From: an uncultured Pelagibacteraceae bacterium
GTDB lineage: Bacteria; Pseudomonadota; Alphaproteobacteria; Pelagibacterales; Pelagibacteraceae
Reading direction: 5' to 3'
Length of the DNA stretch: 64,000 bases
NCBI GenBank assembly: GCA_902540595.1
Contig: CACBNI010000006.1
Location: 16,509 to 80,508 of the forward strand
The position numbers and the translations under genes were made by a program. Shown in pieces: positions 1 to 64,000 of the stretch (position 1 is the stretch's first letter; each line of letters starts with the position of its first letter). Under the pieces are notes generated by a model that was not told the origin of the DNA, did not search any database, and saw only the letters and a list, made by a program, of their open reading frames with translations.

Positions 1-181
1 CATTTTCTACCCCTCTCAAAACATTTGGAACTAAATCTACATCATCAAATGCACTTGTATTTCTAGCATACGTATGTTCGTCGTCAGCTGCTCCATCAAT
101 ATAATGAAATATAGGTGAAGGTAATTTTTTTTCTGCAAGTTTTCTAAAGTCTGCAAAATTATGACAATCTTTTAAATTCAT
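1..181 (-). CDS. lldD: FMN-dependent alpha-hydroxy-acid oxidase (L-lactate dehydrogenase type), N-terminal part only
   Basis: Not in the ORF track because it runs off the left edge. The reverse strand from the ATG at 181 reads MNLKDCHNFADFRKLAEKKLPSP and then IFHYIDGAADDE and NVLRGVEN. This is the typical start of the FMN-dependent alpha-hydroxy-acid oxidase/lactate dehydrogenase family, where the helix before F-x-Y-x-x-G-A-A/G-D precedes the TIM barrel. The family oxidises L-lactate, glycolate or similar 2-hydroxy acids, passing electrons to quinone or oxygen. Only about 60 residues are visible, so the FMN site and catalytic His cannot be checked and the substrate is unknown. Confidence 0.82.
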   Translation of the reverse strand, partial: MNLKDCHNFADFRKLAEKKLPSPIFHYIDGAADDEHTYARNTSAFDDVDLVPNVLRGVEN

Positions 182-189
182 AAATCCTT

Positions 190-702
190 TTAAAAGTTTT
201 TTAAGAAATTAAACATATAACTATTTGCCCCAGGATTTTTATCTCCTAAGCTTGCATTAGATATATGATTGTAGGAAAAACCTAGTTCACTATTATTGGG
301 TAAATCAAGAGAAAACTGTAACTCACTCTTAAATTCAATTAAATGACCTAAATCCTTTCCATCCCCCTCGTGATACAGTCCTGGAGTAAAACTGGGAGTA
401 AAATTTATGGCTCCTATTTTATATTGAGCCTGTACACCTGTATAAATATAAGCAGCATTATCAGCAGTAATTAGTGCTCCAGTAATAGGTGATAGATTTC
501 CCAAAAATGTATTACGATTTAAATCCTCATTTTGATGCTGAAACCCTATTAAAGTCGATCTTTTTCCGTCATCACTAAAATCAAACATCCCCGTATAAAC
601 ATTGAACTCTGTATTTTGATTTTTTACTTCTAATTCTTCTCCACTTACTGAAAAAGTTAAAAAAACTAAAAATAATGATAATATAAAACTTTTTAAATTC
701 AT
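190..702 (-). CDS. PagL-like lipid A deacylase / acyloxyacyl hydrolase family protein
   Basis: This is a 170-residue protein with a clear signal peptide (about residues 1-21). The rest alternates like a small outer-membrane beta barrel and ends in an aromatic residue (FLKNF), as barrel proteins often do. Near the C terminus is NHISNASLGDKNPG, which matches the H-x-S-N-A signature of the PagL family (catalytic His and Ser at about 146 and 148). PagL removes the 3-O-linked acyl chain of lipid A. From memory of Pseudomonas PagL, the third catalytic residue is a Glu about 12 residues after the Ser; here that position appears to be Asn, so activity is uncertain. It is the last gene on the ccm strand, 13 bases after ccmH, and may be co-transcribed. 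Confidence 0.72.
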   Translation of the reverse strand: MNLKSFILSLFLVFLTFSVSGEELEVKNQNTEFNVYTGMFDFSDDGKRSTLIGFQHQNEDLNRNTFLGNLSPITGALITADNAAYIYTGVQAQYKIGAINFTPSFTPGLYHEGDGKDLGHLIEFKSELQFSLDLPNNSELGFSYNHISNASLGDKNPGANSYMFNFLKNF

Positions 703-715
703 GGCTAATAAATAC

Positions 716-1078
716 TTATTTTTTAAATATAAAACTTTTCACAATTATTGCACCTCCAAATAGAAATATCAATATTGGCAATAACCATAGTAAATAGGTA
801 TTTTTATTAAGTCCGGGATCATACAATATCCAATCCCCGTATTTTTCCTTAAAATAACTATATATTTCTTTATCAGACAATCCTTCATTTAATTTTTTAT
901 CAACTAAAATCTTCATACTATTAGCAAAATCAGAATCTGAGTCGTAAACTGATTGTCCCTGACAAATCAAACATCTAAGATTTTTAGTTATCTCATTTCT
1001 CTCGCTATTTTCATTTGCATAAAGATTATTAAAAAAGAGTAAATGAAAAATAATTATTAAAGTTTTAAAAGTTTTCAT
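716..1078 (-). CDS. ccmH: Cytochrome c maturation protein CcmH
   Basis: This 120-residue protein has an N-terminal signal/anchor segment, the LRCLICQ thiol motif (about residues 35-41) and a C-terminal membrane helix (about 95-114). That is the standard short CcmH. The two Cys keep the apocytochrome CXXCH thiols reduced before CcmF attaches heme in the periplasm. The CcmI TPR extension found fused in some bacteria is absent. It overlaps the upstream ccmG by 4 bases (ATGA), so it belongs to the ccm operon. Confidence 0.95.
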   Translation of the reverse strand: MKTFKTLIIIFHLLFFNNLYANENSERNEITKNLRCLICQGQSVYDSDSDFANSMKILVDKKLNEGLSDKEIYSYFKEKYGDWILYDPGLNKNTYLLWLLPILIFLFGGAIIVKSFIFKK

Positions 1079-1593
1079 TTTGTTAAATTCTGTATTTCTA
1101 AAAAAAGTTCCTGGTTTAAGGGCCCAATATATTTTTTTATTATTTTGTTGTTATGTATTATGAAGGTTTCAGGTACACCAAAAGCACCCCACTCAATTGA
1201 TTTGGTGCCATTTTTGTCAATAATAATTTTTTCATAGGGATTTCCCAATTCATCCAGAAAACTTTTAGCATTCTTTTTGTTATCTTTATAATTCATTCCA
1301 ATAACAATAAATTTATTACTTTTACTTAAGTTCATTAATATCGAATGCTCATCTCTGCATGGTGCACACCACGATGACCAAATATTTAATATATAAAATT
1401 TATCTAATTGAAAAATTTCTTTTGATTCTAATGTCTCATTAGAAAGGAGAAGTTCAGCTGAGAAAATTGGAATATCATTATTGATCTTCACCTCTGGAGT
1501 ATAAATATTAGTATCCTCTAGACTTTTATAAAAAACTACAAAAATTACAAAAAATATTACTATAATTGAGTAAGGTACTAATTTTTGTTTCAT
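1075..1593 (-). CDS. ccmG: Periplasmic thioredoxin-like CcmG/DsbE
   Basis: This 172-residue protein has one N-terminal membrane anchor followed by a thioredoxin fold. It carries the active site WCAPCRDEHS, a CcmG/DsbE-style WCxPC motif, and the cis-proline segment FGVPETF. It passes reductant to CcmH and apocytochrome c in the periplasm. It overlaps ccmF upstream and ccmH downstream by 4 bases each, which suggests translational coupling. The electron donor (CcdA or DsbD) is not in this window. Confidence 0.95.
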   Translation of the reverse strand: MKQKLVPYSIIVIFFVIFVVFYKSLEDTNIYTPEVKINNDIPIFSAELLLSNETLESKEIFQLDKFYILNIWSSWCAPCRDEHSILMNLSKSNKFIVIGMNYKDNKKNAKSFLDELGNPYEKIIIDKNGTKSIEWGAFGVPETFIIHNNKIIKKYIGPLNQELFLEIQNLTK

Positions 1594-3464
1594 GTTCTTT
1601 TTTTTAATAAACTAATTAATCCACCCAAGCTTATGATCATTACCGATAACCATATCCACAACATGAAAGGCTTAACTTGGTATCTTACATTAAAATAATC
1701 TTGATTTTGAACTAAATTGATTACAATAAACTTATCCTTCATTAATGTTGTCTTAATATCTGCTTCGCTAGTAGTGATTTTGGGTTGATTGTATATTCTT
1801 AGTTCAGGGGATAAATTATTATTAATTCCCTCAGAATTAGTAATACGAAAATTAGCAATAATAGAGTTATAATTTTTTTGCTTTTTTTGATTTATGCTCT
1901 CAAATACTATTTTTGTTTTTGAGCCATTATAAGTTTCGCCTACTTTTAGGTTAGTTATAATTTCACTTGAAAATAAATTGTTAAATAAAATACTTAAAAT
2001 CAATAAACTAAATCCAAAGTGAGCAATATTTTGGGCAAGATTTTTATACTTCTTATTAAAAAAATCTCTTAAAGTAATGAAGAATAAGTAAAGAGCCGCA
2101 GAAATTAAAATGGTATTAACAAGAACATTTGCATTAAAATTTTTTACGATAAAAAACGAAATTAAAACTGAAATGACTAATAGTGAAAATAGATAGATTT
2201 TATCTTTTAAATCTGACTTTATCCATTTTAACTTAGGGCCAATTGCCATCATCAATAAAAAAGGAATTAAAAATGGGATTATCAGTTTGTGATAAAATGG
2301 TGGTCCTACAGAAATTTTTTGGGAAGATATAACATCCAAAAATATAGGATAAACGGTACCAATCAATACTACTGATAAAAAATACATCATAAACCAATTG
2401 TTTATTAAAATTGAGGTTTCCTTACTTAACCAAAAAAAATTAGCTTGATTGTTTTGACTAGGTTTGTGAAAGACGGAAAAAATAAATAAGGATAAAAAAA
2501 TCAAAGTAAATAAAAATATTAAAATAAATAAACCTCTCTCTGGATCATTGGCAAATGTGTGAACAGAATTTAGAATTCCAGATCTTACTAAAAAGGTTCC
2601 ACACATACTTAAAGTGAAAGTAGCAATTGACAATATGATCACCCATGAGGTTAAAGTCTCTTTTCTCTCAAGTACTAAAATACAGTGTAAAAGGGTTGTC
2701 AGAGCAAGCCACGGCATTAATGAAACATTTTCTACAGGATCCCAAAACCAAAATCCGCCCCAACCTAATTCGTAATAAGCCCAAATCGAACCTAGCAAAA
2801 TACCTAAAGTTAAAAAAATCCAAGAAATTAAAACCCATTTTTTAATATGAATCGCCCAGTTGGTTGAAACCATTTTTAAAGTAGTTGCGGCTAAAGCGGA
2901 GGAAAAAATAATAGAAGAACCAACATAGCCCAAATACAAAATTGGAGGATGTATAGCTAATGCAGGATCTTGTAAAATTGGATTTAATCCTAAACCCTCA
3001 TTTGGAACTGGAAATAGATAATTAAATGGATTTGATGTTAAAATTAGAAACAAAAAAAAGCCAATAATAATTACTTGCTGAAAAACTAAGGTAAGAATTT
3101 TATATTTAATTGGTTGGTTTTTTGTTCTTAACAAAAATATGAAAATGAATAAGGTTAATACTAATAGCCATAACAACAAACTCCCCTCATGATTTCCCCA
3201 GGTACCACTTATTTTATAAAAAAGAGGTTTAGTTGTATGTGAATTATTAAACACTGTTTCATTACTGAAATCAGAAATAATGAATGAAATAACTAAAGCA
3301 AAAAAACTTACAACAACAAAAAATAATTGTAAAAATGAAAAAGATAGAATTTTATTATCTAATTGATTAAAATTTCTAAAATTTTGAATTGAAAAATAAA
3401 CTAAGATCAGACCTATACACAAACCTAAGATTAGTGAGTAATGACCAACAACACTATAAATCAA
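1590..3464 (-). CDS. ccmF: Cytochrome c heme lyase subunit CcmF
   Basis: This 624-residue polytopic membrane protein is close to the family's usual length. It carries the tryptophan-rich heme-handling signature GGFWFWDPVENVSLMPWL (about residues 235-252) and an earlier WGNHEGSLLLW block. It transfers heme from holo-CcmE to apocytochrome c together with CcmH. The start is TTG (TTG ATT TAT), two bases after the ccmE stop. The first residues, MIYSVVGHYSLIL, match the usual CcmF N terminus, so the TTG start is credible and no nearby ATG fits. Confidence 0.96.
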   Translation of the reverse strand: MIYSVVGHYSLILGLCIGLILVYFSIQNFRNFNQLDNKILSFSFLQLFFVVVSFFALVISFIISDFSNETVFNNSHTTKPLFYKISGTWGNHEGSLLLWLLVLTLFIFIFLLRTKNQPIKYKILTLVFQQVIIIGFFLFLILTSNPFNYLFPVPNEGLGLNPILQDPALAIHPPILYLGYVGSSIIFSSALAATTLKMVSTNWAIHIKKWVLISWIFLTLGILLGSIWAYYELGWGGFWFWDPVENVSLMPWLALTTLLHCILVLERKETLTSWVIILSIATFTLSMCGTFLVRSGILNSVHTFANDPERGLFILIFLFTLIFLSLFIFSVFHKPSQNNQANFFWLSKETSILINNWFMMYFLSVVLIGTVYPIFLDVISSQKISVGPPFYHKLIIPFLIPFLLMMAIGPKLKWIKSDLKDKIYLFSLLVISVLISFFIVKNFNANVLVNTILISAALYLFFITLRDFFNKKYKNLAQNIAHFGFSLLILSILFNNLFSSEIITNLKVGETYNGSKTKIVFESINQKKQKNYNSIIANFRITNSEGINNNLSPELRIYNQPKITTSEADIKTTLMKDKFIVINLVQNQDYFNVRYQVKPFMLWIWLSVMIISLGGLISLLKKRT

Positions 3465-3465
3465 T

Positions 3466-3885
3466 TTATTTTTCCTCCAGAGCTTTTTTTACTTCTGGTG
3501 GCATGTAATTCTCATCATGCTTAGCTAAAATTTTTGTGGCAGAAAAAAAATTTCTATCTTTCAAAAATCCCTCTGCAACTACTCCTTTTTCCTCAGCAAA
3601 CAGGTTGGGGACAGCACCAGAGTAACTAACATTTATTTCATTTTTAAAATCTGTGATAATAAAATTAACTTCATCCGAGTTAACATTAATTGAATTTTTT
3701 TTAACCATACCTCCAACTCTAATTTTACTTTTGTCTAATTCTGTCAGTGTTTTAATCTCAGATGGTGATTGAAAGTAAACAACATTTTCCTCTAAGGATT
3801 TTAAAACTAAAAATACTGTTAAAATTAAAGTAATTAAAATTAATGATACAAACAAAAATCTTAATTTAACTTTACGACCATACAT
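3466..3885 (-). CDS. ccmE: Heme chaperone CcmE
   Basis: This 139-residue protein has an N-terminal membrane anchor (about 9-28), an OB-fold domain and the heme-binding [10 protein letters not shown] motif near the C terminus. The His at about residue 123 would form the covalent bond to heme, and the Tyr four residues later is the axial ligand. It accepts heme exported through CcmC and delivers it to CcmF. It lies between ccmD (10-base gap) and ccmF (1-base gap). Confidence 0.96.
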
Positions 3886-3895
3886 GGTTCAAAAG

Positions 3896-4120
3896 TTAGT
3901 TATTTGTGGCGTTAGCTAAAATTTCTTTGTTTATTCTTTGTAATTTTGCAGAATTAGCTTTGTCAGAGTTTAAAGATCCGAATTTAGCAACAAACTTATT
4001 TTGCTCTTTAGCAAATTGTAATTTTGTAATCACATACAAGCCAGAAAAACTTAAAAGAGTAAAACCAAAAGCAGACAACACATAAACCCCGTATCCATTC
4101 ATAAAAAGTAATTCGATCAT
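3896..4120 (-). CDS. ccmD: Small heme-exporter subunit CcmD
   Basis: This 74-residue protein has one membrane helix (about residues 12-32) followed by a polar tail, beginning MIELLFMNGYGVYVLSAFG. That matches CcmD, where a Gly-Tyr pair precedes the single helix. CcmD stabilises the CcmC-CcmE interaction. It overlaps ccmC by 4 bases. It is somewhat longer than many CcmD proteins, and its C-terminal 30 residues show no recognisable domain. Confidence 0.85.
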   Translation of the reverse strand: MIELLFMNGYGVYVLSAFGFTLLSFSGLYVITKLQFAKEQNKFVAKFGSLNSDKANSAKLQRINKEILANATNN

Positions 4121-4824
4121 AATCTATCTAAGCCTTTATTTTTAATTTTTATCAGTTCTGTATTATATTTCATTAAGAAAATTAACAACGAAAATAGAGC
4201 AAATGCCGCAGTCATTATTAACAAAGGGAAAAGCATTGATGAATGAATTGAACTTTTTGATAAAATATTAATTGAGGCAGGCTGATGAAGTGTATTCCAC
4301 CACTCAACAGAGTATTTAGTGATTGGAACGTTAATTATACCAATGATTGTAATAAAAGCGGTAATTTTAAAAACCTTTTCCTCTTTTTCATAAATTCTCC
4401 ATGCAATTAAATACAAAGCAAAAAACAATGCTAAAATTAACATTGAAGTAATTCGGGCATCCCAAGCCCACCAAGTTCCCCATGTAGGCTTGCCCCAAAT
4501 AGAACCCGTAACTAATGCAATAATGTTAAATACAAATCCAGACGGAGCCAAACTTTTTGCAATTAAAAATAAATTTTTATTTTTAAAAATAAAACCACTA
4601 ACTGACAGTAGGGTTATCGACGAAAAAATTCCAAGTGAGATCCATGCTGATGGAACATGCACATACATTATTCTTACTGCATCACTTTGTTTATAATCTT
4701 CTGGAGACAAAATTAACGCCTCAGTTAAACCAACTGTTAGAACAACAACAAATAAAAACAAAACATACCCTGGAGCTTTAGATGTTATTTGAAATATTTT
4801 ATTTGGTTCTAAGAGTTTGAACAT
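4117..4824 (-). CDS. ccmC: Heme exporter protein CcmC
   Basis: This 235-residue protein has six predicted membrane segments. It carries the WGTWWAWDARITSMLIL signature (about residues 115-131), the tryptophan-rich periplasmic heme-binding loop of CcmC, plus conserved histidines in MYVHVPSAW and NTLHQPASI. It loads heme onto CcmE. It is the first gene of the visible ccmC-D-E-F-G-H run. The ATPase and permease partners ccmA and ccmB, and ccmI, are not in this window and may lie elsewhere. Confidence 0.96.
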   Translation of the reverse strand: MFKLLEPNKIFQITSKAPGYVLFLFVVVLTVGLTEALILSPEDYKQSDAVRIMYVHVPSAWISLGIFSSITLLSVSGFIFKNKNLFLIAKSLAPSGFVFNIIALVTGSIWGKPTWGTWWAWDARITSMLILALFFALYLIAWRIYEKEEKVFKITAFITIIGIINVPITKYSVEWWNTLHQPASINILSKSSIHSSMLFPLLIMTAAFALFSLLIFLMKYNTELIKIKNKGLDRL

Positions 4825-4860
4825 ATTTGTTATTTAGGAATTAATTTTAGAATTTCTATT

Positions 4861-4936
4861 ATGAAAAAGTTATCTGATCAAGAATATAGAGGGGGAGACA
4901 AAAGGACTAAATATAACGTTTAACATCCTTGATCAG
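4861..4936. other. Unexplained intergenic element with 9-bp inverted repeat and G-rich core
   Basis: The gap between ccmC and hspQ holds CTGATCAAG (4874-4882) and its exact reverse complement CTTGATCAG (4928-4936). These flank a purine-rich core, AGAGGGGGAGACAAAAGG, that stands out in this A+T-rich sequence. On the plus strand a 20-codon ORF (4861-4923, MKKLSDQEYRGGDKRTKYNV) spans the left arm, but it has no well-placed Shine-Dalgarno. It could be a ccm leader structure, a small RNA or a micro-ORF; the sequence alone does not decide. Confidence 0.35.
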
Positions 4937-5004
4937 AATATAAATGAGTATAGTTAATATTTATGGCCTTGTTTTGAGCAGAATGTGTTGGAATGGTGAT
5001 TTAC

Positions 5005-5325
5005 TTAGTTCGAAAGCTTAAAATAACTTGAGCCTTTTTTACCTGAAAAAATCTCCTCGATTAGAGGGTGTTTTATTGGCTCATCAGAATCGTCCATGAG
5101 CAAATTTTGCTCTGAAACGTATGCCTCATAAGTAATTTCATCATTTTCAGCAAGTAAGTGATAAAATGGCTGATCTTTTCTTGGTCTAACGTTCTTTGGA
5201 ATTGATTGATACCATTCCTCGGAATTATTAAATTCAAAATCAACGTCATAAATGACACCTCTAAATTCAAAGTGTTTATGTTTTACAATGTCACCGATTG
5301 AAAATTTAGCTTTCTGGATTGGCAT
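5005..5325 (-). CDS. hspQ: Heat shock protein HspQ
   Basis: This 106-residue protein begins MPIQKAKFSIGDIVKHKHFEFRGVIYDVD. It contains WYQSIPKNVRPRKDQPFYHLL and EAYVSEQNL, the pattern of HspQ/hemimethylated-DNA-binding YccV proteins. In enterobacteria HspQ modulates Lon protease specificity; that role is inferred here. It stands alone, 180 bases from ccmC on the same strand and divergent from yciB. Confidence 0.92.
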   Translation of the reverse strand: MPIQKAKFSIGDIVKHKHFEFRGVIYDVDFEFNNSEEWYQSIPKNVRPRKDQPFYHLLAENDEITYEAYVSEQNLLMDDSDEPIKHPLIEEIFSGKKGSSYFKLSN

Positions 5326-5412
5326 TGTGATTAGTATGGGTATTTAAATATAAAAATCAATGCAAAAAAGATTAATGTTTTGTGATGTGGCAAATATGTT
5401 AATATCTTTTTA

Positions 5413-5967
5413 GTGAATAAATCTTTTTTAAAATTTATTACCGATTTCGGGCCTTTAGCGATATTTTTTTTCTTTTATTATAATAATGATAAAAATTTAT
5501 CAGTTGCAATTCCTCCACTCATAGTTGCAACTTTAATTGCTTTAGCAGTTGTGTGGTTCTTTGAAAAAAAAATACCTCCAATGCCTTTGGTAAGTGGAAT
5601 ATTAATAACTTTCTTTGGAGGATTAACTATTTATTTTAATGATCCTATTTTCATTTACGTTAAACCAACAATTATAAATATAATATTTGCTTTAGCTTTA
5701 TTTTTTGGAAAATATTTTACAAAAGAACCCATTTTAAAAAAAATTATGGGAAAATCAATCCCATTAACTGACATGGGATGGGAGATACTAAATAAAAGGT
5801 GGATGTTCTTCTTCCTTGGGCTCGCCGTACTTAATGAATTTGTCTGGAGAACACAAACTGAGGAATTCTGGGTCAATTTTAAAGTTTGGGGAATGTTGCC
5901 AATAACAATAATCTTTACAGCATTTCAAATACCACTAATCAATAAACATAAAATTGATGCGCAGTAA
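5413..5967 (+). CDS. yciB: Septation/inner-membrane protein YciB
   Basis: This 184-residue protein has about five membrane helices. Features typical of YciB (also called IspA/ispZ) are FITDFGPLAIFFFFYY at the N terminus, TDMGWEILNKRWMFFFLGLAVLNEFVWR in the middle and FKVWGMLPITIIFTAFQIPLI near the end. YciB is linked to cell division and envelope integrity. The start is GTG at 5413, consistent with the family's N terminus. It overlaps the following DUF2794 gene by 11 bases. Confidence 0.92.
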   Translation: MNKSFLKFITDFGPLAIFFFFYYNNDKNLSVAIPPLIVATLIALAVVWFFEKKIPPMPLVSGILITFFGGLTIYFNDPIFIYVKPTIINIIFALALFFGKYFTKEPILKKIMGKSIPLTDMGWEILNKRWMFFFLGLAVLNEFVWRTQTEEFWVNFKVWGMLPITIIFTAFQIPLINKHKIDAQ

Positions 5968-6295
5968 TCTAAAATTAGTAATCAATAATCCACAAAATAA
6001 AATAGAGAAAAAACAATTTTTTGAAAAAGATGAACTCAAAATTATTTTAGATCTATATGCAAAGATGGTTTCTGAAGGATCATGGAAGGACTACGGACTA
6101 AATATTTCTAGCAAGCAAGTTAGTTTTAGTGTTTTTAAGAACGCTACAGAAAATGCCCTGTATAAAATTTGTAAAAATTTCAAACCCAAAAACAAAAACC
6201 TTAAGTATCTGATTACTGATACAAATGGTAAAGTCTTAAAAAATTCTTTTGAACTTAAAATTTTATTAAAAAATACGAATTGGAAAAAACTCTGA
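5957..6295 (+). CDS. DUF2794 domain protein
   Basis: The ORF track starts at a TTG at 5954; the next codon is ATG, which I take as the start (112 residues). The protein resembles the alphaproteobacterial DUF2794 family: an N-terminal FFEKDELKIILDLYAKMVSEGSWKDYGL and a C-terminal KYLITDTNGKVLKN. These proteins have no established function. It is translationally coupled to yciB through an 11-base overlap and ends 5 bases before the convergent Bax-inhibitor gene. Confidence 0.8.
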   Translation: MRSNLKLVINNPQNKIEKKQFFEKDELKIILDLYAKMVSEGSWKDYGLNISSKQVSFSVFKNATENALYKICKNFKPKNKNLKYLITDTNGKVLKNSFELKILLKNTNWKKL

Positions 6296-6300
6296 AAAAA

Positions 6301-7062
6301 CTATCGTCTTTGACCAAAAAGTCTCAACAACATTATAAATAAATTTATAAAGTCTAAGTAAAGAGTTAATGCACCCATCACTGCTTTTTTGCCCATGATT
6401 TCGCCCGTGTCACTAGCGGCATACATATTTTTGATTTTTTGTGTATCGTAGGCAGTAAGACCAACAAAAATTAAAACTCCCAATATTGAAATTACAAAAT
6501 ACATCATTGATGACTTCATAAATATATTGACTATAGAAGCTATAATTATTCCAATTAAACCCATCATTAAGAATGAACCTAATTTAGTTAAATCTCTTTT
6601 GGTCGTATAACCATAAATACTCATCGCTCCAAAAGTTGCTGAGCAAATAAAGAAAACTCTTGTTACACTCATGCCTGTGTAAACTAATAAGATTGAAGAT
6701 AAAGATAAGCCCATCAATCCTGCAAAAACCCAAAAAGTTGTCTGAGCTTTTGATGCACTCATTTTATTAATTCCAAAACTCATATAAAAAACAATTCCTA
6801 ATGGCGCAAGCATCACAAGCCATTTTAAACCTGACATATAAATTGCATTACCCATTTGCGTTAGACCCACAATAGATCCAGTACCGTTAGTAACGACTGA
6901 CATTTTAAATGTTAACAACGCAACTATTCCAGTTAATAAAATTCCTGTTGCCATATAATTATAAACTTTTAGCATGTAGGCTCTTAAGCCTTCATCCATT
7001 ACAACAGTTGATTGTTGAGCTGCCTTAGCTCTATTTAGTATTCCGTTTTTATCAAATTTCAT
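6301..7062 (-). CDS. Bax inhibitor-1/YccA family membrane protein
   Basis: This 253-residue protein has seven hydrophobic segments and ends FINLFIMLLRLFGQRR. It contains VFVGLTAYDTQKIKNMY-type sequence (about 210-226) with the conserved Asp of the family, and LTLYLDFINLF. This is the Bax inhibitor-1/YccA family, thought to be pH-sensitive ion channels that also interact with the FtsH protease. The first 25 residues are cytosolic and include a conserved RAAQQS-like segment (here RAKAAQQSTV). Confidence 0.93.
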   Translation of the reverse strand: MKFDKNGILNRAKAAQQSTVVMDEGLRAYMLKVYNYMATGILLTGIVALLTFKMSVVTNGTGSIVGLTQMGNAIYMSGLKWLVMLAPLGIVFYMSFGINKMSASKAQTTFWVFAGLMGLSLSSILLVYTGMSVTRVFFICSATFGAMSIYGYTTKRDLTKLGSFLMMGLIGIIIASIVNIFMKSSMMYFVISILGVLIFVGLTAYDTQKIKNMYAASDTGEIMGKKAVMGALTLYLDFINLFIMLLRLFGQRR

Positions 7063-7140
7063 ATGAGCATTATATAATAGCCTTTTACTAATTATTCAAG
7101 ATACCTTAAAAGGTTAATAAAACATTAACATAATTTTCAG

Positions 7141-8175
7141 ATGAATTACAAAAATTTAGGTAACACGGACTTAAAAGTAAGCACAATTTGTCTCGGTACC
7201 ATGACTTGGGGTGAACAAAATACCCAAAATGAAGCATTTGAACAAATGAATTTTGCTTTAGATCAGGGAGTAAATTTTTGGGACACTGCAGAATTATACG
7301 CTGTTCCTCCACGAAAAGAAACTTACGGGGACACTGAAGAAATTATTGGAAACTGGTTTGAGAAAACCAAAAAAAGAGATGGGGTAATTCTTGCAACCAA
7401 AGTTGCTGGACCTGCTCGGGATTATTTGAGAAATGGAGAAAATAGTTTTGTTGGTACAAACTTAGAGACTGCATTAAATAATAGTCTCAAGAGACTTAAA
7501 ACAGATTATGTAGATTTATATCAACTTCATTGGCCAGAAAGAAAAGTAAATAATTTTGGAAGATTAGGTTACGTCCACAAGGAAAACAATTGGAACCAAT
7601 TTGAAGATGTATTGGGAGAATTAAATAAATACATAGATCAAGGTAAAATTAGGCATATTGGTTTATCAAACGAAACCCCTTGGGGAACAATGAGTTTTCT
7701 TAAACTTTCTAAGGACAAAAATTTACCAAGAATGATGTCAATCCAGAATCCATATAGTTTATTGAATCGATCCTATGAAGTTGGATTAGCAGAAGTATCA
7801 ATAAGAGAGGAAATCGGATGCCTATCATATTCTCCACTTGCAAGTGGTTATCTAAGTGGAAAATACAGAAATAAAAAATTTCCAAAAGGATCTAGAATGG
7901 AAAGAGATTTTGATTTTTGGACAAGATACAGAAAGCCAAATACTGAAGAAGCAGTAGAGCTTTATTACAATATAAGCAAAAAACATAATCTTGATATGAG
8001 TCAAATGTCTATCAAATTTTGTGAAATACAGGACTTTATGACTAGTGTAATTATTGGAGCAACAACAATGGAGCAGTTGAAAACAAATATAGAAAGTGTA
8101 AATGTTAATCTATCAGATGATGTCATTAAAGAAATTAACCACGTTCAAAAAATTTACCCAAATCCATGTCCTTAA
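7141..8175 (+). CDS. Aldo/keto reductase (Tas-like)
   Basis: This 344-residue TIM-barrel oxidoreductase starts MNYKNLGNTDLKVSTICLGTMTWGEQN. It carries the aldo/keto-reductase active-site set: Asp in FWDTAELY (about 48), the Tyr four residues on, Lys in LATKVAG (about 87) and His in YQLHWPER. The NADPH-binding region near the end reads SVIIGATTMEQLKTNI. The sequence resembles the Tas subfamily; the natural substrate is unknown. It is divergent from the Bax-inhibitor gene and overlaps the ialB-like gene by 10 bases. Confidence 0.92.
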   Translation: MNYKNLGNTDLKVSTICLGTMTWGEQNTQNEAFEQMNFALDQGVNFWDTAELYAVPPRKETYGDTEEIIGNWFEKTKKRDGVILATKVAGPARDYLRNGENSFVGTNLETALNNSLKRLKTDYVDLYQLHWPERKVNNFGRLGYVHKENNWNQFEDVLGELNKYIDQGKIRHIGLSNETPWGTMSFLKLSKDKNLPRMMSIQNPYSLLNRSYEVGLAEVSIREEIGCLSYSPLASGYLSGKYRNKKFPKGSRMERDFDFWTRYRKPNTEEAVELYYNISKKHNLDMSQMSIKFCEIQDFMTSVIIGATTMEQLKTNIESVNVNLSDDVIKEINHVQKIYPNPCP

Positions 8176-8678
8176 TTAAAAAAATTATAACATTTTTTAC
8201 TATTTTGTTTTTAGCAAGCTTTGGTCAACTTCAGGCGCAAGAAGTAAAAAAAATAGGCAAGTACAAAGATTGGGAAGCAATGGTAGTTTCTGAAGCAAGT
8301 GGAAAAGTTTGTTTTGCGCAATCCTCACCTATCTTGCAAGCACCAAAATCAAACAAGAGAGATGCAAAATTATTTGTAGCCTTTAGACCAAACGAAAGTA
8401 TTACTAATGAAGTAAGTGTTACCCCAGGCTATGAATTTAACAAAAGCAACTCTGTTACTGCAGCTTCAGGTAAAAATAAGTTTAAATTTGATATTAAAGA
8501 ACAAGGCTTTGCTTGGATTGCCGATAATAAAATTGAATTAAAAATGATTAAGCAAATGAGAAAAGGATCTAGATTAATGGTCACTGGATATAATCAAAAA
8601 GGCTCTCAAACAATTGATCATTATTCATTACTAGGATTTACAAAGGCTTATAACGCATCTCGAAAAGCTTGCAGTTAA
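8166..8678 (+). CDS. Invasion-associated locus B (IalB) family secreted protein
   Basis: This 170-residue protein has a signal peptide (about 1-25, cleavage near LQAQE). The mature domain reads KKIGKYKDWEAMVVSEASGKVCFAQSSP, with Cys at about 50 and another two residues from the C terminus (KACS). The 'W-x-x-x-C' layout and the GFAWIADNKIELKMIKQMRKGSRLMVTG block match the IalB family, common in alphaproteobacteria and usually periplasmic with no known biochemical role. The two Cys could form a disulfide. It starts inside the end of the aldo/keto reductase gene. Confidence 0.85.
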   Translation: MSLIKKIITFFTILFLASFGQLQAQEVKKIGKYKDWEAMVVSEASGKVCFAQSSPILQAPKSNKRDAKLFVAFRPNESITNEVSVTPGYEFNKSNSVTAASGKNKFKFDIKEQGFAWIADNKIELKMIKQMRKGSRLMVTGYNQKGSQTIDHYSLLGFTKAYNASRKACS

Positions 8679-8682
8679 TTTA

Positions 8683-9870
8683 ATGAAATCAAAAAAAAAA
8701 ATTGTCCTCGCATACTCTGGAGGGCTTGATACCTCTATTATTTTAAAGTGGCTCCAAGAAAATTATGATGCAGAAGTAATTTGTTACACTGCAGATGTAG
8801 GGCAAGAGATTAATAGAAAAAAAATAATCTCTAATGCAAAGAAATTTGGTGTAACAAAAATAATTATTAAAGACTTAAAAGATGTCTTTGTAAAAGATTA
8901 TGTTTATCCAATGATCAGAGGTCATGCTATTTATGAAGGTATCTACTTGTTAGGTACGTCTATCGCAAGACCACTTATAGCTAAAGATCAAATCAGAGTT
9001 GCTAAGAAATTTAAAGCATACGCAGTCTCTCATGGAGCAACTGGTAAAGGAAACGACCAAGTAAGATTTGAACTAGGATATCATTACTTTGGACCAAAAA
9101 TAAAAATCATAGCACCGTGGAGAATATGGAATTTAAAATCTAGAACTGATCTAATTAATTATGCAAAAAAACACAACATAGCTATTCCAAAGGATAAAAA
9201 AGGTGCTCCACCTTTTTCAGTTGATGATAATTTATTTCACACCTCTACTGAAGGTAAGCTTTTAGAAAATCCAAAAAACTCTGCTCCAGAATTTATTTTT
9301 CAAAGATCAGTTTCACCTGAAAAGGCACCAAATAAAGCTTCTTTTGTTACTATCAATTTTAAAAACGGAGATCCATTTGCTGTTAATGGAAAAAAACTTT
9401 CTCCAGCAAAATTATTAGAAAAATTAAACAAACTCGCAGGTAAAAATGGAATTGGGAGAGTTGATTTAGTGGAAAATAGATTCATTGGTATAAAGTCGCG
9501 AGGGGTTTATGAAACTCCTGGAGGTACTCTATTGCTTCATGCACATAGAGCCATAGAGTCTGTAACCTTAGATAAAGACACCATGCATAAAAAAGATCAA
9601 ATCATGCCTAGATATGCCGAACTTATTTATAATGGTTACTGGTTTTCTAAAGAAAGATTTAAACTACAAAAAATTGTAGATCTAAAAAAAAATAAGGTAA
9701 ACGGTTCTGTGAAACTAAAACTTTATAAAGGAAATGTTACAATTAATTCTAGACAAACTAAGAGCACAGCTTACTCAATGAAAAAAGTTTCGTTCGAGGA
9801 AAATAAAACGTTTAATAAGTCAAATGTTGAAAAATTTATTAATTATCACAAGAAAAAACTGCGTTCTTAA
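8683..9870 (+). CDS. argG: Argininosuccinate synthase
   Basis: This 395-residue protein has the ATP pyrophosphatase P-loop AYSGGLDTSI at residues 9-18 and the family signatures YAVSHGATGKGNDQVRFEL (citrulline/aspartate binding) and GRVDLVENRFIGIKSRGVYETPGGT. It joins citrulline and aspartate with ATP to give argininosuccinate, the penultimate step of arginine synthesis. Length is normal. It follows the IalB gene by 4 bases. argH is not in the window. Confidence 0.98.
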   Translation: MKSKKKIVLAYSGGLDTSIILKWLQENYDAEVICYTADVGQEINRKKIISNAKKFGVTKIIIKDLKDVFVKDYVYPMIRGHAIYEGIYLLGTSIARPLIAKDQIRVAKKFKAYAVSHGATGKGNDQVRFELGYHYFGPKIKIIAPWRIWNLKSRTDLINYAKKHNIAIPKDKKGAPPFSVDDNLFHTSTEGKLLENPKNSAPEFIFQRSVSPEKAPNKASFVTINFKNGDPFAVNGKKLSPAKLLEKLNKLAGKNGIGRVDLVENRFIGIKSRGVYETPGGTLLLHAHRAIESVTLDKDTMHKKDQIMPRYAELIYNGYWFSKERFKLQKIVDLKKNKVNGSVKLKLYKGNVTINSRQTKSTAYSMKKVSFEENKTFNKSNVEKFINYHKKKLRS

Positions 9871-9927
9871 TTAATCTTAGGTCAATTTATCGTTTGTCAA
9901 ATTAGTTTAAAGCTATATCTTAAAATT

Positions 9928-10386
9928 ATGGAATCATTAAAAAATTGGATGAGAGATACTGCTAATATTTTATTTGATGACAGCAAAAATGATCTTCGTG
10001 CCCTTCCTAAAACAGTTAGATTACAAATTCTTTTGGTCCTAAGTTTTATTTGGACTACTGTTTTTAGTTTGTATGTATTTTCATATACAACTTTTGCATT
10101 TGGCTGGGCTGGACTTTTTTTAGCTCACATTGGTTTAATATTTGCTGTATATATGACATTCAAACAATTCCACAGGGCAGAGGAAAGATCTGCTAGTGTT
10201 TTTCGAACAAAAAATTTTGATCCATTTAAAATAATGGTCATTGTTTTTGTAATTGTATTTATTTTTGTTTTTTCAAAAGGAATTGAGGTTTTAACAAGTC
10301 CAAACCCAAATTCTTACTCTATTCCTTATGATGGGCCTTCAAAATCAGTGTTTGAAAAATGGCTCCCATTTAGTAAAGATAAGTAA
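9928..10386 (+). CDS. Conserved-looking membrane protein of unknown function
   Basis: This 152-residue protein has a charged amphipathic N terminus (about 1-30) and three hydrophobic helices (about 32-52, 55-78 and 90-112). The polar C-terminal tail, PNSYSIPYDGPSKSVFEKWLPFSKDK, is probably outside the membrane. I do not recognise a family. It overlaps the PsiE-like gene by one base (TAATG), so the two are probably translated together. Confidence 0.7.
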   Translation: MESLKNWMRDTANILFDDSKNDLRALPKTVRLQILLVLSFIWTTVFSLYVFSYTTFAFGWAGLFLAHIGLIFAVYMTFKQFHRAEERSASVFRTKNFDPFKIMVIVFVIVFIFVFSKGIEVLTSPNPNSYSIPYDGPSKSVFEKWLPFSKDK

Positions 10387-10766
10387 TGGATAAGATAGCG
10401 AAAAACTTACAGTTAGGATTAATGTGCATTATTTTAATCAGCACTATTATTGCTGTTGGTATTGAAATTTCAAATATGTTTACAAATCAACTAGTTACAT
10501 TAGCTGATTTGCTTTTAATGTTTCTATATTTAGAGGTACTAGCGATGGTGAGAGTTTTTTGGAATCAACAATCTATAAGTATTACCTTACCACTTCTTAT
10601 TGCAATAACAGCTCTTGCTAGGTTTATTATTCTACAAGGCAAAGAAATGGATCCTACCGCTCTTGTCTATGAGGCAGTGGCTATACTGTTAATTGCTGGA
10701 GCAATTGTTGTTCTTAGATTAAGGCATAGTGACAAATTAGGTCTAAAGAAAAAAAAATCTAGGTAA
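10386..10766 (+). CDS. PsiE-like (phosphate-starvation-inducible E family) membrane protein
   Basis: This 126-residue protein has four hydrophobic helices and a basic C terminus (LRHSDKLGLKKKKSR). The core LADLLLMFLYLEVLAMVRVFW followed by ITALARFIILQGKEMDP matches the PsiE family (PF06146). In E. coli psiE responds to phosphate starvation, but its molecular role is unknown. It is coupled to the preceding membrane-protein gene. No Pho box was seen nearby. Confidence 0.82.
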   Translation: MDKIAKNLQLGLMCIILISTIIAVGIEISNMFTNQLVTLADLLLMFLYLEVLAMVRVFWNQQSISITLPLLIAITALARFIILQGKEMDPTALVYEAVAILLIAGAIVVLRLRHSDKLGLKKKKSR

Positions 10767-10773
10767 TCTAAAT

Positions 10774-11913
10774 ATGTTATTTGAGGCTTCGAGGGCGAAA
10801 GCCATTGAAAAATTAAATCATTTTGTGGAAAATAATCTTTCTGAATATTCTAAGTTAAGAAATTTTGATTTTGGGTCAGAGAATAGATCTAATGTATCCT
10901 GTCTATCCCCTTACATCACACACGGGATAATAAGCGAAAAAGAAATCATAAATAAATCTCTTAATAAATTTTCTTTTGCAAAAAATGAAAAGTTTATCCA
11001 AGAGGTTTTGTGGCGTACTTATTGGAAAGGTTGGCTTGAACTAAGACCTAATGTTTGGGATGATTATTTAATAAAGTTAAAAAAAATAAAAGAAGAATTA
11101 AAGGATAATAAAGAATATTTAAATGCCATCGAAGGTAAAACAAATATTGAGTGTTTTAATGTATGGGTAAATGAGCTTAAAGAAAATAATTATCTTCATA
11201 ACCATACCAGAATGTGGTTTGCAAGTATTTGGATTTTTACTCTAGAGTTACCATGGCAACTAGGTGCTGAGTTTTTTATGCAACATCTGTATGATGGAGA
11301 TGCTGCATCGAACACCCTAGGATGGAGGTGGGTCGCTGGAATTCAAACACAAGGTAAGCATTATTTAGCAAGCGAGTGGAATATTAAAAAATTTACCAAT
11401 AATAGATTTCAAAATATAAAATTAAATGAAAACGCTCCTCCAAAAAACTCTGAAAGATCTTACTCGGTTATAAATCAAGAATTTAGCAACCCTCAAGACA
11501 TTAAGGAAAAAAATCTTATAATTTTTGAAAATAATCTCTCATTTGAAATCACTGACTTTAACAAAAATTTTTTTAAAAAAATTTATATAGTTTCTAATAA
11601 AAATGAAAATAGATCTATCAAGCTCAGTGAAAGATTAGTGAAATTTAAGTCTCTTTTAGTGGAAGACCAAAAGCAAAGGCTAAAAGATAAAAAAATTGAC
11701 TCTGAGGTAATTAATATTAATGAAATTAACAATATTGAAAATTGCTACGGATTGTATCCAGCTGTTGGAGAAAATTTAGATTATCTAAATTCTAATAATT
11801 TAAAGATAGAATTTTTATACAGAGATCTTGATCGAATTTCTTGGCAATACTGTAATAAAGGGTTCTTTAATTTTAAAAATTATATTCCAAAAATAATTTC
11901 AACTTTCAGCTAA
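10774..11913 (+). CDS. Photolyase-family protein with the FAD domain first (apparent circular permutation)
   Basis: This is a 379-residue protein. Residues 1-220 are a photolyase/cryptochrome FAD-binding domain: SCLSPYITHGIIS, EVLWRTYWKGWL, NHTRMWFASIWIF and HLYDGDAASNTLGWRWVAG. By comparison with E. coli photolyase these include the Asp-Gly-Asp motif, the FAD-facing Asn and the electron-transfer Trp equivalent to Trp382. Ordinary photolyases have an alpha/beta antenna domain before this; here the protein starts directly with the FAD domain. Residues 247-365 instead form an alpha/beta stretch (LIIFENNLSFEI, KIYIVSN, FKSLLVEDQKQRLKDKKIDSEVI, IEFLYRDLDR) that reads like the missing antenna domain. 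Light-driven DNA repair or a related flavin photochemistry is likely; the substrate is unknown. Confidence 0.85.
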   Translation: MLFEASRAKAIEKLNHFVENNLSEYSKLRNFDFGSENRSNVSCLSPYITHGIISEKEIINKSLNKFSFAKNEKFIQEVLWRTYWKGWLELRPNVWDDYLIKLKKIKEELKDNKEYLNAIEGKTNIECFNVWVNELKENNYLHNHTRMWFASIWIFTLELPWQLGAEFFMQHLYDGDAASNTLGWRWVAGIQTQGKHYLASEWNIKKFTNNRFQNIKLNENAPPKNSERSYSVINQEFSNPQDIKEKNLIIFENNLSFEITDFNKNFFKKIYIVSNKNENRSIKLSERLVKFKSLLVEDQKQRLKDKKIDSEVININEINNIENCYGLYPAVGENLDYLNSNNLKIEFLYRDLDRISWQYCNKGFFNFKNYIPKIISTFS

Positions 11914-12131
11914 TACCATCTAATCATTCCAATGATTCCTGCAGTTGCATAGAAAAATTGTAAAAATAAAATACCTTTATGACCTCCTCTATAAGCCCAA
12001 ATTCCAATTAAAATTGCTGATAAAAGCAACAAGCAAAAACCAAAGAACTCTATTCCAATATTTGATGCAACAAACAAAGAATACAATATTGCGGTTATAA
12101 CCCCTGCCCATTCAAAAAATTTGTTGTTCAT
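11910..12131 (-). CDS. Small PnuC-like membrane protein of unknown function
   Basis: I place the start at the ATG at 12131 (MNNKFFEWAG, 73 residues) rather than the ORF-track start at 12152, because the upstream 34-codon ORF runs into it. There are three hydrophobic segments, and the C terminus FFYATAGIIGMIRWY is reminiscent of the end of PnuC-type transporters and of small alphaproteobacterial membrane proteins (perhaps DUF6552). No function can be assigned. It shares a 4-bp stop overlap (CTAA) with the convergent photolyase gene. Confidence 0.68.
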   Translation of the reverse strand: MNNKFFEWAGVITAILYSLFVASNIGIEFFGFCLLLLSAILIGIWAYRGGHKGILFLQFFYATAGIIGMIRWY

Positions 12132-12216
12132 AAAAGTTTTTATAATTATCACAAAGTGTTTTAGAATAATAATTTATATCTTTGATATAATTTGGGTCTT
12201 CAATTTTTACATTCAT
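12112..12216 (-). CDS. Possible 34-residue small protein overlapping its neighbours
   Basis: Too short for the ORF track. From the ATG at 12216 the reverse strand reads MNVKIEDPNYIKDINYYSKTLCDNYKNFYEQQIF and stops at 12112. It begins just inside the spacer after yqaA and overlaps the start of the small membrane-protein gene by about 20 bases in another frame, a layout typical of coupled genes. No homology is recognised; it may be a chance ORF. Confidence 0.3.
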   Translation of the reverse strand: MNVKIEDPNYIKDINYYSKTLCDNYKNFYEQQIF

Positions 12217-12219
12217 CAC

Positions 12220-12636
12220 TTAACCAATCAAATAGAAGATAACAAGATATCTACTTACTTTTCCAATTGCTACTAAAACAATAAAATCTAAAAATTTAAC
12301 TCTCAATAAACCTGCAATTAAAGTTAACGGATCACCTAAAACAGGGACCCAAGCAAATAATAAAGACCATTTGCCAAACTTTCTAAACCATTTTGATGAT
12401 TTTTCTATTTGTGTTTCTTGAAATGGAAACCATTTTTTTGAACTAAGATTTCTTGAGTAAAATCCTAAAGCCCAATTAACAACAGATCCTAAAACATTTC
12501 CAAAGCTTGCAACGATTAACAATAATAAATTGTCATAATTTGATGTTACAATTAACCCTGCCAATGTAAGTTCGGAAGAAAATGGTAAAATAGTTGCTGC
12601 TAAAAAAGATATTACGAATAACGATAAGTAGATCAC
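12220..12636 (-). CDS. YqaA family membrane protein
   Basis: This 138-residue membrane protein contains [16 protein letters not shown] near the N terminus and the re-entrant segment [25 protein letters not shown]. These are the hallmarks of YqaA, a short relative of the DedA/SNARE-associated family that may move lipids or ions. The start is GTG at 12636, whose GTGA overlaps the stop of the upstream DUF2256 gene. It lies in the photolyase cluster; the functional link is unknown. Confidence 0.87.
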
Positions 12637-12755
12637 TTAGAGCACTTTTTTGAACAATACTTTACCTTATGCCAATTAAGCCTCCATTTTTTTCGCCATG
12701 TAAAAGGTCTTTTGCAAACAGGACAAGTTTTAGACGGCAAATTTTCTTTTTTCAT
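12633..12755 (-). CDS. DUF2256 small zinc-ribbon-like protein
   Basis: Missing from the ORF track (40 residues). The reverse strand from the ATG at 12755 reads [20 protein letters not shown], then [20 protein letters not shown]. The C-x2-C ... C-x3-C pattern with R-P-F-x-W-R-K-K-W matches DUF2256, a tiny cysteine-rich family often found next to cryptochrome/photolyase-related genes. The four Cys suggest zinc binding. Its start overlaps the photolyase-related stop by one base and its stop overlaps the yqaA start (GTGA), so all three genes are coupled. Confidence 0.88.
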
Positions 12756-14245
12756 TAAATAGTATTTTGTCTAATAAATTTATCAGCCTCTGAAAGAATT
12801 AGTTTTTTTCTTTCATCTTTCATTTTATCAAAGATACGAACCATCATTGATAAACGAGGATTTTTCAAAAAAAATTTTCTATTTCTATCTATAAATCTCC
12901 AATAAAGTCCGTCCATAGTATTACACCACTCTCCTTTTTTAAAATCCATCATTTTCATAAAATATGCGGATCCACATATATAAGGTTTGGTTGCAAAAAT
13001 ACCTCCATCGCTAAACAGTCCCATTCCATAAACGTTTGGAACCATCACCCAGTCAGATGAATCGACAAACATTTCCATAAACCATTTATAAACAATGGTA
13101 GGCTTAATCTCACACAAGTTCATAATATTAGATAAGATCATTAATCTTTCGATATGATGTGACCAACCATAATCGACTGCATTCTTAATTGCATAGTCTA
13201 ATGGTGGAAGGCCAGTATTTCCTTCGTACCAAGAGTTTTTCATTTTTCTATTTTGTTTAAAGAAATTTCTAGTTTCCATTTCTTTAGAATAACCCTGATA
13301 AATACCTCTCATAAACTCCCTCCAACCAATTACCTGACGGATATAACCTTCCAAAGAATTCATTCTTATTTTATTTTTTTTATGAAAATCTAAAACTTTG
13401 TGAATTATTAATTCAGGTGTTATTAGCCCAAGGTTAATATATGGACTTAAAGCACTGTGAAAAAGAATGTTATCTTTTTGATCTACAGCATCCTCATAGT
13501 CACCAAATAAGTTTGATTTTTCTTTAATAAAAAAATTTAAAAGTTTGACTACATCATCATATTCTGTTGCAAACCAAAAATGATCTGTGCTACCTGGATG
13601 GTCTTTAAACAATTTTTCAATAATAGGTTTCAATTTTTTTGTGTGACTTGTTTCATTAATTTTGGGCAATTTTGGTATAGAAATATCTTTAGGTAATTTA
13701 TTTCTATTATCTTCATCAAAGCTCCACTTATCACCAATTGGATTGCCATCTGGTCCCATTAGTATTCCTGATTTTTTTCTTACCTCTTTGTAAAAAGTTG
13801 CCATAAATGGTTTTTTTGAGTTTCCTAAATATTTTTTAAATTCTTCACGAGAATTAAGAAACATTGGTGTTTGAATGATATTCCATTCAATCTTCTCTTT
13901 TTTAAAAAATAAAGAAATCTTTTGTTCAAAAGGTTTATCTTCTATCTCGAAGCTAGATACTGCCTTGATTTTTTTTTGGGCAATGATTTTTTTTAATTTT
14001 TTTAAATAATCTTCACTAAATTCTTTGTCTTCAATTTTTGAATATTCTAATTTAAATTTATTTTTCTTAAGACTATCTGCGTAGGATCGCATAGAAGATA
14101 AAAACAAAAGAATTTTTTGCTTATGGTGTTTTTCATAGGTACATAAACCTTTATCTTCTGCCATAAAGAAAGTATGGTCTTTTTTGAAGCGGTCGATGTA
14201 TTTTGTTGGAAATAATTGATTACCAAGTATAAAAAATAACTTCAT
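12755..14245 (-). CDS. Cryptochrome/photolyase-related protein (DPRP/CryPro-like family)
   Basis: This 496-residue protein starts with an antenna-type alpha/beta domain ([17 protein letters not shown]). The FAD-binding helical domain follows: [53 protein letters not shown] and [20 protein letters not shown]. This matches the deoxyribodipyrimidine photolyase-related family, which includes prokaryotic (6-4) photolyases. From memory those carry a [4Fe-4S] cluster held by four Cys including a CxxC. Here the matching stretch reads [18 protein letters not shown] with no CxxC, and the earlier ligand region reads TGLPPLDYA, so the cluster is probably absent. It is the first gene of a coupled trio with DUF2256 and yqaA. 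Confidence 0.93.
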
Positions 14246-14272
14246 GGTTAAATATAACTAATAAAATTTTTT

Positions 14273-14983
14273 ATGTCAGAAAAATATCTTATTTTTGGTG
14301 CGACAGGATCTATTGGCTCTAGTCTTGCTGAACAATTAAAAAGCTCTGGTTATGATATTCATTTAGTTGCCAGGAACGAAAGTGAAGTAAGCGCTTTAGC
14401 TGATAAGCTAGGATGTCCATTCACACTTGCAGATGTTTTAGAGGAAGGATTTATAGAAAAAGTTAAAACCGATGTACCAGAAATAAAAGGTATTGCTTAT
14501 TGTGTTGGTTCTATTGATTTAAAACCATTACGAATGGTGAAAGAGGAAGATTTCAATAAATGTATGAAGCTAAATTTATATTCAGCAGTTGAGGCTATCC
14601 AGGGTTATCAAGAGAGTTTGAAAAAAAATAAAGGCTCAATTGTTTTATTTTCAACTGTTGCTGCACAGAGGGGTTTTACTAACCACGCAATCATCGCATC
14701 TGCAAAAGCAGCTGTTGAAGGTTTAACTGTTTCTCTTGCTGCTGAATTTGCTCCAAATATCAGAGTAAATTGTGTTGCTCCAAGTCTTACCAAATCTAAA
14801 ATTGCAGAACCAATGCTAAAAAATACAGCTATTGCAGAAGGAATAGCAAAGGCTCACCCTCTTAAAAGATTAGGAGAAGGAAAAGACTCTGCATCACTTG
14901 CAAAATTTTTAATTACAGAAGATAGTTCCTGGGTTACCGGTCAGATAATTGCAGTTGATGGTGGTAGATCTAAACTTTCATAA
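14273..14983 (+). CDS. Short-chain dehydrogenase/reductase (SDR)
   Basis: This 236-residue Rossmann protein has the nucleotide-binding GATGSIGSSLAE at residues 9-20 and an N-terminal strand YLIFGA. The catalytic Ser lies in VLFSTVAAQRG. The usual YxxxK appears as HAIIASAKAAV, where Tyr seems replaced (the Lys of ASAKAA is kept). The end, SSWVTGQIIAVDGGRSKLS, is typical of SDRs. Lack of the catalytic Tyr is also seen in some SDRs next to cryptochrome genes. It is divergent from the photolyase-related gene; the substrate is unknown. Confidence 0.9.
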   Translation: MSEKYLIFGATGSIGSSLAEQLKSSGYDIHLVARNESEVSALADKLGCPFTLADVLEEGFIEKVKTDVPEIKGIAYCVGSIDLKPLRMVKEEDFNKCMKLNLYSAVEAIQGYQESLKKNKGSIVLFSTVAAQRGFTNHAIIASAKAAVEGLTVSLAAEFAPNIRVNCVAPSLTKSKIAEPMLKNTAIAEGIAKAHPLKRLGEGKDSASLAKFLITEDSSWVTGQIIAVDGGRSKLS

Positions 14984-14984
14984 A

Positions 14985-16049
14985 GTGATTAGATATTTTT
15001 TATATATAATTTTTTTTACTTTTATTAGTTCAAATAGTTTTTCGAATGATTTTAATTTTAAAAAAATTGCAGATCTCGATGATCCTTGGGGGTCATCTTT
15101 TATAAATAAAGATGAGCTATTAGTTACTGAAAAAAGTGGAAAAATTAAAATTATAAATATTCTTTCAAAAGAAATTTTCGAGGTTAAACATAATTTAGAT
15201 TTTTTAGTAGTTGGTCAAGGTGGGTTGCTAGATATTATTTATCAAGGCAATACGGTTTGGATTTCATACTCAGAAAATAGATCAAACTGGAAAACAAGTA
15301 CTTCAATCGCAAAGGCAATGTTTGATAAAAGAGAGTTAAAATTTGAAAATATCTTTCAGGCGAATCCTCCAATTGACTCGGGTTATCATTTTGGATCAAG
15401 ACTGGCTATTAAAGACAATTATTTATTTGCATCTGCTGGTGAAAGAGGACAAGGTATGATTGCACAAGATCCATCTCAACATCCTGGAAGTATTATTAGA
15501 ATTCATCTAGATGGAAGTATTCCAAAAGATAATCCTAAGTTTGAAGGAAAATCAGATTGGCTCCCAGAAATATATCAAATAGGTATTAGAAACCCTCAAG
15601 GTTTAGCCCTATCTCCTTTTGATGGAAAAATTTATATGAGTAATCACGGCGCTAAAGGAGGCGACTGGTTTGGCGAGGCAAAAAAAGGTGAAAACTATGG
15701 ATGGAAAATTTTAGGTTGGGGTGGAACAAATTATTCAGGCAGCAAAATTGGACCAAAATGGAAGCCTGGGTTTACAAAAGCTATTAAATACTGGGTTCCT
15801 TCAATTGCAACTAGTGCCATCACAATTTACAAGGGCTCAGAATTTAAAGAATGGAATGGTCTCGCTTTGGTAACTTCTTTAAAAGATAAATCCCTTAGAG
15901 CTCTTGATTTTAGTGACCTATCAAATGTTAAAGAAAGTCTAATTTTTAAAAATAAAATTGGGAGGCTAAGAGATATCCAGGTTCATCCTGAAAATGGTAA
16001 AATTTATTTTTTAGCGAATGATAGTTTGTGGTTAATGGAAAAAAATTAA
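14985..16049 (+). CDS. PQQ-dependent sugar (aldose) dehydrogenase family protein, secreted
   Basis: The ORF track begins at a TTG inside the SDR gene. I prefer the GTG at 14985, directly after the SDR stop, because it gives a clean signal peptide (MIRYFLYIIFFTFISSNSFS). The 354-residue protein is a six-bladed propeller of the glucose/sorbosone dehydrogenase type: DLDDPWGSSFI, GQGGLLDIIY, GYHFGSRLAI, GIRNPQGLALSP, GENYGWKILGWG and LRDIQVHPENGKIYFL. These proteins oxidise aldoses in the periplasm using PQQ. The substrate and PQQ supply are unknown here. Confidence 0.9.
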   Translation: MIRYFLYIIFFTFISSNSFSNDFNFKKIADLDDPWGSSFINKDELLVTEKSGKIKIINILSKEIFEVKHNLDFLVVGQGGLLDIIYQGNTVWISYSENRSNWKTSTSIAKAMFDKRELKFENIFQANPPIDSGYHFGSRLAIKDNYLFASAGERGQGMIAQDPSQHPGSIIRIHLDGSIPKDNPKFEGKSDWLPEIYQIGIRNPQGLALSPFDGKIYMSNHGAKGGDWFGEAKKGENYGWKILGWGGTNYSGSKIGPKWKPGFTKAIKYWVPSIATSAITIYKGSEFKEWNGLALVTSLKDKSLRALDFSDLSNVKESLIFKNKIGRLRDIQVHPENGKIYFLANDSLWLMEKN

Positions 16050-16837
16050 AGAATTGTTATTCTGTGCATAATTCTATTACCTTTAAAGGGTGTTGCTTGA
16101 TGCAACATGGATCTGTTATCCCAAATAGCTAATTGATTTTTTTCCCATTCCAGTGAATGTTGAAATTTTTTTTTAATTTGGTGTTTGAATAATTTTTTTT
16201 TTAAATCAACTTCATTTTTAATTTTTGGCTGAAATCCAACTAAATGACCTGGGCTAGAATAGATTGAATAATTTGAACTTATTTTTCTTATAATTTTATG
16301 AGTAGATTTTAATTCTTTTATTTTTTTCCCTTTCTCTTTTACTCTCTCTTTTGTGGTAATTGAAATTGGACCCTCAGAGGAATAAACCCCTTTTAAACTT
16401 GATAATTTTCGTTTCATAGGTTCAGTTAGATTTTTAAAAGCATGATATTGTGAACAAAACTCTGTATTTGCTTTTCCTTTTTTGGGAACTAATTTTGATA
16501 GCAACATAGTAAATCTTGGTGGTTTTTTTGTATAAATAGAATCTGTGTGAAACTGTTCACCAAAACTTGGTCCTTTATCGCTTTCTTTTCTTTGAACAAC
16601 AGTTATCTGAGGATATTTTTTGTTTAATCCTTTTAATCTTGGATAATCTGCAAGTTTTCCAAAATTTTTAGCAAACTCAACATAATGTTTAGGGGAAAGA
16701 TTTTGTCTTCTAAAAAAAATCATTCCATATTTATTTAGAGCATTAATAATGATTTTGAAATTTTCTTTTGAAAGTTTTTGAAGATCAGTGTCAATCTCAG
16801 CCCCAATATTATTTTTATTGGGAATAATTTTTATCAT
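16046..16837 (-). CDS. TauD/TfdA-family Fe(II)/2-oxoglutarate dioxygenase
   Basis: This 263-residue protein has the facial-triad motif FHTDSIY (His and Asp, about residues 97-99), the distal His in NRSMLHQATPF and the 2-oxoglutarate-binding Arg in RIMHRITIL at the very end. This is the TauD/TfdA family, which hydroxylates small acids such as taurine or related compounds. The substrate cannot be told. A lysine-rich insert (about 165-180, KERVKEKGKKIKELK) is unusual. It shares a TTAA stop overlap with the convergent dehydrogenase gene. Confidence 0.88.
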   Translation of the reverse strand: MIKIIPNKNNIGAEIDTDLQKLSKENFKIIINALNKYGMIFFRRQNLSPKHYVEFAKNFGKLADYPRLKGLNKKYPQITVVQRKESDKGPSFGEQFHTDSIYTKKPPRFTMLLSKLVPKKGKANTEFCSQYHAFKNLTEPMKRKLSSLKGVYSSEGPISITTKERVKEKGKKIKELKSTHKIIRKISSNYSIYSSPGHLVGFQPKIKNEVDLKKKLFKHQIKKKFQHSLEWEKNQLAIWDNRSMLHQATPFKGNRIMHRITIL

Positions 16838-16838
16838 C

Positions 16839-17105
16839 TTAAGAATTTAGTAATTTGTTTTTTGCTTTCTCAAACTCTTCTTGGGTTAGCACTCCACTTT
16901 CACGCAAACTATTTAATTTTGCTAACTCATCACTTAATGAACTATTGTCGGTTGAAATGGTTGATTTAGTCTCCGCTTCGATCTCTTCTTTTTCTGCTCT
17001 ATTGGCTTCTTTAGCATTAAATCCGTTCATTATTGCCATACCACCTAAATATAGTACATAAGCCATAATTGGTATTACTAAGCCAAAAAAAATTATTTTT
17101 TCCAT
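16839..17105 (-). CDS. SHOCT-domain small membrane protein
   Basis: This 88-residue protein has an N-terminal membrane helix (about 4-25), an acidic/charged linker, and a C-terminal DELAKLNSLRESGVLTQEEFEKAKNKLL. That is a clear SHOCT (short C-terminal) motif, a helical oligomerisation module with no enzymatic role. It lies one base upstream of the dioxygenase gene on the same strand. Confidence 0.85.
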   Translation of the reverse strand: MEKIIFFGLVIPIMAYVLYLGGMAIMNGFNAKEANRAEKEEIEAETKSTISTDNSSLSDELAKLNSLRESGVLTQEEFEKAKNKLLNS

Positions 17106-17108
17106 AAA

Positions 17109-17312
17109 CTAATCTTCGTCTTCCTCTCTCCATTTTTTTTCGTACAGTAAGTAAGCTGCATAAACTACTGAAACTGTACCTACAATCATTCCATAATCAA
17201 AACCTGTTTGCTGGTCGTGAAGGTACCAACCCAGTTGAGTAGCTCCAATTGTTGGAAAAGTTAGTAAAAGAAAAATTATGGCAATCCTGTATGGATACTT
17301 TGGTTTTTTCAT
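17109..17312 (-). CDS. Small two-helix membrane protein, unknown
   Basis: This 67-residue protein starts MKKPKYPYRIAIIFLLLTFPTIGATQLGWYLH and has a second helix around 38-56, then an acidic end (WREEDED). It has positively charged residues before helix 1 and negative ones after helix 2. No family is recognised. It is 3 bases upstream of the SHOCT gene on the same strand and probably co-transcribed. Confidence 0.65.
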   Translation of the reverse strand: MKKPKYPYRIAIIFLLLTFPTIGATQLGWYLHDQQTGFDYGMIVGTVSVVYAAYLLYEKKWREEDED

Positions 17313-17349
17313 ATCTTAGATTAACAGAATAAATTGTGAGATTTAATTG

Positions 17350-18195
17350 CTAAATTTGCGTTCTTTTGAAACACTCTATGGTATTTTTCAATAAACAAGC
17401 GATTGTCATTGGGCCTACACCACCTGGAACCGGCGTTAAAGCTTTTGCATTTTTAGAAACTTCATCAAAATCCACATCCCCAACAATTCCTTTGTCAGTT
17501 TTATTAATACCAACATCAATAACAATAGTATCTTTTTTAACCCAATCGCCTTTAACAAGTTCTGGAATTCCAACTGCTGCAACTATTATATCTGCTTCTA
17601 AACATTCAGCTTTTAAATCTTTAGTTTTTGAATGAGTAATTGTTACTGTGCAATTTTCTTTTAAGAGAAGTTGGGTCATTGGCTTTCCATTTAAATTTGA
17701 TCTTCCAACTATTACTGCTTTTTTTCCATTTAAATTAGGTTCAACTTTTTTGATCAATAAATAGCAACCCAAAGGAGTACATGGTACTGAACTTTCATAT
17801 CCAGAAGAAAGATTTCCAACATTCGTTGGATGAAAACCATCAACATCTTTTGAGGGTAAAATTGTTTCAATTACTTTTTGTTTATCAATATGTTTTGGAA
17901 GTGGCAGTTGAACTAGAATTCCTGAAACTGTCTCATCCTTATTTAATTCTTTAATTTTTTCTAATACTGTTTTTTCCTCGACTGAATCTGGATATTTAAT
18001 AACTTCAGATTTTAAACCTACTTCATTAGCTGATTTTTCTTTGTTACGTACATAAATTTGGCTTGGAGTTAAATCACCTATAAGAATGACTGTTAAGCCA
18101 GGTACTTTATTGTATTTTGCTTTTAATCCTGTGACTTCATGCTTAAGCTCTTGTCTTAATTCTGCAGCAGCTTTCTTCCCATCTATTAAAATCAT
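17350..18195 (-). CDS. folD: Methylenetetrahydrofolate dehydrogenase/cyclohydrolase FolD
   Basis: This 281-residue protein has the family motifs YVRNKEKSANEVG (catalytic Tyr and Lys, about residues 50-54), GILVQLPLPKHI, the cofactor site VGRSNLNGKPMTQLLL and the end PVPGGVGPMTIACLL. It converts 5,10-methylene-THF to 10-formyl-THF using NADP, feeding purine synthesis and one-carbon metabolism. It is downstream of the yggT-mscS pair on the same strand. Confidence 0.98.
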   Translation of the reverse strand: MILIDGKKAAAELRQELKHEVTGLKAKYNKVPGLTVILIGDLTPSQIYVRNKEKSANEVGLKSEVIKYPDSVEEKTVLEKIKELNKDETVSGILVQLPLPKHIDKQKVIETILPSKDVDGFHPTNVGNLSSGYESSVPCTPLGCYLLIKKVEPNLNGKKAVIVGRSNLNGKPMTQLLLKENCTVTITHSKTKDLKAECLEADIIVAAVGIPELVKGDWVKKDTIVIDVGINKTDKGIVGDVDFDEVSKNAKALTPVPGGVGPMTIACLLKNTIECFKRTQI

Positions 18196-18204
18196 TTTAT
18201 CTTT

Positions 18205-18495
18205 CTAAAAAATCATTGGCGCGATGTAGAGCTTCATACACATTTCAATAAACCAAATCAATAGTAGAAGAATTACGGGAGATATGTCTAAAGATCCTAA
18301 ATTAGGTATAAAACGTCTGATTTTGTTTAAAATTGGATCTGTAAGTCTGTAGGTTAATTCTAAAAGAGAATAAACAAATCTGTTTTGGGTATTTAAAACG
18401 TTAAAGGCAATTAACCAACTTACAACTACATTTGCTATTACAACATATGAGTAAAGTTTTAGAATTTGTAAAACTAAATAAAAAATTGCTATCAT
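18205..18495 (-). CDS. YggT family membrane protein
   Basis: This 96-residue protein has two hydrophobic blocks and the YggT signature: NVVVSWLIAFNVLNTQNRFVYSLLELTYRLTDPILNKIRRFIPNLGSLDISPVILLLLI. YggT proteins are linked to cell division, osmotic stress and division-plane placement in different bacteria, with no settled biochemical role. It overlaps the mechanosensitive channel gene by 4 bases (ATGA). Confidence 0.92.
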   Translation of the reverse strand: MIAIFYLVLQILKLYSYVVIANVVVSWLIAFNVLNTQNRFVYSLLELTYRLTDPILNKIRRFIPNLGSLDISPVILLLLIWFIEMCMKLYIAPMIF

Positions 18496-19577
18496 TTTTT
18501 TTCGACATAAATCGACTGACTTGGGAAAGCAAAAGAAGCACCATTTTTCTCAACTATCTGTTTAATTTCAATTGCTAATCTCTCTTTCACTTCTAGAGAA
18601 TTACTCCAACTATTAGAGTTCGTAAAACACCTCACCAGCAAATCAATAGAACTATCTGAAAATTTTTCTATTCTAACAGCAACTCCTGTTGCTTGGTTAA
18701 AGTCTTCACTTTTATTTATATATTCTTCTATCTCGTCTCTTACTTTTTTTAATTGCTCAATTGTAGAGTCATACTGAAGAGTAATAATCCACCTCACTCT
18801 CCAATTTGAAGTTTCACTTACGTTTATGACTGCATTTTCTGCGAACTGAAAGTTTGGAATAATTGCTAGAGACTTATCAAACTTTCTAATTGTTGTTGAC
18901 CTAAAGCCAATTTTTTCAACTATCCCTTCTATTATTCCATCAACTGCTATCCAATCTCCAATTTTAAATCTTTTTTCAACTAATACTAAAATTCCTGAAA
19001 TTAAATTTTTAAATAAATCTTGTGCACCTAGAGCCACTGCAACACCAAACAAACCAAGACCTGCAATAATTGGGCCAATTTTAATTCCCCATAACTCAAG
19101 AACTGCAGCTAAACCAAGTATAAAAATTAATACTTTTAAGGACTTTATTATCCATCCAATGAGTTCTCTTGTTAAAAGTTTATCTAGTCCACTTAATATA
19201 TAAGATACAGGTTCGATTATTTGATGAATAACCCAAAATATTAAAATAGTTATCAATGTTCTATTAATAGTATCTACTACATCTCTACCTTCTGCGGAAA
19301 AAGTCATGTAATAGCTTGCAATAAAAAAACCTAAAACGATTGGTAAAAATCTTGCCGGGCCTTCTAAAGCGCGAACAAAAGTATCGTCCAATTTGTTTGT
19401 GGTTCTTTTAGAAATAATTTCTAATTTTTTAATAACTAATTTACTGATCAGGCCCCTAAAAATGAGAAAAACTAAAAAAATAGCAATACCAATTACGATT
19501 TGAAAAATATCAACTCCAAGAATACCCTTATTCCAAACTGATAAAAATATATCAGAAAAATTATTTATTATGTCCAT
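18492..19577 (-). CDS. MscS-type mechanosensitive channel
   Basis: This 361-residue protein has four or five N-terminal helices, the pore-lining TM3 pattern IIAGLGLFGVAVALGAQDLFKNLISGILVLVEKRFKIGDWI (about 170-210) and a beta/alpha cytosolic vestibule domain. This is the small-conductance channel MscS family, which releases solutes on osmotic downshock. It lies between hemD and yggT on the same strand, with 2-base spacing to hemD. Confidence 0.93.
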   Translation of the reverse strand: MDIINNFSDIFLSVWNKGILGVDIFQIVIGIAIFLVFLIFRGLISKLVIKKLEIISKRTTNKLDDTFVRALEGPARFLPIVLGFFIASYYMTFSAEGRDVVDTINRTLITILIFWVIHQIIEPVSYILSGLDKLLTRELIGWIIKSLKVLIFILGLAAVLELWGIKIGPIIAGLGLFGVAVALGAQDLFKNLISGILVLVEKRFKIGDWIAVDGIIEGIVEKIGFRSTTIRKFDKSLAIIPNFQFAENAVINVSETSNWRVRWIITLQYDSTIEQLKKVRDEIEEYINKSEDFNQATGVAVRIEKFSDSSIDLLVRCFTNSNSWSNSLEVKERLAIEIKQIVEKNGASFAFPSQSIYVEKK

Positions 19578-19579
19578 GG

Positions 19580-20278
19580 CTAAATTTTATATAACAAAAA
19601 CTCCTCTTCTCCAGGATTAAAAAGAAATATCTTTTTCCATTTAATTTCGTTCAGTATTAATGAGGTTTTTTCACCTATACACATTAAATTCGTATCCATC
19701 CAAAAACTTTCTAGTTGATGAATTTTGATAAAGTTTAAAAAGCTTGATCCGCTGTTTTGAGAGTAAACATAGACCATATCAGGCATATTTTGTTTTAATT
19801 CTTTAACAAAGTCTTCATTAAAATTATGATTATGGTTGACCCTATAATTTATAATCCTCTTGATACTATAACCTTCTTTTATTAACTGCTGGTCAAGATC
19901 GACTGATATTGTTTCTCCACTCACATAAAGTAACTGACCACTAGATGAATTATGGTTTTGCAAGATTAATTCTTTTAAATTTGAAACATTACCTTCAGCT
20001 GCAATTGTATTTTGAAAACCAAAACTTCTTGCTTTTTTTTCAGTTTCTTCTCCTACACAGAAACATTTGATTGTCTTATTAATTTCATCATGATTTAAAA
20101 ATTTTACAGCATTAGCACTAGTGAAGATAAATCCATTGAAGTCTGCAAAATTTATTTCGTCGTGAACTACTTCCTCAACACTTAATAAAGGAAGGTGGGA
20201 AACTTGATGACCTAAGGATTTGAATTTGACTATCATTTCAGAGCAGTCTTCTAAAGGTCTTGTTAGTAAAATATGCAT
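19580..20278 (-). CDS. hemD: Uroporphyrinogen-III synthase HemD
   Basis: This 232-residue protein begins MHILLTRPLEDCSEMIVKFKSLGH. It contains FNGFIFTSANAVKFL and CVGEETEKKARSFGF, the typical two-domain HemD pattern, with DMVYVYSQNSGSSFLNFI and LMCIGEKTSLIL in the second half. It cyclises hydroxymethylbilane to uroporphyrinogen III. HemD is poorly conserved in general; its place one base after hemC makes the call firm. Confidence 0.92.
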   Translation of the reverse strand: MHILLTRPLEDCSEMIVKFKSLGHQVSHLPLLSVEEVVHDEINFADFNGFIFTSANAVKFLNHDEINKTIKCFCVGEETEKKARSFGFQNTIAAEGNVSNLKELILQNHNSSSGQLLYVSGETISVDLDQQLIKEGYSIKRIINYRVNHNHNFNEDFVKELKQNMPDMVYVYSQNSGSSFLNFIKIHQLESFWMDTNLMCIGEKTSLILNEIKWKKIFLFNPGEEEFLLYKI

Positions 20279-20279
20279 A

Positions 20280-21197
20280 TTATCTTTTATAAGAATTATT
20301 AGATTTTGTTTTTAAAATTTGACCTACTTCTTTGCCAATTTGGCTAAAGTCTTCAACTTTGCCAGTTTTTTTTTCATAATATCTTTTCGAGCCATCTAAA
20401 GAAAATAATTCAGCTTCAACAATAATTTTATCATCTTTTATTATAGAGTGGGCTCCAACTGCGGTTTCGCAGTCGCCTTCCAAAACTTTTAAAATATTTC
20501 TCTCAACATGTGCTCTCATAGATGTTTCGTTATGATTTATTTTTTTTAAAACTGAGATTATTTCCTCATCGTCCTCTCTACATTGAAGTGCAATTATACC
20601 TTGTCCAGCACTTGGAATTATTTTTTCAGGAGAAAATATTTCTGAAATTTCACTGTCAAAATTCAAAAATTTAATTCCTGCATAGGATAAGATTATTGCG
20701 TCATAGGTTCCATCTTTAAGTTTTTTAATTCGTGTATCAACATTCCCTCTAATAAGTTTACATTCAAGATCTGATCTGATTTTTTTAATTTGATATTCTC
20801 TTCTAAAAGATGAGGTTCCAATTATAGAGTTTTTTTTTAATTCATTTAATTTTTGTTTATCCTTTGTGATAAGAATTTCTCTTGCATCGTTTCTTTCTAA
20901 GAATACATCTGTTTTAAGACCTTGAGTTTCAAAAGCTGGCATATCTTTGAGTGCGTGAACTGCAATGTCGATATTTTTATCTTGAAGTTCTTTTTCAATA
21001 TTGCTTGAAAATAATCCTTTACCACCAACTTCTGACAATCTTGTATCCTTAATCTCGTCTCCTTTTGTTTTTATTTTTTTTATTACAACATCTTCATCAA
21101 TTAAATCAGTACTTTTGACAATTTGATCTTTGGCTTTTTGGGCATAAAGCATAGCCAGCTTACTGCCTCTAGAACCAATGATAATTTTACTATTCAT
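20280..21197 (-). CDS. hemC: Hydroxymethylbilane synthase (porphobilinogen deaminase) HemC
   Basis: This 305-residue protein has IIIGSRGSKLAMLYA at the N terminus, the catalytic Asp region VHALKDMPAF, IGTSSFRREYQIK and IRGNVDTRIKKL, and the dipyrromethane-cofactor Cys in LEGDCETAVGAHS (about 242). It links four porphobilinogens into hydroxymethylbilane. It is divergent from tsaD, an arrangement known in alphaproteobacteria, and forms an operon with hemD. Confidence 0.97.
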   Translation of the reverse strand: MNSKIIIGSRGSKLAMLYAQKAKDQIVKSTDLIDEDVVIKKIKTKGDEIKDTRLSEVGGKGLFSSNIEKELQDKNIDIAVHALKDMPAFETQGLKTDVFLERNDAREILITKDKQKLNELKKNSIIGTSSFRREYQIKKIRSDLECKLIRGNVDTRIKKLKDGTYDAIILSYAGIKFLNFDSEISEIFSPEKIIPSAGQGIIALQCREDDEEIISVLKKINHNETSMRAHVERNILKVLEGDCETAVGAHSIIKDDKIIVEAELFSLDGSKRYYEKKTGKVEDFSQIGKEVGQILKTKSNNSYKR

Positions 21198-21253
21198 AAA
21201 TATATTTATTTCTTACTTGTATTGAGATTGTACAATTATTAAAAACTATTTGA

Positions 21254-22327
21254 ATGAGCAAAAAACCCTTAATTCTCGGAATAGAAACGAGCTGTGATGA
21301 GACGGCTGCATCAATTATAACTCAAAATGATCAAGGGAGTCCGGTAGTTTTATCAAGTGTCGTTTCAAGCCAAGTTGAAGTACATAAGGAATTTGGAGGA
21401 GTGGTTCCAGAATTAGCTGCACGAGCACATATTGATAAAATTGATTGGATTGTTCAAAAAGCTATTAATGACAGTGGAAAAAAAATTAATGAAATTGATG
21501 CCGTAGCATCCACTGCAGGACCTGGTTTGATTGTTTGTCTGTCTGTTGGTTTAAGTTTTGGAAAAGCTTTTGCAGCTTCAATAAATAAACCCTTTATAGC
21601 AGTTAACCACTTAGAGGGTCATGCATTAAGTCCTAAGTTGAATTCAAATTTAAACTATCCCTATTTACTTTTGTTGATCTCAGGTGGACATTCACAATTT
21701 TTAAATGTTCAAGGATTAGGAAAATATAAAAGATTAGGCACAACCATTGACGATGCTTTGGGAGAAGCATTTGATAAAACTGCAAAACTTTTAGGTATTG
21801 AATTTCCAGGTGGTCCACAAATTGAAATTTTAGCAAAAAAAGGTGATCCTAATAAATATGATTTACCAAAACCTATTTTTAGTAAAGGTGGTTGTAATTT
21901 GTCTTTTGCTGGTCTTAAAACGGCTGTGTTAAGAATAACTAAAAATATTAAAACAGATCAGGAAAAATTTGATCTAGCTGCATCTTTTCAAAGAACTATA
22001 GAGGAAATTTTATATAAAAAAACTAAAGTTGCTTTTAAAGAATTTGAAAAACAAAATGCTCTAACTGAAAAAAATTTTGTAGTTGCTGGAGGAGTAGCTG
22101 CTAATAAAAATATTAGAAATATGCTAATCAGTTTATGTGAGGAGGAAAATTATCAAAGTATTTTTCCACCAATAGAACTTTGTGGAGATAATGCCGCCAT
22201 GATAGCAATGGTTGGTTTAGAGAAATTTAAATTAAAAGAGTTTAGTCAATTAGATCATCCTGCAAAACCTAGATGGCCCCTTGATGAGAATGCTGCTTTT
22301 TTGAAAGGTGCTGGGGTTCAATTATAA
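21254..22327 (+). CDS. tsaD: tRNA N6-adenosine threonylcarbamoyltransferase TsaD
   Basis: This 357-residue protein starts LILGIETSCDETAASII. It has the metal-binding VNHLEGHALSP (two His, about 110-115) and LISGGHSQF, LGEAFDKTAKLL and VAGGVAANKNIR motifs. It completes the t6A modification at position 37 of ANN-decoding tRNAs. The last codon overlaps the start of the EVE gene by one base (TAATG). Confidence 0.98.
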   Translation: MSKKPLILGIETSCDETAASIITQNDQGSPVVLSSVVSSQVEVHKEFGGVVPELAARAHIDKIDWIVQKAINDSGKKINEIDAVASTAGPGLIVCLSVGLSFGKAFAASINKPFIAVNHLEGHALSPKLNSNLNYPYLLLLISGGHSQFLNVQGLGKYKRLGTTIDDALGEAFDKTAKLLGIEFPGGPQIEILAKKGDPNKYDLPKPIFSKGGCNLSFAGLKTAVLRITKNIKTDQEKFDLAASFQRTIEEILYKKTKVAFKEFEKQNALTEKNFVVAGGVAANKNIRNMLISLCEEENYQSIFPPIELCGDNAAMIAMVGLEKFKLKEFSQLDHPAKPRWPLDENAAFLKGAGVQL

Positions 22328-22740
22328 TGCAATACTGGTTAATGAAATCTGAACCAGATGTATGGTCTATTCATCAACAAATAAAGTCAGGTGCCAAAGG
22401 GGCACCGTGGGATGGGGTAAGAAATTATCAAGCTGCAAAAAATTTAAAGTCAATGAAAAAAGGTGACCTTTGTTTTTTTTATCATTCAAATATTGGTAAA
22501 GAAATTGTAGGTATTGTTGAGGTCATTAAAGAGCACTACTTAGACAAAACTGATAAAAGTGGGCGCTTTGTTGCTGTTACGGTTAAGTTTAAAAAGAAAC
22601 TAGCAAAACCAGTTACCTTAGAAGAGATAAAAAAACATAAGGAATTAGGCGATTTAGCGTTGATTAAACAGAGCAGACTATCTGTAATGCCAATCGATTA
22701 TAAAAGCTGGAAAATCATAAATAACATGAGTAGAATTTAA
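22327..22740 (+). CDS. EVE-domain protein
   Basis: This 137-residue protein begins MQYWLMKSEPDVWSIHQQIK. It contains WDGVRNYQAAKNLKSMKKGDLCFFYHS and a later DLALIKQSRLSVMPIDYKSW, the standard single EVE domain related to PUA and YTH folds. EVE domains bind modified bases in DNA or RNA. Standing next to tsaD, a tRNA-modification gene, is common in proteobacteria and suggests a role in nucleic-acid quality control; that is inference. Confidence 0.94.
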   Translation: MQYWLMKSEPDVWSIHQQIKSGAKGAPWDGVRNYQAAKNLKSMKKGDLCFFYHSNIGKEIVGIVEVIKEHYLDKTDKSGRFVAVTVKFKKKLAKPVTLEEIKKHKELGDLALIKQSRLSVMPIDYKSWKIINNMSRI

Positions 22741-22755
22741 AAAAAAAATTTACAC

Positions 22756-24840
22756 ATGCCTAAAAAAAAGAAAAAAAAACCTAAAGTAAAAAAAAAATCT
22801 TCTAAAAAAGTTAAGAAAAGAACTAAAGTAAAAAAGGTTTCAAACAAAATCAAAAAAAAAACAAAAAGCAAAAAGAAGACTAAAAAAGAGAATGGTTCTT
22901 CTCCTCCTGAAATAGTTATAAAAACTAAACCAGAATGGGTAAAAGCAAGTTTAGCAAATAAAAGTAAGTACCAACAAAAATATTCACAATCTATCAAAAG
23001 TAACGATGATTTTTGGAGAAAAGAAGGAAAAAGAATTACTTGGATAAAACCTTATAAAAAAATTAAAGATGTTAAATACAGCACTAAAGAAGTAAAAATT
23101 AAATGGTATGAAGATGGAACTTTGAATGCTTCAGCTAACTGTATTGATAGACATTTAAAAGATAAAAAAGATAAAACTGCAATTATTTGGGTTGGCGATG
23201 ATCCGAAAGATAGTCAAAAAATAACTTATAAACAATTACACCAAAAAGTTTCCAAAGCTGCAAATGGTTTAAAAAAACTTGGAATTAAAAAAGGAGATCG
23301 TGTTACAATTTATTTAACCATGATCCCAGAGCTTGCAATTTTAATGCTGGCATGTGTTAGAATTGGAGCAGTCCATTCAATTATATTTGGTGGTTTTTCT
23401 GCAGAATCGATTTCGGGAAGAGTAAATGATTGCGAGTCTGAATATATAATCACTGCTGATGAGGGAGTTAGAGGAGGAAAAACTATTCCACTAAAATATA
23501 CAACTGATGAAGCTCTAACAAGTTGTCCAAATGTAAAAAAATGTATTGTAGTTAAACGAACAGGAAATTACATCAATTGGAATGAGGAAAGAGATGTTTG
23601 GTATCATGATTTAATTAAAGATGTTTCAAATCATTGTGAACCTGAAGAAATGAATGCTGAGGATCCTTTATTTATTTTATATACCTCAGGATCAACTGGT
23701 AAACCAAAAGGAGTTCTTCATACTACGGGTGGGTATATGGTATATGCATCAATGACCCATCAATATATTTTTAACTATAAGCCAAAAGATATTTATTGGT
23801 GTACTGCTGATATTGGATGGGTAACGGGTCATAGTTATATTATTTATGGACCCCTTGCTAATGGTGCTACAACAATAATGTTTGAGGGAATTCCTAATTA
23901 TCCTGACACTTCAAGGTGGTGGCAGATCGTTGATAAATATAAAGTAAATATCTTCTATACCGCTCCTACAGCAATCAGAGCTTTAATGCGTGAAGGTGAT
24001 AAACCGGTTAAAAAAACCTCTAGAAAGTCTCTTAAGTTGCTTGGTACTGTTGGTGAACCGATTAATCCAGAGGCTTGGATGTGGTATTACAAAACAGTTG
24101 GGAACTCAAAGTCTCCTATTGTAGATACTTGGTGGCAAACGGAAACAGGTGGAATACTAATAGCTCCTCAAACTGGAGCTATTCCATTAAAACCTGGTTC
24201 AGCTACAAAACCGTTCTATGGAATTAAGCCTGTTATCGTTGATAAAAACGGCAAAGAGATAAAAGGCGCTGGCGAAGGAAGGCTTTGTATTGCTCAATCA
24301 TGGCCAGGTCAAATGAGAACTGTTTATGGAGACCATCAAAGATTTATCGACACTTATTTTTCTCAGTTTAATGGTAAATATTTTACTGGGGATGGCTGTA
24401 GGAGAGATAAAGATGGATATTACTGGATCACAGGACGAGTTGATGATGTAATTATTGTATCTGGACATAATCTAGGTACTGCTGAGATTGAAAGTGCATT
24501 TGTTGCTCATCCAAAAGTTGCTGAAGCAGCTGTAGTTGGTTATCCACACGATATTAAAGGAAATGGTTTGTATTGTTATGTCACTTTAAATGCAGGAGAA
24601 ACTGAAAATGGAGATCTTGAAAGAGATTTAAAACTTTGGGTCAGAAAACAAATTGGGCCTCTAGCAACTCCTGACTTAATACACTTTACTCCGGGTCTTC
24701 CAAAAACTAGATCAGGTAAAATAATGAGAAGGATTTTGAGAAAAATTGCTGCAAACGAGCATGGACAATTAGGTGACACCACTACTTTAGCTGATCCAAG
24801 TGTTGTCGAAAGCTTAGTCGATAATAGAAAAAATATTTAA
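22756..24840 (+). CDS. acsA: Acetyl-CoA synthetase with a lysine-rich N-terminal extension
   Basis: This 694-residue protein is longer than typical Acs (about 650). Residues 1-45 are almost only Lys with some Ser, Thr and Val ([20 protein letters not shown]). Normal Acs sequence begins near [23 protein letters not shown]. There is no ATG, GTG or TTG between the first Met and that point, so the tail is probably translated. Catalytic motifs are intact: [42 protein letters not shown] and the regulatory acetylation site [11 protein letters not shown]. It makes acetyl-CoA from acetate, ATP and CoA. Confidence 0.97.
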
Positions 24841-25481
24841 AACTGAACTAAGTTCTGAAATTCTTGTTTAATTACATCCCACTTTAATATCATAGAGTTT
24901 AGGACAATTTTACGATCTAAGGTTTTTAACTCTTCAGCAATTGGTGCCCATTTATACAATGAGAGTGCGCTTGGATTAAACGGTAGATCTGTATGATAAG
25001 TATCCCAGTTAATATTTTGAAATCTATCTTCAAAATCAATTCTAGCCTGGTCAACAACGTCTAATGGCATTTTATTCGAAATTTCATCATCTAAAATTTT
25101 ATTAAAAATCTCTTTTGCTTTATCAGTGTCTTGAAAATTGAAATTAACCCTCAAATAAGAGAAAGTATAAAGAGATAAATCTTGAAGTGCCACAGAATAA
25201 ATATTCCATTTCGCAAGATTAACTGAGCCCATAAACTTATCATTTTCAAAATGAAGAACATACCGAGTTCCCATTCGAGTTTTTAAATAATTATACAAAG
25301 TTACTTGGGTTACCCATGCAGATTTAGTTTGAATAAAAGTTTCAAGTTCATCTAAATTCTTAATTTTTTTTTTTGGAATAAACGCTTTAAACATTGCTAA
25401 CAAATATGTCTTAAAATCCGTTGCTGTTAGATCTTTCCAAGTTAACTTGTATTTTGACATAATCTGAGCCGTATGTGGCAT
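24837..25481 (-). CDS. Conserved-looking cytosolic protein of unknown function
   Basis: The ORF is 214 residues ([15 protein letters not shown]); a second possible start is the Met at residue 8 (25460). It has no signal peptide or membrane helix and is rich in aromatic residues. The segments [29 protein letters not shown] and [22 protein letters not shown] look like an ordered helical protein. I do not recognise the family. It sits between acsA, with which it shares a TTAA stop overlap, and the divergent symporter genes. Confidence 0.7.
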
Positions 25482-25594
25482 TTATACCCTAAAAAAGTCA
25501 GTAAATAAGTACCTATTATGGTTAAATTTAGGTCTTTTCAAAAGCCTCATAATGGTTATGGTTTTGCCAGTTATAACTAAATAGAGAGGTAAAT

Positions 25595-25855
25595 ATGTCA
25601 AATCAAGAAAAACATTGGGAGAAATCCAGAGGTTTGCTGATGATAACGTTAGCAATCTGGTTTGTATTCTCAATTGGCATCTTCCTTTTTGGAGCTGAAA
25701 TGAACGAGGTCACAGGACCTTTCGGTTATCCGTGGACATATTGGTTTACGTGTCAGGGATCTCTTGGAGCATTTGTAATCCTTATTTTCTGGTTTGCGAA
25801 TAGACAAGAAAAGATCGACGAAGAGTTCGGCTTTAGCGAAAGAGAGGATGAATAA
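25595..25855 (+). CDS. DUF4212 small subunit of a sodium/solute symporter
   Basis: This 86-residue protein has two membrane helices. The pattern HWEKSRGLLMITLAIWFVFSIGIFLFG ... GYPWTYWFTCQGSLGAFVILIFWFANRQEKIDEEFG matches DUF4212, the small partner of VC_2705-type symporters. A good Shine-Dalgarno (AGAGAGGT) precedes the ATG. It overlaps the large subunit by one base (TAATG). Confidence 0.94.
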   Translation: MSNQEKHWEKSRGLLMITLAIWFVFSIGIFLFGAEMNEVTGPFGYPWTYWFTCQGSLGAFVILIFWFANRQEKIDEEFGFSEREDE

Positions 25856-27666
25856 TGAAAAGTACTAATTTCATTGATAACTTGCCTAAAGTTTATGGAA
25901 TCTATACCGGAGGGTTTATAGGTTTTATAATTTTAATGGCAATTGCAGAGCAGATGGGTATGACTGCGAAGGCGATCGGTATCGCTTTTGTAGCATTTAC
26001 TGTATTCATCTATGCATTAATCGGTTGGCTATCAAGAACAGCCCAAGCGGATGCATATTACGTAGCTGGAAGACAGGTACCAACAGTATTCAACGGAATG
26101 GCCACAGCAGCAGACTGGATGTCTGGTGCTTCATTCGTTGCAATGGCTGGAGGTATTTACTTTAAAGGTTACGGTTATATGGCTCTACTTGTAGGTTGGA
26201 CTGGTGGTTACGTGTTAGTTGCATCTTTATTAGCACCTTACTTAAGAAAATTTGGCTGTTACACAGTTCCAGATTTTATAGGTACAAGATACGGTGGTAA
26301 TTTGGCTAGGTTTAGTGCGGTAGTGGTTTTAACCGTTGCTTCATTTACTTATGTAACAGCACAAATTAACGCTACAGGTACTATTGCATCTGTTGCACTT
26401 GATATCCCATTCCAATACGCAGTTTATATTGGACTAATAAGTATTTTATTATGTTCAATGTTAGGTGGTATGAGAGGGGTAACTTGGACACAGGTTGCGC
26501 AATATATTGTACTAATTATAGCTTACTTGCTTCCAGTATTCTGGATCAGTAACAAAATAGGTGCGGGTTTCTTCCCTCACTTTATGTTAGCTGATGAAGT
26601 AGCTAGAATTGGTGAGTTAGAAGCACAGTTTGGTTTTGTTAAAAACTCAGCTGCTGATCTAGCAACGGTACCTAAAGGCTTAGCAGGAATAACTAAGGCT
26701 CACTCTGCAGTTAACGCTTCACCTTGGGCATTTATTTCATTAGCACTGGCGATGATGATGGGAACAGCATCATTACCTCACGTGATGATGAGATACTTTA
26801 CTACTCCAAGTGTAAAAGCAGCTAGAAAATCAGTAGGTTGGTCACTATTTTTTATCTTCCTACTTTATTCTTCTGCTCCAATGTTAGCTACACTATCTAA
26901 ATTATCTTTGTTAGATCCGAATTTATCTACGGGTATTATCGGTAAATCAGTAGCAGAGGTTCAAGCGATAGATTGGTATCAAAACTGGAATACAGCAAAC
27001 CTAATGTTTATCAGCGACTTTAATGGAAATGGAACAGTTGAATTAAACGAGTTCTTCATGGGTGGTAAAGCCGTTGTATTAGCAACACCAGAGATAGCTG
27101 GATTACCTTACGTAATCTCAGGTCTGGTTGCCGCTGGAGGTATGGCAGCTGCCATGTCAACAGCCGATGGTTTGATTCTAGCAATTGCAAATGCTATATC
27201 ACATGATGTTTACTATAAGATCATTGATCCAAAAGCGGAAACTGCAAAACGACTAGTTGTTGCAAGGGTATTGCTTGTAGTAATTGGTTTTGCTGGAGCA
27301 ACTATTGCGGCAATGGAGATCCAAGGTATCTTAGGTTCGGTTATCTGGGCATTTGATTTTGCAATGTCAGGATTGTTCTTCCCACTTGTACTTGGTGTAT
27401 GGTGGAAGAGAGCTAACAGACAAGGTGCTATTGCTGGTATGTTAGGAGGTCTAGCTGCTGGTACTTGGTACTTAGTTTGGGTACGAACTGGTGGAAGTGG
27501 ATTCCTAGGAATTACTCAATTAACATTTGGTATCTTCGGATCAGCTGTTAGTTTGGTTGCGATGGTGGTTGTGAGTTTAATGACTCAAGAGCCAGACAAA
27601 GCAACTCAAAAAATGGTTGATGAAGTACGTGTACCAAGTGGTAAAACAATTCTTGGAAAACAGTAA
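25855..27666 (+). CDS. Sodium:solute symporter, VC_2705/ActP-like large subunit
   Basis: This 603-residue protein has about 13 membrane helices of the SSS family: AYYVAGRQVPTVFNGMATAADWMSGASF, FGCYTVPDFIGTRYG and SGLVAAGGMAAAMSTADGLIL. It resembles acetate/pyruvate-type symporters (ActP, MctP). With acsA nearby, acetate or another short monocarboxylate is a fair guess, but the substrate is not proven. A loop at residues 388-399 (DFNGNGTVELNE) has the exact spacing of an EF-hand calcium site. Codon use is richer in G+C than neighbours, which suggests high expression. Confidence 0.93.
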   Translation: MKSTNFIDNLPKVYGIYTGGFIGFIILMAIAEQMGMTAKAIGIAFVAFTVFIYALIGWLSRTAQADAYYVAGRQVPTVFNGMATAADWMSGASFVAMAGGIYFKGYGYMALLVGWTGGYVLVASLLAPYLRKFGCYTVPDFIGTRYGGNLARFSAVVVLTVASFTYVTAQINATGTIASVALDIPFQYAVYIGLISILLCSMLGGMRGVTWTQVAQYIVLIIAYLLPVFWISNKIGAGFFPHFMLADEVARIGELEAQFGFVKNSAADLATVPKGLAGITKAHSAVNASPWAFISLALAMMMGTASLPHVMMRYFTTPSVKAARKSVGWSLFFIFLLYSSAPMLATLSKLSLLDPNLSTGIIGKSVAEVQAIDWYQNWNTANLMFISDFNGNGTVELNEFFMGGKAVVLATPEIAGLPYVISGLVAAGGMAAAMSTADGLILAIANAISHDVYYKIIDPKAETAKRLVVARVLLVVIGFAGATIAAMEIQGILGSVIWAFDFAMSGLFFPLVLGVWWKRANRQGAIAGMLGGLAAGTWYLVWVRTGGSGFLGITQLTFGIFGSAVSLVAMVVVSLMTQEPDKATQKMVDEVRVPSGKTILGKQ

Positions 27667-27677
27667 ATAAACTTTAT

Positions 27678-27710
27678 AAGGGGCGATTAATTTCGCCCCT
27701 TTTCTTTCTT
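27678..27710 (+). terminator. Rho-independent terminator after the symporter genes
   Basis: A perfect 9-bp stem AAGGGGCGA / TCGCCCCTT with the 6-base loop TTAATT is followed by a T-rich tail (TTTTCTTTCTTTT). It begins 12 bases after the symporter stop. It is the clearest intrinsic terminator in the window. Confidence 0.92.
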
Positions 27711-27734
27711 TTCAATTTCAAATATAAATCTTAA

Positions 27735-28091
27735 ATGTCAGCAAACTTTCACCCGTTTATATATTTTATTGATTATTTCTTTGGCATAATCATGTGGACA
27801 CTGATCGGTAGAGTTGCAATGAACATCTTTCAAAGAGAAGACTCTGAATTTTTTTTTATGAGGGTCTTTGTTAAATATACAAATCCTTTAATCAGACTAT
27901 TTAAGCCTCTGACCCCATCGTTCATTATTGGGCCTTTGGTACCTTTATATGTGGCTTGGTTTTTTTATATGATTAGATTTTATTTAATGCCTTGGATCTT
28001 GGGCTATTCTGTTATGGGGATGCTATCATTTCCTCTCGAAAGTGAAATATCGAGACAAATTTATCAATTTTTTGATTCAATTAAATTTTAA
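27735..28091 (+). CDS. YggT-like small membrane protein
   Basis: This 118-residue protein has two hydrophobic regions. The pattern IMWTLIGRVAMNIFQREDSEFFFMRVFVKYTNPLIRLFKPLTPSFI resembles one YggT repeat (membrane helix, polar turn, then NP-x2-R/K-x3-P). The match is weaker than for the gene at 18205-18495, so the family call is tentative. It sits between the symporter terminator and rpe, on the rpe strand. Confidence 0.65.
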   Translation: MSANFHPFIYFIDYFFGIIMWTLIGRVAMNIFQREDSEFFFMRVFVKYTNPLIRLFKPLTPSFIIGPLVPLYVAWFFYMIRFYLMPWILGYSVMGMLSFPLESEISRQIYQFFDSIKF

Positions 28092-28119
28092 AAATTGATA
28101 CTAGTAAATCTAGCTATCA

Positions 28120-28779
28120 ATGAAAAATATACAAATTTCACCGTCAATTTTATCTGCTGATTTTAGTCAATTAGGTATTGAAATTAAAAGATTAGAAGAA
28201 GGTGGTGCTGATATGATCCATGTTGATGTCATGGATGGTCATTTTGTTCCAAATCTAACCATTGGTCCCCCAGTTATTAAAGCCCTTCGAAAGCACTGCT
28301 CTTTAAAGTTTGATGTACACTTGATGATTTCACCGGTGCATAAATACATAGAAGCGTATGCAGACGCAGGAGCAGATATCATTACAATTCACCCAGAAGC
28401 AACTCAAAACTTGAGAGAATCAATTAAAACGATTAAAGATTTAAAAAAGAAGGTCGGAGTTTCTCTTAATCCAGAGTCGAAAATTGAACTAATTACTGAA
28501 TTTTTAGATCAAATAGATTTGGTTTTAATCATGAGTGTTAATCCAGGTTTTGGAGGTCAAAAATTTATGCCAGAGGTTCTAGATAAAATTAAACAGCTTA
28601 AAAAAATTCAACGAGAAAAAAATTTGAATTTTGATATTGAAATAGATGGTGGAATAAATTTTGAAAATTGCAAAATTGCTATTGATGCTGGAGCAAATAT
28701 TCTTGTTTCAGGTACAACCGTATTCAAAAGTAATGACGGAGATATAAAAAAGAATATTGATTTATTAAAACTAAAATAA
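28120..28779 (+). CDS. rpe: Ribulose-phosphate 3-epimerase
   Basis: This 219-residue TIM barrel has SPSILSADFSQLG, the metal-binding MIHVDVMDGHFVPNLTIGPP, DVHLMI, LIMSVNPGFGGQKF and the phosphate loop EIDGGINFENC ... ILVSGTTVF. It interconverts ribulose 5-phosphate and xylulose 5-phosphate in the pentose phosphate pathway. It leads the rpe-heparinase-purH run. Confidence 0.98.
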   Translation: MKNIQISPSILSADFSQLGIEIKRLEEGGADMIHVDVMDGHFVPNLTIGPPVIKALRKHCSLKFDVHLMISPVHKYIEAYADAGADIITIHPEATQNLRESIKTIKDLKKKVGVSLNPESKIELITEFLDQIDLVLIMSVNPGFGGQKFMPEVLDKIKQLKKIQREKNLNFDIEIDGGINFENCKIAIDAGANILVSGTTVFKSNDGDIKKNIDLLKLK

Positions 28780-28783
28780 GTTA

Positions 28784-30409
28784 ATGATTAATGCAAATTC
28801 CTTAGGTTTTTTTGGCCAATTTTATTTTGGTTTAAAAGATAATTTTAAAAAAATTTATCAAAATTCTAATCTTTACGAAAAAAAAATTTCAAAAACTTTC
28901 GACAATTATTTTCAATACAAACCAAGTCCCTACCTTCTCTCTTCAATTATAAAATATCAAAATAAAAAATATCGAATTGAAGATTTTGCTGTTGAGTCTA
29001 TTTGGCAAAACAAAATGAAATCAAAAGACTACGAAAAATTAAATAATTTTTTTTGGTTTTTCAGTCTTGATTTAAAATCTTCAAAAGAAACTACACAGTC
29101 AGTCATCAAAAATTGGGTAAAAGAGAATAGTAAATATAACAAAGATAGTTGGGAATTTGATTTAACTGCTAAAAGAATAATTGCGTGGCTATCCAATCAC
29201 CAGCTTACCTATCAAGACAGTGACAAAGAATATCGTTTAATGTTCGATCACATGATTCAAAAACAAACTAATCATTTATTAAGTGATATTAGATCCTCAA
29301 ATACATTGGAAAATAAATTAATTGGTTGTTCTGCTATAATTTTAGCTGGCTTAGCTTATAAAAATGAAAAAAACTATCTTGAAAGCGGATTGGGTATTTT
29401 AAAAAATATAATTAAATCCTCAATTGACAACCAGGGCTTTACAAAATCGAGAAATATTAGACAATTAATTTTTTATCTAAAATATTTTATTATTATAAGA
29501 GAGTGGTTCAAAGAATCTCAAAATGTCATTCCAGAATATATAGATGAAACAATATTTTATTTAGGGTCAAGCTATGCATTTATCTGGAAAAATATCGGAA
29601 CCGACATTTTCTTCAATGGTAATTATCATTCAGAAAATAAGAATTTTGATCAATACTTAAAAAGATTTAGTTATACTTTTAAAAATGAAGTGAACGAACT
29701 TGCTGGATACGCCATTCTGAAAAATAAAAAAATTATTTTAGCAATGGATGTTGGTTCAAGTCCAAACAAAAATTTTTCTATGGATTATCAATACGGCGCC
29801 CTATCTTTTGAAATATTTTCAAATCAAAAAAGATTAATAACCAATGCAGGATATTTCTTGAACAAAAATAATAAACTAAATAAATTGTCTAAAAGCACTG
29901 CCCTTCATAGCACATTGATCGTCGAAGATTTTTCTTCATGCTCTTCCCAAAAAATGAATGATAATATTTTAGTAGAAAAAGGACTTAAGGTTTCAAAAAA
30001 GAATATTGTAAATGAAAAAAATTATTGGAAAATTTCTGGCTCACATGACGGATATTTACAAAAATTTGGAACAATTCATGAAAGAGAAATTGAATTTTAT
30101 CCAGAACAAAATAAATTTATTGGATCTGATAAAATATTAAGAAAAAATCCTAATAAAGAAATAAAATTTGATATTAGATTTCATCTTGATCCAAATTCTA
30201 AAGTGATGAAAACTCAAGACAATAAATCTATACTCATTGAATTAGGAGATGAAGGTTGGAGATTCAGTTGTGATAATTTTGATATAAGTATTGATAATAG
30301 CCTATATTTCGGTCATAAAAATTCATACAAAGATAATCAAAATATTTTTATTTCTGGAATGAACAAGGAAAATGAGCAAATTATAAAATGGCAAATAATT
30401 AAATTATAA
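28784..30409 (+). CDS. Heparinase II/III-like protein
   Basis: This 541-residue protein has a helical N-terminal half (alpha/alpha toroid, for example WEFDLTAKRIIAWLSNHQLTY and NTLENKLIGCSAIILAGLAYKN) and a beta-sandwich C-terminal half starting near NELAGYAILKNKKIILAMDVG, with STALHSTLIVED. That is the layout of the heparinase II/III family (PF07940). Such genes commonly sit beside purH in alphaproteobacteria, which supports the call. There is no clear signal peptide, so the polysaccharide substrate and location are uncertain. It abuts rpe and overlaps purH by one base. Confidence 0.85.
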   Translation: MINANSLGFFGQFYFGLKDNFKKIYQNSNLYEKKISKTFDNYFQYKPSPYLLSSIIKYQNKKYRIEDFAVESIWQNKMKSKDYEKLNNFFWFFSLDLKSSKETTQSVIKNWVKENSKYNKDSWEFDLTAKRIIAWLSNHQLTYQDSDKEYRLMFDHMIQKQTNHLLSDIRSSNTLENKLIGCSAIILAGLAYKNEKNYLESGLGILKNIIKSSIDNQGFTKSRNIRQLIFYLKYFIIIREWFKESQNVIPEYIDETIFYLGSSYAFIWKNIGTDIFFNGNYHSENKNFDQYLKRFSYTFKNEVNELAGYAILKNKKIILAMDVGSSPNKNFSMDYQYGALSFEIFSNQKRLITNAGYFLNKNNKLNKLSKSTALHSTLIVEDFSSCSSQKMNDNILVEKGLKVSKKNIVNEKNYWKISGSHDGYLQKFGTIHEREIEFYPEQNKFIGSDKILRKNPNKEIKFDIRFHLDPNSKVMKTQDNKSILIELGDEGWRFSCDNFDISIDNSLYFGHKNSYKDNQNIFISGMNKENEQIIKWQIIKL

Positions 30410-31941
30410 TGAAAATAAAAACAGCTCTGATTTCTGTTTCAGATAAAAGAAACCTAAAACCTCTTTTAAATGTACTAAAAAAAAATAAAGTAAAAATTAT
30501 AAGTTCCGGTGGTACCTATAAAGAAATTAAAAAATTAAAATTTAGTTGTATTGAAGTCTCAAACTTTACCAATTCGCCAGAAATTTTAGAAGGTAGAGTT
30601 AAAACTCTTCACCCTAAAATTCACGCGGGAATTTTAAATAAAAGAGATAGTAAATTACACTTAAAAGACTTAAGAGTGAATAATTTTGAAAATATAGATT
30701 TGGTTATCGTAAATTTTTATCCGTTCGAGAACACGTTAAAAAATACTAACAATCATAGTAAAATAGTTGAAAATATTGATGTTGGGGGCCCTACCATGGT
30801 CAGATCTGCTGCAAAAAATTACAAGGATGTAACAGTAGTTACTTCGTCAGAACAGTACGCTGAATTAATAGATGAACTAAATAAATTTAAAGGATCTACA
30901 TCTTTAGAATTTAGAGAGAAACTATCAAGAATTGCTTTTGCTGAAACAGCTTATTACGATTCTGTAATTTCAGATTATTTTAATAAAATAACTAATACAA
31001 ACTTTCCAAAAAAAAGAGTTTTGCATGGAAATTTAATTAATACACTCAGGTATGGTGAAAATCCTCATCAAGAAAGTGGAATTTATTCAAGAAAATCAGA
31101 AATGGATATCAAACAAATCCACGGAAAGCAGCTTAGTTATAATAATTATAATGATATTTTTGCAGCATTAACAATTTCAAAATCACTTCCAAAAAATTCT
31201 GGAACAGTAATTGTTAAGCATGCAAATCCGTGTGGAGTTTCAATTAAAAAAAACCACCTTGAAAGTTATAAATCTGCACTTACTTGTGACCCTGTCAGTG
31301 CTTTTGGAGGAATAGTTTCTTGTAATTTTAAAATAACAAAACTTTTAGCTCTTGAATTAAGTAAGCTATTTCTTGAAGTAATTGTGGCTAATAACTTTGA
31401 CGCTAATGCTTTAAAAATATTAAAGAAAAAGAAAAATTTAAGATTAATAGATGCTTCAAATTACAAGGTAAATGATGGTTTAAAACATTTATCGGTTAAT
31501 AACGAAATATTAATACAATCAGAAGATCTAAAAAAATTCACTACTAAAGATTTAAAAATTGTATCAAAACGAAAACCAACTTCAAAAGAAATTAAAAATC
31601 TAATTTTTGCATTTAATGTTTGCCGGTATGTAAAATCTAATGCAATTGTTCTTGCTGCAAATGAGACAACCGTTGGTATTGGCTCTGGACAACCAAGCAG
31701 ATTAGATAGCTGCAAAATAGCAATAGATAAAATGAAAAAATTTACAGATACAAAGGAAAATTTGGTTGCAGCTTCTGATGCGTTTTTTCCATTTGTTGAT
31801 GGTATAGAAAAGCTAGTACAATCAGGAGTTCGAGCTGTGATTCAACCATCAGGATCAATCAGGGATAAAGAAATAATTAAATTTGCAAATGAAACTGATA
31901 CAGTTTTAGTTTTTTCAAAAACTAGACACTTTAGGCATTAG
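30409..31941 (+). CDS. purH: Bifunctional AICAR transformylase/IMP cyclohydrolase PurH
   Basis: This 510-residue protein has an N-terminal IMP cyclohydrolase domain (ALISVSDKRNL, ISSGGTYKEI, GRVKTLHPKIHAGIL, ENIDVGGPTMVRSAAKN). The transformylase domain follows, with LRYGENPHQ, VKHANPCGVS and the end SDAFFPFVDGIEKLVQSGVRAVIQPSGSIRD. It performs the last two steps of IMP synthesis and consumes AICAR that is also released by hisF/hisH. It overlaps the convergent pterin dehydratase gene by 11 bases. Confidence 0.98.
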   Translation: MKIKTALISVSDKRNLKPLLNVLKKNKVKIISSGGTYKEIKKLKFSCIEVSNFTNSPEILEGRVKTLHPKIHAGILNKRDSKLHLKDLRVNNFENIDLVIVNFYPFENTLKNTNNHSKIVENIDVGGPTMVRSAAKNYKDVTVVTSSEQYAELIDELNKFKGSTSLEFREKLSRIAFAETAYYDSVISDYFNKITNTNFPKKRVLHGNLINTLRYGENPHQESGIYSRKSEMDIKQIHGKQLSYNNYNDIFAALTISKSLPKNSGTVIVKHANPCGVSIKKNHLESYKSALTCDPVSAFGGIVSCNFKITKLLALELSKLFLEVIVANNFDANALKILKKKKNLRLIDASNYKVNDGLKHLSVNNEILIQSEDLKKFTTKDLKIVSKRKPTSKEIKNLIFAFNVCRYVKSNAIVLAANETTVGIGSGQPSRLDSCKIAIDKMKKFTDTKENLVAASDAFFPFVDGIEKLVQSGVRAVIQPSGSIRDKEIIKFANETDTVLVFSKTRHFRH

Positions 31942-32275
31942 TAATTTTATCTATTTTTGCAGCTAAAATAAAATCATTTTCAGAAAGACCCTTTATAGCA
32001 TGAGTAGTAACTTTAATCTCAGCATAACCCCAACCAAAAGAGATATCTGGATGATGTCCTTCATTTTCAGATATTTTACCAACTTCATTTATGAAATCTT
32101 GGCTTTTCAAAAAATTTTCAAATTTAAATTTTTTTGATAAAAAAAATATTTCATCGTCACCTTTTGTAATATCCCACCCATCCACTTTTTTTTGGTATTT
32201 ATGAATTTCAGATACATCAAAGGGCAAAACTCCACCTTCGCAGGGCATACATTTTTTATTTAATAAATCACTCAT
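31931..32275 (-). CDS. Pterin-4a-carbinolamine dehydratase family protein
   Basis: This 114-residue protein has the family signature NEGHHPDISFGWGYAEIKVTTHAIKGLSENDFILAAKID near the C terminus and an N-terminal MPCEGGVLPF. In bacteria with phenylalanine hydroxylase it recycles the pterin cofactor; a moonlighting or molybdopterin-related role is possible otherwise. It lies next to tRNA-Gly on the same strand. Confidence 0.93.
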   Translation of the reverse strand: MSDLLNKKCMPCEGGVLPFDVSEIHKYQKKVDGWDITKGDDEIFFLSKKFKFENFLKSQDFINEVGKISENEGHHPDISFGWGYAEIKVTTHAIKGLSENDFILAAKIDKITNA

Positions 32276-32285
32276 AATTCAAATT

Positions 32286-32360
32286 TGGAGCGGGCAAAGG
32301 GGGTCGAACCCTCGACCTTCTCGTTGGCAACGAGACGCTCTACCACTGAGCTATGCCCGC
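32286..32360 (-). tRNA. tRNA-Gly (anticodon GCC)
   Basis: The reverse strand folds into a full cloverleaf: acceptor GCGGGCA/TGCCCGC, D-arm GCTC AGTGGTA GAGC, anticodon stem TCTCG/CGAGA with loop TTGCCAA, T-loop TTCGACC, discriminator T and an encoded CCA. The anticodon GCC reads GGC and GGU. A strong promoter lies directly upstream (32374-32402). A second copy of only its 5' half exists at 36248-36288, marking the far end of an island. Confidence 0.97.
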
Positions 32361-32373
32361 TTGTTAAAAAATC

Positions 32374-32402
32374 ATTATAGATAGCGGTTTTTAGAAATGC
32401 AA
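32374..32402 (-). promoter_or_regulatory. Sigma-70-type promoter for tRNA-Gly
   Basis: On the reverse strand TTGCAT (32402-32397), a 17-base spacer and a perfect TATAAT (32379-32374) point into the tRNA, whose 5' end is 14 bases beyond the -10 box. If the island model is right, this promoter lies inside the island rather than in ancestral flanking DNA. Confidence 0.75.
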
Positions 32403-32435
32403 GTATTAGTTCAATTAGTAAAATTTATCACCAAC

Positions 32436-32459
32436 TGTGTCGTGAGTGTGTCGAGATTT
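32436..32459 (+). repeat. Left copy of island direct repeat
   Basis: TGTGTCGTGAGTGTGTCGAGATTT. It contains TGTGTC twice, 11 bases apart, and matches the right copy at 36172-36195 in 23 of 24 positions. It may be an arm-type recombinase or directionality-factor site at one island end. Confidence 0.8.
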
Positions 32460-32544
32460 TTTAAAAACTTTACATGAAAGTTTATGGAAGGGTAAGGTTT
32501 TTTTTGGTAGAAAGTTATTTTTTTAAAAAGTGATTTATTTCTAC

Positions 32545-32694
32545 CTATGAAAACAGAAACAGATCTACTCTATTAATTCCATTTTCATCTTTAAAAGGAC
32601 CATAGTGACATTCATAGTCTTTTGCTAAAGACTTTGACCCAAAAAATACAAAAAAAACAAACTAAAAAACCACGAAACTTAAAAGTTTTTTCAT
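32545..32694 (-). pseudogene. Small secreted-protein gene broken by an in-frame TAG
   Basis: From the ATG at 32694 the reverse strand reads MKKLLSFVVF, then TAG (32664-32662), then in the same frame FVFFVFFGSKSLA and KDYECHYGPFKDENGINRVDLFLFS before a final stop. Joined, it is a signal peptide with a plausible cleavage after SLA plus a 25-residue mature part. The single stop inside the signal peptide suggests a recent nonsense mutation or a longer gene in decay. No family is recognised. Confidence 0.45.
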
Positions 32695-32801
32695 CTATCC
32701 TTTTTTCTAGTTTCTTCGTTTATGCTTTCTCCATACTCTTTAATTTTTTGATGTTCTTCTTGTTGAGCTATAGCTTTTCGATCATGAAATGCCAGTGCCA
32801 T
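32691..32801 (-). CDS. Possible 36-residue ORF at the end of the methyltransferase gene
   Basis: Too short for the ORF track. It reads MALAFHDRKAIAQQEEHQKI then KEYGESINEETRKKDR, a highly charged helix. It overlaps the 3' end of the methyltransferase gene in another frame and its stop overlaps the ATG of the broken secreted-protein gene (ATGA). The coupling looks gene-like, but it could be a remnant. No family is recognised. Confidence 0.3.
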   Translation of the reverse strand: MALAFHDRKAIAQQEEHQKIKEYGESINEETRKKDR

Positions 32802-33433
32802 GAGTTTGGTGTATCATGTTCCTTCATAGAAAGCCAATTAAATTCAAAATCCTTAAATATAGCCGTTAATTCATTAGCAGAACAATAATAATGAGGATGA
32901 GCCTTATCGCTTTCAGAGTCCGAATTTATAATCCAAGTGTTCTTTGAAATCTCTTTGCAATCATATTCATTTTTTAAAAGCTCAATTCTTCTCTGAGGGA
33001 GCATGGTTCCATGAAACGTGCCTCCAGGTTTAAGTACTCTTTTTATCTCATTAACAGTATCAATTAAAATATCATGGTTACCGTGGTAAATCGTATTCCA
33101 TGATAACACATGTTCAAAGTAGTCATTAGCAAAAGGTAATTGATCCATTTTACCAAGTACTGTTTTTATAAAAACACCATTTTTTTTTCCTAACTGCTCA
33201 ATAGACGCAAGTCCACTTTCTGCTGCATCAAAAGCAGTAACCTCACAATCGTTTTGTGCAAAAGGAAGGCTATGACGACCTACTCCGGCACCGAGGTCTA
33301 AAATTTTTTTAGATTTTCCAATTTTTTCGAAAGTTGCGAGCACCTCTGGCTCAGCTTCAGTCCATTTCTCACTAACATTTTTATTATCCCATTCAGTATT
33401 CCAATACTGATACGCCGTATCTGTTTTTGACAT
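32768..33433 (-). CDS. Class I SAM-dependent methyltransferase
   Basis: I choose the ATG at 33433 (MSKTDTAYQYWNTEW, 221 residues), which has AAAGG upstream, over the GTG at 33460. Motif I is ILDLGAGVGRHSLPFA (about 43-58), motif II-like VTAFDAAESGL, then MDQLPFANDYFEHVLSWNTIYH and the post-motif VLKPGGTFHGTML. This is a Methyltransf_11/25-type small-molecule methylase with unknown substrate. It is the last gene of the phnD-C-E strand in the island, so it may act on the imported compound or its product; that is inference. Confidence 0.9.
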   Translation of the reverse strand: MSKTDTAYQYWNTEWDNKNVSEKWTEAEPEVLATFEKIGKSKKILDLGAGVGRHSLPFAQNDCEVTAFDAAESGLASIEQLGKKNGVFIKTVLGKMDQLPFANDYFEHVLSWNTIYHGNHDILIDTVNEIKRVLKPGGTFHGTMLPQRRIELLKNEYDCKEISKNTWIINSDSESDKAHPHYYCSANELTAIFKDFEFNWLSMKEHDTPNSWHWHFMIEKL

Positions 33434-33459
33434 CCGACTACCTTTCTCTTTTTTATGCA

Positions 33460-34293
33460 CTATTTCCTGCTTTTGAACGATCCATCGAGTATTTTTGAGC
33501 GAGCATAGCTGCTAATTTGTTCTACGAACAATATTAAAATAAACATTAAGCCTATTACTATAACAGCTCTATCATAAGCCATCCAGTTAAAAAGACTGTT
33601 TAATTCCATTCCGATTCCACCAGCACCAACTAACCCTAACACTACTGATCCTCTTACGGACTTTTCTAAGGCGAAAAGCGATGTTGTTATAAAGCCGGGC
33701 ATAGCAGCAGGAATGATTGCTGAAAAAGTACTGTCTAGCTTTGACGCTCCACTACTCTCTATACCTTCGGCTGCACTCCTTTCAACATCCTCCATCTCTT
33801 CAGCAAAAAATCTACCTACAAATCCTATTGTATCTATCGCAATCGTTAATGTGCCTGCAAAAGCTCCGAGCCCTACAACCATTACAAATATAATTGCCCA
33901 TACTAAATCAGGTATTGTTCGCATAAATGTTATTAGAAACTTTGCAAATACTTGAAGCATTCTTACTGGGATGCTATTTCCAAGTAGTCCTCTTGAGGCC
34001 ATTAGCGCAAACAAAAAACCTATAATTATACCTAAAAATGTACCAAAAATTGCCATTTGGGCGGTCTCTATTAAGAGCAAAATATACCTGTTAAAATCGC
34101 TCAAGCTTAATCTATGCTCACTAATAGGAGGAAAGGCTTCACTAAGAAACCTACCAATATACTCACTGCTTCCAAATAATTTGCTGAAGGAAAAACCAGC
34201 ACCATCAAAAGCCCACACCAAAATCAAAAAGAAAACGATAATAGAAATATAATGAAAGGATGAAATATGCTCAAATCTTTTTGGGGGGTTCAT
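33460..34293 (-). CDS. phnE: Phosphonate-type ABC transporter permease PhnE
   Basis: This 277-residue protein has five or six membrane helices. It carries the cytoplasmic EAA loop EEMEDVERSAAEGIESSGASKLDSTFSAIIPAAMPGF (about 160-195), which contacts the ATPase. FMRTIPDLVWAIIFVMVVGLGAFAGTLTIAIDTIGFVGRFFAEEME is typical of PhnE. It imports phosphonates, phosphite or related oxyanions with PhnC and PhnD. It follows phnC by 17 bases. Confidence 0.94.
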   Translation of the reverse strand: MNPPKRFEHISSFHYISIIVFFLILVWAFDGAGFSFSKLFGSSEYIGRFLSEAFPPISEHRLSLSDFNRYILLLIETAQMAIFGTFLGIIIGFLFALMASRGLLGNSIPVRMLQVFAKFLITFMRTIPDLVWAIIFVMVVGLGAFAGTLTIAIDTIGFVGRFFAEEMEDVERSAAEGIESSGASKLDSTFSAIIPAAMPGFITTSLFALEKSVRGSVVLGLVGAGGIGMELNSLFNWMAYDRAVIVIGLMFILILFVEQISSYARSKILDGSFKSRK

Positions 34294-34310
34294 TATCTTG
34301 TTCCTACCAA

Positions 34311-35078
34311 TTAAACATTTCTTACAGAGCTGTCGTATTGCTCAATTAATTCTTTTGGATCCAACGCTTTACTTGCTCTCAAGAAGCTTATTTCACCCTC
34401 TTTTAAAGCTAAAACTTTGTCGGAATATTTTACGGCATCTTCAACATTATGCGAGGTAAATATAACTGTTATTTTTTCTTTTTTACATAGTTCTGTGAGA
34501 AGCTCCATAACCGTTTTTGCAGCCACTGGGTCAAGGCTAGCAACAGGCTCGTCAGCAAGTAATAACTTGGGTCTTTGCATGAGAGCTCTAGCTATCGCAA
34601 CTCTTTGAGATTGTCCTCCAGAAAGGCTATCAACTCGTTTCATGGCAAGATGAGATAAATTTACTTTCCGAAGGCAATCCATTGCCCTTGATCTAGAATT
34701 TTGAGGAGCCAGAAAATGAAACCATCGTGTTACTCGAATTATACCGCTAGTGATATTTCCAAAATCTCCATGAATAACATTTGATAACACACTTAGTCGA
34801 GGAACTAAATTATGCCGTTGAAAAATAAACGCTACGTCTCTTCGTATTTGACTTAGCTTATGACTATTTAAAGTGGTTATTTCCTTGTCAAAAATTTTAA
34901 TACTTCCACTCGATGGTTCTATTAAGCGGCTGCAGCATCTCAGCAAGGTAGATTTACCTGCTCCATTAGAACCGATGATTGCTAATAAACTTTGCGAATT
35001 AACACTAAAAGAAAGACCTTTTAATACAAACTCACTACCAAAACTTTTTTTTAAATCTTTTATTTCTAAATCGATCAT
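34311..35078 (-). CDS. phnC: Phosphonate-type ABC transporter ATPase PhnC
   Basis: The ORF track starts at 35114, but the upstream 36 bases include an intercistronic hairpin. The ATG at 35078 (MIDLEIKDLKKSFG, 255 residues) fits the family better. Walker A is GSNGAGKSTLL, the signature is SLSGGQSQRVAIARAL and Walker B is LLLADEPVASLD, followed by the H-loop FTSHNVED. The stretch VAFIFQRHNLVPRLSVLSNVIHG is characteristic of PhnC. It energises PhnE. Confidence 0.93.
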   Translation of the reverse strand: MIDLEIKDLKKSFGSEFVLKGLSFSVNSQSLLAIIGSNGAGKSTLLRCCSRLIEPSSGSIKIFDKEITTLNSHKLSQIRRDVAFIFQRHNLVPRLSVLSNVIHGDFGNITSGIIRVTRWFHFLAPQNSRSRAMDCLRKVNLSHLAMKRVDSLSGGQSQRVAIARALMQRPKLLLADEPVASLDPVAAKTVMELLTELCKKEKITVIFTSHNVEDAVKYSDKVLALKEGEISFLRASKALDPKELIEQYDSSVRNV

Positions 35079-35086
35079 ACAGATCG

Positions 35087-35110
35087 AGCGCTCTAATGAG
35101 ATAGAGCGCT
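35087..35110 (-). promoter_or_regulatory. Intercistronic hairpin between phnD and phnC
   Basis: AGCGCTCTA and TAGAGCGCT form a perfect 9-bp stem with a 6-base loop, just downstream of the phnD stop and 9 bases before the chosen phnC start. There is no T-tract, so it is more likely an mRNA-stabilising or attenuating hairpin that favours the binding-protein message than a full terminator. Confidence 0.65.
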
Positions 35111-35134
35111 TCAATATATTATCATTATTTGTGA

Positions 35135-36013
35135 TTATTCTTGAATATCGAATTCAGGCAAGCCAGCTGTTCTGTACATGGCTCTTACTATATCATAATC
35201 AGAATCATCCACCTTAAGCAATCTTGTACCGATGTATTTATCATTGGCTGGTTCACCTTTATCATCAAGCCCAGCTAAAATACCAGCAATCAAGGCATCT
35301 TCGTTATCTTTCATTGCCTTGGTTACTTTGTCTATTTCAGCCTTCGTTAAATGACCTGCACCCATCATCATATCGTATGGCAGATCACCCGATCTGGCTA
35401 ACACCTTGAACTGACCTTGATTTTCGGGTGTTCTGTTATACTTGATCCAAGAACTAATTTTTACACCAATTGCTGCAGTATCATCTCTCTCCAGCCCAGC
35501 ATGTTGCAATGATTTCTTTGTATGAATTACTTTGATGTCTTTCATTGGGTCTACTCCATGATCCATCATCACTTGCATTGGACAAAAATGTCCAGATGTC
35601 GACCCAGGTTTAGCAAAAGAGACAGCTTTACCTTTTAAATCCTCCATGCTCATTATTCCTACCCCCGTCTTAACGACAATTCCGCAGTAATAATCTGGTC
35701 TTGCAATCGCAATCATTGCTTGGGCATTTGTAAGCTTATTAATCGCAACATATTCTGCAGGCCCTGTTATTGCAAAATCCAATCTTTTTCCTCTTAAGGC
35801 CTCTGCTGTTGCTGTTTGATTACTTACAGCAAAAAATTCAAAAGTATCTCCAGTAGCTTTTTCTAAAGCTTCCTTAAATGGTCCCCACTCAGAGATAAGA
35901 GCATCCATTCCTTCAATGTCGGTAACAGCCATTTTGTAAGTTTTTGCTGAAACTGCTGAACTAATACCTAGTGTTAGGGATAGTATTAATATAGTTTTTA
36001 AAAATAGTTTCAT
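35135..36013 (-). CDS. phnD: Phosphonate-type ABC transporter substrate-binding protein PhnD
   Basis: This 292-residue protein has a signal peptide (about 1-23, ending SAKT), then a two-lobed binding domain: YKMAVTDIEGMDALISEWGPFKEALEKATG, ALRGKRLDFAITGPAEYVAI and AVSFAKPGSTSGHFCPMQVMMDHG. The S-T-S-G loop binds the phosphonyl group in PhnD and PtxB proteins. Specificity (phosphonate, methylphosphonate, phosphite or hypophosphite) cannot be told. A good Shine-Dalgarno (AAGGA) precedes the ATG. No C-P lyase genes are in the window. Confidence 0.93.
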   Translation of the reverse strand: MKLFLKTILILSLTLGISSAVSAKTYKMAVTDIEGMDALISEWGPFKEALEKATGDTFEFFAVSNQTATAEALRGKRLDFAITGPAEYVAINKLTNAQAMIAIARPDYYCGIVVKTGVGIMSMEDLKGKAVSFAKPGSTSGHFCPMQVMMDHGVDPMKDIKVIHTKKSLQHAGLERDDTAAIGVKISSWIKYNRTPENQGQFKVLARSGDLPYDMMMGAGHLTKAEIDKVTKAMKDNEDALIAGILAGLDDKGEPANDKYIGTRLLKVDDSDYDIVRAMYRTAGLPEFDIQE

Positions 36014-36161
36014 ATTTGGTTCCTTTTTTTTTTAAATTTAATAGTACTTATTAAGAAATTTATCCTAATTTTTAAGTGAATTTTTATTACGAACTTATTA
36101 AAAATTTGTAACATTTTAATTACAATTATATTTTTTGCCACTCACCATAGTTTTTCTTTTC

Positions 36162-36195
36162 TGTGTCAAAGTGTGTCGTGAGTGTGTCAAGATTT
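36162..36195 (+). repeat. Right copy of island direct repeat with three phased TGTGTC units
   Basis: TGTGTC occurs at 36162, 36172 and 36183, that is every 10 or 11 bases (one helical turn). The inner 24 bases (36172-36195) match the left copy in 23 positions. Helically phased short repeats near an attachment site are typical of arm-type integrase or excisionase binding sites. Confidence 0.75.
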
Positions 36196-36247
36196 ACTAG
36201 ACGTTGAGAAAGACTAAGATTAGCAAGGATAAAAAACTAAGGATTAC

Positions 36248-36288
36248 CTCATTGGCAACGAGACGCTCTACCACTGAGCTATGCCCGC
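36248..36288 (-). pseudogene. tRNA-Gly 5'-half fragment (attachment-site remnant)
   Basis: It reads on the reverse strand as bases 1-41 of tRNA-Gly(GCC), including the D-arm and whole anticodon loop, with one mismatch at base 38. It then diverges in the 3' side of the anticodon stem. It cannot form a tRNA. Its position and orientation mark the point where an element entered the tRNA near the anticodon loop. Confidence 0.92.
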
Positions 36289-36369
36289 TTAAATTATTCT
36301 TGAAATTAGACGTTTTTTTTCATTCAATCAATACAAAACCATATTAAATGTGTTATGGTGTAATAATAA

Positions 36370-37014
36370 ATGAAAAAAGAAGATCTTCCTACGCAGATAC
36401 CTGTCTTTCCACTAAGTAACTTTATAATCTTTCCAAAAGCAACGGTGCCATTAAACATTTTTGAACCACGTTACATTGATATGATTAATGACAGTATGAA
36501 ATCAAGTAAAACTGTTGGTATGATACAGCCAAAAAGTTCAACAAATGGAAATAATGTTCCCGAATTACACGAAGTCGGATGTTTAGGAAAAATAACAAGT
36601 TTTAAAGAGACTGAAGATGGACGTTATTTAATTGAATTAAGGGGCTTAATAAGATTTGAAAATATTAAGGAATTAACAACTGAAAAAAAATACAGAATTT
36701 TAAATGTCAATTATGAAAACTTTATCCAAGATTTAAAAAGTGAAAAAGAAGATCTTAAATTTTCTGACCTTGAATTAATTTTTAAAGATTTGAAGTCATT
36801 ATTTGAAAAAAGAGGTTTTATAATTAATTGGAAAGCATTAGAAAAACAAAGCCTTGATGAAACAATAAATGCACTAGCCATGGCATCTCCTTTCTCACTA
36901 GAAGAAAAACAAGTATTATTAGAGTCTAAAAATTTAGATATGAGGAAAAATAAAATTGCTGAAATTTTAAGTACATATACTTATGATATATACGATAATA
37001 CAACTATCCAATAG
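36370..37014 (+). CDS. LON N-terminal (substrate-binding) domain protein
   Basis: This 214-residue protein begins with QIPVFPLSNFIIFPKATVPLNIFEPRYIDMI and continues HEVGCLGKITSFKETEDGRYLIELRGLIRFEN, the LON substrate-binding domain without the ATPase or protease. In alphaproteobacteria it often follows trxA; here the island and tRNA lie upstream instead. It may bind unfolded proteins, but its function is not established. Confidence 0.93.
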   Translation: MKKEDLPTQIPVFPLSNFIIFPKATVPLNIFEPRYIDMINDSMKSSKTVGMIQPKSSTNGNNVPELHEVGCLGKITSFKETEDGRYLIELRGLIRFENIKELTTEKKYRILNVNYENFIQDLKSEKEDLKFSDLELIFKDLKSLFEKRGFIINWKALEKQSLDETINALAMASPFSLEEKQVLLESKNLDMRKNKIAEILSTYTYDIYDNTTIQ

Positions 37015-37015
37015 A

Positions 37016-38083
37016 CTAAAGTAAAGTTCCCCTATCAGCAATTTTTGTAAAGAGTTTATTAATTTTATGATTTTTATTTAACAGTTGAACAGATTTACTT
37101 AAGAAACTGCTATTCGTTTTTCTCTCAAAATTAAAAAATTCATGGACCAGATCAATACCATTGGAAAATATAAAATTTTTATGTTTTAATTTGCTTTCGA
37201 AATCATAATTTACAGAACTATCTATGTTTAAACCTAAGCTCTGTTTACTTATAATAATTTCTAAAAGAATTTTAACATCACGGATAGTCATATTGAAACC
37301 TTGGCCAGCAAGAGGGTGAATTCTATGTAATAGATCACCAAAAGCCAATATATGGTCGTGGTAGTATGATCTTAAGCTCAAAGATTTTAGTTCAAAAGAA
37401 TTAATTTTTTCAATTTTTAGAATTTTGTATTTTTGATTATACTTTTCAATCAAGTTATTAATATTTTCATTTTTTTTATTGTAAAAAGAATAAACTACAG
37501 ATGTTTCTTTTTCAGAGATAGGTAAAAAAGCCAAAGGTCCCAATTTAGTGAAAATCTGAACTGCAATATCATTATCAATTTTTTCATGTTTTAAAATTGT
37601 TGTGTAAGCGAAACTATTATATTTTTTTAAAATTTTTTTACTGAAATATTTTTTTGTAATTGGGCTAGTAAAATCTGTGTTAATAACGAGATTATAATTA
37701 TCTAAAAAATCATAATTTTTTAAGGAATTAATTTTTTTAAAATATTTATCTTTAGATAGGCTTTTTTCTAAAACACCCAAAAGATTTTCATTTTTAATTA
37801 TGTAAAAAAGCACATTTTTATTATTTTCGAAATTAATTAGTTTTTCTTTTCTTAAGTTATCTGAAAAAATTTCTATTTTTTTTAATTTCCAAGCTATTTT
37901 GTCTACATTAATTATTGCATCATTAAAAAATTCAATGTTACTCTTAGAAATACCAATGGTTCTTGACCTATTTAATGAACTTATTTTTTTTTGTGCATAA
38001 AGATCCACATATATATTTTGGTTAACTAAAGCTTTTGCTAGAGTTAAACTTGATAAGCCAGCGCCTAGAATACAAACCCTCAT
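37016..38083 (-). CDS. UbiH/COQ6-like FAD monooxygenase
   Basis: I choose the ATG at 38083 (MRVCILGAGLSSLTLAKAL, 355 residues) because it places the FAD-binding G-x-G-x-x-S loop at the N terminus. The second FAD motif is ILAFGDLLHRIHPLAGQGFNMTIRDVKIL, as in ubiquinone-ring hydroxylases. It is shorter and more divergent than typical UbiH/UbiF (about 390), so the hydroxylation position in ubiquinone synthesis cannot be given. It is divergent from ftsK. Confidence 0.85.
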   Translation of the reverse strand: MRVCILGAGLSSLTLAKALVNQNIYVDLYAQKKISSLNRSRTIGISKSNIEFFNDAIINVDKIAWKLKKIEIFSDNLRKEKLINFENNKNVLFYIIKNENLLGVLEKSLSKDKYFKKINSLKNYDFLDNYNLVINTDFTSPITKKYFSKKILKKYNSFAYTTILKHEKIDNDIAVQIFTKLGPLAFLPISEKETSVVYSFYNKKNENINNLIEKYNQKYKILKIEKINSFELKSLSLRSYYHDHILAFGDLLHRIHPLAGQGFNMTIRDVKILLEIIISKQSLGLNIDSSVNYDFESKLKHKNFIFSNGIDLVHEFFNFERKTNSSFLSKSVQLLNKNHKINKLFTKIADRGTLL

Positions 38084-38143
38084 ATTATTTTTAATTTTAA
38101 CAACAAAAATTAGATGATACAAAGTGATTAAATTGATTCATAT

Positions 38144-40228
38144 ATGGATATTAAAAAAACAGCCAATTTACTGCTTAATTTTGCTATAAAACGTCTAGCA
38201 GAAATTTTTGGTCTATTTATTTTTTTGTCAGGCACTTTGCTATTAATAGCTTTAATTACATATTCGCCTGAAGACCCTAACTTTATATTTCCTGATAACA
38301 CAGAGATTAAAAATTTATTAGGCTTTCAAGGTAGCTTTATTTCAGATCTATTCTTTCAGTCAGTAGGCTTGATCTCTTATTTAATTTCTTTCACTTTAAT
38401 TTTAACCGGTATCAACATATTTAGACTTAAAGAGTTTTTTCTAATTATCGAAAATATTTTTTTTACAATCATTTATTGTGTATTTGGAACACTTTTCTTT
38501 AGTTTCTTTTATTCTGATGCTTTTACACTTTATATAAATGGAAATGGTGGTTTTGTTGGGAATTATTTTAATCAAACATTTTTAAATTCTTTAGTTCAAA
38601 TTCATGAAGCAAGCTCATTTTATGTTCTAATTTTTTTCACTTTTTTGTTATTTTTAATTAGTATCAATTTTAATCCATTTAAATTTTATAAATCGATTTT
38701 AAATATTTATAATTTCTTTTTTAGAAAAAAAGAAAAAAACTATACTGACAAAAGTGAAGTTATAAGTGAATATATTCCCCAAGATGAAATAAAAAATCTT
38801 ATTCAAGAAGACCTTCCATTTATAAAGGCTGAAAATAAAATTAATGAAAAAATAAAATTTAAAATTCCTAGTTTTGATTTATTAAAAGTCCCAACGAAAA
38901 AAGAGAGAGAAAACTTAAATCTAAATGAAACACACAGCTCAGAATTTTTAGAAAAAATTTTATTAGATTTTGGAGTTAACGGGAATATAAAAAAAGTAAG
39001 TCATGGTCCAGTTGTAACTCTTAATGAATTTGAGCCAGCTGCAGGTGTTAAGGTTTCTAAAATTATAAATTTATCAGATGATATAGCAAGGAACACAAGC
39101 TCGGAGTCTGCAAGAATTGCGACTATACCAGGAAGTAACACCATTGGAATAGAACTACCAAATAATGCAAGAGAGAACGTTTATTTAAGCGAAATATTGA
39201 ATACAACAGATTTTAAGAAAAGAGAAATAAAATTACCAATTGCTCTTGGGAAAAGTATATCAGGTAAGCCTATTGTTGGAGATTTATTTTCTATGCCTCA
39301 CCTTCTGATTGCTGGAACTACTGGATCTGGAAAGTCTGTTTGTATTAATACAATTATTTTATCGCTTCTTTATCGACACACTCCAGATAAATGTAAATTT
39401 ATTTTAATTGACCCAAAAATGCTTGAACTTTCAACATACGAGGGGATACCTCATTTATTGTGTCCTGTAATAACAGAAGCTAAAAAGGCTGCATCTGTAC
39501 TTGGTTGGGTAGTTAAAGAAATGGATAGCAGATACAGGCTTATGACTAAAGAAGGTGTAAGAAATATAGATGGTTATAACGTTAAACATAAACTTCCAAT
39601 GCCTTATATTGTTGTAGTAGTAGACGAAATGTCTGACTTAATGCTGGTAGCTGGTAAAGAAATTGAAAATTATATTCAAAAACTCTCTCAGATGGCAAGG
39701 GCGGCTGGTATTCATATTATTATGGCAACCCAAAGACCAAGTGTTGATGTAATTACAGGAACTATAAAAGCAAATTTTCCAACAAGAATATCTTTTCAAG
39801 TTACATCAAAAATTGATAGTAGAACAATTCTTGGAGAACAAGGAGCAGAACAATTGCTGGGTAAAGGAGACATGCTTTATATGTCTTCTGCTAATCGAAT
39901 AGTCAGAATTCATGCACCTTTTGTTTCAGATAATGAGATAGAAAAAATTAACAATTTTTTAAGGTCTCAAGCAGAACCAGATTATGTAGACGAAATATTA
40001 AATTTTGCAGATGAAAAGGAAATTGGGGACAGTGCACATAAAGGTGATAAAGATGAACTTTACCAGGAAGCTTTAGAGATAATTAGATCGGAGGGTAAAG
40101 CCTCCACCTCGTTTTTACAAAGAAAACTTCAAATAGGGTACAATAGAGCTGCAAGAATTATTGATATGATGGAAGCAGATGGGATAGTTAGTAAGGCAAA
40201 TCATGTTGGTAAAAGAGATGTTCTTTAA
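38144..40228 (+). CDS. ftsK: DNA translocase FtsK
   Basis: This 694-residue protein has four N-terminal membrane helices (to about residue 180), a short linker, then the RecA-like motor with Walker A AGTTGSGKSV (about 388-397) and Walker B YIVVVVDEMSDLM. The C-terminal gamma winged helix (SEGKASTSFLQRKLQIGYNRAARIIDMMEADGIV) reads KOPS-type polar sequences. It pumps the chromosome terminus through the septum for dimer resolution by XerCD. It overlaps lolA by one base. Confidence 0.97.
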   Translation: MDIKKTANLLLNFAIKRLAEIFGLFIFLSGTLLLIALITYSPEDPNFIFPDNTEIKNLLGFQGSFISDLFFQSVGLISYLISFTLILTGINIFRLKEFFLIIENIFFTIIYCVFGTLFFSFFYSDAFTLYINGNGGFVGNYFNQTFLNSLVQIHEASSFYVLIFFTFLLFLISINFNPFKFYKSILNIYNFFFRKKEKNYTDKSEVISEYIPQDEIKNLIQEDLPFIKAENKINEKIKFKIPSFDLLKVPTKKERENLNLNETHSSEFLEKILLDFGVNGNIKKVSHGPVVTLNEFEPAAGVKVSKIINLSDDIARNTSSESARIATIPGSNTIGIELPNNARENVYLSEILNTTDFKKREIKLPIALGKSISGKPIVGDLFSMPHLLIAGTTGSGKSVCINTIILSLLYRHTPDKCKFILIDPKMLELSTYEGIPHLLCPVITEAKKAASVLGWVVKEMDSRYRLMTKEGVRNIDGYNVKHKLPMPYIVVVVDEMSDLMLVAGKEIENYIQKLSQMARAAGIHIIMATQRPSVDVITGTIKANFPTRISFQVTSKIDSRTILGEQGAEQLLGKGDMLYMSSANRIVRIHAPFVSDNEIEKINNFLRSQAEPDYVDEILNFADEKEIGDSAHKGDKDELYQEALEIIRSEGKASTSFLQRKLQIGYNRAARIIDMMEADGIVSKANHVGKRDVL

Positions 40229-40776
40229 TGATAAAATATATTGTTACATTTTTTTTTTTATTTTTCATTACAAATGGTAATACAAATAATAAAGAAAAAA
40301 TTATTGAAAATTTAAAGAATACCCAAAATCTTGATTTTAATTTCGAGCAGAATATAAATGGAAAAATTGAAAATGGAAATTGTACTATTCAATATCCAAA
40401 AAAAATATTTTGTGAATACGCTAAAAGCAATAACAAAATTTTAGTATCAAATGGTAAATCCTTAGTTATTAAAACTATTACGAGTTATTATCGATATCCA
40501 CTCAATAAAACTCCTCTTAACTTTATTCTGGATAAAGATTTCTTAATTAATAAAATTAATGTTTTAGATGAAAGAATTGTTGATGGATCTTTGATCAACT
40601 ATACAATCAAAGAAAAAGATAGTGAAATTAATGTTTTTTTTAACAAAGAAACCTATGATTTGATTGGATGGCAAAATACAGATGTATATCAAAATTTTAA
40701 TATTACTTTTTTATCCTCAATTCGAAAAAACAGAATAATCCCAAAAAATATATTTAAACTCCCAATTCAAAATTAA
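40228..40776 (+). CDS. lolA: Outer-membrane lipoprotein carrier LolA
   Basis: This 182-residue protein has a signal peptide (about 1-18). The pattern NLDFNFEQNINGKIENGNCTIQYPKKIFCEYAKSNNKILVSNGKSLVI matches LolA, an unclosed beta barrel that ferries lipoproteins across the periplasm. It has the usual place right after ftsK in alphaproteobacteria. Two Cys in the strand 40-65 region are atypical. It shares a TTAA stop overlap with the convergent GNAT gene. Confidence 0.9.
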   Translation: MIKYIVTFFFLFFITNGNTNNKEKIIENLKNTQNLDFNFEQNINGKIENGNCTIQYPKKIFCEYAKSNNKILVSNGKSLVIKTITSYYRYPLNKTPLNFILDKDFLINKINVLDERIVDGSLINYTIKEKDSEINVFFNKETYDLIGWQNTDVYQNFNITFLSSIRKNRIIPKNIFKLPIQN

Positions 40777-41276
40777 ATATTAATGATTTCAGTTTTAAAT
40801 ACTTTCATGCCTCTCATCATATAATTATTTAAAGCATTCTTGTGATCTAAAGTACAAGTGTGAACCCAAACTCTACCGATTTTATTTTTAAAAGATATCT
40901 TAATTGCTTCTGATAATAAATATGATCCAAGTTTTTTATTATGATACTCCTCTAAAATACCTAAATAAGCTATTTCAACTTCTTTTTTTTCCTGATGATA
41001 AATTAACTCAAAAAAACCAACCAAATCATCTTTGCATTTTAAAATATAAGTATTAACATTTTTACTTGAAACATAATTTATCCACTGCTCTTCATTCCAA
41101 ATTAACCTATCAACCCACTTATGTTTATTACCAATGTTTTTATAGAAAAATTTATTGAGCTGAAAGTTAATTGGATCTAACAAATTTAAAGAATAATCTT
41201 CAGAAGGCTTAGATCCCTGATTTAGATCTTTAAGAGAAGTTATTTCTAAGTAATTTCTTTTTACTTCTTGTGTCAC
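40773..41276 (-). CDS. GNAT-family N-acetyltransferase
   Basis: This 167-residue protein has the acetyl-CoA-binding region EVEIAYLGILEEYHNKKLGSYLLSEAIKISFKNKIGRVWVHTCTLDHKNALNNYMMRGM, a standard GNAT core in which the usual Q/R-x-x-G-x-G is degenerate (HNKKLG). The substrate is unknown. The start is GTG, overlapping the HIT stop (GTGA), so it follows the his operon genes. Confidence 0.87.
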   Translation of the reverse strand: MTQEVKRNYLEITSLKDLNQGSKPSEDYSLNLLDPINFQLNKFFYKNIGNKHKWVDRLIWNEEQWINYVSSKNVNTYILKCKDDLVGFFELIYHQEKKEVEIAYLGILEEYHNKKLGSYLLSEAIKISFKNKIGRVWVHTCTLDHKNALNNYMMRGMKVFKTEIINI

Positions 41277-41638
41277 TCAACCATTTTTCCAACTGTTTCA
41301 CCTCCGAAGAGATGAAAATGTAAGTGTGGAACCTCTTGACCGCCGTGTTCATTGATATTGGCTAAAGCTCTATAACCTTTGCCTACTTCTGTTGATATAC
41401 CCAACTTTTTTGCAACAATATTTATACCTTTAAGCAAACCTACCATCTCTTCAGGTGATGCATTTAAACTAAAATCATCTAGATCAATATATTTTCCTTT
41501 GGGAATTACTAAAGCGTGAATTTTTTTTTGTGGATTAATGTCATGAAATGCTAAAATAAAATCGTCCTCATAAATTTTTTTACAAGGTATCTCCCCTCTT
41601 AAAATTTTAGCAAAGATATTACTGTCGTCGTAGGCCAT
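41273..41638 (-). CDS. HIT-family nucleotide-binding protein (HinT-like)
   Basis: This 121-residue protein has DDSNIFAKILRGEIPCKKIYEDDFILAFHDINPQ and the histidine triad VPHLHFHLFGGE (about 107-113). HinT proteins hydrolyse purine nucleoside phosphoramidates or acyl adenylates. It lies directly after hisE, a common neighbour in alphaproteobacteria. Confidence 0.96.
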   Translation of the reverse strand: MAYDDSNIFAKILRGEIPCKKIYEDDFILAFHDINPQKKIHALVIPKGKYIDLDDFSLNASPEEMVGLLKGINIVAKKLGISTEVGKGYRALANINEHGGQEVPHLHFHLFGGETVGKMVE

Positions 41639-41641
41639 TTT

Positions 41642-41914
41642 TTATTTTCTTCTACTGTTCAATTCCTTCATAACTTCTTCAATTTTTATTCCACTTCTTT
41701 CAAGATACATAATTAGGTGATAAAGAACATCTGCAGCTTCATGAATTTTATTTGTATCTTGTTCGACGGCTTCAATTAACTCATTAATTTCTTCTAAAAC
41801 TTTTTCTTTTGCTAAAGATTTATCCTCAAGAAGCTTATTGGTATATGAGCCAACAACAGGATTACTTTTTCGTTCTCTAGCAAGGCTTACAAGATCTTCT
41901 AAAATTTTTAGCAT
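41642..41914 (-). CDS. hisE: Phosphoribosyl-ATP diphosphatase HisE
   Basis: The ORF-track start at 41983 lies inside hisF. The ATG at 41914, one base after the hisF stop, gives a 90-residue protein (MLKILEDLVSLARERKSNPVVGSYT) of normal HisE length. Its helical core, EKVLEEINELIEAVEQDTNKIHEAADVLYHLIMYL, carries the EExxE...D metal-binding pattern. It hydrolyses PR-ATP to PR-AMP in histidine synthesis. Confidence 0.95.
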   Translation of the reverse strand: MLKILEDLVSLARERKSNPVVGSYTNKLLEDKSLAKEKVLEEINELIEAVEQDTNKIHEAADVLYHLIMYLERSGIKIEEVMKELNSRRK

Positions 41915-41915
41915 A

Positions 41916-42668
41916 CTAAATCCTAACAGGTATGTCTTTTGAAGCCAAATATTGCTTAGCTTGGTTAACAGAATAAGTGCCATAGTGAAATATTGATGCT
42001 GCTAAAACAGCACTAGCCCCTGATTTTATTCCATCTACCAAGTGATCTAAGGTTCCAACTCCACCAGATGCAATAACTGGAATATTAACACTAGATGATA
42101 TCTTTTGCATAAGCTCAGTATCATAACCAGACTGAGTTCCATCTTTATCCATCGAGGTAACTAATAGCTCTCCAGCCCCACATTTTTCCATCTTAGATGC
42201 AAATTCCAGTGCATTTATCCCAGTTGGATTTCTTCCACCATGAGTAAAAATTTCCCATCCACCGTCATTTCTTTTTGCATCAATTGCAACCACAATGCAT
42301 TGAGAACCAAACTTTCTAGAACTATCTTCAACTACTTTTGAATTTTGAACTGCAGCAGTGTTAATTGAAACTTTATCTGCTCCACAATTAAGCAGTTTGT
42401 TTATATCTTCAACACTTCTAACTCCACCACCAACCGTTAATGGAACAAAACAATTCTTAGAAGTTTGATCTACAACACCATAAATAGTATCTCTATTTTC
42501 GTTAGAAGCAGTAATATCTAAAAAACAAATTTCATCTGCCCCACCATTTGAATAAATTTTTGCTTGCTCAACAGGGTCTCCAGCATCCTTTAAATCGACA
42601 AAATTAATACCCTTCACTACACGACCGTTTTTAACATCCAAACAAGGTATTATTCTATTTTTAAGCAT
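41916..42668 (-). CDS. hisF: Imidazole glycerol phosphate synthase subunit HisF
   Basis: This 250-residue TIM barrel starts [23 protein letters not shown]. It has the catalytic Asp in PCLDV and the later VVAIDAKR and [19 protein letters not shown]. With HisH it makes IGP plus AICAR, the AICAR feeding PurH. It overlaps hisA by 8 bases. Confidence 0.98.
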
Positions 42669-43386
42669 CCAATTCCTTAACTAATTCATCTAAATTAATA
42701 TCACCATCATATATAGCTTTACCAACTATAATGCCTTCAATGTTATTGTTATTTAATTCTTTAGCCTTTTTAATGTCAGCTATTGAGGAAACTCCACCAG
42801 ATATAATTACTGGACAATTAGATGTATCAGCAACTTTTTTGGTCTCCTCAAAATTAGGACTTTGTTTCATCCCATCTCTGTTGATATCAGTGTAAATTAA
42901 TCTACTAGCGCCAAAGTCATTTACCTCTTTTAAAAAATCCAAAGTTAATTGATTAGTGTTTTCTTTCCAGCCAGATACAGATAAATATCCATCTTTAGCA
43001 TCTAAACCTAAAGCAATTTGATTTGGAAATTTTTGGCAGGCTTCTTTCAAAAAGTTTTTATCTTTAAAAGCTGCACTTCCTAAAATTACTTTTTCAACAC
43101 CAATATCTTTATATTTTTGAATGCTTTCAATACTTCTAACTCCACCCCCTACTTCAACATTTAGATCACATTTTCTAACGATTTCTTGAATTAAATCTAG
43201 ATTTACTGTTTGACCAGTTAAAGCTCCATCTAAATCAATAATATGTAAGTTTAAAAAACCATGATCTTTGTATTTTTCTGCTTGATCAATTGGAGATATT
43301 TTATACTCAGTTTTATTATCAAAGTCTCCCTTTACTAACCTCACACACTTTTTGTTTTTAATATCTATAGCAGGAAAAATTTTCAT
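42661..43386 (-). CDS. hisA: ProFAR isomerase HisA
   Basis: This 241-residue TIM barrel begins [28 protein letters not shown]. It has [26 protein letters not shown] and [18 protein letters not shown], the HisA pattern with two catalytic Asp. It performs an Amadori rearrangement in histidine synthesis. Its ATG overlaps the stop of the tiny lipoprotein gene by 4 bases. Confidence 0.98.
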
Positions 43387-43526
43387 TTTTTCATTCTTAT
43401 ATTTGGTTTACCTGTCACCTTCATTTTGATGTTATTATCTTTTTTTTTTTTATCCAAATCTTTAGTAATATTCATACTTGCACAAGAAAGTAAAAAGAGT
43501 AAAAAAATAAAAAATGAAAATTTCAT
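43383..43526 (-). CDS. Tiny lipoprotein (47 residues)
   Basis: Too short for the ORF track. From the ATG at 43526 the reverse strand reads MKFSFFIFLLFLLSCASMNI, then [27 protein letters not shown]. The L-L-S-C lipobox predicts a lipoprotein with Cys 15 acylated and a very basic 32-residue mature tail. The stop overlaps the hisA start (ATGA), so it is coupled to the his genes. A run of 12 A encodes four Lys and could slip. No family is recognised. Confidence 0.72.
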   Translation of the reverse strand: MKFSFFIFLLFLLSCASMNITKDLDKKKKDNNIKMKVTGKPNIRMKK

Positions 43527-43528
43527 AG

Positions 43529-44296
43529 TTATAAATTAGTATATATATAATCCATTCTCAATTTTGATTTAAATATTTTCTTATATTTATTTTTAACTAA
43601 AAAATTATTTACATCTTTAAAATTTTCGCGTCCAATTTCGACAAGAATCATACATTTATTATTTTTTAAAATTTCGACTAATCCACTTAATACACTCAAT
43701 TCATGACTTTCCACATCTATTTTCATGAAGATTTTTTTTTTTGTTAGTTGAATATATTTGCCACCTACTTTGAAATCTGCTTTAAAAATTTTAGAGTTTT
43801 TTCTATCATGTGAACTATTTAGAATGGTTGAATTTGTTTTTGCAACACCATGTTTATACCAAGTTATCATTTTTTTTTTGGTATTCTCATCTGATAAACC
43901 AAAATTATATATTTTTATATTTTTAAAAGAATTTTTTATTAATGTTTTTCTAAATTTATTATAAGCATCCTTATTTGGCTCAAAAGCTATGACTTTTACA
44001 TTTTTAAATTTATTGGCAAAATAAAACGAAAAATATCCAGAGTTTGCTCCTATATCTAAAAAGTGTGAAAAAAAGTCTTTACTCATCTTGACTTCTAAAA
44101 AATTGATTGCGTCTTGTTCGTACTCTTTATTCAATATGATTTGTCTATCCACAGGATCTAAAAAATCTAAATAAAATTTAATATTATTAATATTGTAGTA
44201 ACCTTTGTTTTTATTGATCAATTTAGAAATTCTAATACCTAGGGATGGTATTAATCTCTTTAATATTGGAGCTTTTAAAACGAATTTAATCATCAA
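43529..44296 (-). CDS. FkbM-family methyltransferase
   Basis: This 255-residue protein has FLDIGANSGYFSFYFANKFKNVKVIAFEPNKDAYNKFRKTLIKN (about 88-131) and IFMKIDVESHELSVLSGL, the FkbM signature (SAM site and the DVEG-like motif, here DVES). FkbM enzymes O-methylate sugars, lipids or peptides. It is inserted between hisH and the lipoprotein/hisA genes on the same strand. That is not a histidine-pathway function, so it looks like an insertion into the his cluster. Confidence 0.88.
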   Translation of the reverse strand: MMIKFVLKAPILKRLIPSLGIRISKLINKNKGYYNINNIKFYLDFLDPVDRQIILNKEYEQDAINFLEVKMSKDFFSHFLDIGANSGYFSFYFANKFKNVKVIAFEPNKDAYNKFRKTLIKNSFKNIKIYNFGLSDENTKKKMITWYKHGVAKTNSTILNSSHDRKNSKIFKADFKVGGKYIQLTKKKIFMKIDVESHELSVLSGLVEILKNNKCMILVEIGRENFKDVNNFLVKNKYKKIFKSKLRMDYIYTNL

Positions 44297-44315
44297 ACTA
44301 AATGTGGTTATTCAA

Positions 44316-44942
44316 TTATAAATTTATAAAATTATTTATTATTTTGAGTCCTGTAGTATCACTTTTCTCTGGATGAAATTGAGTACCAAAAATATTTTCC
44401 TTTTCTATGGAACATACTATGTTTGATGAATAATCTGTAGTAGAAGAAATCACATTCTTATCCTCTGGAAGAAACTCATAACTATGTACAAAATACATGT
44501 GAGATTTATCTTCTATGTCTTTGAAAATTTTACTATCTTTAATAATATTTAATTGGTTCCAACCAATATGAGGAAGTTTGAATTTTCCGTTTTGGTTGTT
44601 AATTTTTGATACCTTGCCTGCTATCCACCCCAAACCTTTTGTTTCTTCTTCCTCATAACCTATATCAGCAAACATTTGTAAACCAACGCAAATTCCAAGT
44701 AGTGGTTTTTTATTAGTTAAGGCAAATTCATTTAAAGTATCGACCAAACCACTGATCTCATTAAGAGCATTAACGCAACTCTTAAAAGAACCTTGGCCTG
44801 GTAAAACAATTTTATCGCTAAATTTAATCTTTTTTAAATCAGAGGTAACCTCTATATTTACCTTTTTTTTGGCAACCTCCTTGAAGGAGTTTATAACTGA
44901 GCTTATATTGCCTGAATTATAATCAACAATTGTAACATTCAT
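44316..44942 (-). CDS. hisH: Imidazole glycerol phosphate synthase glutaminase HisH
   Basis: This 208-residue class I glutamine amidotransferase has the nucleophile in LLGICVGLQMFA (Cys about 83) and the His/Glu of the triad in IFGTQFHPEKSD. It supplies ammonia to HisF. It lies 5 bases after hisB; the other partner, hisF, is separated by the FkbM insertion and hisA. Confidence 0.97.
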   Translation of the reverse strand: MNVTIVDYNSGNISSVINSFKEVAKKKVNIEVTSDLKKIKFSDKIVLPGQGSFKSCVNALNEISGLVDTLNEFALTNKKPLLGICVGLQMFADIGYEEEETKGLGWIAGKVSKINNQNGKFKLPHIGWNQLNIIKDSKIFKDIEDKSHMYFVHSYEFLPEDKNVISSTTDYSSNIVCSIEKENIFGTQFHPEKSDTTGLKIINNFINL

Positions 44943-44947
44943 TAAAC

Positions 44948-45538
44948 TTATAATGAGCCTTTGGTAGATGGAATGCTTTTTTTACTTCTAGGGTCCATCT
45001 CCAAAGCATCTCGTAAAGATCTTGCTAAACCTTTATAACAAGACTCAATAATGTGGTGACTATTGTCCCCATAAATATTTTCAACGTGTAATGTGATGCC
45101 AGCAGATTGTGAAAAAGCTTGAAACCATTCTTTAAATAGTTCGGTATCCATCTCCCCAAGTTTTTCTACTTTCAATTTTACTTTCCAAATCAAATAAGGT
45201 CTGTTTGAAACATCGATTGCAACTCTAGTTAAAGTTTCGTCCATTGGAATAAGTCTGTGAGCATAACGCTTAATCCCAACAAATTTTTTTACTGCTTTTT
45301 TTAAAGCTTCACCAATTGCAATACCGGTATCTTCAGTGGTGTGGTGAAGATCTATGTGTGTGTCTCCTTTAGCTTTAACTTTTAAATCAATTAAAGAGTG
45401 CTTTGATAATTGCTCGAGCATGTGGTCCAAAAAACCTATGCCAGTGTCAATTTGGTACTTTCCTTTACCATCAATATTAACTTCAACACTGATACTAGTT
45501 TCTTTAGTTTTTCGAGATATTTTTCCTTTTCTAGCCAT
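44948..45538 (-). CDS. hisB: Imidazoleglycerol-phosphate dehydratase HisB
   Basis: This 196-residue protein has [20 protein letters not shown] and [17 protein letters not shown], the first His-rich metal site, and later [23 protein letters not shown], the second. It dehydrates IGP to imidazole acetol phosphate. It is the first gene of the his run and divergent from hslV, 89 bases away. Confidence 0.98.
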
Positions 45539-45627
45539 ATGTTTTTAAAGGTATATATACATAATCACCGTATATCAATATCCCTATCTCTACTTGAAGT
45601 ATCAAAATTAGTAACCATTTGTTAATG

Positions 45628-46143
45628 ATGACAACAATTGTATTAATAAGAAAAAATAATGAAGTTGTGGTTGCTGGTGACGGGCAAGTTAGTATGGGAA
45701 ATACTGTTGTTAAAAGCACTGCTTCGAAAGTTAGAAAAATTGAAAAAAGAGATGTTGTTGCCGGATTTGCAGGATCAACTGCCGATGCTTTGACTTTGTT
45801 TGAAAGATTAGAAGCAAAAATCGAAAAGCATGCAGGAAATTTATCAAGAGCTGCGGTTGAATTAGCAAAAGATTGGCGAACTGATAAATACTTAAGAAGA
45901 TTAGAAGCGTTGATGGCTATTGGGGATAAAGAAAATAGTTATATAATTTCTGGAACAGGAGATGTTTTGGAACCTGAAGGTGATGTGATTGGAATTGGTT
46001 CCGGAGGAAATTATGCTTTAGCTGCTGGAAAAGTTTTAATGGATACAGACATGTCCGCAGAAGAAGTTGCAAAAAAAGCCATTAAGGTTGCATCAGAAAT
46101 TTGTGTATTCACAAATGATAATATTAAGGTTCATAAAATATAA
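45628..46143 (+). CDS. hslV: ATP-dependent protease subunit HslV
   Basis: I start at the ATG at 45628, because HslV must expose Thr after Met removal (M-T-T-I-V-L-I-R). The ORF-track TTG at 45619 would bury it. At 171 residues the length is right, with [23 protein letters not shown] and [18 protein letters not shown]. It forms the dodecameric peptidase of HslUV. It overlaps hslU by one base. Confidence 0.97.
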
Positions 46144-47513
46144 TGGAAAATTCAAACGTAACACCTCTCGTTCCAAAAGATAAAAAAGAAAAAGAAGGAG
46201 CTTCTTTGGTAAGTTCCCTGTCCCCAAGAGAAATAGTTTCAGAATTGGATCGATTTGTAGTCGGTCAAAACAAAGCAAAAAAAGCTGTAGCAGTTGCTTT
46301 AAGAAATCGATGGCGAAGACAAGCCCTTAAAGGTGAAATGAAAAATGAAGTTTTGCCAAAAAATATATTAATGATCGGACCAACAGGTGTTGGTAAAACT
46401 GAAATTTCAAGAAGACTTTCAAAACTAGCTGAAGCCCCTTTTGTCAAAGTGGAGGCAACTAGATTTACTGAAGTTGGTTATGTAGGTAGAGATGTAGAGC
46501 AAATAGTAAGAGATTTAATTGAAATTGCTATCGCAATGGAGAAAGTTAAAAAACGAAAAGAAGTTTTTGCTCAAGCTCAAAAAGCAGCAGAGGAAAAGGT
46601 CTTAGACGCATTAGTAGGTAAAAAAGCAAGCCTTGCAACAAGAGAAAGTTTTAGGAAAAGATTAAGAAACGGTGATTTGGACAATAATGAAATAGAAATT
46701 TCTGTTAGTGATAGTGGATCTGGAGCATCATTTGAAATTCCTGGTATGCCAGGTGCTAATGTTGGAATGATCAATATTGGTGAAATGATTGGTAAATCTA
46801 TGGGAAACAAAGAAAAGAAAAAGAAAATGAGTGTAAAAGAGTCTCATGAAATTTTAATCAATGATGAATCTGATAAACTAATCGAACAAGATAAAATTGT
46901 AAAAGCAGCAAAACTTTCAACTGAAAATAACGGCATTGTCTTTTTAGATGAAATAGACAAAATTTCAGCAAGAACGGATAGAGTCGGTGGTGATGTGTCT
47001 CGAGAAGGTGTTCAAAGAGATTTATTGCCTTTGATTGAGGGAACAACAGTAAACACCAAACACGGTCCAATTAAAACAGACCATATTTTATTTATTGCAT
47101 CAGGTGCTTTTCAATTAGCTAAGCCATCAGATCTTCTACCTGAACTTCAAGGAAGACTGCCTATTAGAGTTGAGTTGGAAGCATTAACTAGTGAAGATTT
47201 TAAAAGAATTTTAAGAGAGCCTGATTTTAGTTTAATAAAGCAATACGTTGCCTTGTTAAAGACTGAGAATGTTGATCTTGAGTTTTCGGATGATGGGATC
47301 GATACAATTGCAAATATTGCTTCAGAAGTAAATGCGACTGTAGAAAATATAGGCGCAAGAAGATTACATACAATAATTGAAAAAATTTTGGATGAGATAA
47401 GTTTTACTGCAACTGATCGTGCTGGTGAAAAAATTGTTATTAATAAAGATTATATTAATAAGAACTTGGATAATTTAGTTAAAGATACTGATCTTTCAAA
47501 ATTTATTCTATAG
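46143..47513 (+). CDS. hslU: HslUV protease ATPase subunit HslU
   Basis: This 456-residue AAA+ protein has [34 protein letters not shown], Walker [11 protein letters not shown] (about 78-87), the intermediate I-domain (about 135-240) and Walker [11 protein letters not shown]. The C terminus DLSKFIL matches the family's F-I-L tail that activates HslV. It overlaps the convergent Smr gene by 11 bases. Confidence 0.98.
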
Positions 47514-47925
47514 ATCTATTTTTTTTTAAAAAGATATAAAAAGCGCCACTTCCACCATCTTCAATACTTGCATCTTTGATCTCATTGATAATGTTCATTA
47601 AACTCTTGTTACTTTCAATAAATTCGGGAACTGAATATTTCAATATGCTTAAATTTTTAGACACATAAGGATCCTTTTCGTTTTGTGAATGAAGTCCTTT
47701 ACCAGTAACCACAATCAACTTATTTATTTTTTCACTAAAAGATTGATATATAAATTCTTCGATAGTTTTATTCGCTTCCTCAAGCGTGTACCCATGAAGA
47801 TCAATTGATTTTACTTTAAAAAGTTTTTCCTTTGATAACTTTAAATCTTTGTTTGGGAGTTGTTCATCACTAGAAATAAAGTTTTCCCAGTCTTTTTTAT
47901 CTTTTTCTGAAATATCGTTACTCAA
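47503..47925 (-). CDS. Smr-domain protein (MutS2 C-terminal-like endonuclease)
   Basis: This 140-residue protein has [22 protein letters not shown] and [18 protein letters not shown], the Smr D-L-H-G and T-G-x-G motifs. Smr domains nick DNA or RNA. The start is TTG (TTG AGT AAC), just after the timA stop. Its place after the Tim44-like gene is typical of alphaproteobacteria. Confidence 0.93.
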
Positions 47926-48522
47926 TTAGGTTAAAGTATTTACCAGCTGCCAGTTAGGATTTACAGAAGTTGTATCCCTTGAAAACACCCAGGTATCATA
48001 AATTTTTTTTATTTTTTCTGGGTCTCCAGAAACAATTTTTTTTTCTTTATCTCTAATACAGGTTATTACTTCAGCAATAAAATCAACTGTAACATTTAAA
48101 ATGTTACCAATTTTTTTATGTTCTTTGATTTCTGCTGAGTTAATACCTATAAAAGTAATCTCAGCAAAATGACCTCTTGAACTTCTTTCCTTAAGGGCGT
48201 CATTAAATTGGGAATATATCTGTCCATTTAACAAAGATCTGCTTGTTGTAATTTTATTATCGTTATCACTAAAGTCAGTAATTATTGTTTCATATGCAAT
48301 TTTAGCACCTTTTAAAAATTCTTCTTGAGCAGCAGTGTCGAAAATTTCATTTGATTTTCTTGGTTGATCAACATTAATATTTTTTAGCACCTCTTTAAAT
48401 TGGGCTGGAGTTTTTCCGTCAAAACCTGTTCTTTTACCAAGAATTCCTCTTAGTCTTAGAAAAATAAATCCCGCTATCATTGCTAGCAGAATGATGTCGA
48501 TGTACTCGAAACTATAATTCAT
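47926..48522 (-). CDS. Tim44/TimA-like membrane-anchored protein
   Basis: This 198-residue protein has an N-terminal helix (about 7-24), then a linker and a Tim44-like domain: EEFLKGAKIAYETIITDFSDNDNKITTSRSLLNGQIYSQFNDALKERSSRGHFAEITFIGINSAEIKEH. This is the alphaproteobacterial TimA family, related to the mitochondrial import motor subunit Tim44. It is divergent from fxsA and lies near secB, a conserved neighbourhood. Confidence 0.93.
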   Translation of the reverse strand: MNYSFEYIDIILLAMIAGFIFLRLRGILGKRTGFDGKTPAQFKEVLKNINVDQPRKSNEIFDTAAQEEFLKGAKIAYETIITDFSDNDNKITTSRSLLNGQIYSQFNDALKERSSRGHFAEITFIGINSAEIKEHKKIGNILNVTVDFIAEVITCIRDKEKKIVSGDPEKIKKIYDTWVFSRDTTSVNPNWQLVNTLT

Positions 48523-48580
48523 CCGATGATAGTAATTACTCTATTGATTAATTTCAACCAGCAATTTAGATTAAGGACAA

Positions 48581-49006
48581 ATGAACCCAATATTATTAAC
48601 AATAATCCTAGTACCAGTCATCGAAATCTATCTTTTGATAAAAATTGGTTCACAGGTCGGAGCGATTACAACCATTTTTCTCATTTTTACTACTGCAATC
48701 ATAGGCGTGTATTACGCAAAATATGAAGGGTTAAATACATTAAAATCTGGATTCGCTCAATTAAGTAAAAATGAAACACCTGCATACGAAGTAATTTCAG
48801 GTGCAGCTATAGCATTTGCCGCTTTATTGTTAATCATCCCTGGGTTTGCAACAGATGCGTTAGGATTTTTATTAATTTTTCCATACAGTAGAAAAATGAT
48901 TTTCAAAAAATTTTCTAAAAAATTTAAACCCAAAGAAAATAAAAAAAATAATTTTATAGACGGAGACTTCGAGGATATAGAAGACGACAATGACAGAAAA
49001 ATTTAA
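48581..49006 (+). CDS. fxsA: FxsA family membrane protein
   Basis: This 141-residue protein starts PILLTIILVPVIEIYLLIKIGSQVGAITTIFLIFTTAIIGVYYAKYEG and ends with a charged cytosolic tail, the FxsA pattern. In E. coli overexpression of FxsA blocks F-plasmid exclusion of phage T7. The normal role is not known. It overlaps secB by 17 bases. Confidence 0.92.
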   Translation: MNPILLTIILVPVIEIYLLIKIGSQVGAITTIFLIFTTAIIGVYYAKYEGLNTLKSGFAQLSKNETPAYEVISGAAIAFAALLLIIPGFATDALGFLLIFPYSRKMIFKKFSKKFKPKENKKNNFIDGDFEDIEDDNDRKI

Positions 49007-49412
49007 AATATTAGGAAAATATATAAAAGATTTATCTAGTGAAACTCCTGATGCTGAAACCTATATTTACGTTAAAGATAGAATTTCGAAGTATCAATTA
49101 GATATTGATATTAATTCAAAAGCATTAAAAAATAAAATGATTGAAATAAACACAAGATGTAGGTTTAATGATAAAAACGAGAGTAAAAAAAAATCTTTTT
49201 TTGAAATTATTTATTCCACCATAGTTAAAATTAATGAGGAAATTAAGGATAAAAAAGAATTAGAAAAAATTATATTATGTGATGTGCAAATTGAGATTTA
49301 CCCTTCATTAGAAAAAGCTCTTTTAGATTTACTTCACAATTCGGGTTATCCTGGTATCAAATTTGAAAAAAAAGTTGATTTTGAAACTCTCTATAAGCAG
49401 AAAGTTAACTAA
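48990..49412 (+). CDS. secB: Protein-export chaperone SecB (divergent)
   Basis: This 140-residue protein contains YIKDLSSETPDAETYI near the N terminus and LLHNSGYPGIKFEKKVDFETLY near the C terminus. These match the SecB Y-x-K-D-L-S-F-E-x-P and the N-S-G-F-P-P ... V-D-F ... Y patterns with substitutions. SecB holds precursors unfolded for SecA. The neighbourhood (timA, fxsA, dnaQ) is where alphaproteobacterial secB normally lies. The middle is very poorly conserved. Confidence 0.88.
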   Translation: MTEKFKILGKYIKDLSSETPDAETYIYVKDRISKYQLDIDINSKALKNKMIEINTRCRFNDKNESKKKSFFEIIYSTIVKINEEIKDKKELEKIILCDVQIEIYPSLEKALLDLLHNSGYPGIKFEKKVDFETLYKQKVN

Positions 49413-50070
49413 AATAATTCTTTTTTAAGTTTTGTTTTAAATACTCTTTATGTTTTTTTAGCTCTTGATCAGATGGTTTTACAATACCTTTGAAATAAAC
49501 AACATTGGAACTTTCTTTTTGTTTTTTTTCTTCAGTATTATTTTTAAAATCTAGTGTTGGTTCTTTTTGATCAATAAGATTTATATAAACTTTTGCTAAT
49601 AAATCACAGTCTATTAAAGCTGTGTGCTGAGTTCTTTTGGAATTATCAATCCTAAAACGTTTACAAAGAGCATCCAAACTTACCGGGGCACCAGGGAATT
49701 TATCCCTTGCTAAAATAAGTGTATCAACGATTTCATTTTCAATTTTTTTTTTACCAAATAAATTAAGTTCATTGTTTAAATGAGCTAAATCAAATTCTGC
49801 ATTGTGTATTATAAGTTTTTTATTTTTTATAAAGTCCAAAAATTCTTCACAAATCTCACTAAATTTTTTTTGTTTAGATAAGAATTCATCATTATATCCA
49901 TGAACTGCTAGAGCCTTTTCGGAGACTTTTCTTTGAGGATTTAAATAACAATGAAATTTATTTTTTGTTGGAATTAAGTCTTCTAATTCAATACATCCAA
50001 TTTCAACGACTCTGTGCCCATCTTTGACTGAGAGACCTGTTGTCTCGGTATCAAGAACTACTTCTTTCAT
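49405..50070 (-). CDS. dnaQ: DNA polymerase III epsilon subunit DnaQ
   Basis: I use the ATG at 50070 (MKEVVLDTETTGLSVKDGHRVVEIGCIEL), not the TTG at 50076. The DEDDh exonuclease motifs are LDTETTGL, LIIHNAEFDLAHLN and HTALIDCDLLAKVY. It proofreads for DNA polymerase III. A clamp-binding linker may lie near the C terminus. It overlaps coaE by 20 bases and the convergent secB by 8. Confidence 0.96.
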   Translation of the reverse strand: MKEVVLDTETTGLSVKDGHRVVEIGCIELEDLIPTKNKFHCYLNPQRKVSEKALAVHGYNDEFLSKQKKFSEICEEFLDFIKNKKLIIHNAEFDLAHLNNELNLFGKKKIENEIVDTLILARDKFPGAPVSLDALCKRFRIDNSKRTQHTALIDCDLLAKVYINLIDQKEPTLDFKNNTEEKKQKESSNVVYFKGIVKPSDQELKKHKEYLKQNLKKNYFS

Positions 50071-50638
50071 ATTCAATAGTTTTTAAAATTTTTTTAATCT
50101 CATTAGTAACAGATTTTTTGGTAAATTTATTTTTAATTATGAATCTAGATTTTTTTTTTTTATGAGCAAGTGAGAGTTGAATCTTTTTAAATTTGTTTAA
50201 TATCTTGAAATTAAAGTTTTTTCTTTTCTTTAAGTTTCTTAATATGTCGTTTTTTTTAGAGTCAACGAAAATTAAAATATCTTTTTTTTTATTTATTTTA
50301 TTTTCCAACAGTAGCGGGATATCCAAAATAATAAATTTTTTATTTCTATTTATACTTATAAAAATTCGTAACTTATTCCTTATTTCTTTATGAACTATCT
50401 TAATTATTTTCTTTAAATTTGAATTATTTGCAAGAATTGCCTTTGAAAGCTGTATTTTATCTATTGGAAAATCATAAACATAGTCAGGTAATATTTTTTT
50501 AAATTTTTTATATACCGTCCTATTCTTTTGGTACAACTTTGAAACTTCATGATCTGCATTAAAAACTGGGTATCCAAAGCTTTTAGCAACATAGCTTTTG
50601 CCTGATCCTATATCACCTAAAATCCCAATCCTTATCAT
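50051..50638 (-). CDS. coaE: Dephospho-CoA kinase CoaE
   Basis: This 195-residue protein has the P-loop IGILGDIGSGKSYVAKSFG at residues 4-22, then FNADHEVSKLY (CoA-binding Asp) and FIILDIPLLLENKINKKKDILIFVDS. It phosphorylates dephospho-CoA, the last step of CoA synthesis. It overlaps aroE by 4 bases and dnaQ by about 20. The second half is unusually Lys-rich. Confidence 0.95.
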   Translation of the reverse strand: MIRIGILGDIGSGKSYVAKSFGYPVFNADHEVSKLYQKNRTVYKKFKKILPDYVYDFPIDKIQLSKAILANNSNLKKIIKIVHKEIRNKLRIFISINRNKKFIILDIPLLLENKINKKKDILIFVDSKKNDILRNLKKRKNFNFKILNKFKKIQLSLAHKKKKSRFIIKNKFTKKSVTNEIKKILKTIEYERSSS

Positions 50639-51429
50639 CGATCTAAAAGTTTAATTGTTTCATTGTTTATCTTGGGTTCTATACCATGCCACAACTTAAA
50701 TGCTGAATAAGCTTGGTAAATAAACATTAATTTACCATTTTCATATTTATTACCTAATTTTTTACCTATATTTAAAAAATTTGTTTCACTTGGGTTATAA
50801 ATTACATCATAAAATAACTTATTGTTACCTATGTTAGTAAAATTTAAATTTATTTTATCATCTTGGTTCAATCCTAAGCTCGTCGCATTTATAATTACAT
50901 CAAAATTTGGAACTTCTCCCCAATCAATCAATTTTATATCTTCAAAATTTTTTTTAATATCATCTGCTTTTCCTTTCGTTCTGTTGCTAACAAAAATTTC
51001 GGCTGCTTTCATTTTAATTGAGGCATAAATTATGGAAGGAACAACACCACCTGCTCCTAATATGAAAATCTTTTTTCCACTAAAATCAAAATTTATTTCT
51101 TTAATTGCTCTTTCGAAACCTTCAATGTCAGTATTGTGGCCAACCACTTTTTTGTTTTGAAGATATATTGTATTTACAGATTGTGTTTTTCTTGCATCCT
51201 CACTCAATTCATCTATATGAGGTATAATAGCATTTTTAAATGGTACGGTAATATTTGCTCCATGCATATTTTCTTTTTTAATATTCAAAATTAAATTTTC
51301 TAGTTCATTATGATTTAATTCTTTTTTTTCATAAATTGCATCTATATGATTTTGTTTAATCCAGTAATTATGTAGTTCAGGGGATAAAGAGTGTTTTATT
51401 GGGTTTCCAATTACTAAATATTTTTTCAT
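50635..51429 (-). CDS. aroE: Shikimate dehydrogenase AroE
   Basis: This 264-residue protein has VIGNPIKHSLSPELHNYW, NITVPFKNAIIPHIDELSEDA with catalytic Lys, the NADP loop IFILGAGGVVPSIIYA (about 119-134) and VYNPSETNFL-type sequence near the end. It reduces 3-dehydroshikimate in the aromatic pathway. It is coupled to maf (4-base overlap). Confidence 0.97.
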   Translation of the reverse strand: MKKYLVIGNPIKHSLSPELHNYWIKQNHIDAIYEKKELNHNELENLILNIKKENMHGANITVPFKNAIIPHIDELSEDARKTQSVNTIYLQNKKVVGHNTDIEGFERAIKEINFDFSGKKIFILGAGGVVPSIIYASIKMKAAEIFVSNRTKGKADDIKKNFEDIKLIDWGEVPNFDVIINATSLGLNQDDKINLNFTNIGNNKLFYDVIYNPSETNFLNIGKKLGNKYENGKLMFIYQAYSAFKLWHGIEPKINNETIKLLDR

Positions 51430-52013
51430 TTAATCTCTTTTAGATACTCTTTAATTTTTTTAATAGGAAGACCCATTATAGTATCTTCATCCCCAACTAT
51501 ATCTGAAAATAGTTTTCTGCCCTCACCTTCTATTTGATAAACATTGTAAGCATACAGAGCATTATCAGGAATTTTGGCTAAGTAATCTTCAAGTTCTTTA
51601 TCAGTAAAATTTCTCATTTTAAGTTTGGCTTTATCAGTATAATTCCAAATCATTGATCCATTTTTTGATATACAGACAGAACTAATTAAGTGATGCTCTC
51701 TAGCATTAAGCTTTTTTAATATTAATAATGCCTCTTTCCTGTCTTGTGGCTTGGAAATTAATTCTCCATCCAAATCGATCACACTGTCTGCACCTAACAC
51801 GATTTGTTCATAATTTTTTGAACTAACTTTATTAGCTTTTAGTTCGGCTAGATTCTTTGAAATAATTTCAGGTGAGGCTTTTTCACTTAATAAACTCTTT
51901 TTAACCATATCTTCGTCAACGTTGGATGGTTCAACATTACAAGAAATATCGTTTTTTTCTAAAATATCTTTTCTAACTTTGCTTTTAGATGCTAAAATTA
52001 TATTATTTAACAT
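51426..52013 (-). CDS. maf: Maf-family nucleotide pyrophosphatase
   Basis: This 195-residue protein starts IILASKSKVRKDILEKNDI and has VLGADSVIDLDGELISKPQDRKEALLILKKLNAREHHLISSV, the Maf signature. Maf enzymes hydrolyse non-canonical or modified NTPs. It overlaps the upstream kinase-regulator gene by 11 bases and aroE by 4. Confidence 0.95.
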   Translation of the reverse strand: MLNNIILASKSKVRKDILEKNDISCNVEPSNVDEDMVKKSLLSEKASPEIISKNLAELKANKVSSKNYEQIVLGADSVIDLDGELISKPQDRKEALLILKKLNAREHHLISSVCISKNGSMIWNYTDKAKLKMRNFTDKELEDYLAKIPDNALYAYNVYQIEGEGRKLFSDIVGDEDTIMGLPIKKIKEYLKEIK

Positions 52014-52830
52014 TATTAGAGTAAATTTCGTGTATCTTTATAATAGATGCAGCCGTTTCTTCTACTGATTTCCTAGTAACATCGATGACAGGCCACTTAT
52101 ATTTTTGAAATGTCTTTTTTGCTTTTAAAACCTCATCCTTAATATTATCTAAATTAGTATATTCTGTATTCTCCTTTTCCTTGAGAGAATTCATTCTGTT
52201 TTTTCTTAAATCGGCTAATCTTTCGGGTTCGGTGCTTAAACCAACAACACAAGTAAAGTGAGGATCTTTTTTTAACTTCTCGGGTAATGAATTTTCATTA
52301 ACTAACGGTATATTTGAGGTTCTAAAGCCTTTATTTGCAAGATAAATAGAAGTTGGAGTTTTGCTGGTTCTGCTAACTCCTACTAAAACTATATCTGATT
52401 TATCAATATCATTTAATAAATTACCATCGTCATGATTCATTGTAAATTGAATAGCTTCTATTCTGTCATAATATTCTTCATTTAAAATGTGTTGGCCACT
52501 TGGTTCATGTGAAGCTTTTTGATTTAGAATTTTTGAGAAGTTTAAAATAAGATTACCTAAAACACCAAAACAAGGAATTTTTTTATCACCGCTAGTGTTT
52601 GCTAAATACTTTGCGAGATTATTATCAACAATTGTATACAAAATTATTGGGTTGTTGTTTGTTTGCGCATCTTCTAAAATTTTTAAAATTTGATTTTCTG
52701 TTCTTGTGAAAGAATAAGAGTGAATTTTATATTCAATATTTTTAAACTGTGCCTTCAACGCTAAAAATATTCTCTCTAAAGTCTCACCAGTAGAATCCGA
52801 AATTAGATATATTTGATATGTATTAACCAT
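52003..52830 (-). CDS. PEP synthase / pyruvate phosphate dikinase regulatory protein (DUF299)
   Basis: This 275-residue protein begins YQIYLISDSTGETLERIFLALKAQF. It has the ADP-binding loop ILVGVSRTSKTPTSIYLANKGFRTSNIPLV (about 149-178) and the end WPVIDVTRKSVEETAASI. This bifunctional kinase/pyrophosphorylase controls PEP synthase or PPDK by threonine phosphorylation. It flanks the presumed oriC, as in many alphaproteobacteria. Confidence 0.95.
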   Translation of the reverse strand: MVNTYQIYLISDSTGETLERIFLALKAQFKNIEYKIHSYSFTRTENQILKILEDAQTNNNPIILYTIVDNNLAKYLANTSGDKKIPCFGVLGNLILNFSKILNQKASHEPSGQHILNEEYYDRIEAIQFTMNHDDGNLLNDIDKSDIVLVGVSRTSKTPTSIYLANKGFRTSNIPLVNENSLPEKLKKDPHFTCVVGLSTEPERLADLRKNRMNSLKEKENTEYTNLDNIKDEVLKAKKTFQKYKWPVIDVTRKSVEETAASIIKIHEIYSNNVK

Positions 52831-53100
52831 GGATATATTGTTAATAAATTTGTATTATTTTAATAAAATTACTCAATTTAATTTTTGTTCGTTTAACCCT
52901 GTAAAATAAGGGTTTTATTAACATTAATAATAAATTCAATCTAACTATACATAAATGTTAATAAAGATCAAAAAGTGTTCATTTTTGTAAGTTTTATTTA
53001 ATTATAGATGTGGTTAAAACGTTAATATAATGATTAAAATAAACAGTCATCATAATTCACAGGACATAATACTAATACTATAATTATATATAATTTTAAT
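52831..53100. other. Candidate chromosomal replication origin (oriC)
   Basis: This is a 270-base, very A+T-rich gap between divergent genes, the largest such gap in the core regions. It contains three perfect copies of TGTTAATAAA (52839-52848 and 52956-52965 on plus, 52914-52923 on minus) and a 6-bp inverted repeat AACCCT/AGGGTT (52895-52914). The place, between the maf/PPDK-regulator side and hemE, and near parAB, is that of oriC in Caulobacter and other alphaproteobacteria. I see no perfect DnaA box (TTATNCACA). Confidence 0.65.
53056..53084 (+). promoter_or_regulatory. Promoter for hemE
   Basis: TTCACA (53056-53061), a 17-base spacer and a perfect TATAAT (53079-53084) precede the hemE ATG at 53101. 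Initiation about 7 bases after the -10 box would leave a leader of only about 10 bases. Confidence 0.6.
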
Positions 53101-54102
53101 ATGACACCGCTACATGAAGTAATAATAAATAATAAAACAACTATTAATCCAGTCTGGATAATGAGACAAGCTGGAAGGTATTTACCAGAATTTAGAGAGA
53201 TAAGAAAAGAAAATCCAAATTTTATCGAATTGTGCTTAAATCACAAATTATCTTCAGAAATAACGCTTCAACCTATCAAAAGGTTTGATTTTGATGCTGC
53301 AATTATATTTTCAGATATTTTGATGTTACCGTATGGATTAAATCAGAAGGTTGATTTTAAAAAAAATTTTGGACCAACTCTTGGCAACTTAGATATAAAA
53401 TCAATGTCCAAGATAGATGAAATAGACTTTGTTGAAAAAATTTATCCAGTTTATAAAGCTATAAAGTCTGTGAGTTTAGAAATGAATTCTAAAAATAAAA
53501 ATACGATCGGCTTTGTCGGAGCACCTTGGACTTTACTCGTTTATATGATTAATCAACAATCTCCAAAAAAAAATGTTAAAAAAGATTTTTTCAAAGATGA
53601 CTTTTTAATAAACAGAATTTTATTATTAATTGAAAAGTTTCTTAAAATTCACATCAAACATCAAATTGAAAACGGTGCTAATGTTATACAAATTTTTGAT
53701 AGCTGGGTAGGATTGTTAGAAGAAAGGGATTATCCAAATTATATTTATACACCAACCTTAAACTTAGTTGATTACGTAAAATCATTAAATGTACCCGTCA
53801 TATGTTTTCCAAGAGAAATTAGAAATTATAAAGAATTTGTAGAGATAGTTAAGCCCGATGCAATAAATATTGATTATAATGTAGATCCTTTAATGATATG
53901 TAAAAATATAAAAATCCCCGTTCAAGGGGGCTTGGATCCAAAAATTTTGTTAACAGATAAAGAAAATCTAAAAAAAGAGACTCTGAAGTATCTAAATATA
54001 TTCAAAGATCATCCGTATATTTTTAATCTTGGTCATGGGATACTGCCAGAGACAAATCCAGATATGGTTGAATTTTTAATAAAAACAGTAAGAGATTATT
54101 AA
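53101..54102 (+). CDS. hemE: Uroporphyrinogen decarboxylase HemE
   Basis: This 333-residue TIM barrel has PVWIMRQAGRYLPEFREIR near the N terminus and FSDILMLPYGL with the catalytic Asp, then GFVGAPWTLLVYMI and the end NLGHGILPETNPDMV. It decarboxylates uroporphyrinogen III to coproporphyrinogen III. It leads hemE-hemH-hemJ and flanks the presumed origin, as in Caulobacter. hemH follows with no gap. Confidence 0.98.
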   Translation: MTPLHEVIINNKTTINPVWIMRQAGRYLPEFREIRKENPNFIELCLNHKLSSEITLQPIKRFDFDAAIIFSDILMLPYGLNQKVDFKKNFGPTLGNLDIKSMSKIDEIDFVEKIYPVYKAIKSVSLEMNSKNKNTIGFVGAPWTLLVYMINQQSPKKNVKKDFFKDDFLINRILLLIEKFLKIHIKHQIENGANVIQIFDSWVGLLEERDYPNYIYTPTLNLVDYVKSLNVPVICFPREIRNYKEFVEIVKPDAINIDYNVDPLMICKNIKIPVQGGLDPKILLTDKENLKKETLKYLNIFKDHPYIFNLGHGILPETNPDMVEFLIKTVRDY

Positions 54103-55101
54103 ATGGAACTTGATAATAGTCACCCCCCTATTAAATTTGGAAAAACAGGTGTTCTTATAGTTAATTTAGGCACTCCTGATTCAACAGATTGGCTTGATAT
54201 TAGAAAGTATTTAAAGGAGTTTTTGTCGGACAAGAGAGTTATTGAAGTAAATCCCATAATTTGGCAATTCATTTTAAACGTATTTATATTAACTTTCAGG
54301 CCATCCAAGACAGCAAAGGCTTATAAAGAAATTTGGATGAAAGAAGAAAATATGTCTCCACTTTTATATTATACTAAAATGCAAAGTAAAAAAATTTCTA
54401 GTTCTATATCGACAGAAAATTTAATTATAGATTTTGCTATGAGATATGGAAATCCTAGTATTAAGAGTAAAATTTATAAACTTCAAGAACAGGGATGTGA
54501 AAATTTAGTTATACTCCCGCTGTATCCGCAATACGCCGCAGCAACAACCGCAACAGTATGTGATGAAGTTTATAGAACTTTAATGCAAATGAGATGGCAA
54601 CCTTCTTTAAAAATTATTCCTCATTATGAGTCTGACTCGCTCTATATAGATGCATTGGTTAAATCTATTAATAAAAAAATAAATGAAATAAATTGGAAAC
54701 CAGATGTAATAATTGCCTCATATCACGGCATACCCAAAAAATATTTCGATAAAGGTGACCCATATCATTGTTACTGTCATAAAACGACAAGACTAATTTC
54801 TGAAAAATTTAATTCTATAGAAATCAAAACAACGTTCCAATCCAGATTTGGACCACAAGAGTGGTTACAGCCTTACACAGATAAAACCTTAGAAAGTCTA
54901 CCAAAAGAAGGAAAAAAAAATATCCTTACAATTTGCCCTGGCTTTGCGTCAGACTGTGTAGAAACTTTAGAGGAAATTTTAATTCAAGGTAAGGAAAGTT
55001 TTTTAAGTTCAGGGGGTGAAAACTTTGATATGATTCCGTGTTTAAATGATAACGATGATCATATAACTTTACTGAAATCTTTAATTGACAAAAATATTTA
55101 A
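54103..55101 (+). CDS. hemH: Ferrochelatase HemH
   Basis: This 332-residue protein has KTGVLIVNLGTPDST, LPLYPQYAAATTATV, the catalytic His in IIASYHGIPKKYFDKGDPYHCYCHKTT and the Glu region LTICPGFASDCVETLEEI. It inserts Fe2+ into protoporphyrin IX. It is directly after hemE and 3 bases before hemJ. Confidence 0.98.
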   Translation: MELDNSHPPIKFGKTGVLIVNLGTPDSTDWLDIRKYLKEFLSDKRVIEVNPIIWQFILNVFILTFRPSKTAKAYKEIWMKEENMSPLLYYTKMQSKKISSSISTENLIIDFAMRYGNPSIKSKIYKLQEQGCENLVILPLYPQYAAATTATVCDEVYRTLMQMRWQPSLKIIPHYESDSLYIDALVKSINKKINEINWKPDVIIASYHGIPKKYFDKGDPYHCYCHKTTRLISEKFNSIEIKTTFQSRFGPQEWLQPYTDKTLESLPKEGKKNILTICPGFASDCVETLEEILIQGKESFLSSGGENFDMIPCLNDNDDHITLLKSLIDKNI

Positions 55102-55104
55102 AAG

Positions 55105-55539
55105 ATGAATTCTTATCTTCTTTTCAAATCTCTGCACTTAATTGCAGTTATTTCGTGGATGGCTGGTCTTTTGTACTTACCAAGAATTTTCGTCTATCAC
55201 ACAGAAAATAATTCTGAGGAAAAAGTTTCAGAAATTTTTAAAGTGATGGAGAAGAAACTATATTTTTACATAATGACGCCTGCAATGACACTATCCTGGT
55301 TGTTTGGACTCCTACTTATTCATAGCATCGGGTTTCAACAGCTTGTTCAAACTTGGATGTTATTAAAGCTTTTATTAGTAGCAATTCTTACTCTTTATCA
55401 TTTTTACCTTGGTAAATTACTTGGCCAATTTAAAACTAACAATAACCATCATTCACATAAGTTTTATCGCTATATAAACGAAATACCCACAATATTGCTG
55501 ATTTTAATTATATTTGTTGTTATTTTTAAGCCAATCTAG
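55105..55539 (+). CDS. hemJ: Protoporphyrinogen oxidase HemJ
   Basis: This 144-residue protein has four membrane helices. The N terminus LLFKSLHLIAVISWMAGLLYLPRIFVYH matches HemJ (UPF0093), with a conserved His near residue 11, and TWMLLKLLLVAILTLYHFYLGKLLGQF has the Lys and His of the third helix. HemJ oxidises protoporphyrinogen IX. This fits a window with no HemG or HemY and explains heme completion here. Confidence 0.95.
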   Translation: MNSYLLFKSLHLIAVISWMAGLLYLPRIFVYHTENNSEEKVSEIFKVMEKKLYFYIMTPAMTLSWLFGLLLIHSIGFQQLVQTWMLLKLLLVAILTLYHFYLGKLLGQFKTNNNHHSHKFYRYINEIPTILLILIIFVVIFKPI

Positions 55540-55541
55540 GG

Positions 55542-55601
55542 TTGAAAAAAAATTTATAGCATATATATTATCTTCACTCACAATTGATAAGTCCTTATCA
55601 A
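55542..55601 (+). promoter_or_regulatory. Promoter and palindrome upstream of rho
   Basis: TTGAAA (55542-55547) is followed by TATATT (55564-55569, 16-base spacer) or TATTAT (55566-55571, 18-base spacer). Downstream, TTGATAAG-TC-CTTATCAA (55584-55601) is a perfect 8-bp inverted repeat ending 10 bases before the rho ATG. As DNA it could bind a dimeric regulator; as RNA it would make a hairpin near the ribosome site. Confidence 0.55.
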
Positions 55602-55611
55602 AAACTAAATC

Positions 55612-56880
55612 ATGAACATTCAAGAATTAAAACTAAAATCATCCGAACAACTTATTACTCAAGCAGAAGAACTCGGAATTGAAAATGCAAGCACCTTAAG
55701 GAAGCAAGAAATTCTTTTTGCAATTTTAAAAAAGGTTGCTGAAAAAGAAGAAATTACAGGAGTGGGTGTTTTGCAATTATTACAAGATGGATTTGGTTTT
55801 TTAAGAGCGATGGAATCAAATTATTTACCAGGCCCAGATGATATATACGTAAGCCCAAGTCAAATCAGAAAATTTGGATTGAGAACAGGTGATACTGTGG
55901 AAGGTCCAGTAAGAGCGCCTAAAGAAGGTGAAAGATATTTTGCGTTACTACAAGTTAGTAAAATTAATTTTGAAGAGCCAGAAAAAACGAGACATAAAAT
56001 AGCTTTTGACAATCTAACACCCCTTTACCCCGATAAGCAGTTAGTGATGGAAGTTGAAACTACTAAGATAGAAAAAAAAGCAGACTTAACTCCAAGATTA
56101 ATTGATTTAGTTAGCCCAATCGGAAAAGGGCAAAGGTCAATTATTATCTCCCCTCCTAAAGCTGGAAAAACTATGATTTTACAAAGTATTGCAAACTCAA
56201 TCGCAAAAAATTATCCTGAATGTTATTTAATTGTATTACTGATAGATGAACGCCCTGAAGAAGTAACCGATATGCAAAGAACTGTAAACGGAGAAGTAAT
56301 AAGTTCAACTTTTGATGAACCCGCTCAAAGACATGTTGCTGTAGCTGAAATGGTTATTGAAAAAGCAAAGAGATTAACAGAACATAAAAAAGACGTTGTG
56401 ATACTTTTAGACTCAATTACAAGATTGGGAAGAGCTTACAATGCAGTTATCCCAAGCTCAGGAAAAGTTTTAACAGGTGGTGTCGATGCGAATGCACTTC
56501 AAAGACCGAAAAGATTTTTTGGTGCAGCAAGAAATATTGAAGAAGGAGGTTCTTTAACAATTATCTCAACAGCTTTAATTGATACAGGAAGTAGAATGGA
56601 CGAAGTAATTTTTGAGGAATTCAAAGGAACTGGTAATAGCGAAACAGTTCTAGATAGAAAAATTGCGGATAAAAGAATTTACCCAGCAATCGATATAACT
56701 AAGTCTGGCACAAGAAGAGAAGAATTATTATTTGATAAAAATGATCTTCAAAAAATGAATGTCCTAAGAAGAATTATAGCACCTATGGGAACTATGGATG
56801 CTATAGAGTTTATAAATTCAAAATTAAAAGAAACAAAAAATAATTCAGAGTTTTTTAATTCTATGAATAAGCCAGCATAA
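55612..56880 (+). CDS. rho: Transcription termination factor Rho
   Basis: This 422-residue protein has an N-terminal helical Rho-N region, the RNA-binding cold-shock-like domain ([30 protein letters not shown]), Walker [12 protein letters not shown] (about 181-191), Walker [19 protein letters not shown], the Q-loop and the R-loop [33 protein letters not shown]. It terminates untranslated transcripts, an important job in this genome where few hairpin terminators are visible. Confidence 0.98.
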
Positions 56881-56903
56881 TATTTTATTATTACAATTAA
56901 AGT

Positions 56904-56939
56904 TTTACAGGTACCTTGATTTGAAGTTATAATCTTCAG
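56904..56939 (+). promoter_or_regulatory. Promoter giving a probably leaderless mnmE transcript
   Basis: TTTACA (56904-56909), an 18-base spacer and a perfect TATAAT (56928-56933) lie just before the mnmE ATG at 56940. The usual start, 7 bases after the -10 box, would fall on the A of the ATG. No Shine-Dalgarno is visible, and TGAAG/CTTCA flanks the -10 box. Confidence 0.6.
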
Positions 56940-58271
56940 ATGACAATTTATGCTTTATCAAGTGGCCCTGGTGTATCTGGTATTGCTGTTATAAGAATTT
57001 CAGGACCGGAAACCTCTAAAGCTATTAAATTATTAACTGGTGAAAAAGTTCCAAAACCAAGGTTAGCAACTCTTAGAAAAATCAATAAAATCAACACTTC
57101 TGAGCTAATTGATGAGGGCATAATACTATGGTTTCCTGGACCTGAGAGCTACACAGGTGAAGATATGGCTGAAATACAAGTGCATGGAAGCAAAGCTGTA
57201 ATTGATGCTCTTCACACGTCTATTTCAAATATTGAAAATTGCCGACTAGCAGAGCCGGGCGAGTTTACAAAACTTGCATTTCAAAATGGAAAAATAAATT
57301 TACTTAAAGCAGAGAGTGTTGCGGATTTGATTTCTTCTGAAACAGAAATTCAAAGACAGCAAGCAATAAAAATTATGAACGGAAAATCTGCAGATCAATT
57401 TAATCTTTTAAGAGAAAAACTTTTAAAAATTTTATCACATGTTGAAGCTAAAATAGATTTTCCAGATGAAGATTTACCTAATGATATTTTAAAAGAAATT
57501 AAAAAAAGTTCTGATGATGTTTTGGTAAATATTGAAAAAATTTTGAATGATCAAAAAGTTGGAGAAAGAATTAGAGAAGGTTTTAAAATTGCAATTCTTG
57601 GACCTACCAATGCAGGTAAATCTAGTCTTCTAAATCATCTATCAAATAGAGATGTTGCAATAGTTTCAGAGATTGCAGGAACAACAAGAGATGTAATCGA
57701 AACTCATCTTAACATAGATGGGTATCCAGTAATTGTTTCTGACACTGCTGGGATAAGAGAGTCTAAAAATGAAATTGAAAAGAAAGGTATTAAATTATCT
57801 TTAAATAGAGCAGAAGAAGCTGATTTAAAATTAATTGTTGTTGATGCCAAAAACATTGATTTTACTGGTGTTTTGAAGGACTTGTTAGATCAAAATGCAA
57901 TTTTGGTAATAAATAAATCAGATCTTTTAAAGGGAGATATTAATCCAGAGATTAAAAAATTAAATCACGTATTAATTTCAATTAAAGAAAATTTAAACAT
58001 TGATGAATTAATTTTAAAAATTAAAAATAAATTAAAAAATAAATTTATAACAAGTGATGATATTATAATTACCAGAGAACGACATAGACAGCATCTTGAA
58101 CAATGTTTAGAATATCTTAAAAGCTTTAATAAAAAAAGTGAAGTTGAGGACTTTGATAAAGCTGCAGAAGACTTAAGATTAGCCACTAGACATCTTGGCA
58201 TGATTGTTGGAAAAGTCGACGTTGAGGAGATATTAGGTAGTATTTTCAATGATTTTTGTGTAGGTAAATAA
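56940..58271 (+). CDS. mnmE: tRNA uridine-5-carboxymethylaminomethyl GTPase MnmE
   Basis: This 443-residue protein begins TIYALSSGPGVSGIAVIRISGPE, with the folate-binding domain, then a helical domain and an inserted G domain (ILGPTNAGKSSLLNHLSNRDVAIVSEIAGTTRDVIE and the NKSD motif). The C terminus FCVGK carries the catalytic Cys of the family (usually FCIGK). With MnmG it modifies wobble U34 of several tRNAs. mnmG follows 117 bases later. Confidence 0.98.
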   Translation: MTIYALSSGPGVSGIAVIRISGPETSKAIKLLTGEKVPKPRLATLRKINKINTSELIDEGIILWFPGPESYTGEDMAEIQVHGSKAVIDALHTSISNIENCRLAEPGEFTKLAFQNGKINLLKAESVADLISSETEIQRQQAIKIMNGKSADQFNLLREKLLKILSHVEAKIDFPDEDLPNDILKEIKKSSDDVLVNIEKILNDQKVGERIREGFKIAILGPTNAGKSSLLNHLSNRDVAIVSEIAGTTRDVIETHLNIDGYPVIVSDTAGIRESKNEIEKKGIKLSLNRAEEADLKLIVVDAKNIDFTGVLKDLLDQNAILVINKSDLLKGDINPEIKKLNHVLISIKENLNIDELILKIKNKLKNKFITSDDIIITRERHRQHLEQCLEYLKSFNKKSEVEDFDKAAEDLRLATRHLGMIVGKVDVEEILGSIFNDFCVGK

Positions 58272-58388
58272 TACACTGTTTTCCTCGTTTTTAAGGCCCT
58301 ATTTACTAAAAAATGTTGATAATTAAAGCTTATTTAAGCAAAACTATACGTGCCTTGTAAATATAATAATCAGTTATAAGTTTAGCTT

Positions 58389-60260
58389 ATGAAAAATGAT
58401 TTATCATTCGATGTCGTAGTAATAGGTGGTGGTCATGCAGGCTGTGAAGCAGCTGCAGCTTCTGCAAGACTAGGTGTTAATACTGCTTTGTTTACTCACA
58501 AGATAGAAACTATTGGTGAGATGTCATGTAACCCAGCAATAGGGGGTTTGGGCAAAGGTCATTTGGTAAGAGAAATAGATGCTCTTGATGGTATTATGGG
58601 TGAGGTTGCGGATAAATCGGGTATTCAATTTAGATTATTAAATAGAAGTAGAGGTCCAGCAGTAAGAGGACCAAGAACTCAATCCGACAGATCATTATAT
58701 CGTAAACATATGCAAGAAAAACTTGCAAACTATTGTAATTTAACAATTTTTTCTGATCCCGTAATGAAGTTTATTTTTGAAAAAAATACAATAAATGGTT
58801 TTATAACTAAAGAAGGCAAAAAGGTTTTATGTTCTAAGCTAATACTCACAACGGGCACTTTTTTAAATGGTTTGATACATATAGGCGATGAAAGAACACC
58901 GGCTGGAAGGTATGACGAGAAACCTTCAACAGGATTAAGTGAACAATTAGAAAAATATAATTTTAAGATTGGAAGATTAAAAACAGGAACTCCTCCCCGA
59001 CTTGATTCAAGAACAATTAATTATGAAAATTTGGAAGAACAGTCTGCAGATGATGATCCTTATTTTTTTTCTTTCTTAACTAAAAAAAATATTAACAAAC
59101 AAGTTTCATGTCGTATGACTTACACTAACGATAAGGTACATAAAATTATTGAAAAAAATTTATCTAAGAGTGCTATGTACTCTGGTAGTATAAAAGGTGT
59201 TGGACCTAGATATTGCCCATCTATTGAGGACAAGATAGTAAAATTTGCTGATAAGGGCCGGCACCAGATATTTTTAGAGCCTGAAGGGCTAAATGACCAC
59301 ACAATTTACCCAAATGGTATCTCAACATCACTTCCAGCAGTTGTGCAGCAAGAAATATGTAATAATATCATAGGTTTAGAGAATGTAATTATCATAAGAC
59401 CAGGATATGCTATAGAATATGACTACATAGATCCAAGAGAGCTTTTTTTAACACTTGAGACCAAGAAGATTAGCAATCTTTACCTTGCCGGTCAGATTAA
59501 TGGAACAACAGGTTACGAAGAAGCGGCAGCTCAGGGTCTTATAGCTGGAATAAATGCTGCTCTATCTTTTAAAAAGTCTGAACCTTTTATTCTCGATAGA
59601 TCTGACGCTTATATAGGAGTAATGATCGATGATTTAGTGACCAAGGGTGTGGCTGAACCATATAGAATGTTTACATCAAGAGCTGAATATAGATTAAGCC
59701 TGAGATCTGATAATGCAGATCAAAGATTAACTGCAAAAGGAATAGAAATTGGATTAATCGGTGATGTGAGAAAAGTTCTTTATTTAGATAAATTCAACAA
59801 AATTAAACAAATTAATGTAAGAATGGGTCAATCAACCATATCGCCAAATAAAGCTGGAGAATTTGGTGTAAAAATTGCAAAAGACGGTGTTTTAAGATCT
59901 TCAAGTGAAATATTAACTCAAAAAGGAGTTGATATGAATAAAATTAGAGAAATATGGCCTGATATACCTTTTTTTAGCAATGAAATAGACGAGCAGGTCG
60001 AAATAAATGCTCATTACAGAGGTTATTTGAAAAAGCAAAAAGCTGATATTTTGGCCTTTAAAAGAGATGAAAACCTTATAATACCAGAAAAAACTAATTA
60101 TGATAAGCTCTCAGGTCTGTCAAACGAGGTAAAGTCAAAGTTTAAAGAAGTTAAACCCAAAACTTTGGGGCAAGCCTTAAGAATTGACGGAATTACTCCT
60201 GCAGCTGTATATATTTTGTTGTCATATGTAAAAAGAAAGTCTATTAAGCATATAGCTTAA
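58389..60260 (+). CDS. mnmG: tRNA U34 modification enzyme MnmG (GidA)
   Basis: This 623-residue FAD protein has [21 protein letters not shown] at residues 9-29, then [45 protein letters not shown] and [24 protein letters not shown]. It works with MnmE on the wobble uridine. It overlaps rsmG by one base. Confidence 0.98.
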
Positions 60261-60913
60261 TGGAACAAGAAATTATAAATTCTTACTCAAAACTCTTAGG
60301 TATAAATGTTTCACGTGAAACATTTTCAGACTTCGAAAGCTATATATCAATGATCCTAGAAAAAAATGAAAAAATCAACTTAATTAGCAATAAATTTAAA
60401 GAAAAAAATTATATAATTCAGCGACACATAATTGATTCTGCGCAAATTATTGATATTGTTAATTTTAATAACAATTCAGCTACAGATATAGGCTCAGGTA
60501 GCGGAATGCCAGGCATAATCATAGCAATCTTACTTAAAAACCTAAAAAAGGATATCAAGGTCAAGCTTTATGAAAAAAGCTATCATAAAAGCAATTTTCT
60601 TAAGAATGTATCTGCAAAATTGAATTTAAAAACAGAAATAATACAAAAAAATATTTTTGAGGAAAAAAAAATAGAAACAGGAACAATAATGTCTAGAGCA
60701 TTTAAACCAATGCCAGTAGTTTTAGATTTAGTGAGTCAAAATTTTTCTAAATTTTCCAATATAATTTTTTTTATGGGAAAAAGTGGAAGAGAAATTTTTC
60801 AAAATACTTTGAAAGATTGGGATTTAGAATATTCAGAAAAAAAAAGTTTAACCAGTGAAGAATCTTTTTTAATTAATGTTAAAAAAATAAAAAAAAAAAT
60901 TAAAAATAATTAA
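60260..60913 (+). CDS. rsmG: 16S rRNA G527 methyltransferase RsmG (GidB)
   Basis: This 217-residue protein has HIIDSAQIIDIV, the SAM motif ATDIGSGSGMPGIIIAILL (about 74-92) and IMSRAFKPMPVVLDLV. It methylates G527 of 16S rRNA. Codons 16-21 overlap a perfect parS site, so the protein's NVSRETF segment doubles as a DNA-binding site for ParB. It abuts parA. Confidence 0.96.
   Translation: MEQEIINSYSKLLGINVSRETFSDFESYISMILEKNEKINLISNKFKEKNYIIQRHIIDSAQIIDIVNFNNNSATDIGSGSGMPGIIIAILLKNLKKDIKVKLYEKSYHKSNFLKNVSAKLNLKTEIIQKNIFEEKKIETGTIMSRAFKPMPVVLDLVSQNFSKFSNIIFFMGKSGREIFQNTLKDWDLEYSEKKSLTSEESFLINVKKIKKKIKNN
60307..60322 (+). promoter_or_regulatory. Chromosomal parS centromere site
   Basis: TGTTTCACGTGAAACA is a perfect 16-bp palindrome identical to the conserved bacterial parS consensus. 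It lies inside the 5' end of rsmG, about 1.4 kb upstream of parB and about 7.2 kb from the oriC candidate. ParB loads here and spreads to organise origin segregation. Confidence 0.97.
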
Positions 60914-61708
60914 ATGCAAATTATTTCAATTATAAATCAAAAGGGTGGGGTTGGGAAGACAACCTCAGCAATTAACTTAGCAGCAGGTTTATCTCAACAG
61001 AACAAGAAAATACTAGTAATAGACTTGGACCCACAAGGAAATGCAACTACAGGTCTTGGATTATCCAATATGGAAAATTCCTCTGAGACAATTTATGGAG
61101 TTCTTAACGGAACTAAAGAAATAATTGAGATAATCAAAAAAACGCAGTTTGAAAATCTTGATATAATAACTTCAAATGTAGATTTATCAGGTCTTGAAGT
61201 TGAGACGGCTGATGATGGCAATAGAGCTTTTTTATTGAAAGTAAAATTAACTGCATATTTAAACAATTCTAGAAGCACATATGATTATATTTTGATAGAT
61301 TGTCCACCATCGCTAAGCTTGCTGACCATAATGGCACTAGTAAGTTCAAACTCACTTTTAGTCCCACTTCAAACAGAATTTTTTGCTTTAGAGGGCTTAA
61401 CTCAGTTAATGAAAACAATTGAGAGGATAAAAGTAAGTCTTAACCCTGACTTGAGTATAAGAGGAATACTATTAACTATGTATGATAAAAGAAATAAATT
61501 GTCCTCACAAGTTGAGAAGGAGGCCAGAGATTATTTTAATGAAAAAGTTTATTCTACAGTAATTCCTAGGAACGTTAGATTGTCAGAGGCACCCTCGCAT
61601 GGTGTGCCGGTTTTGATATATGACAAGACCTGCCCAGGTAGTAAAGCATATTTTAGTTTTACAGATGAATTTTTAAATCAAGAGACAACAATGGGGAGTG
61701 CTGCTTAA
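60914..61708 (+). CDS. parA: Chromosome-partitioning ATPase ParA
   Basis: This 264-residue protein has the deviant Walker A motif NQKGGVGKTTSAINLAAGL at residues 8-26, LVIDLDPQGNATTGLG-type sequence (IDLDPQGNATTGLGL) and YDYILIDCPPSLSLLTI. It moves ParB-parS complexes along the nucleoid. It overlaps parB by one base (TAATG). Confidence 0.98.
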   Translation: MQIISIINQKGGVGKTTSAINLAAGLSQQNKKILVIDLDPQGNATTGLGLSNMENSSETIYGVLNGTKEIIEIIKKTQFENLDIITSNVDLSGLEVETADDGNRAFLLKVKLTAYLNNSRSTYDYILIDCPPSLSLLTIMALVSSNSLLVPLQTEFFALEGLTQLMKTIERIKVSLNPDLSIRGILLTMYDKRNKLSSQVEKEARDYFNEKVYSTVIPRNVRLSEAPSHGVPVLIYDKTCPGSKAYFSFTDEFLNQETTMGSAA

Positions 61709-62556
61709 TGGATTCTTATAAAATAAAAAGAGGACTAGGAAGAGGTCTTTCTTCTTTAATAGGAGATACTAAAATTGAAAATCAAAAAAACAGACTATCA
61801 GTCAGTGATCTTATACCAAACAAATACCAGCCTAGAAAAATATTCGATAAGGAAAGTTTAAACGAACTCTCAAGTTCAATTAGAGAGAGAGGAATCTTAC
61901 AACCAATTATTGTTAGAAAATCAAATGATGACCGATCTAAGTACGAAATAATAGCAGGAGAGAGAAGGTGGCTGGCAGCTCAAAAGGTGGGTCTTCATGA
62001 TGTGCCGGTAGTTATAACTGAAGCAGATGATTTAAAATCCCTCGAATTTGCAATAGTAGAAAATGTTCAACGACATGATCTAAATCCTCTAGAGGAAGCA
62101 CAGGGATATAAAAAATTAATAGATGAATTTTCATATGATCAGGAAAAAGTTTCAAAATTTATAGGTAAAAGTCGCAGCTATATTGCTAACGCTCTTAGAC
62201 TTCTGTCTCTCCCAGATGAGGTGGTTAAATTAATAGAAAGTCAAAAATTATCAGCTGGACACGCAAAAATTTTAGTTGGTTTAGAAAATGCTAGTTTTGT
62301 AGCTACTAAAATAATTGAAAACAAACTTTCAGTTAGACAAGCTGAAAATTTTGTAAAATTATTTAAAAATAAAAGACAAAAAACAACTAACTCAAAGGAT
62401 GCCAATATAATGCATTTAGAAATGTCGATTGTAAATAAAGTTGGGTTGAATGTCGAAATCAAAAATAAAAAAAATAACAAAGGCAAGATTTCCTTTGAAT
62501 ATAAAAATTTAGATCAATTAAATAAAATTATAGATATAATTAAGTCTAATTATTAA
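61708..62556 (+). CDS. parB: Chromosome-partitioning protein ParB
   Basis: This 282-residue protein has the N-terminal ParA-contact region (RGLGRGLSSLIGD), the CTPase domain with the box-II motif GERRWLAAQKVG and ENVQRHDLNPLEEAQGYKKL, and the helix-turn-helix KVSKFIGKSRSYIANALRLLSLP that reads parS. The last 60 residues form a dimerisation domain. It ends 2 bases before the convergent holA. Confidence 0.98.
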   Translation: MDSYKIKRGLGRGLSSLIGDTKIENQKNRLSVSDLIPNKYQPRKIFDKESLNELSSSIRERGILQPIIVRKSNDDRSKYEIIAGERRWLAAQKVGLHDVPVVITEADDLKSLEFAIVENVQRHDLNPLEEAQGYKKLIDEFSYDQEKVSKFIGKSRSYIANALRLLSLPDEVVKLIESQKLSAGHAKILVGLENASFVATKIIENKLSVRQAENFVKLFKNKRQKTTNSKDANIMHLEMSIVNKVGLNVEIKNKKNNKGKISFEYKNLDQLNKIIDIIKSNY

Positions 62557-62558
62557 AA

Positions 62559-63536
62559 TTAAGATGATGTTTGTTCCAAAATAAAATCACAAATTAAATA
62601 GATTGAATTGTTAATATTTTTTTTAATATTTAATTCTAATTCATTTAATTTATAAATAAGTGCACTAATACTCTTAAGGGTCCATTTGTAAATTTGTTGT
62701 ATTACAATTTCTTTATCTTTCCAAAAAATTGGAGGTCTAGCTGATGATATAGTAAGGTCAATATTTTGATTAATTTCATATTGTTGCAATAGTGCAAGAA
62801 TTTTCTTTGATTTTATTAAAAAAGTTCTTGTTATAAGAATACAATCTTCATTCGAAAAATTATTTTCATTTAAAATGACCATTATTTTTTTTTTATTTTT
62901 AGTCAAACAATTATCAATTAATTCAGAGATACTGTGATTTTCATTAAGATTTATAAGTCTGGCTATTTCTTTTGTACTTATTTTCCTACCTTCTACAGCA
63001 AAATTTTCTATCTTTATGAGCTCGTTGAATAAATTGCTTCTATCTCCATTACATTTGCTAATAATTAAATTTATATTCGCTTGCGAAATTGTAATTTTCT
63101 TTTCTGTAAAAAAATTATATGCCAATTTAGATAGTGTCCGATCGTTGTCTGGATAAAAAGCTACACAAACAACTTTTTTTTCTTTTTCAAAAAATGACCT
63201 TAATTTAGATTTTTTTTCTAATGCATTAGCATTAATAATAATCGAAGTTTCCTTGTTATTTTTATTAAAAACTTCCTTGACAACCTTAAGAATTTTGTCT
63301 GTAGCTCTTTTAACTATAATAGTTTTGTTGTTCTCAAAAAGAGAACTTGATGTTGCATTTTCATAAAATTGATTCTCATTATTTAAAACTTCATTTTCAT
63401 CATATTTATAAACCTGGTTATCTTTAACTATTTTATCGATTGTTTCGTTCTTTAAACCCTCGTTATTACCGTATAATAAAAAAATGCTATTTTCTTTTAC
63501 AATATTTTCATTCAGGCTGTGATGTTTTAATATCAT
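62559..63536 (-). CDS. holA: DNA polymerase III delta subunit HolA
   Basis: This 325-residue protein is a divergent HolA: IFLLYGNNEGLKNETIDKIVK near the N terminus, SSSLFENNKTIIVKRATDKILKVVKE, NALEKKSKLRSFFEKEKKVVCVAFYPD and FNELIKIENFAVEGRKISTKEIARLI. Delta opens the sliding clamp in the clamp loader. The context, convergent with parB and downstream of lptE, is standard. It overlaps lptE by 4 bases. Confidence 0.93.
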   Translation of the reverse strand: MILKHHSLNENIVKENSIFLLYGNNEGLKNETIDKIVKDNQVYKYDENEVLNNENQFYENATSSSLFENNKTIIVKRATDKILKVVKEVFNKNNKETSIIINANALEKKSKLRSFFEKEKKVVCVAFYPDNDRTLSKLAYNFFTEKKITISQANINLIISKCNGDRSNLFNELIKIENFAVEGRKISTKEIARLINLNENHSISELIDNCLTKNKKKIMVILNENNFSNEDCILITRTFLIKSKKILALLQQYEINQNIDLTISSARPPIFWKDKEIVIQQIYKWTLKSISALIYKLNELELNIKKNINNSIYLICDFILEQTSS

Positions 63537-63988
63537 TGAATTGTTAGTATTTGAGTAATAAATTTTTGTAAAATTAGTTCAGTCATTTCTTTTTTTAATG
63601 CATTTTCATAGTTGCTCTCGTCAAAAAGTGTTACATCTTTTTTCATGTCAAATGTTTCTTTGAAATTAAGAGTTGTGGGAATTCCGTTTACGTTAATTAT
63701 AAAATCTAAATCTAGAATTAATCTAAAATTTGTCGTATTACCAGCTTCATCTTTTGTTAATGAATTTTTCTCATAATCAGAAATTATTTTTACATCATAT
63801 GACTTATTTTTATTTTCACTTTGGTATCTCTTTAGTTTTTGATCCAAAATAGTATTTATATCTTTTTCACCTTCGAGACTTATAACTTTAATATTAAAAT
63901 CTAAATCTTGTTGATTAGCGTACATTGGAACGTAACCACAATTCGATAGTAATAAATATATAATTCCAATTTTTAAAATTTTTAGCAT
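63533..63988 (-). CDS. lptE: LPS-assembly lipoprotein LptE-like
   Basis: This 151-residue protein has a lipoprotein signal (IIYLLLSNCGYVPMY, Cys about 17). The mature part fits LptE: predicted strands VISLEGEKDINTILDQKLKRYQ, YDVKIISDYEKNSLTKDEAGNTTNFRLILDLDFIIN and the end ALKKEMTELILQKFITQIL. LptE plugs the LptD barrel that delivers LPS to the outer membrane. Sequence similarity is low, as usual for the family, but the position before holA is typical. Confidence 0.88.
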   Translation of the reverse strand: MLKILKIGIIYLLLSNCGYVPMYANQQDLDFNIKVISLEGEKDINTILDQKLKRYQSENKNKSYDVKIISDYEKNSLTKDEAGNTTNFRLILDLDFIINVNGIPTTLNFKETFDMKKDVTLFDESNYENALKKEMTELILQKFITQILTIQ

Positions 63989-64000
63989 AATAAATTTATA

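Follow-up and report, generated by a model that had tools for sequence, protein, structure and literature searches.

A probable SAR11 member of the NewPHL/SPL photolyase class with the FAD domain first and a probable displaced alpha/beta domain last

In canonical class I photolyases the PF00875 domain lies N-terminal to the PF03441 domain. This order is not found in one ORF of the window, the 64,000-nucleotide stretch of DNA from an uncultured Pelagibacteraceae bacterium analyzed here, in which the FAD domain comes first and is followed by a second, alpha/beta domain (Table 1). The question raised by this locus is whether the second domain corresponds to the alpha/beta domain that canonical photolyases carry first, and what a protein built in this way would do in SAR11, which is among the most abundant bacteria of sunlit ocean water. 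We favor, with a probability of about 85%, a NewPHL-class photolyase with a displaced C-terminal alpha/beta domain, carrying out light-driven repair of cyclobutane pyrimidine dimers (CPDs) in single-stranded DNA.

The only Pfam domain detected in the ORF is FAD_binding_7 (PF03441, E 4.1e-17), and the same search found no domain in residues 239-379. Residues 7-197 align with residues 204-395 of Escherichia coli photolyase (1dnp, E 2e-16); therefore the protein has no antenna domain ahead of the FAD domain. A profile-profile comparison with the canonical catalytic domain gave P 2.8e-35. These matches bear out the initial annotation, which had placed a FAD domain in residues 1-220. The match stops around residue 198, and no counterpart was detected of the canonical FAD-domain end (about 75 residues, E. 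coli 396-471). A circular permutation had also been proposed. The reversed domain order that it implied is supported, but the term does not hold in its strict sense, since the domains are swapped whole and the canonical FAD-domain end is missing. Strictly, the arrangement is a domain-order inversion.

Table 1. Features of the FAD-first photolyase ORF, with positions in the window
Feature	Position	Strand	Remarks
NewPHL-type photolyase, FAD domain first, alpha/beta domain last	10774..11913	+	379 aa
Catalytic FAD domain	10774..11433	+	residues ~1-220; PF03441 at 74-198
E77, W80, R81 = E. coli E274, W277, R278 (CPD and flavin pocket)	11002..11016	+	invariant in 140/140 fused homologues
H142-N143-H144-T145-R146-M147 = E. 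coli HNRLRM 340-345	11197..11214	+	R342 replaced by His
W161 = E. coli W359, second Trp of the electron-transfer chain	11254..11256	+	
DGDAASNTLGWRW: D174, D176, N180 (flavin N5 residue), W184 (= W382, first Trp), W186 (= W384)	11293..11331	+	
Variable linker	11434..11511	+	residues ~221-246
C-terminal alpha/beta domain (Z-domain in the literature)	11512..11868	+	residues 247-365; predicted photolyase N-terminal-like fold
Conserved C-terminal motif D353-x3-W357-x5-GFF-x-FK-x2-IP	11830..11889	+	residues 353-372

The FAD and active-site residues mapped onto the ORF (Y25, R29, E77, W80, R81, N143, R146, M147, W161, D174, D176, N180, W184 and W186) are invariant or near-invariant across 140 fused homologues. 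The DGD motif (residues 174-176), the Asn (N180) and the Trp positions (W161, W184 and W186) are intact, as had been stated from the sequence. At the position of E. coli R342, His is found in 139/140 fused homologues and in 14/14 split, Deinococcus and Persicobacter proteins, while Arg is present in 24/24 canonical ones; among the proteins compared, this replacement is a simple sequence marker of the FAD-first group. The third Trp of the electron-transfer chain (E. coli W306) is missing; almost all fused homologues carry E, D, K or A at this position. Residue mapping found no Fe-S cysteine cluster in the SAR11 protein.

The whole layout is kept in 80 SAR11 loci from named records, at 79-87% identity, and a class-wide search recovered up to 60% identity in another genus of the same family. 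In a plasmid search, other Alphaproteobacteria (Asticcacaulis, Ruegeria, Novosphingobium, Niveispirillum and Peteryoungia) showed the layout across 98-99% of the length with 31-35% identity. Among the 299 genomes surveyed in the phylum, proteins with both domains in full were found in Alphaproteobacteria only, and past this form the matches weakened sharply (E from 3e-120 to 2.5e-44). No relatives were found in viral contigs, and phage matches were limited to the FAD part. Differences at codon positions 1, 2 and 3 were 0.12, 0.03 and 0.39 in the FAD part and 0.17, 0.10 and 0.34 in the C-terminal part; both parts are under purifying selection. An assembly artefact or a chance fusion is ruled out by the conservation of the layout in independent records.

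Judged from its predicted fold and from profile comparisons, the C-terminal domain is most likely a photolyase alpha/beta domain that has changed places with the FAD domain. Alternatively, though this is unlikely on the evidence that follows, the FAD domain would be fused to an unrelated alpha/beta domain of Rossmann-like or USP-like type. The full-length AlphaFold model has strands at residues 247-251, 269-273, 310-313, 324-327 and 346-348 and a helix at 286-305, where the initial annotation had read alternating strands and helices in residues 247-365; the alignment used for this model held close SAR11 relatives only, and pLDDT was 30-50 over most of the FAD domain. Folded alone with 80 SAR11 relatives, the domain reached pLDDT 83.8 and pTM 0.77, with elements in the order b-b-a-b-a-b-a-b-a-a. 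This predicted order resembles the one that is read off the alignment of the canonical N-terminal domain.

In a Foldseek search of the PDB with the model of the domain folded alone, the top TM-scores among the matches listed belonged to photolyases, with CryB at 0.57 and 0.59, the S. elongatus 6-4 photolyase at 0.53 and PhrB at 0.48-0.50, against at most 0.48 for non-photolyase folds. Photolyase FAD domains are all-helical, and thus the part matched must be the alpha/beta domain. The E-values were weak: none was below 0.001, the best (6.5e-3) was that of a non-photolyase, and photolyases fell at 0.02-0.2. Rossmann-like, methyltransferase, SDR and USP folds were also listed, as might be expected of an unrelated domain. 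The structural match to a photolyase domain that had been proposed as a check was obtained by TM-score, best for CryB, but not by E-value. A BFVD search with the C-terminal model gave nothing below 0.001, with a fowlpox 'hypothetical photolyase' at rank 4.

Direct sequence comparison also leaves room for an unrelated domain. The C-terminal domain alone misses PF00875, a match to which had been proposed as a check of the permutation. With hhalign it did not significantly match the canonical N-terminal profiles (P 0.05-0.07) or the DPRP N-terminal profiles. However, hhalign likewise fails to link the canonical N-terminal domains to those of DPRP, a relationship that is accepted, and therefore this negative result carries little weight. 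By eye, the conserved motif at residues 353-372 may pair with the canonical G-x-PY-x-VFTPFWK.

A bridge between the two domains is provided by relatives of the same FAD clade, which have a clear PF00875-like domain at the same place. In two fused Deinococcus FAD-first proteins (L165 and L197) the C-terminal part matches PF00875 (E 7e-4 and 1e-3), and in Deinococcus QL22 a separate second gene does so at E 2e-4, all of these matches falling short of the Pfam cut-off. Directly 3' of each of eight FAD-only genes from Alphaproteobacteria (L131-L138) lies a reading frame for the same kind of domain, about 131-153 aa long. A profile of these second domains, from Deinococcus and split relatives, matched the canonical N-terminal profile end to end (P 8e-9 local, 2e-10 global). 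The SAR11/alphaproteobacterial C-terminal profile in turn showed a moderate match to the bridging domains (probability 53-55%, P about 1e-4), and it placed three Deinococcus domains at ranks 1-3, above 346 unrelated ORFs. Taken singly, most of the split alphaproteobacterial second domains did not rise above unrelated ORFs. The bridge and the TM-scores argue against an unrelated domain and sustain the initial view that the C-terminal domain resembles the missing N-terminal one in swapped order. The Deinococcus and split relatives thus support that the 'atypical' C-terminal domain is a displaced photolyase alpha/beta domain, an identity relevant to the question whether NewPHLs represent an ancestral or a derived form. 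In the two-gene FAD-first photolyases (the eight pairs above and QL22, L199:496-1784), the stop and start of the gene pair often overlap; a C-x2-C...C cluster is present in some of them and absent in others.

In an unrooted maximum-likelihood tree of 65 FAD domains, in which the canonical sample comprised 24 class I-like proteins only, a 100/100 branch separated the fused NewPHL-like, split, Deinococcus and Persicobacter proteins from the canonical ones. The fused Deinococcus proteins were nested among the split ones, and thus fusion or splitting occurred more than once. As a tentative scenario, with the odds somewhat against it, all FAD-first photolyases may descend from one inversion via a two-gene operon, with the FAD gene followed by the antenna-domain gene, re-fused more than once. 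If so, the swap arose by gene splitting and refusion and not by direct circular permutation, and the split operons encode two-subunit photolyases.

With the order, residues, predicted fold and relatives described above, and with substrate and chemistry carried over from characterized homologues and from what is established for photolyases, the function is most likely light-driven CPD repair in single-stranded DNA. FAD would sit in the N-terminal domain, in the pocket usual for photolyases. On excitation by blue or UV-A light, reduced FADH- would donate an electron to a pyrimidine dimer lying against W80/W186 and E77, thereby splitting the dimer, and a two-tryptophan chain (W184 and W161) would re-reduce the flavin. 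The C-terminal domain would be a shortened and diverged photolyase alpha/beta domain that now follows the catalytic one. It probably lies against the FAD domain, closes the pocket and substitutes for the lost canonical FAD-domain end; a strong light antenna is not the role proposed. Emmerich et al. 2020 reportedly described the C-terminal domain of NewPHLs as closing off the FAD site, and NewPHLs as taking the place of DASH proteins; the pocket closure proposed here follows this account. The ORF scores 62.5 bits with the DASH cryptochrome model TIGR02765, against a curated cut-off of 317. No DASH cryptochrome above this cut-off was found in 278 Alphaproteobacteria, so that the single-strand repair role would be otherwise unfilled there, in agreement with the replacement just mentioned. 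The protein would be a third SAR11 photolyase besides the canonical and DPRP-type ones, probably acting on single-stranded DNA.

A cryptochrome-like light sensor, which would keep the FAD domain and signal through the C-terminal domain with no DNA repair, is distinctly unlikely. A canonical and a DPRP-type photolyase are already present in the same genome, and some of the neighboring genes in other Alphaproteobacteria encode regulators, both of which would suit a sensor. However, the lesion-pocket residues E77, W80, N143, M147 and W186 show little or no variation in 140 homologues, a constraint not called for in a sensor under relaxed selection, the Pfam search found no signalling domain in the ORF, and DNA repair by characterized homologues is described in PMC9426592 and PMC13274461. 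Least likely of all are (6-4) photoproducts as substrate in place of CPDs: related FAD-first cyanobacterial Phr4/Phr5 were proposed as (6-4) photolyases owing to their Fe-S cysteines (PMC9426592) and R342 is replaced by His here, but the SAR11 protein has no such cysteine cluster, CPD repair is reported for NewPHLs in PMC13274461, and a photolyase of the DPRP type, to which (6-4) repair in prokaryotes usually falls, is encoded close by. Neither the PF04244 N-terminal domain nor the four Fe-S cysteines of the FeS-BCP/DPRP (6-4) photolyases were found in the ORF.

The DPRP-type photolyase gene lies at 12755-14245 (-) of the window. Its product shows a 10-residue alignment gap at the loop of A. 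fabrum PhrB with the CxxC pair of Fe-S ligands; with this loop missing, the Fe-S cluster is probably absent, as reported for most picocyanobacterial Phr2. A 40-aa DUF2256 ORF (PF10013, E 7e-19) at 12633-12755 (-) overlaps the end of the DPRP photolyase gene on one side and the start of a VTT-domain gene (12220-12636) on the other, forming a compact three-gene run. In four annotated loci of other Alphaproteobacteria (L160-L163), an AarF/UbiB-family kinase gene is found near the NewPHL gene in three and a DUF3429 gene beside it in two.

The layout is not novel. Inverted photolyases were reportedly published as NewPHL/SPL by Emmerich et al. 2020 (doi 10.1093/nar/gkaa1147) and Xu et al. 2021 (doi 10.1093/molbev/msab191); the layout is thus already known, and the SAR11 protein adds one more member. 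PMC13274461 describes NewPHLs as having this same layout, as found in Alphaproteobacteria and as first described in 2020. The ORF most likely encodes a SAR11 NewPHL/SPL photolyase, likened to the named NewPHLs by their descriptions and not by alignment. With those of Dinoroseobacter shibae (A8LJA9) and M. mesophilicum (M7YZC8) it shares the inverted order, seen by Pfam and AlphaFold, and a short C-terminal Z-domain, supported by the predicted fold and the bridge homology, the direct sequence match not being significant. Also shared are the absence of Fe-S cysteines, the class Alphaproteobacteria, to which the homologues belong too, and the Trp dyad, with W184 and W161 present and no Trp at the W306 position; the D. 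shibae NewPHL is described as having 'a mere Trp dyad' (PMC8948257). It differs from them in belonging to a SAR11 lineage with an AT-rich, streamlined genome and in being known from sequence alone.

Prochlorococcus Phr7, composed of an N-terminal FAD domain and a C-terminal Z-domain and devoid of Fe-S cluster cysteines (PMC9426592), is alike by description and also comes from an abundant marine plankton bacterium, but it is cyanobacterial. Synechococcus phr4/phr5 and Cyanobium phr6, which are reversed-order photolyases (PMC9426592), share the order, as do the split and Deinococcus fused forms. However, these are often encoded by two genes and their second domain is nearer to the canonical one; a Cys cluster occurs in the cyanobacterial and several other reversed-order forms, while the SAR11 protein has none. 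Finally, the class I CPD photolyase E. coli PhrB (1dnp) has in common with the SAR11 protein the FAD pocket and most active-site residues, but differs from it in having the antenna domain first, a third Trp, Arg at position 342 and extra C-terminal helices.
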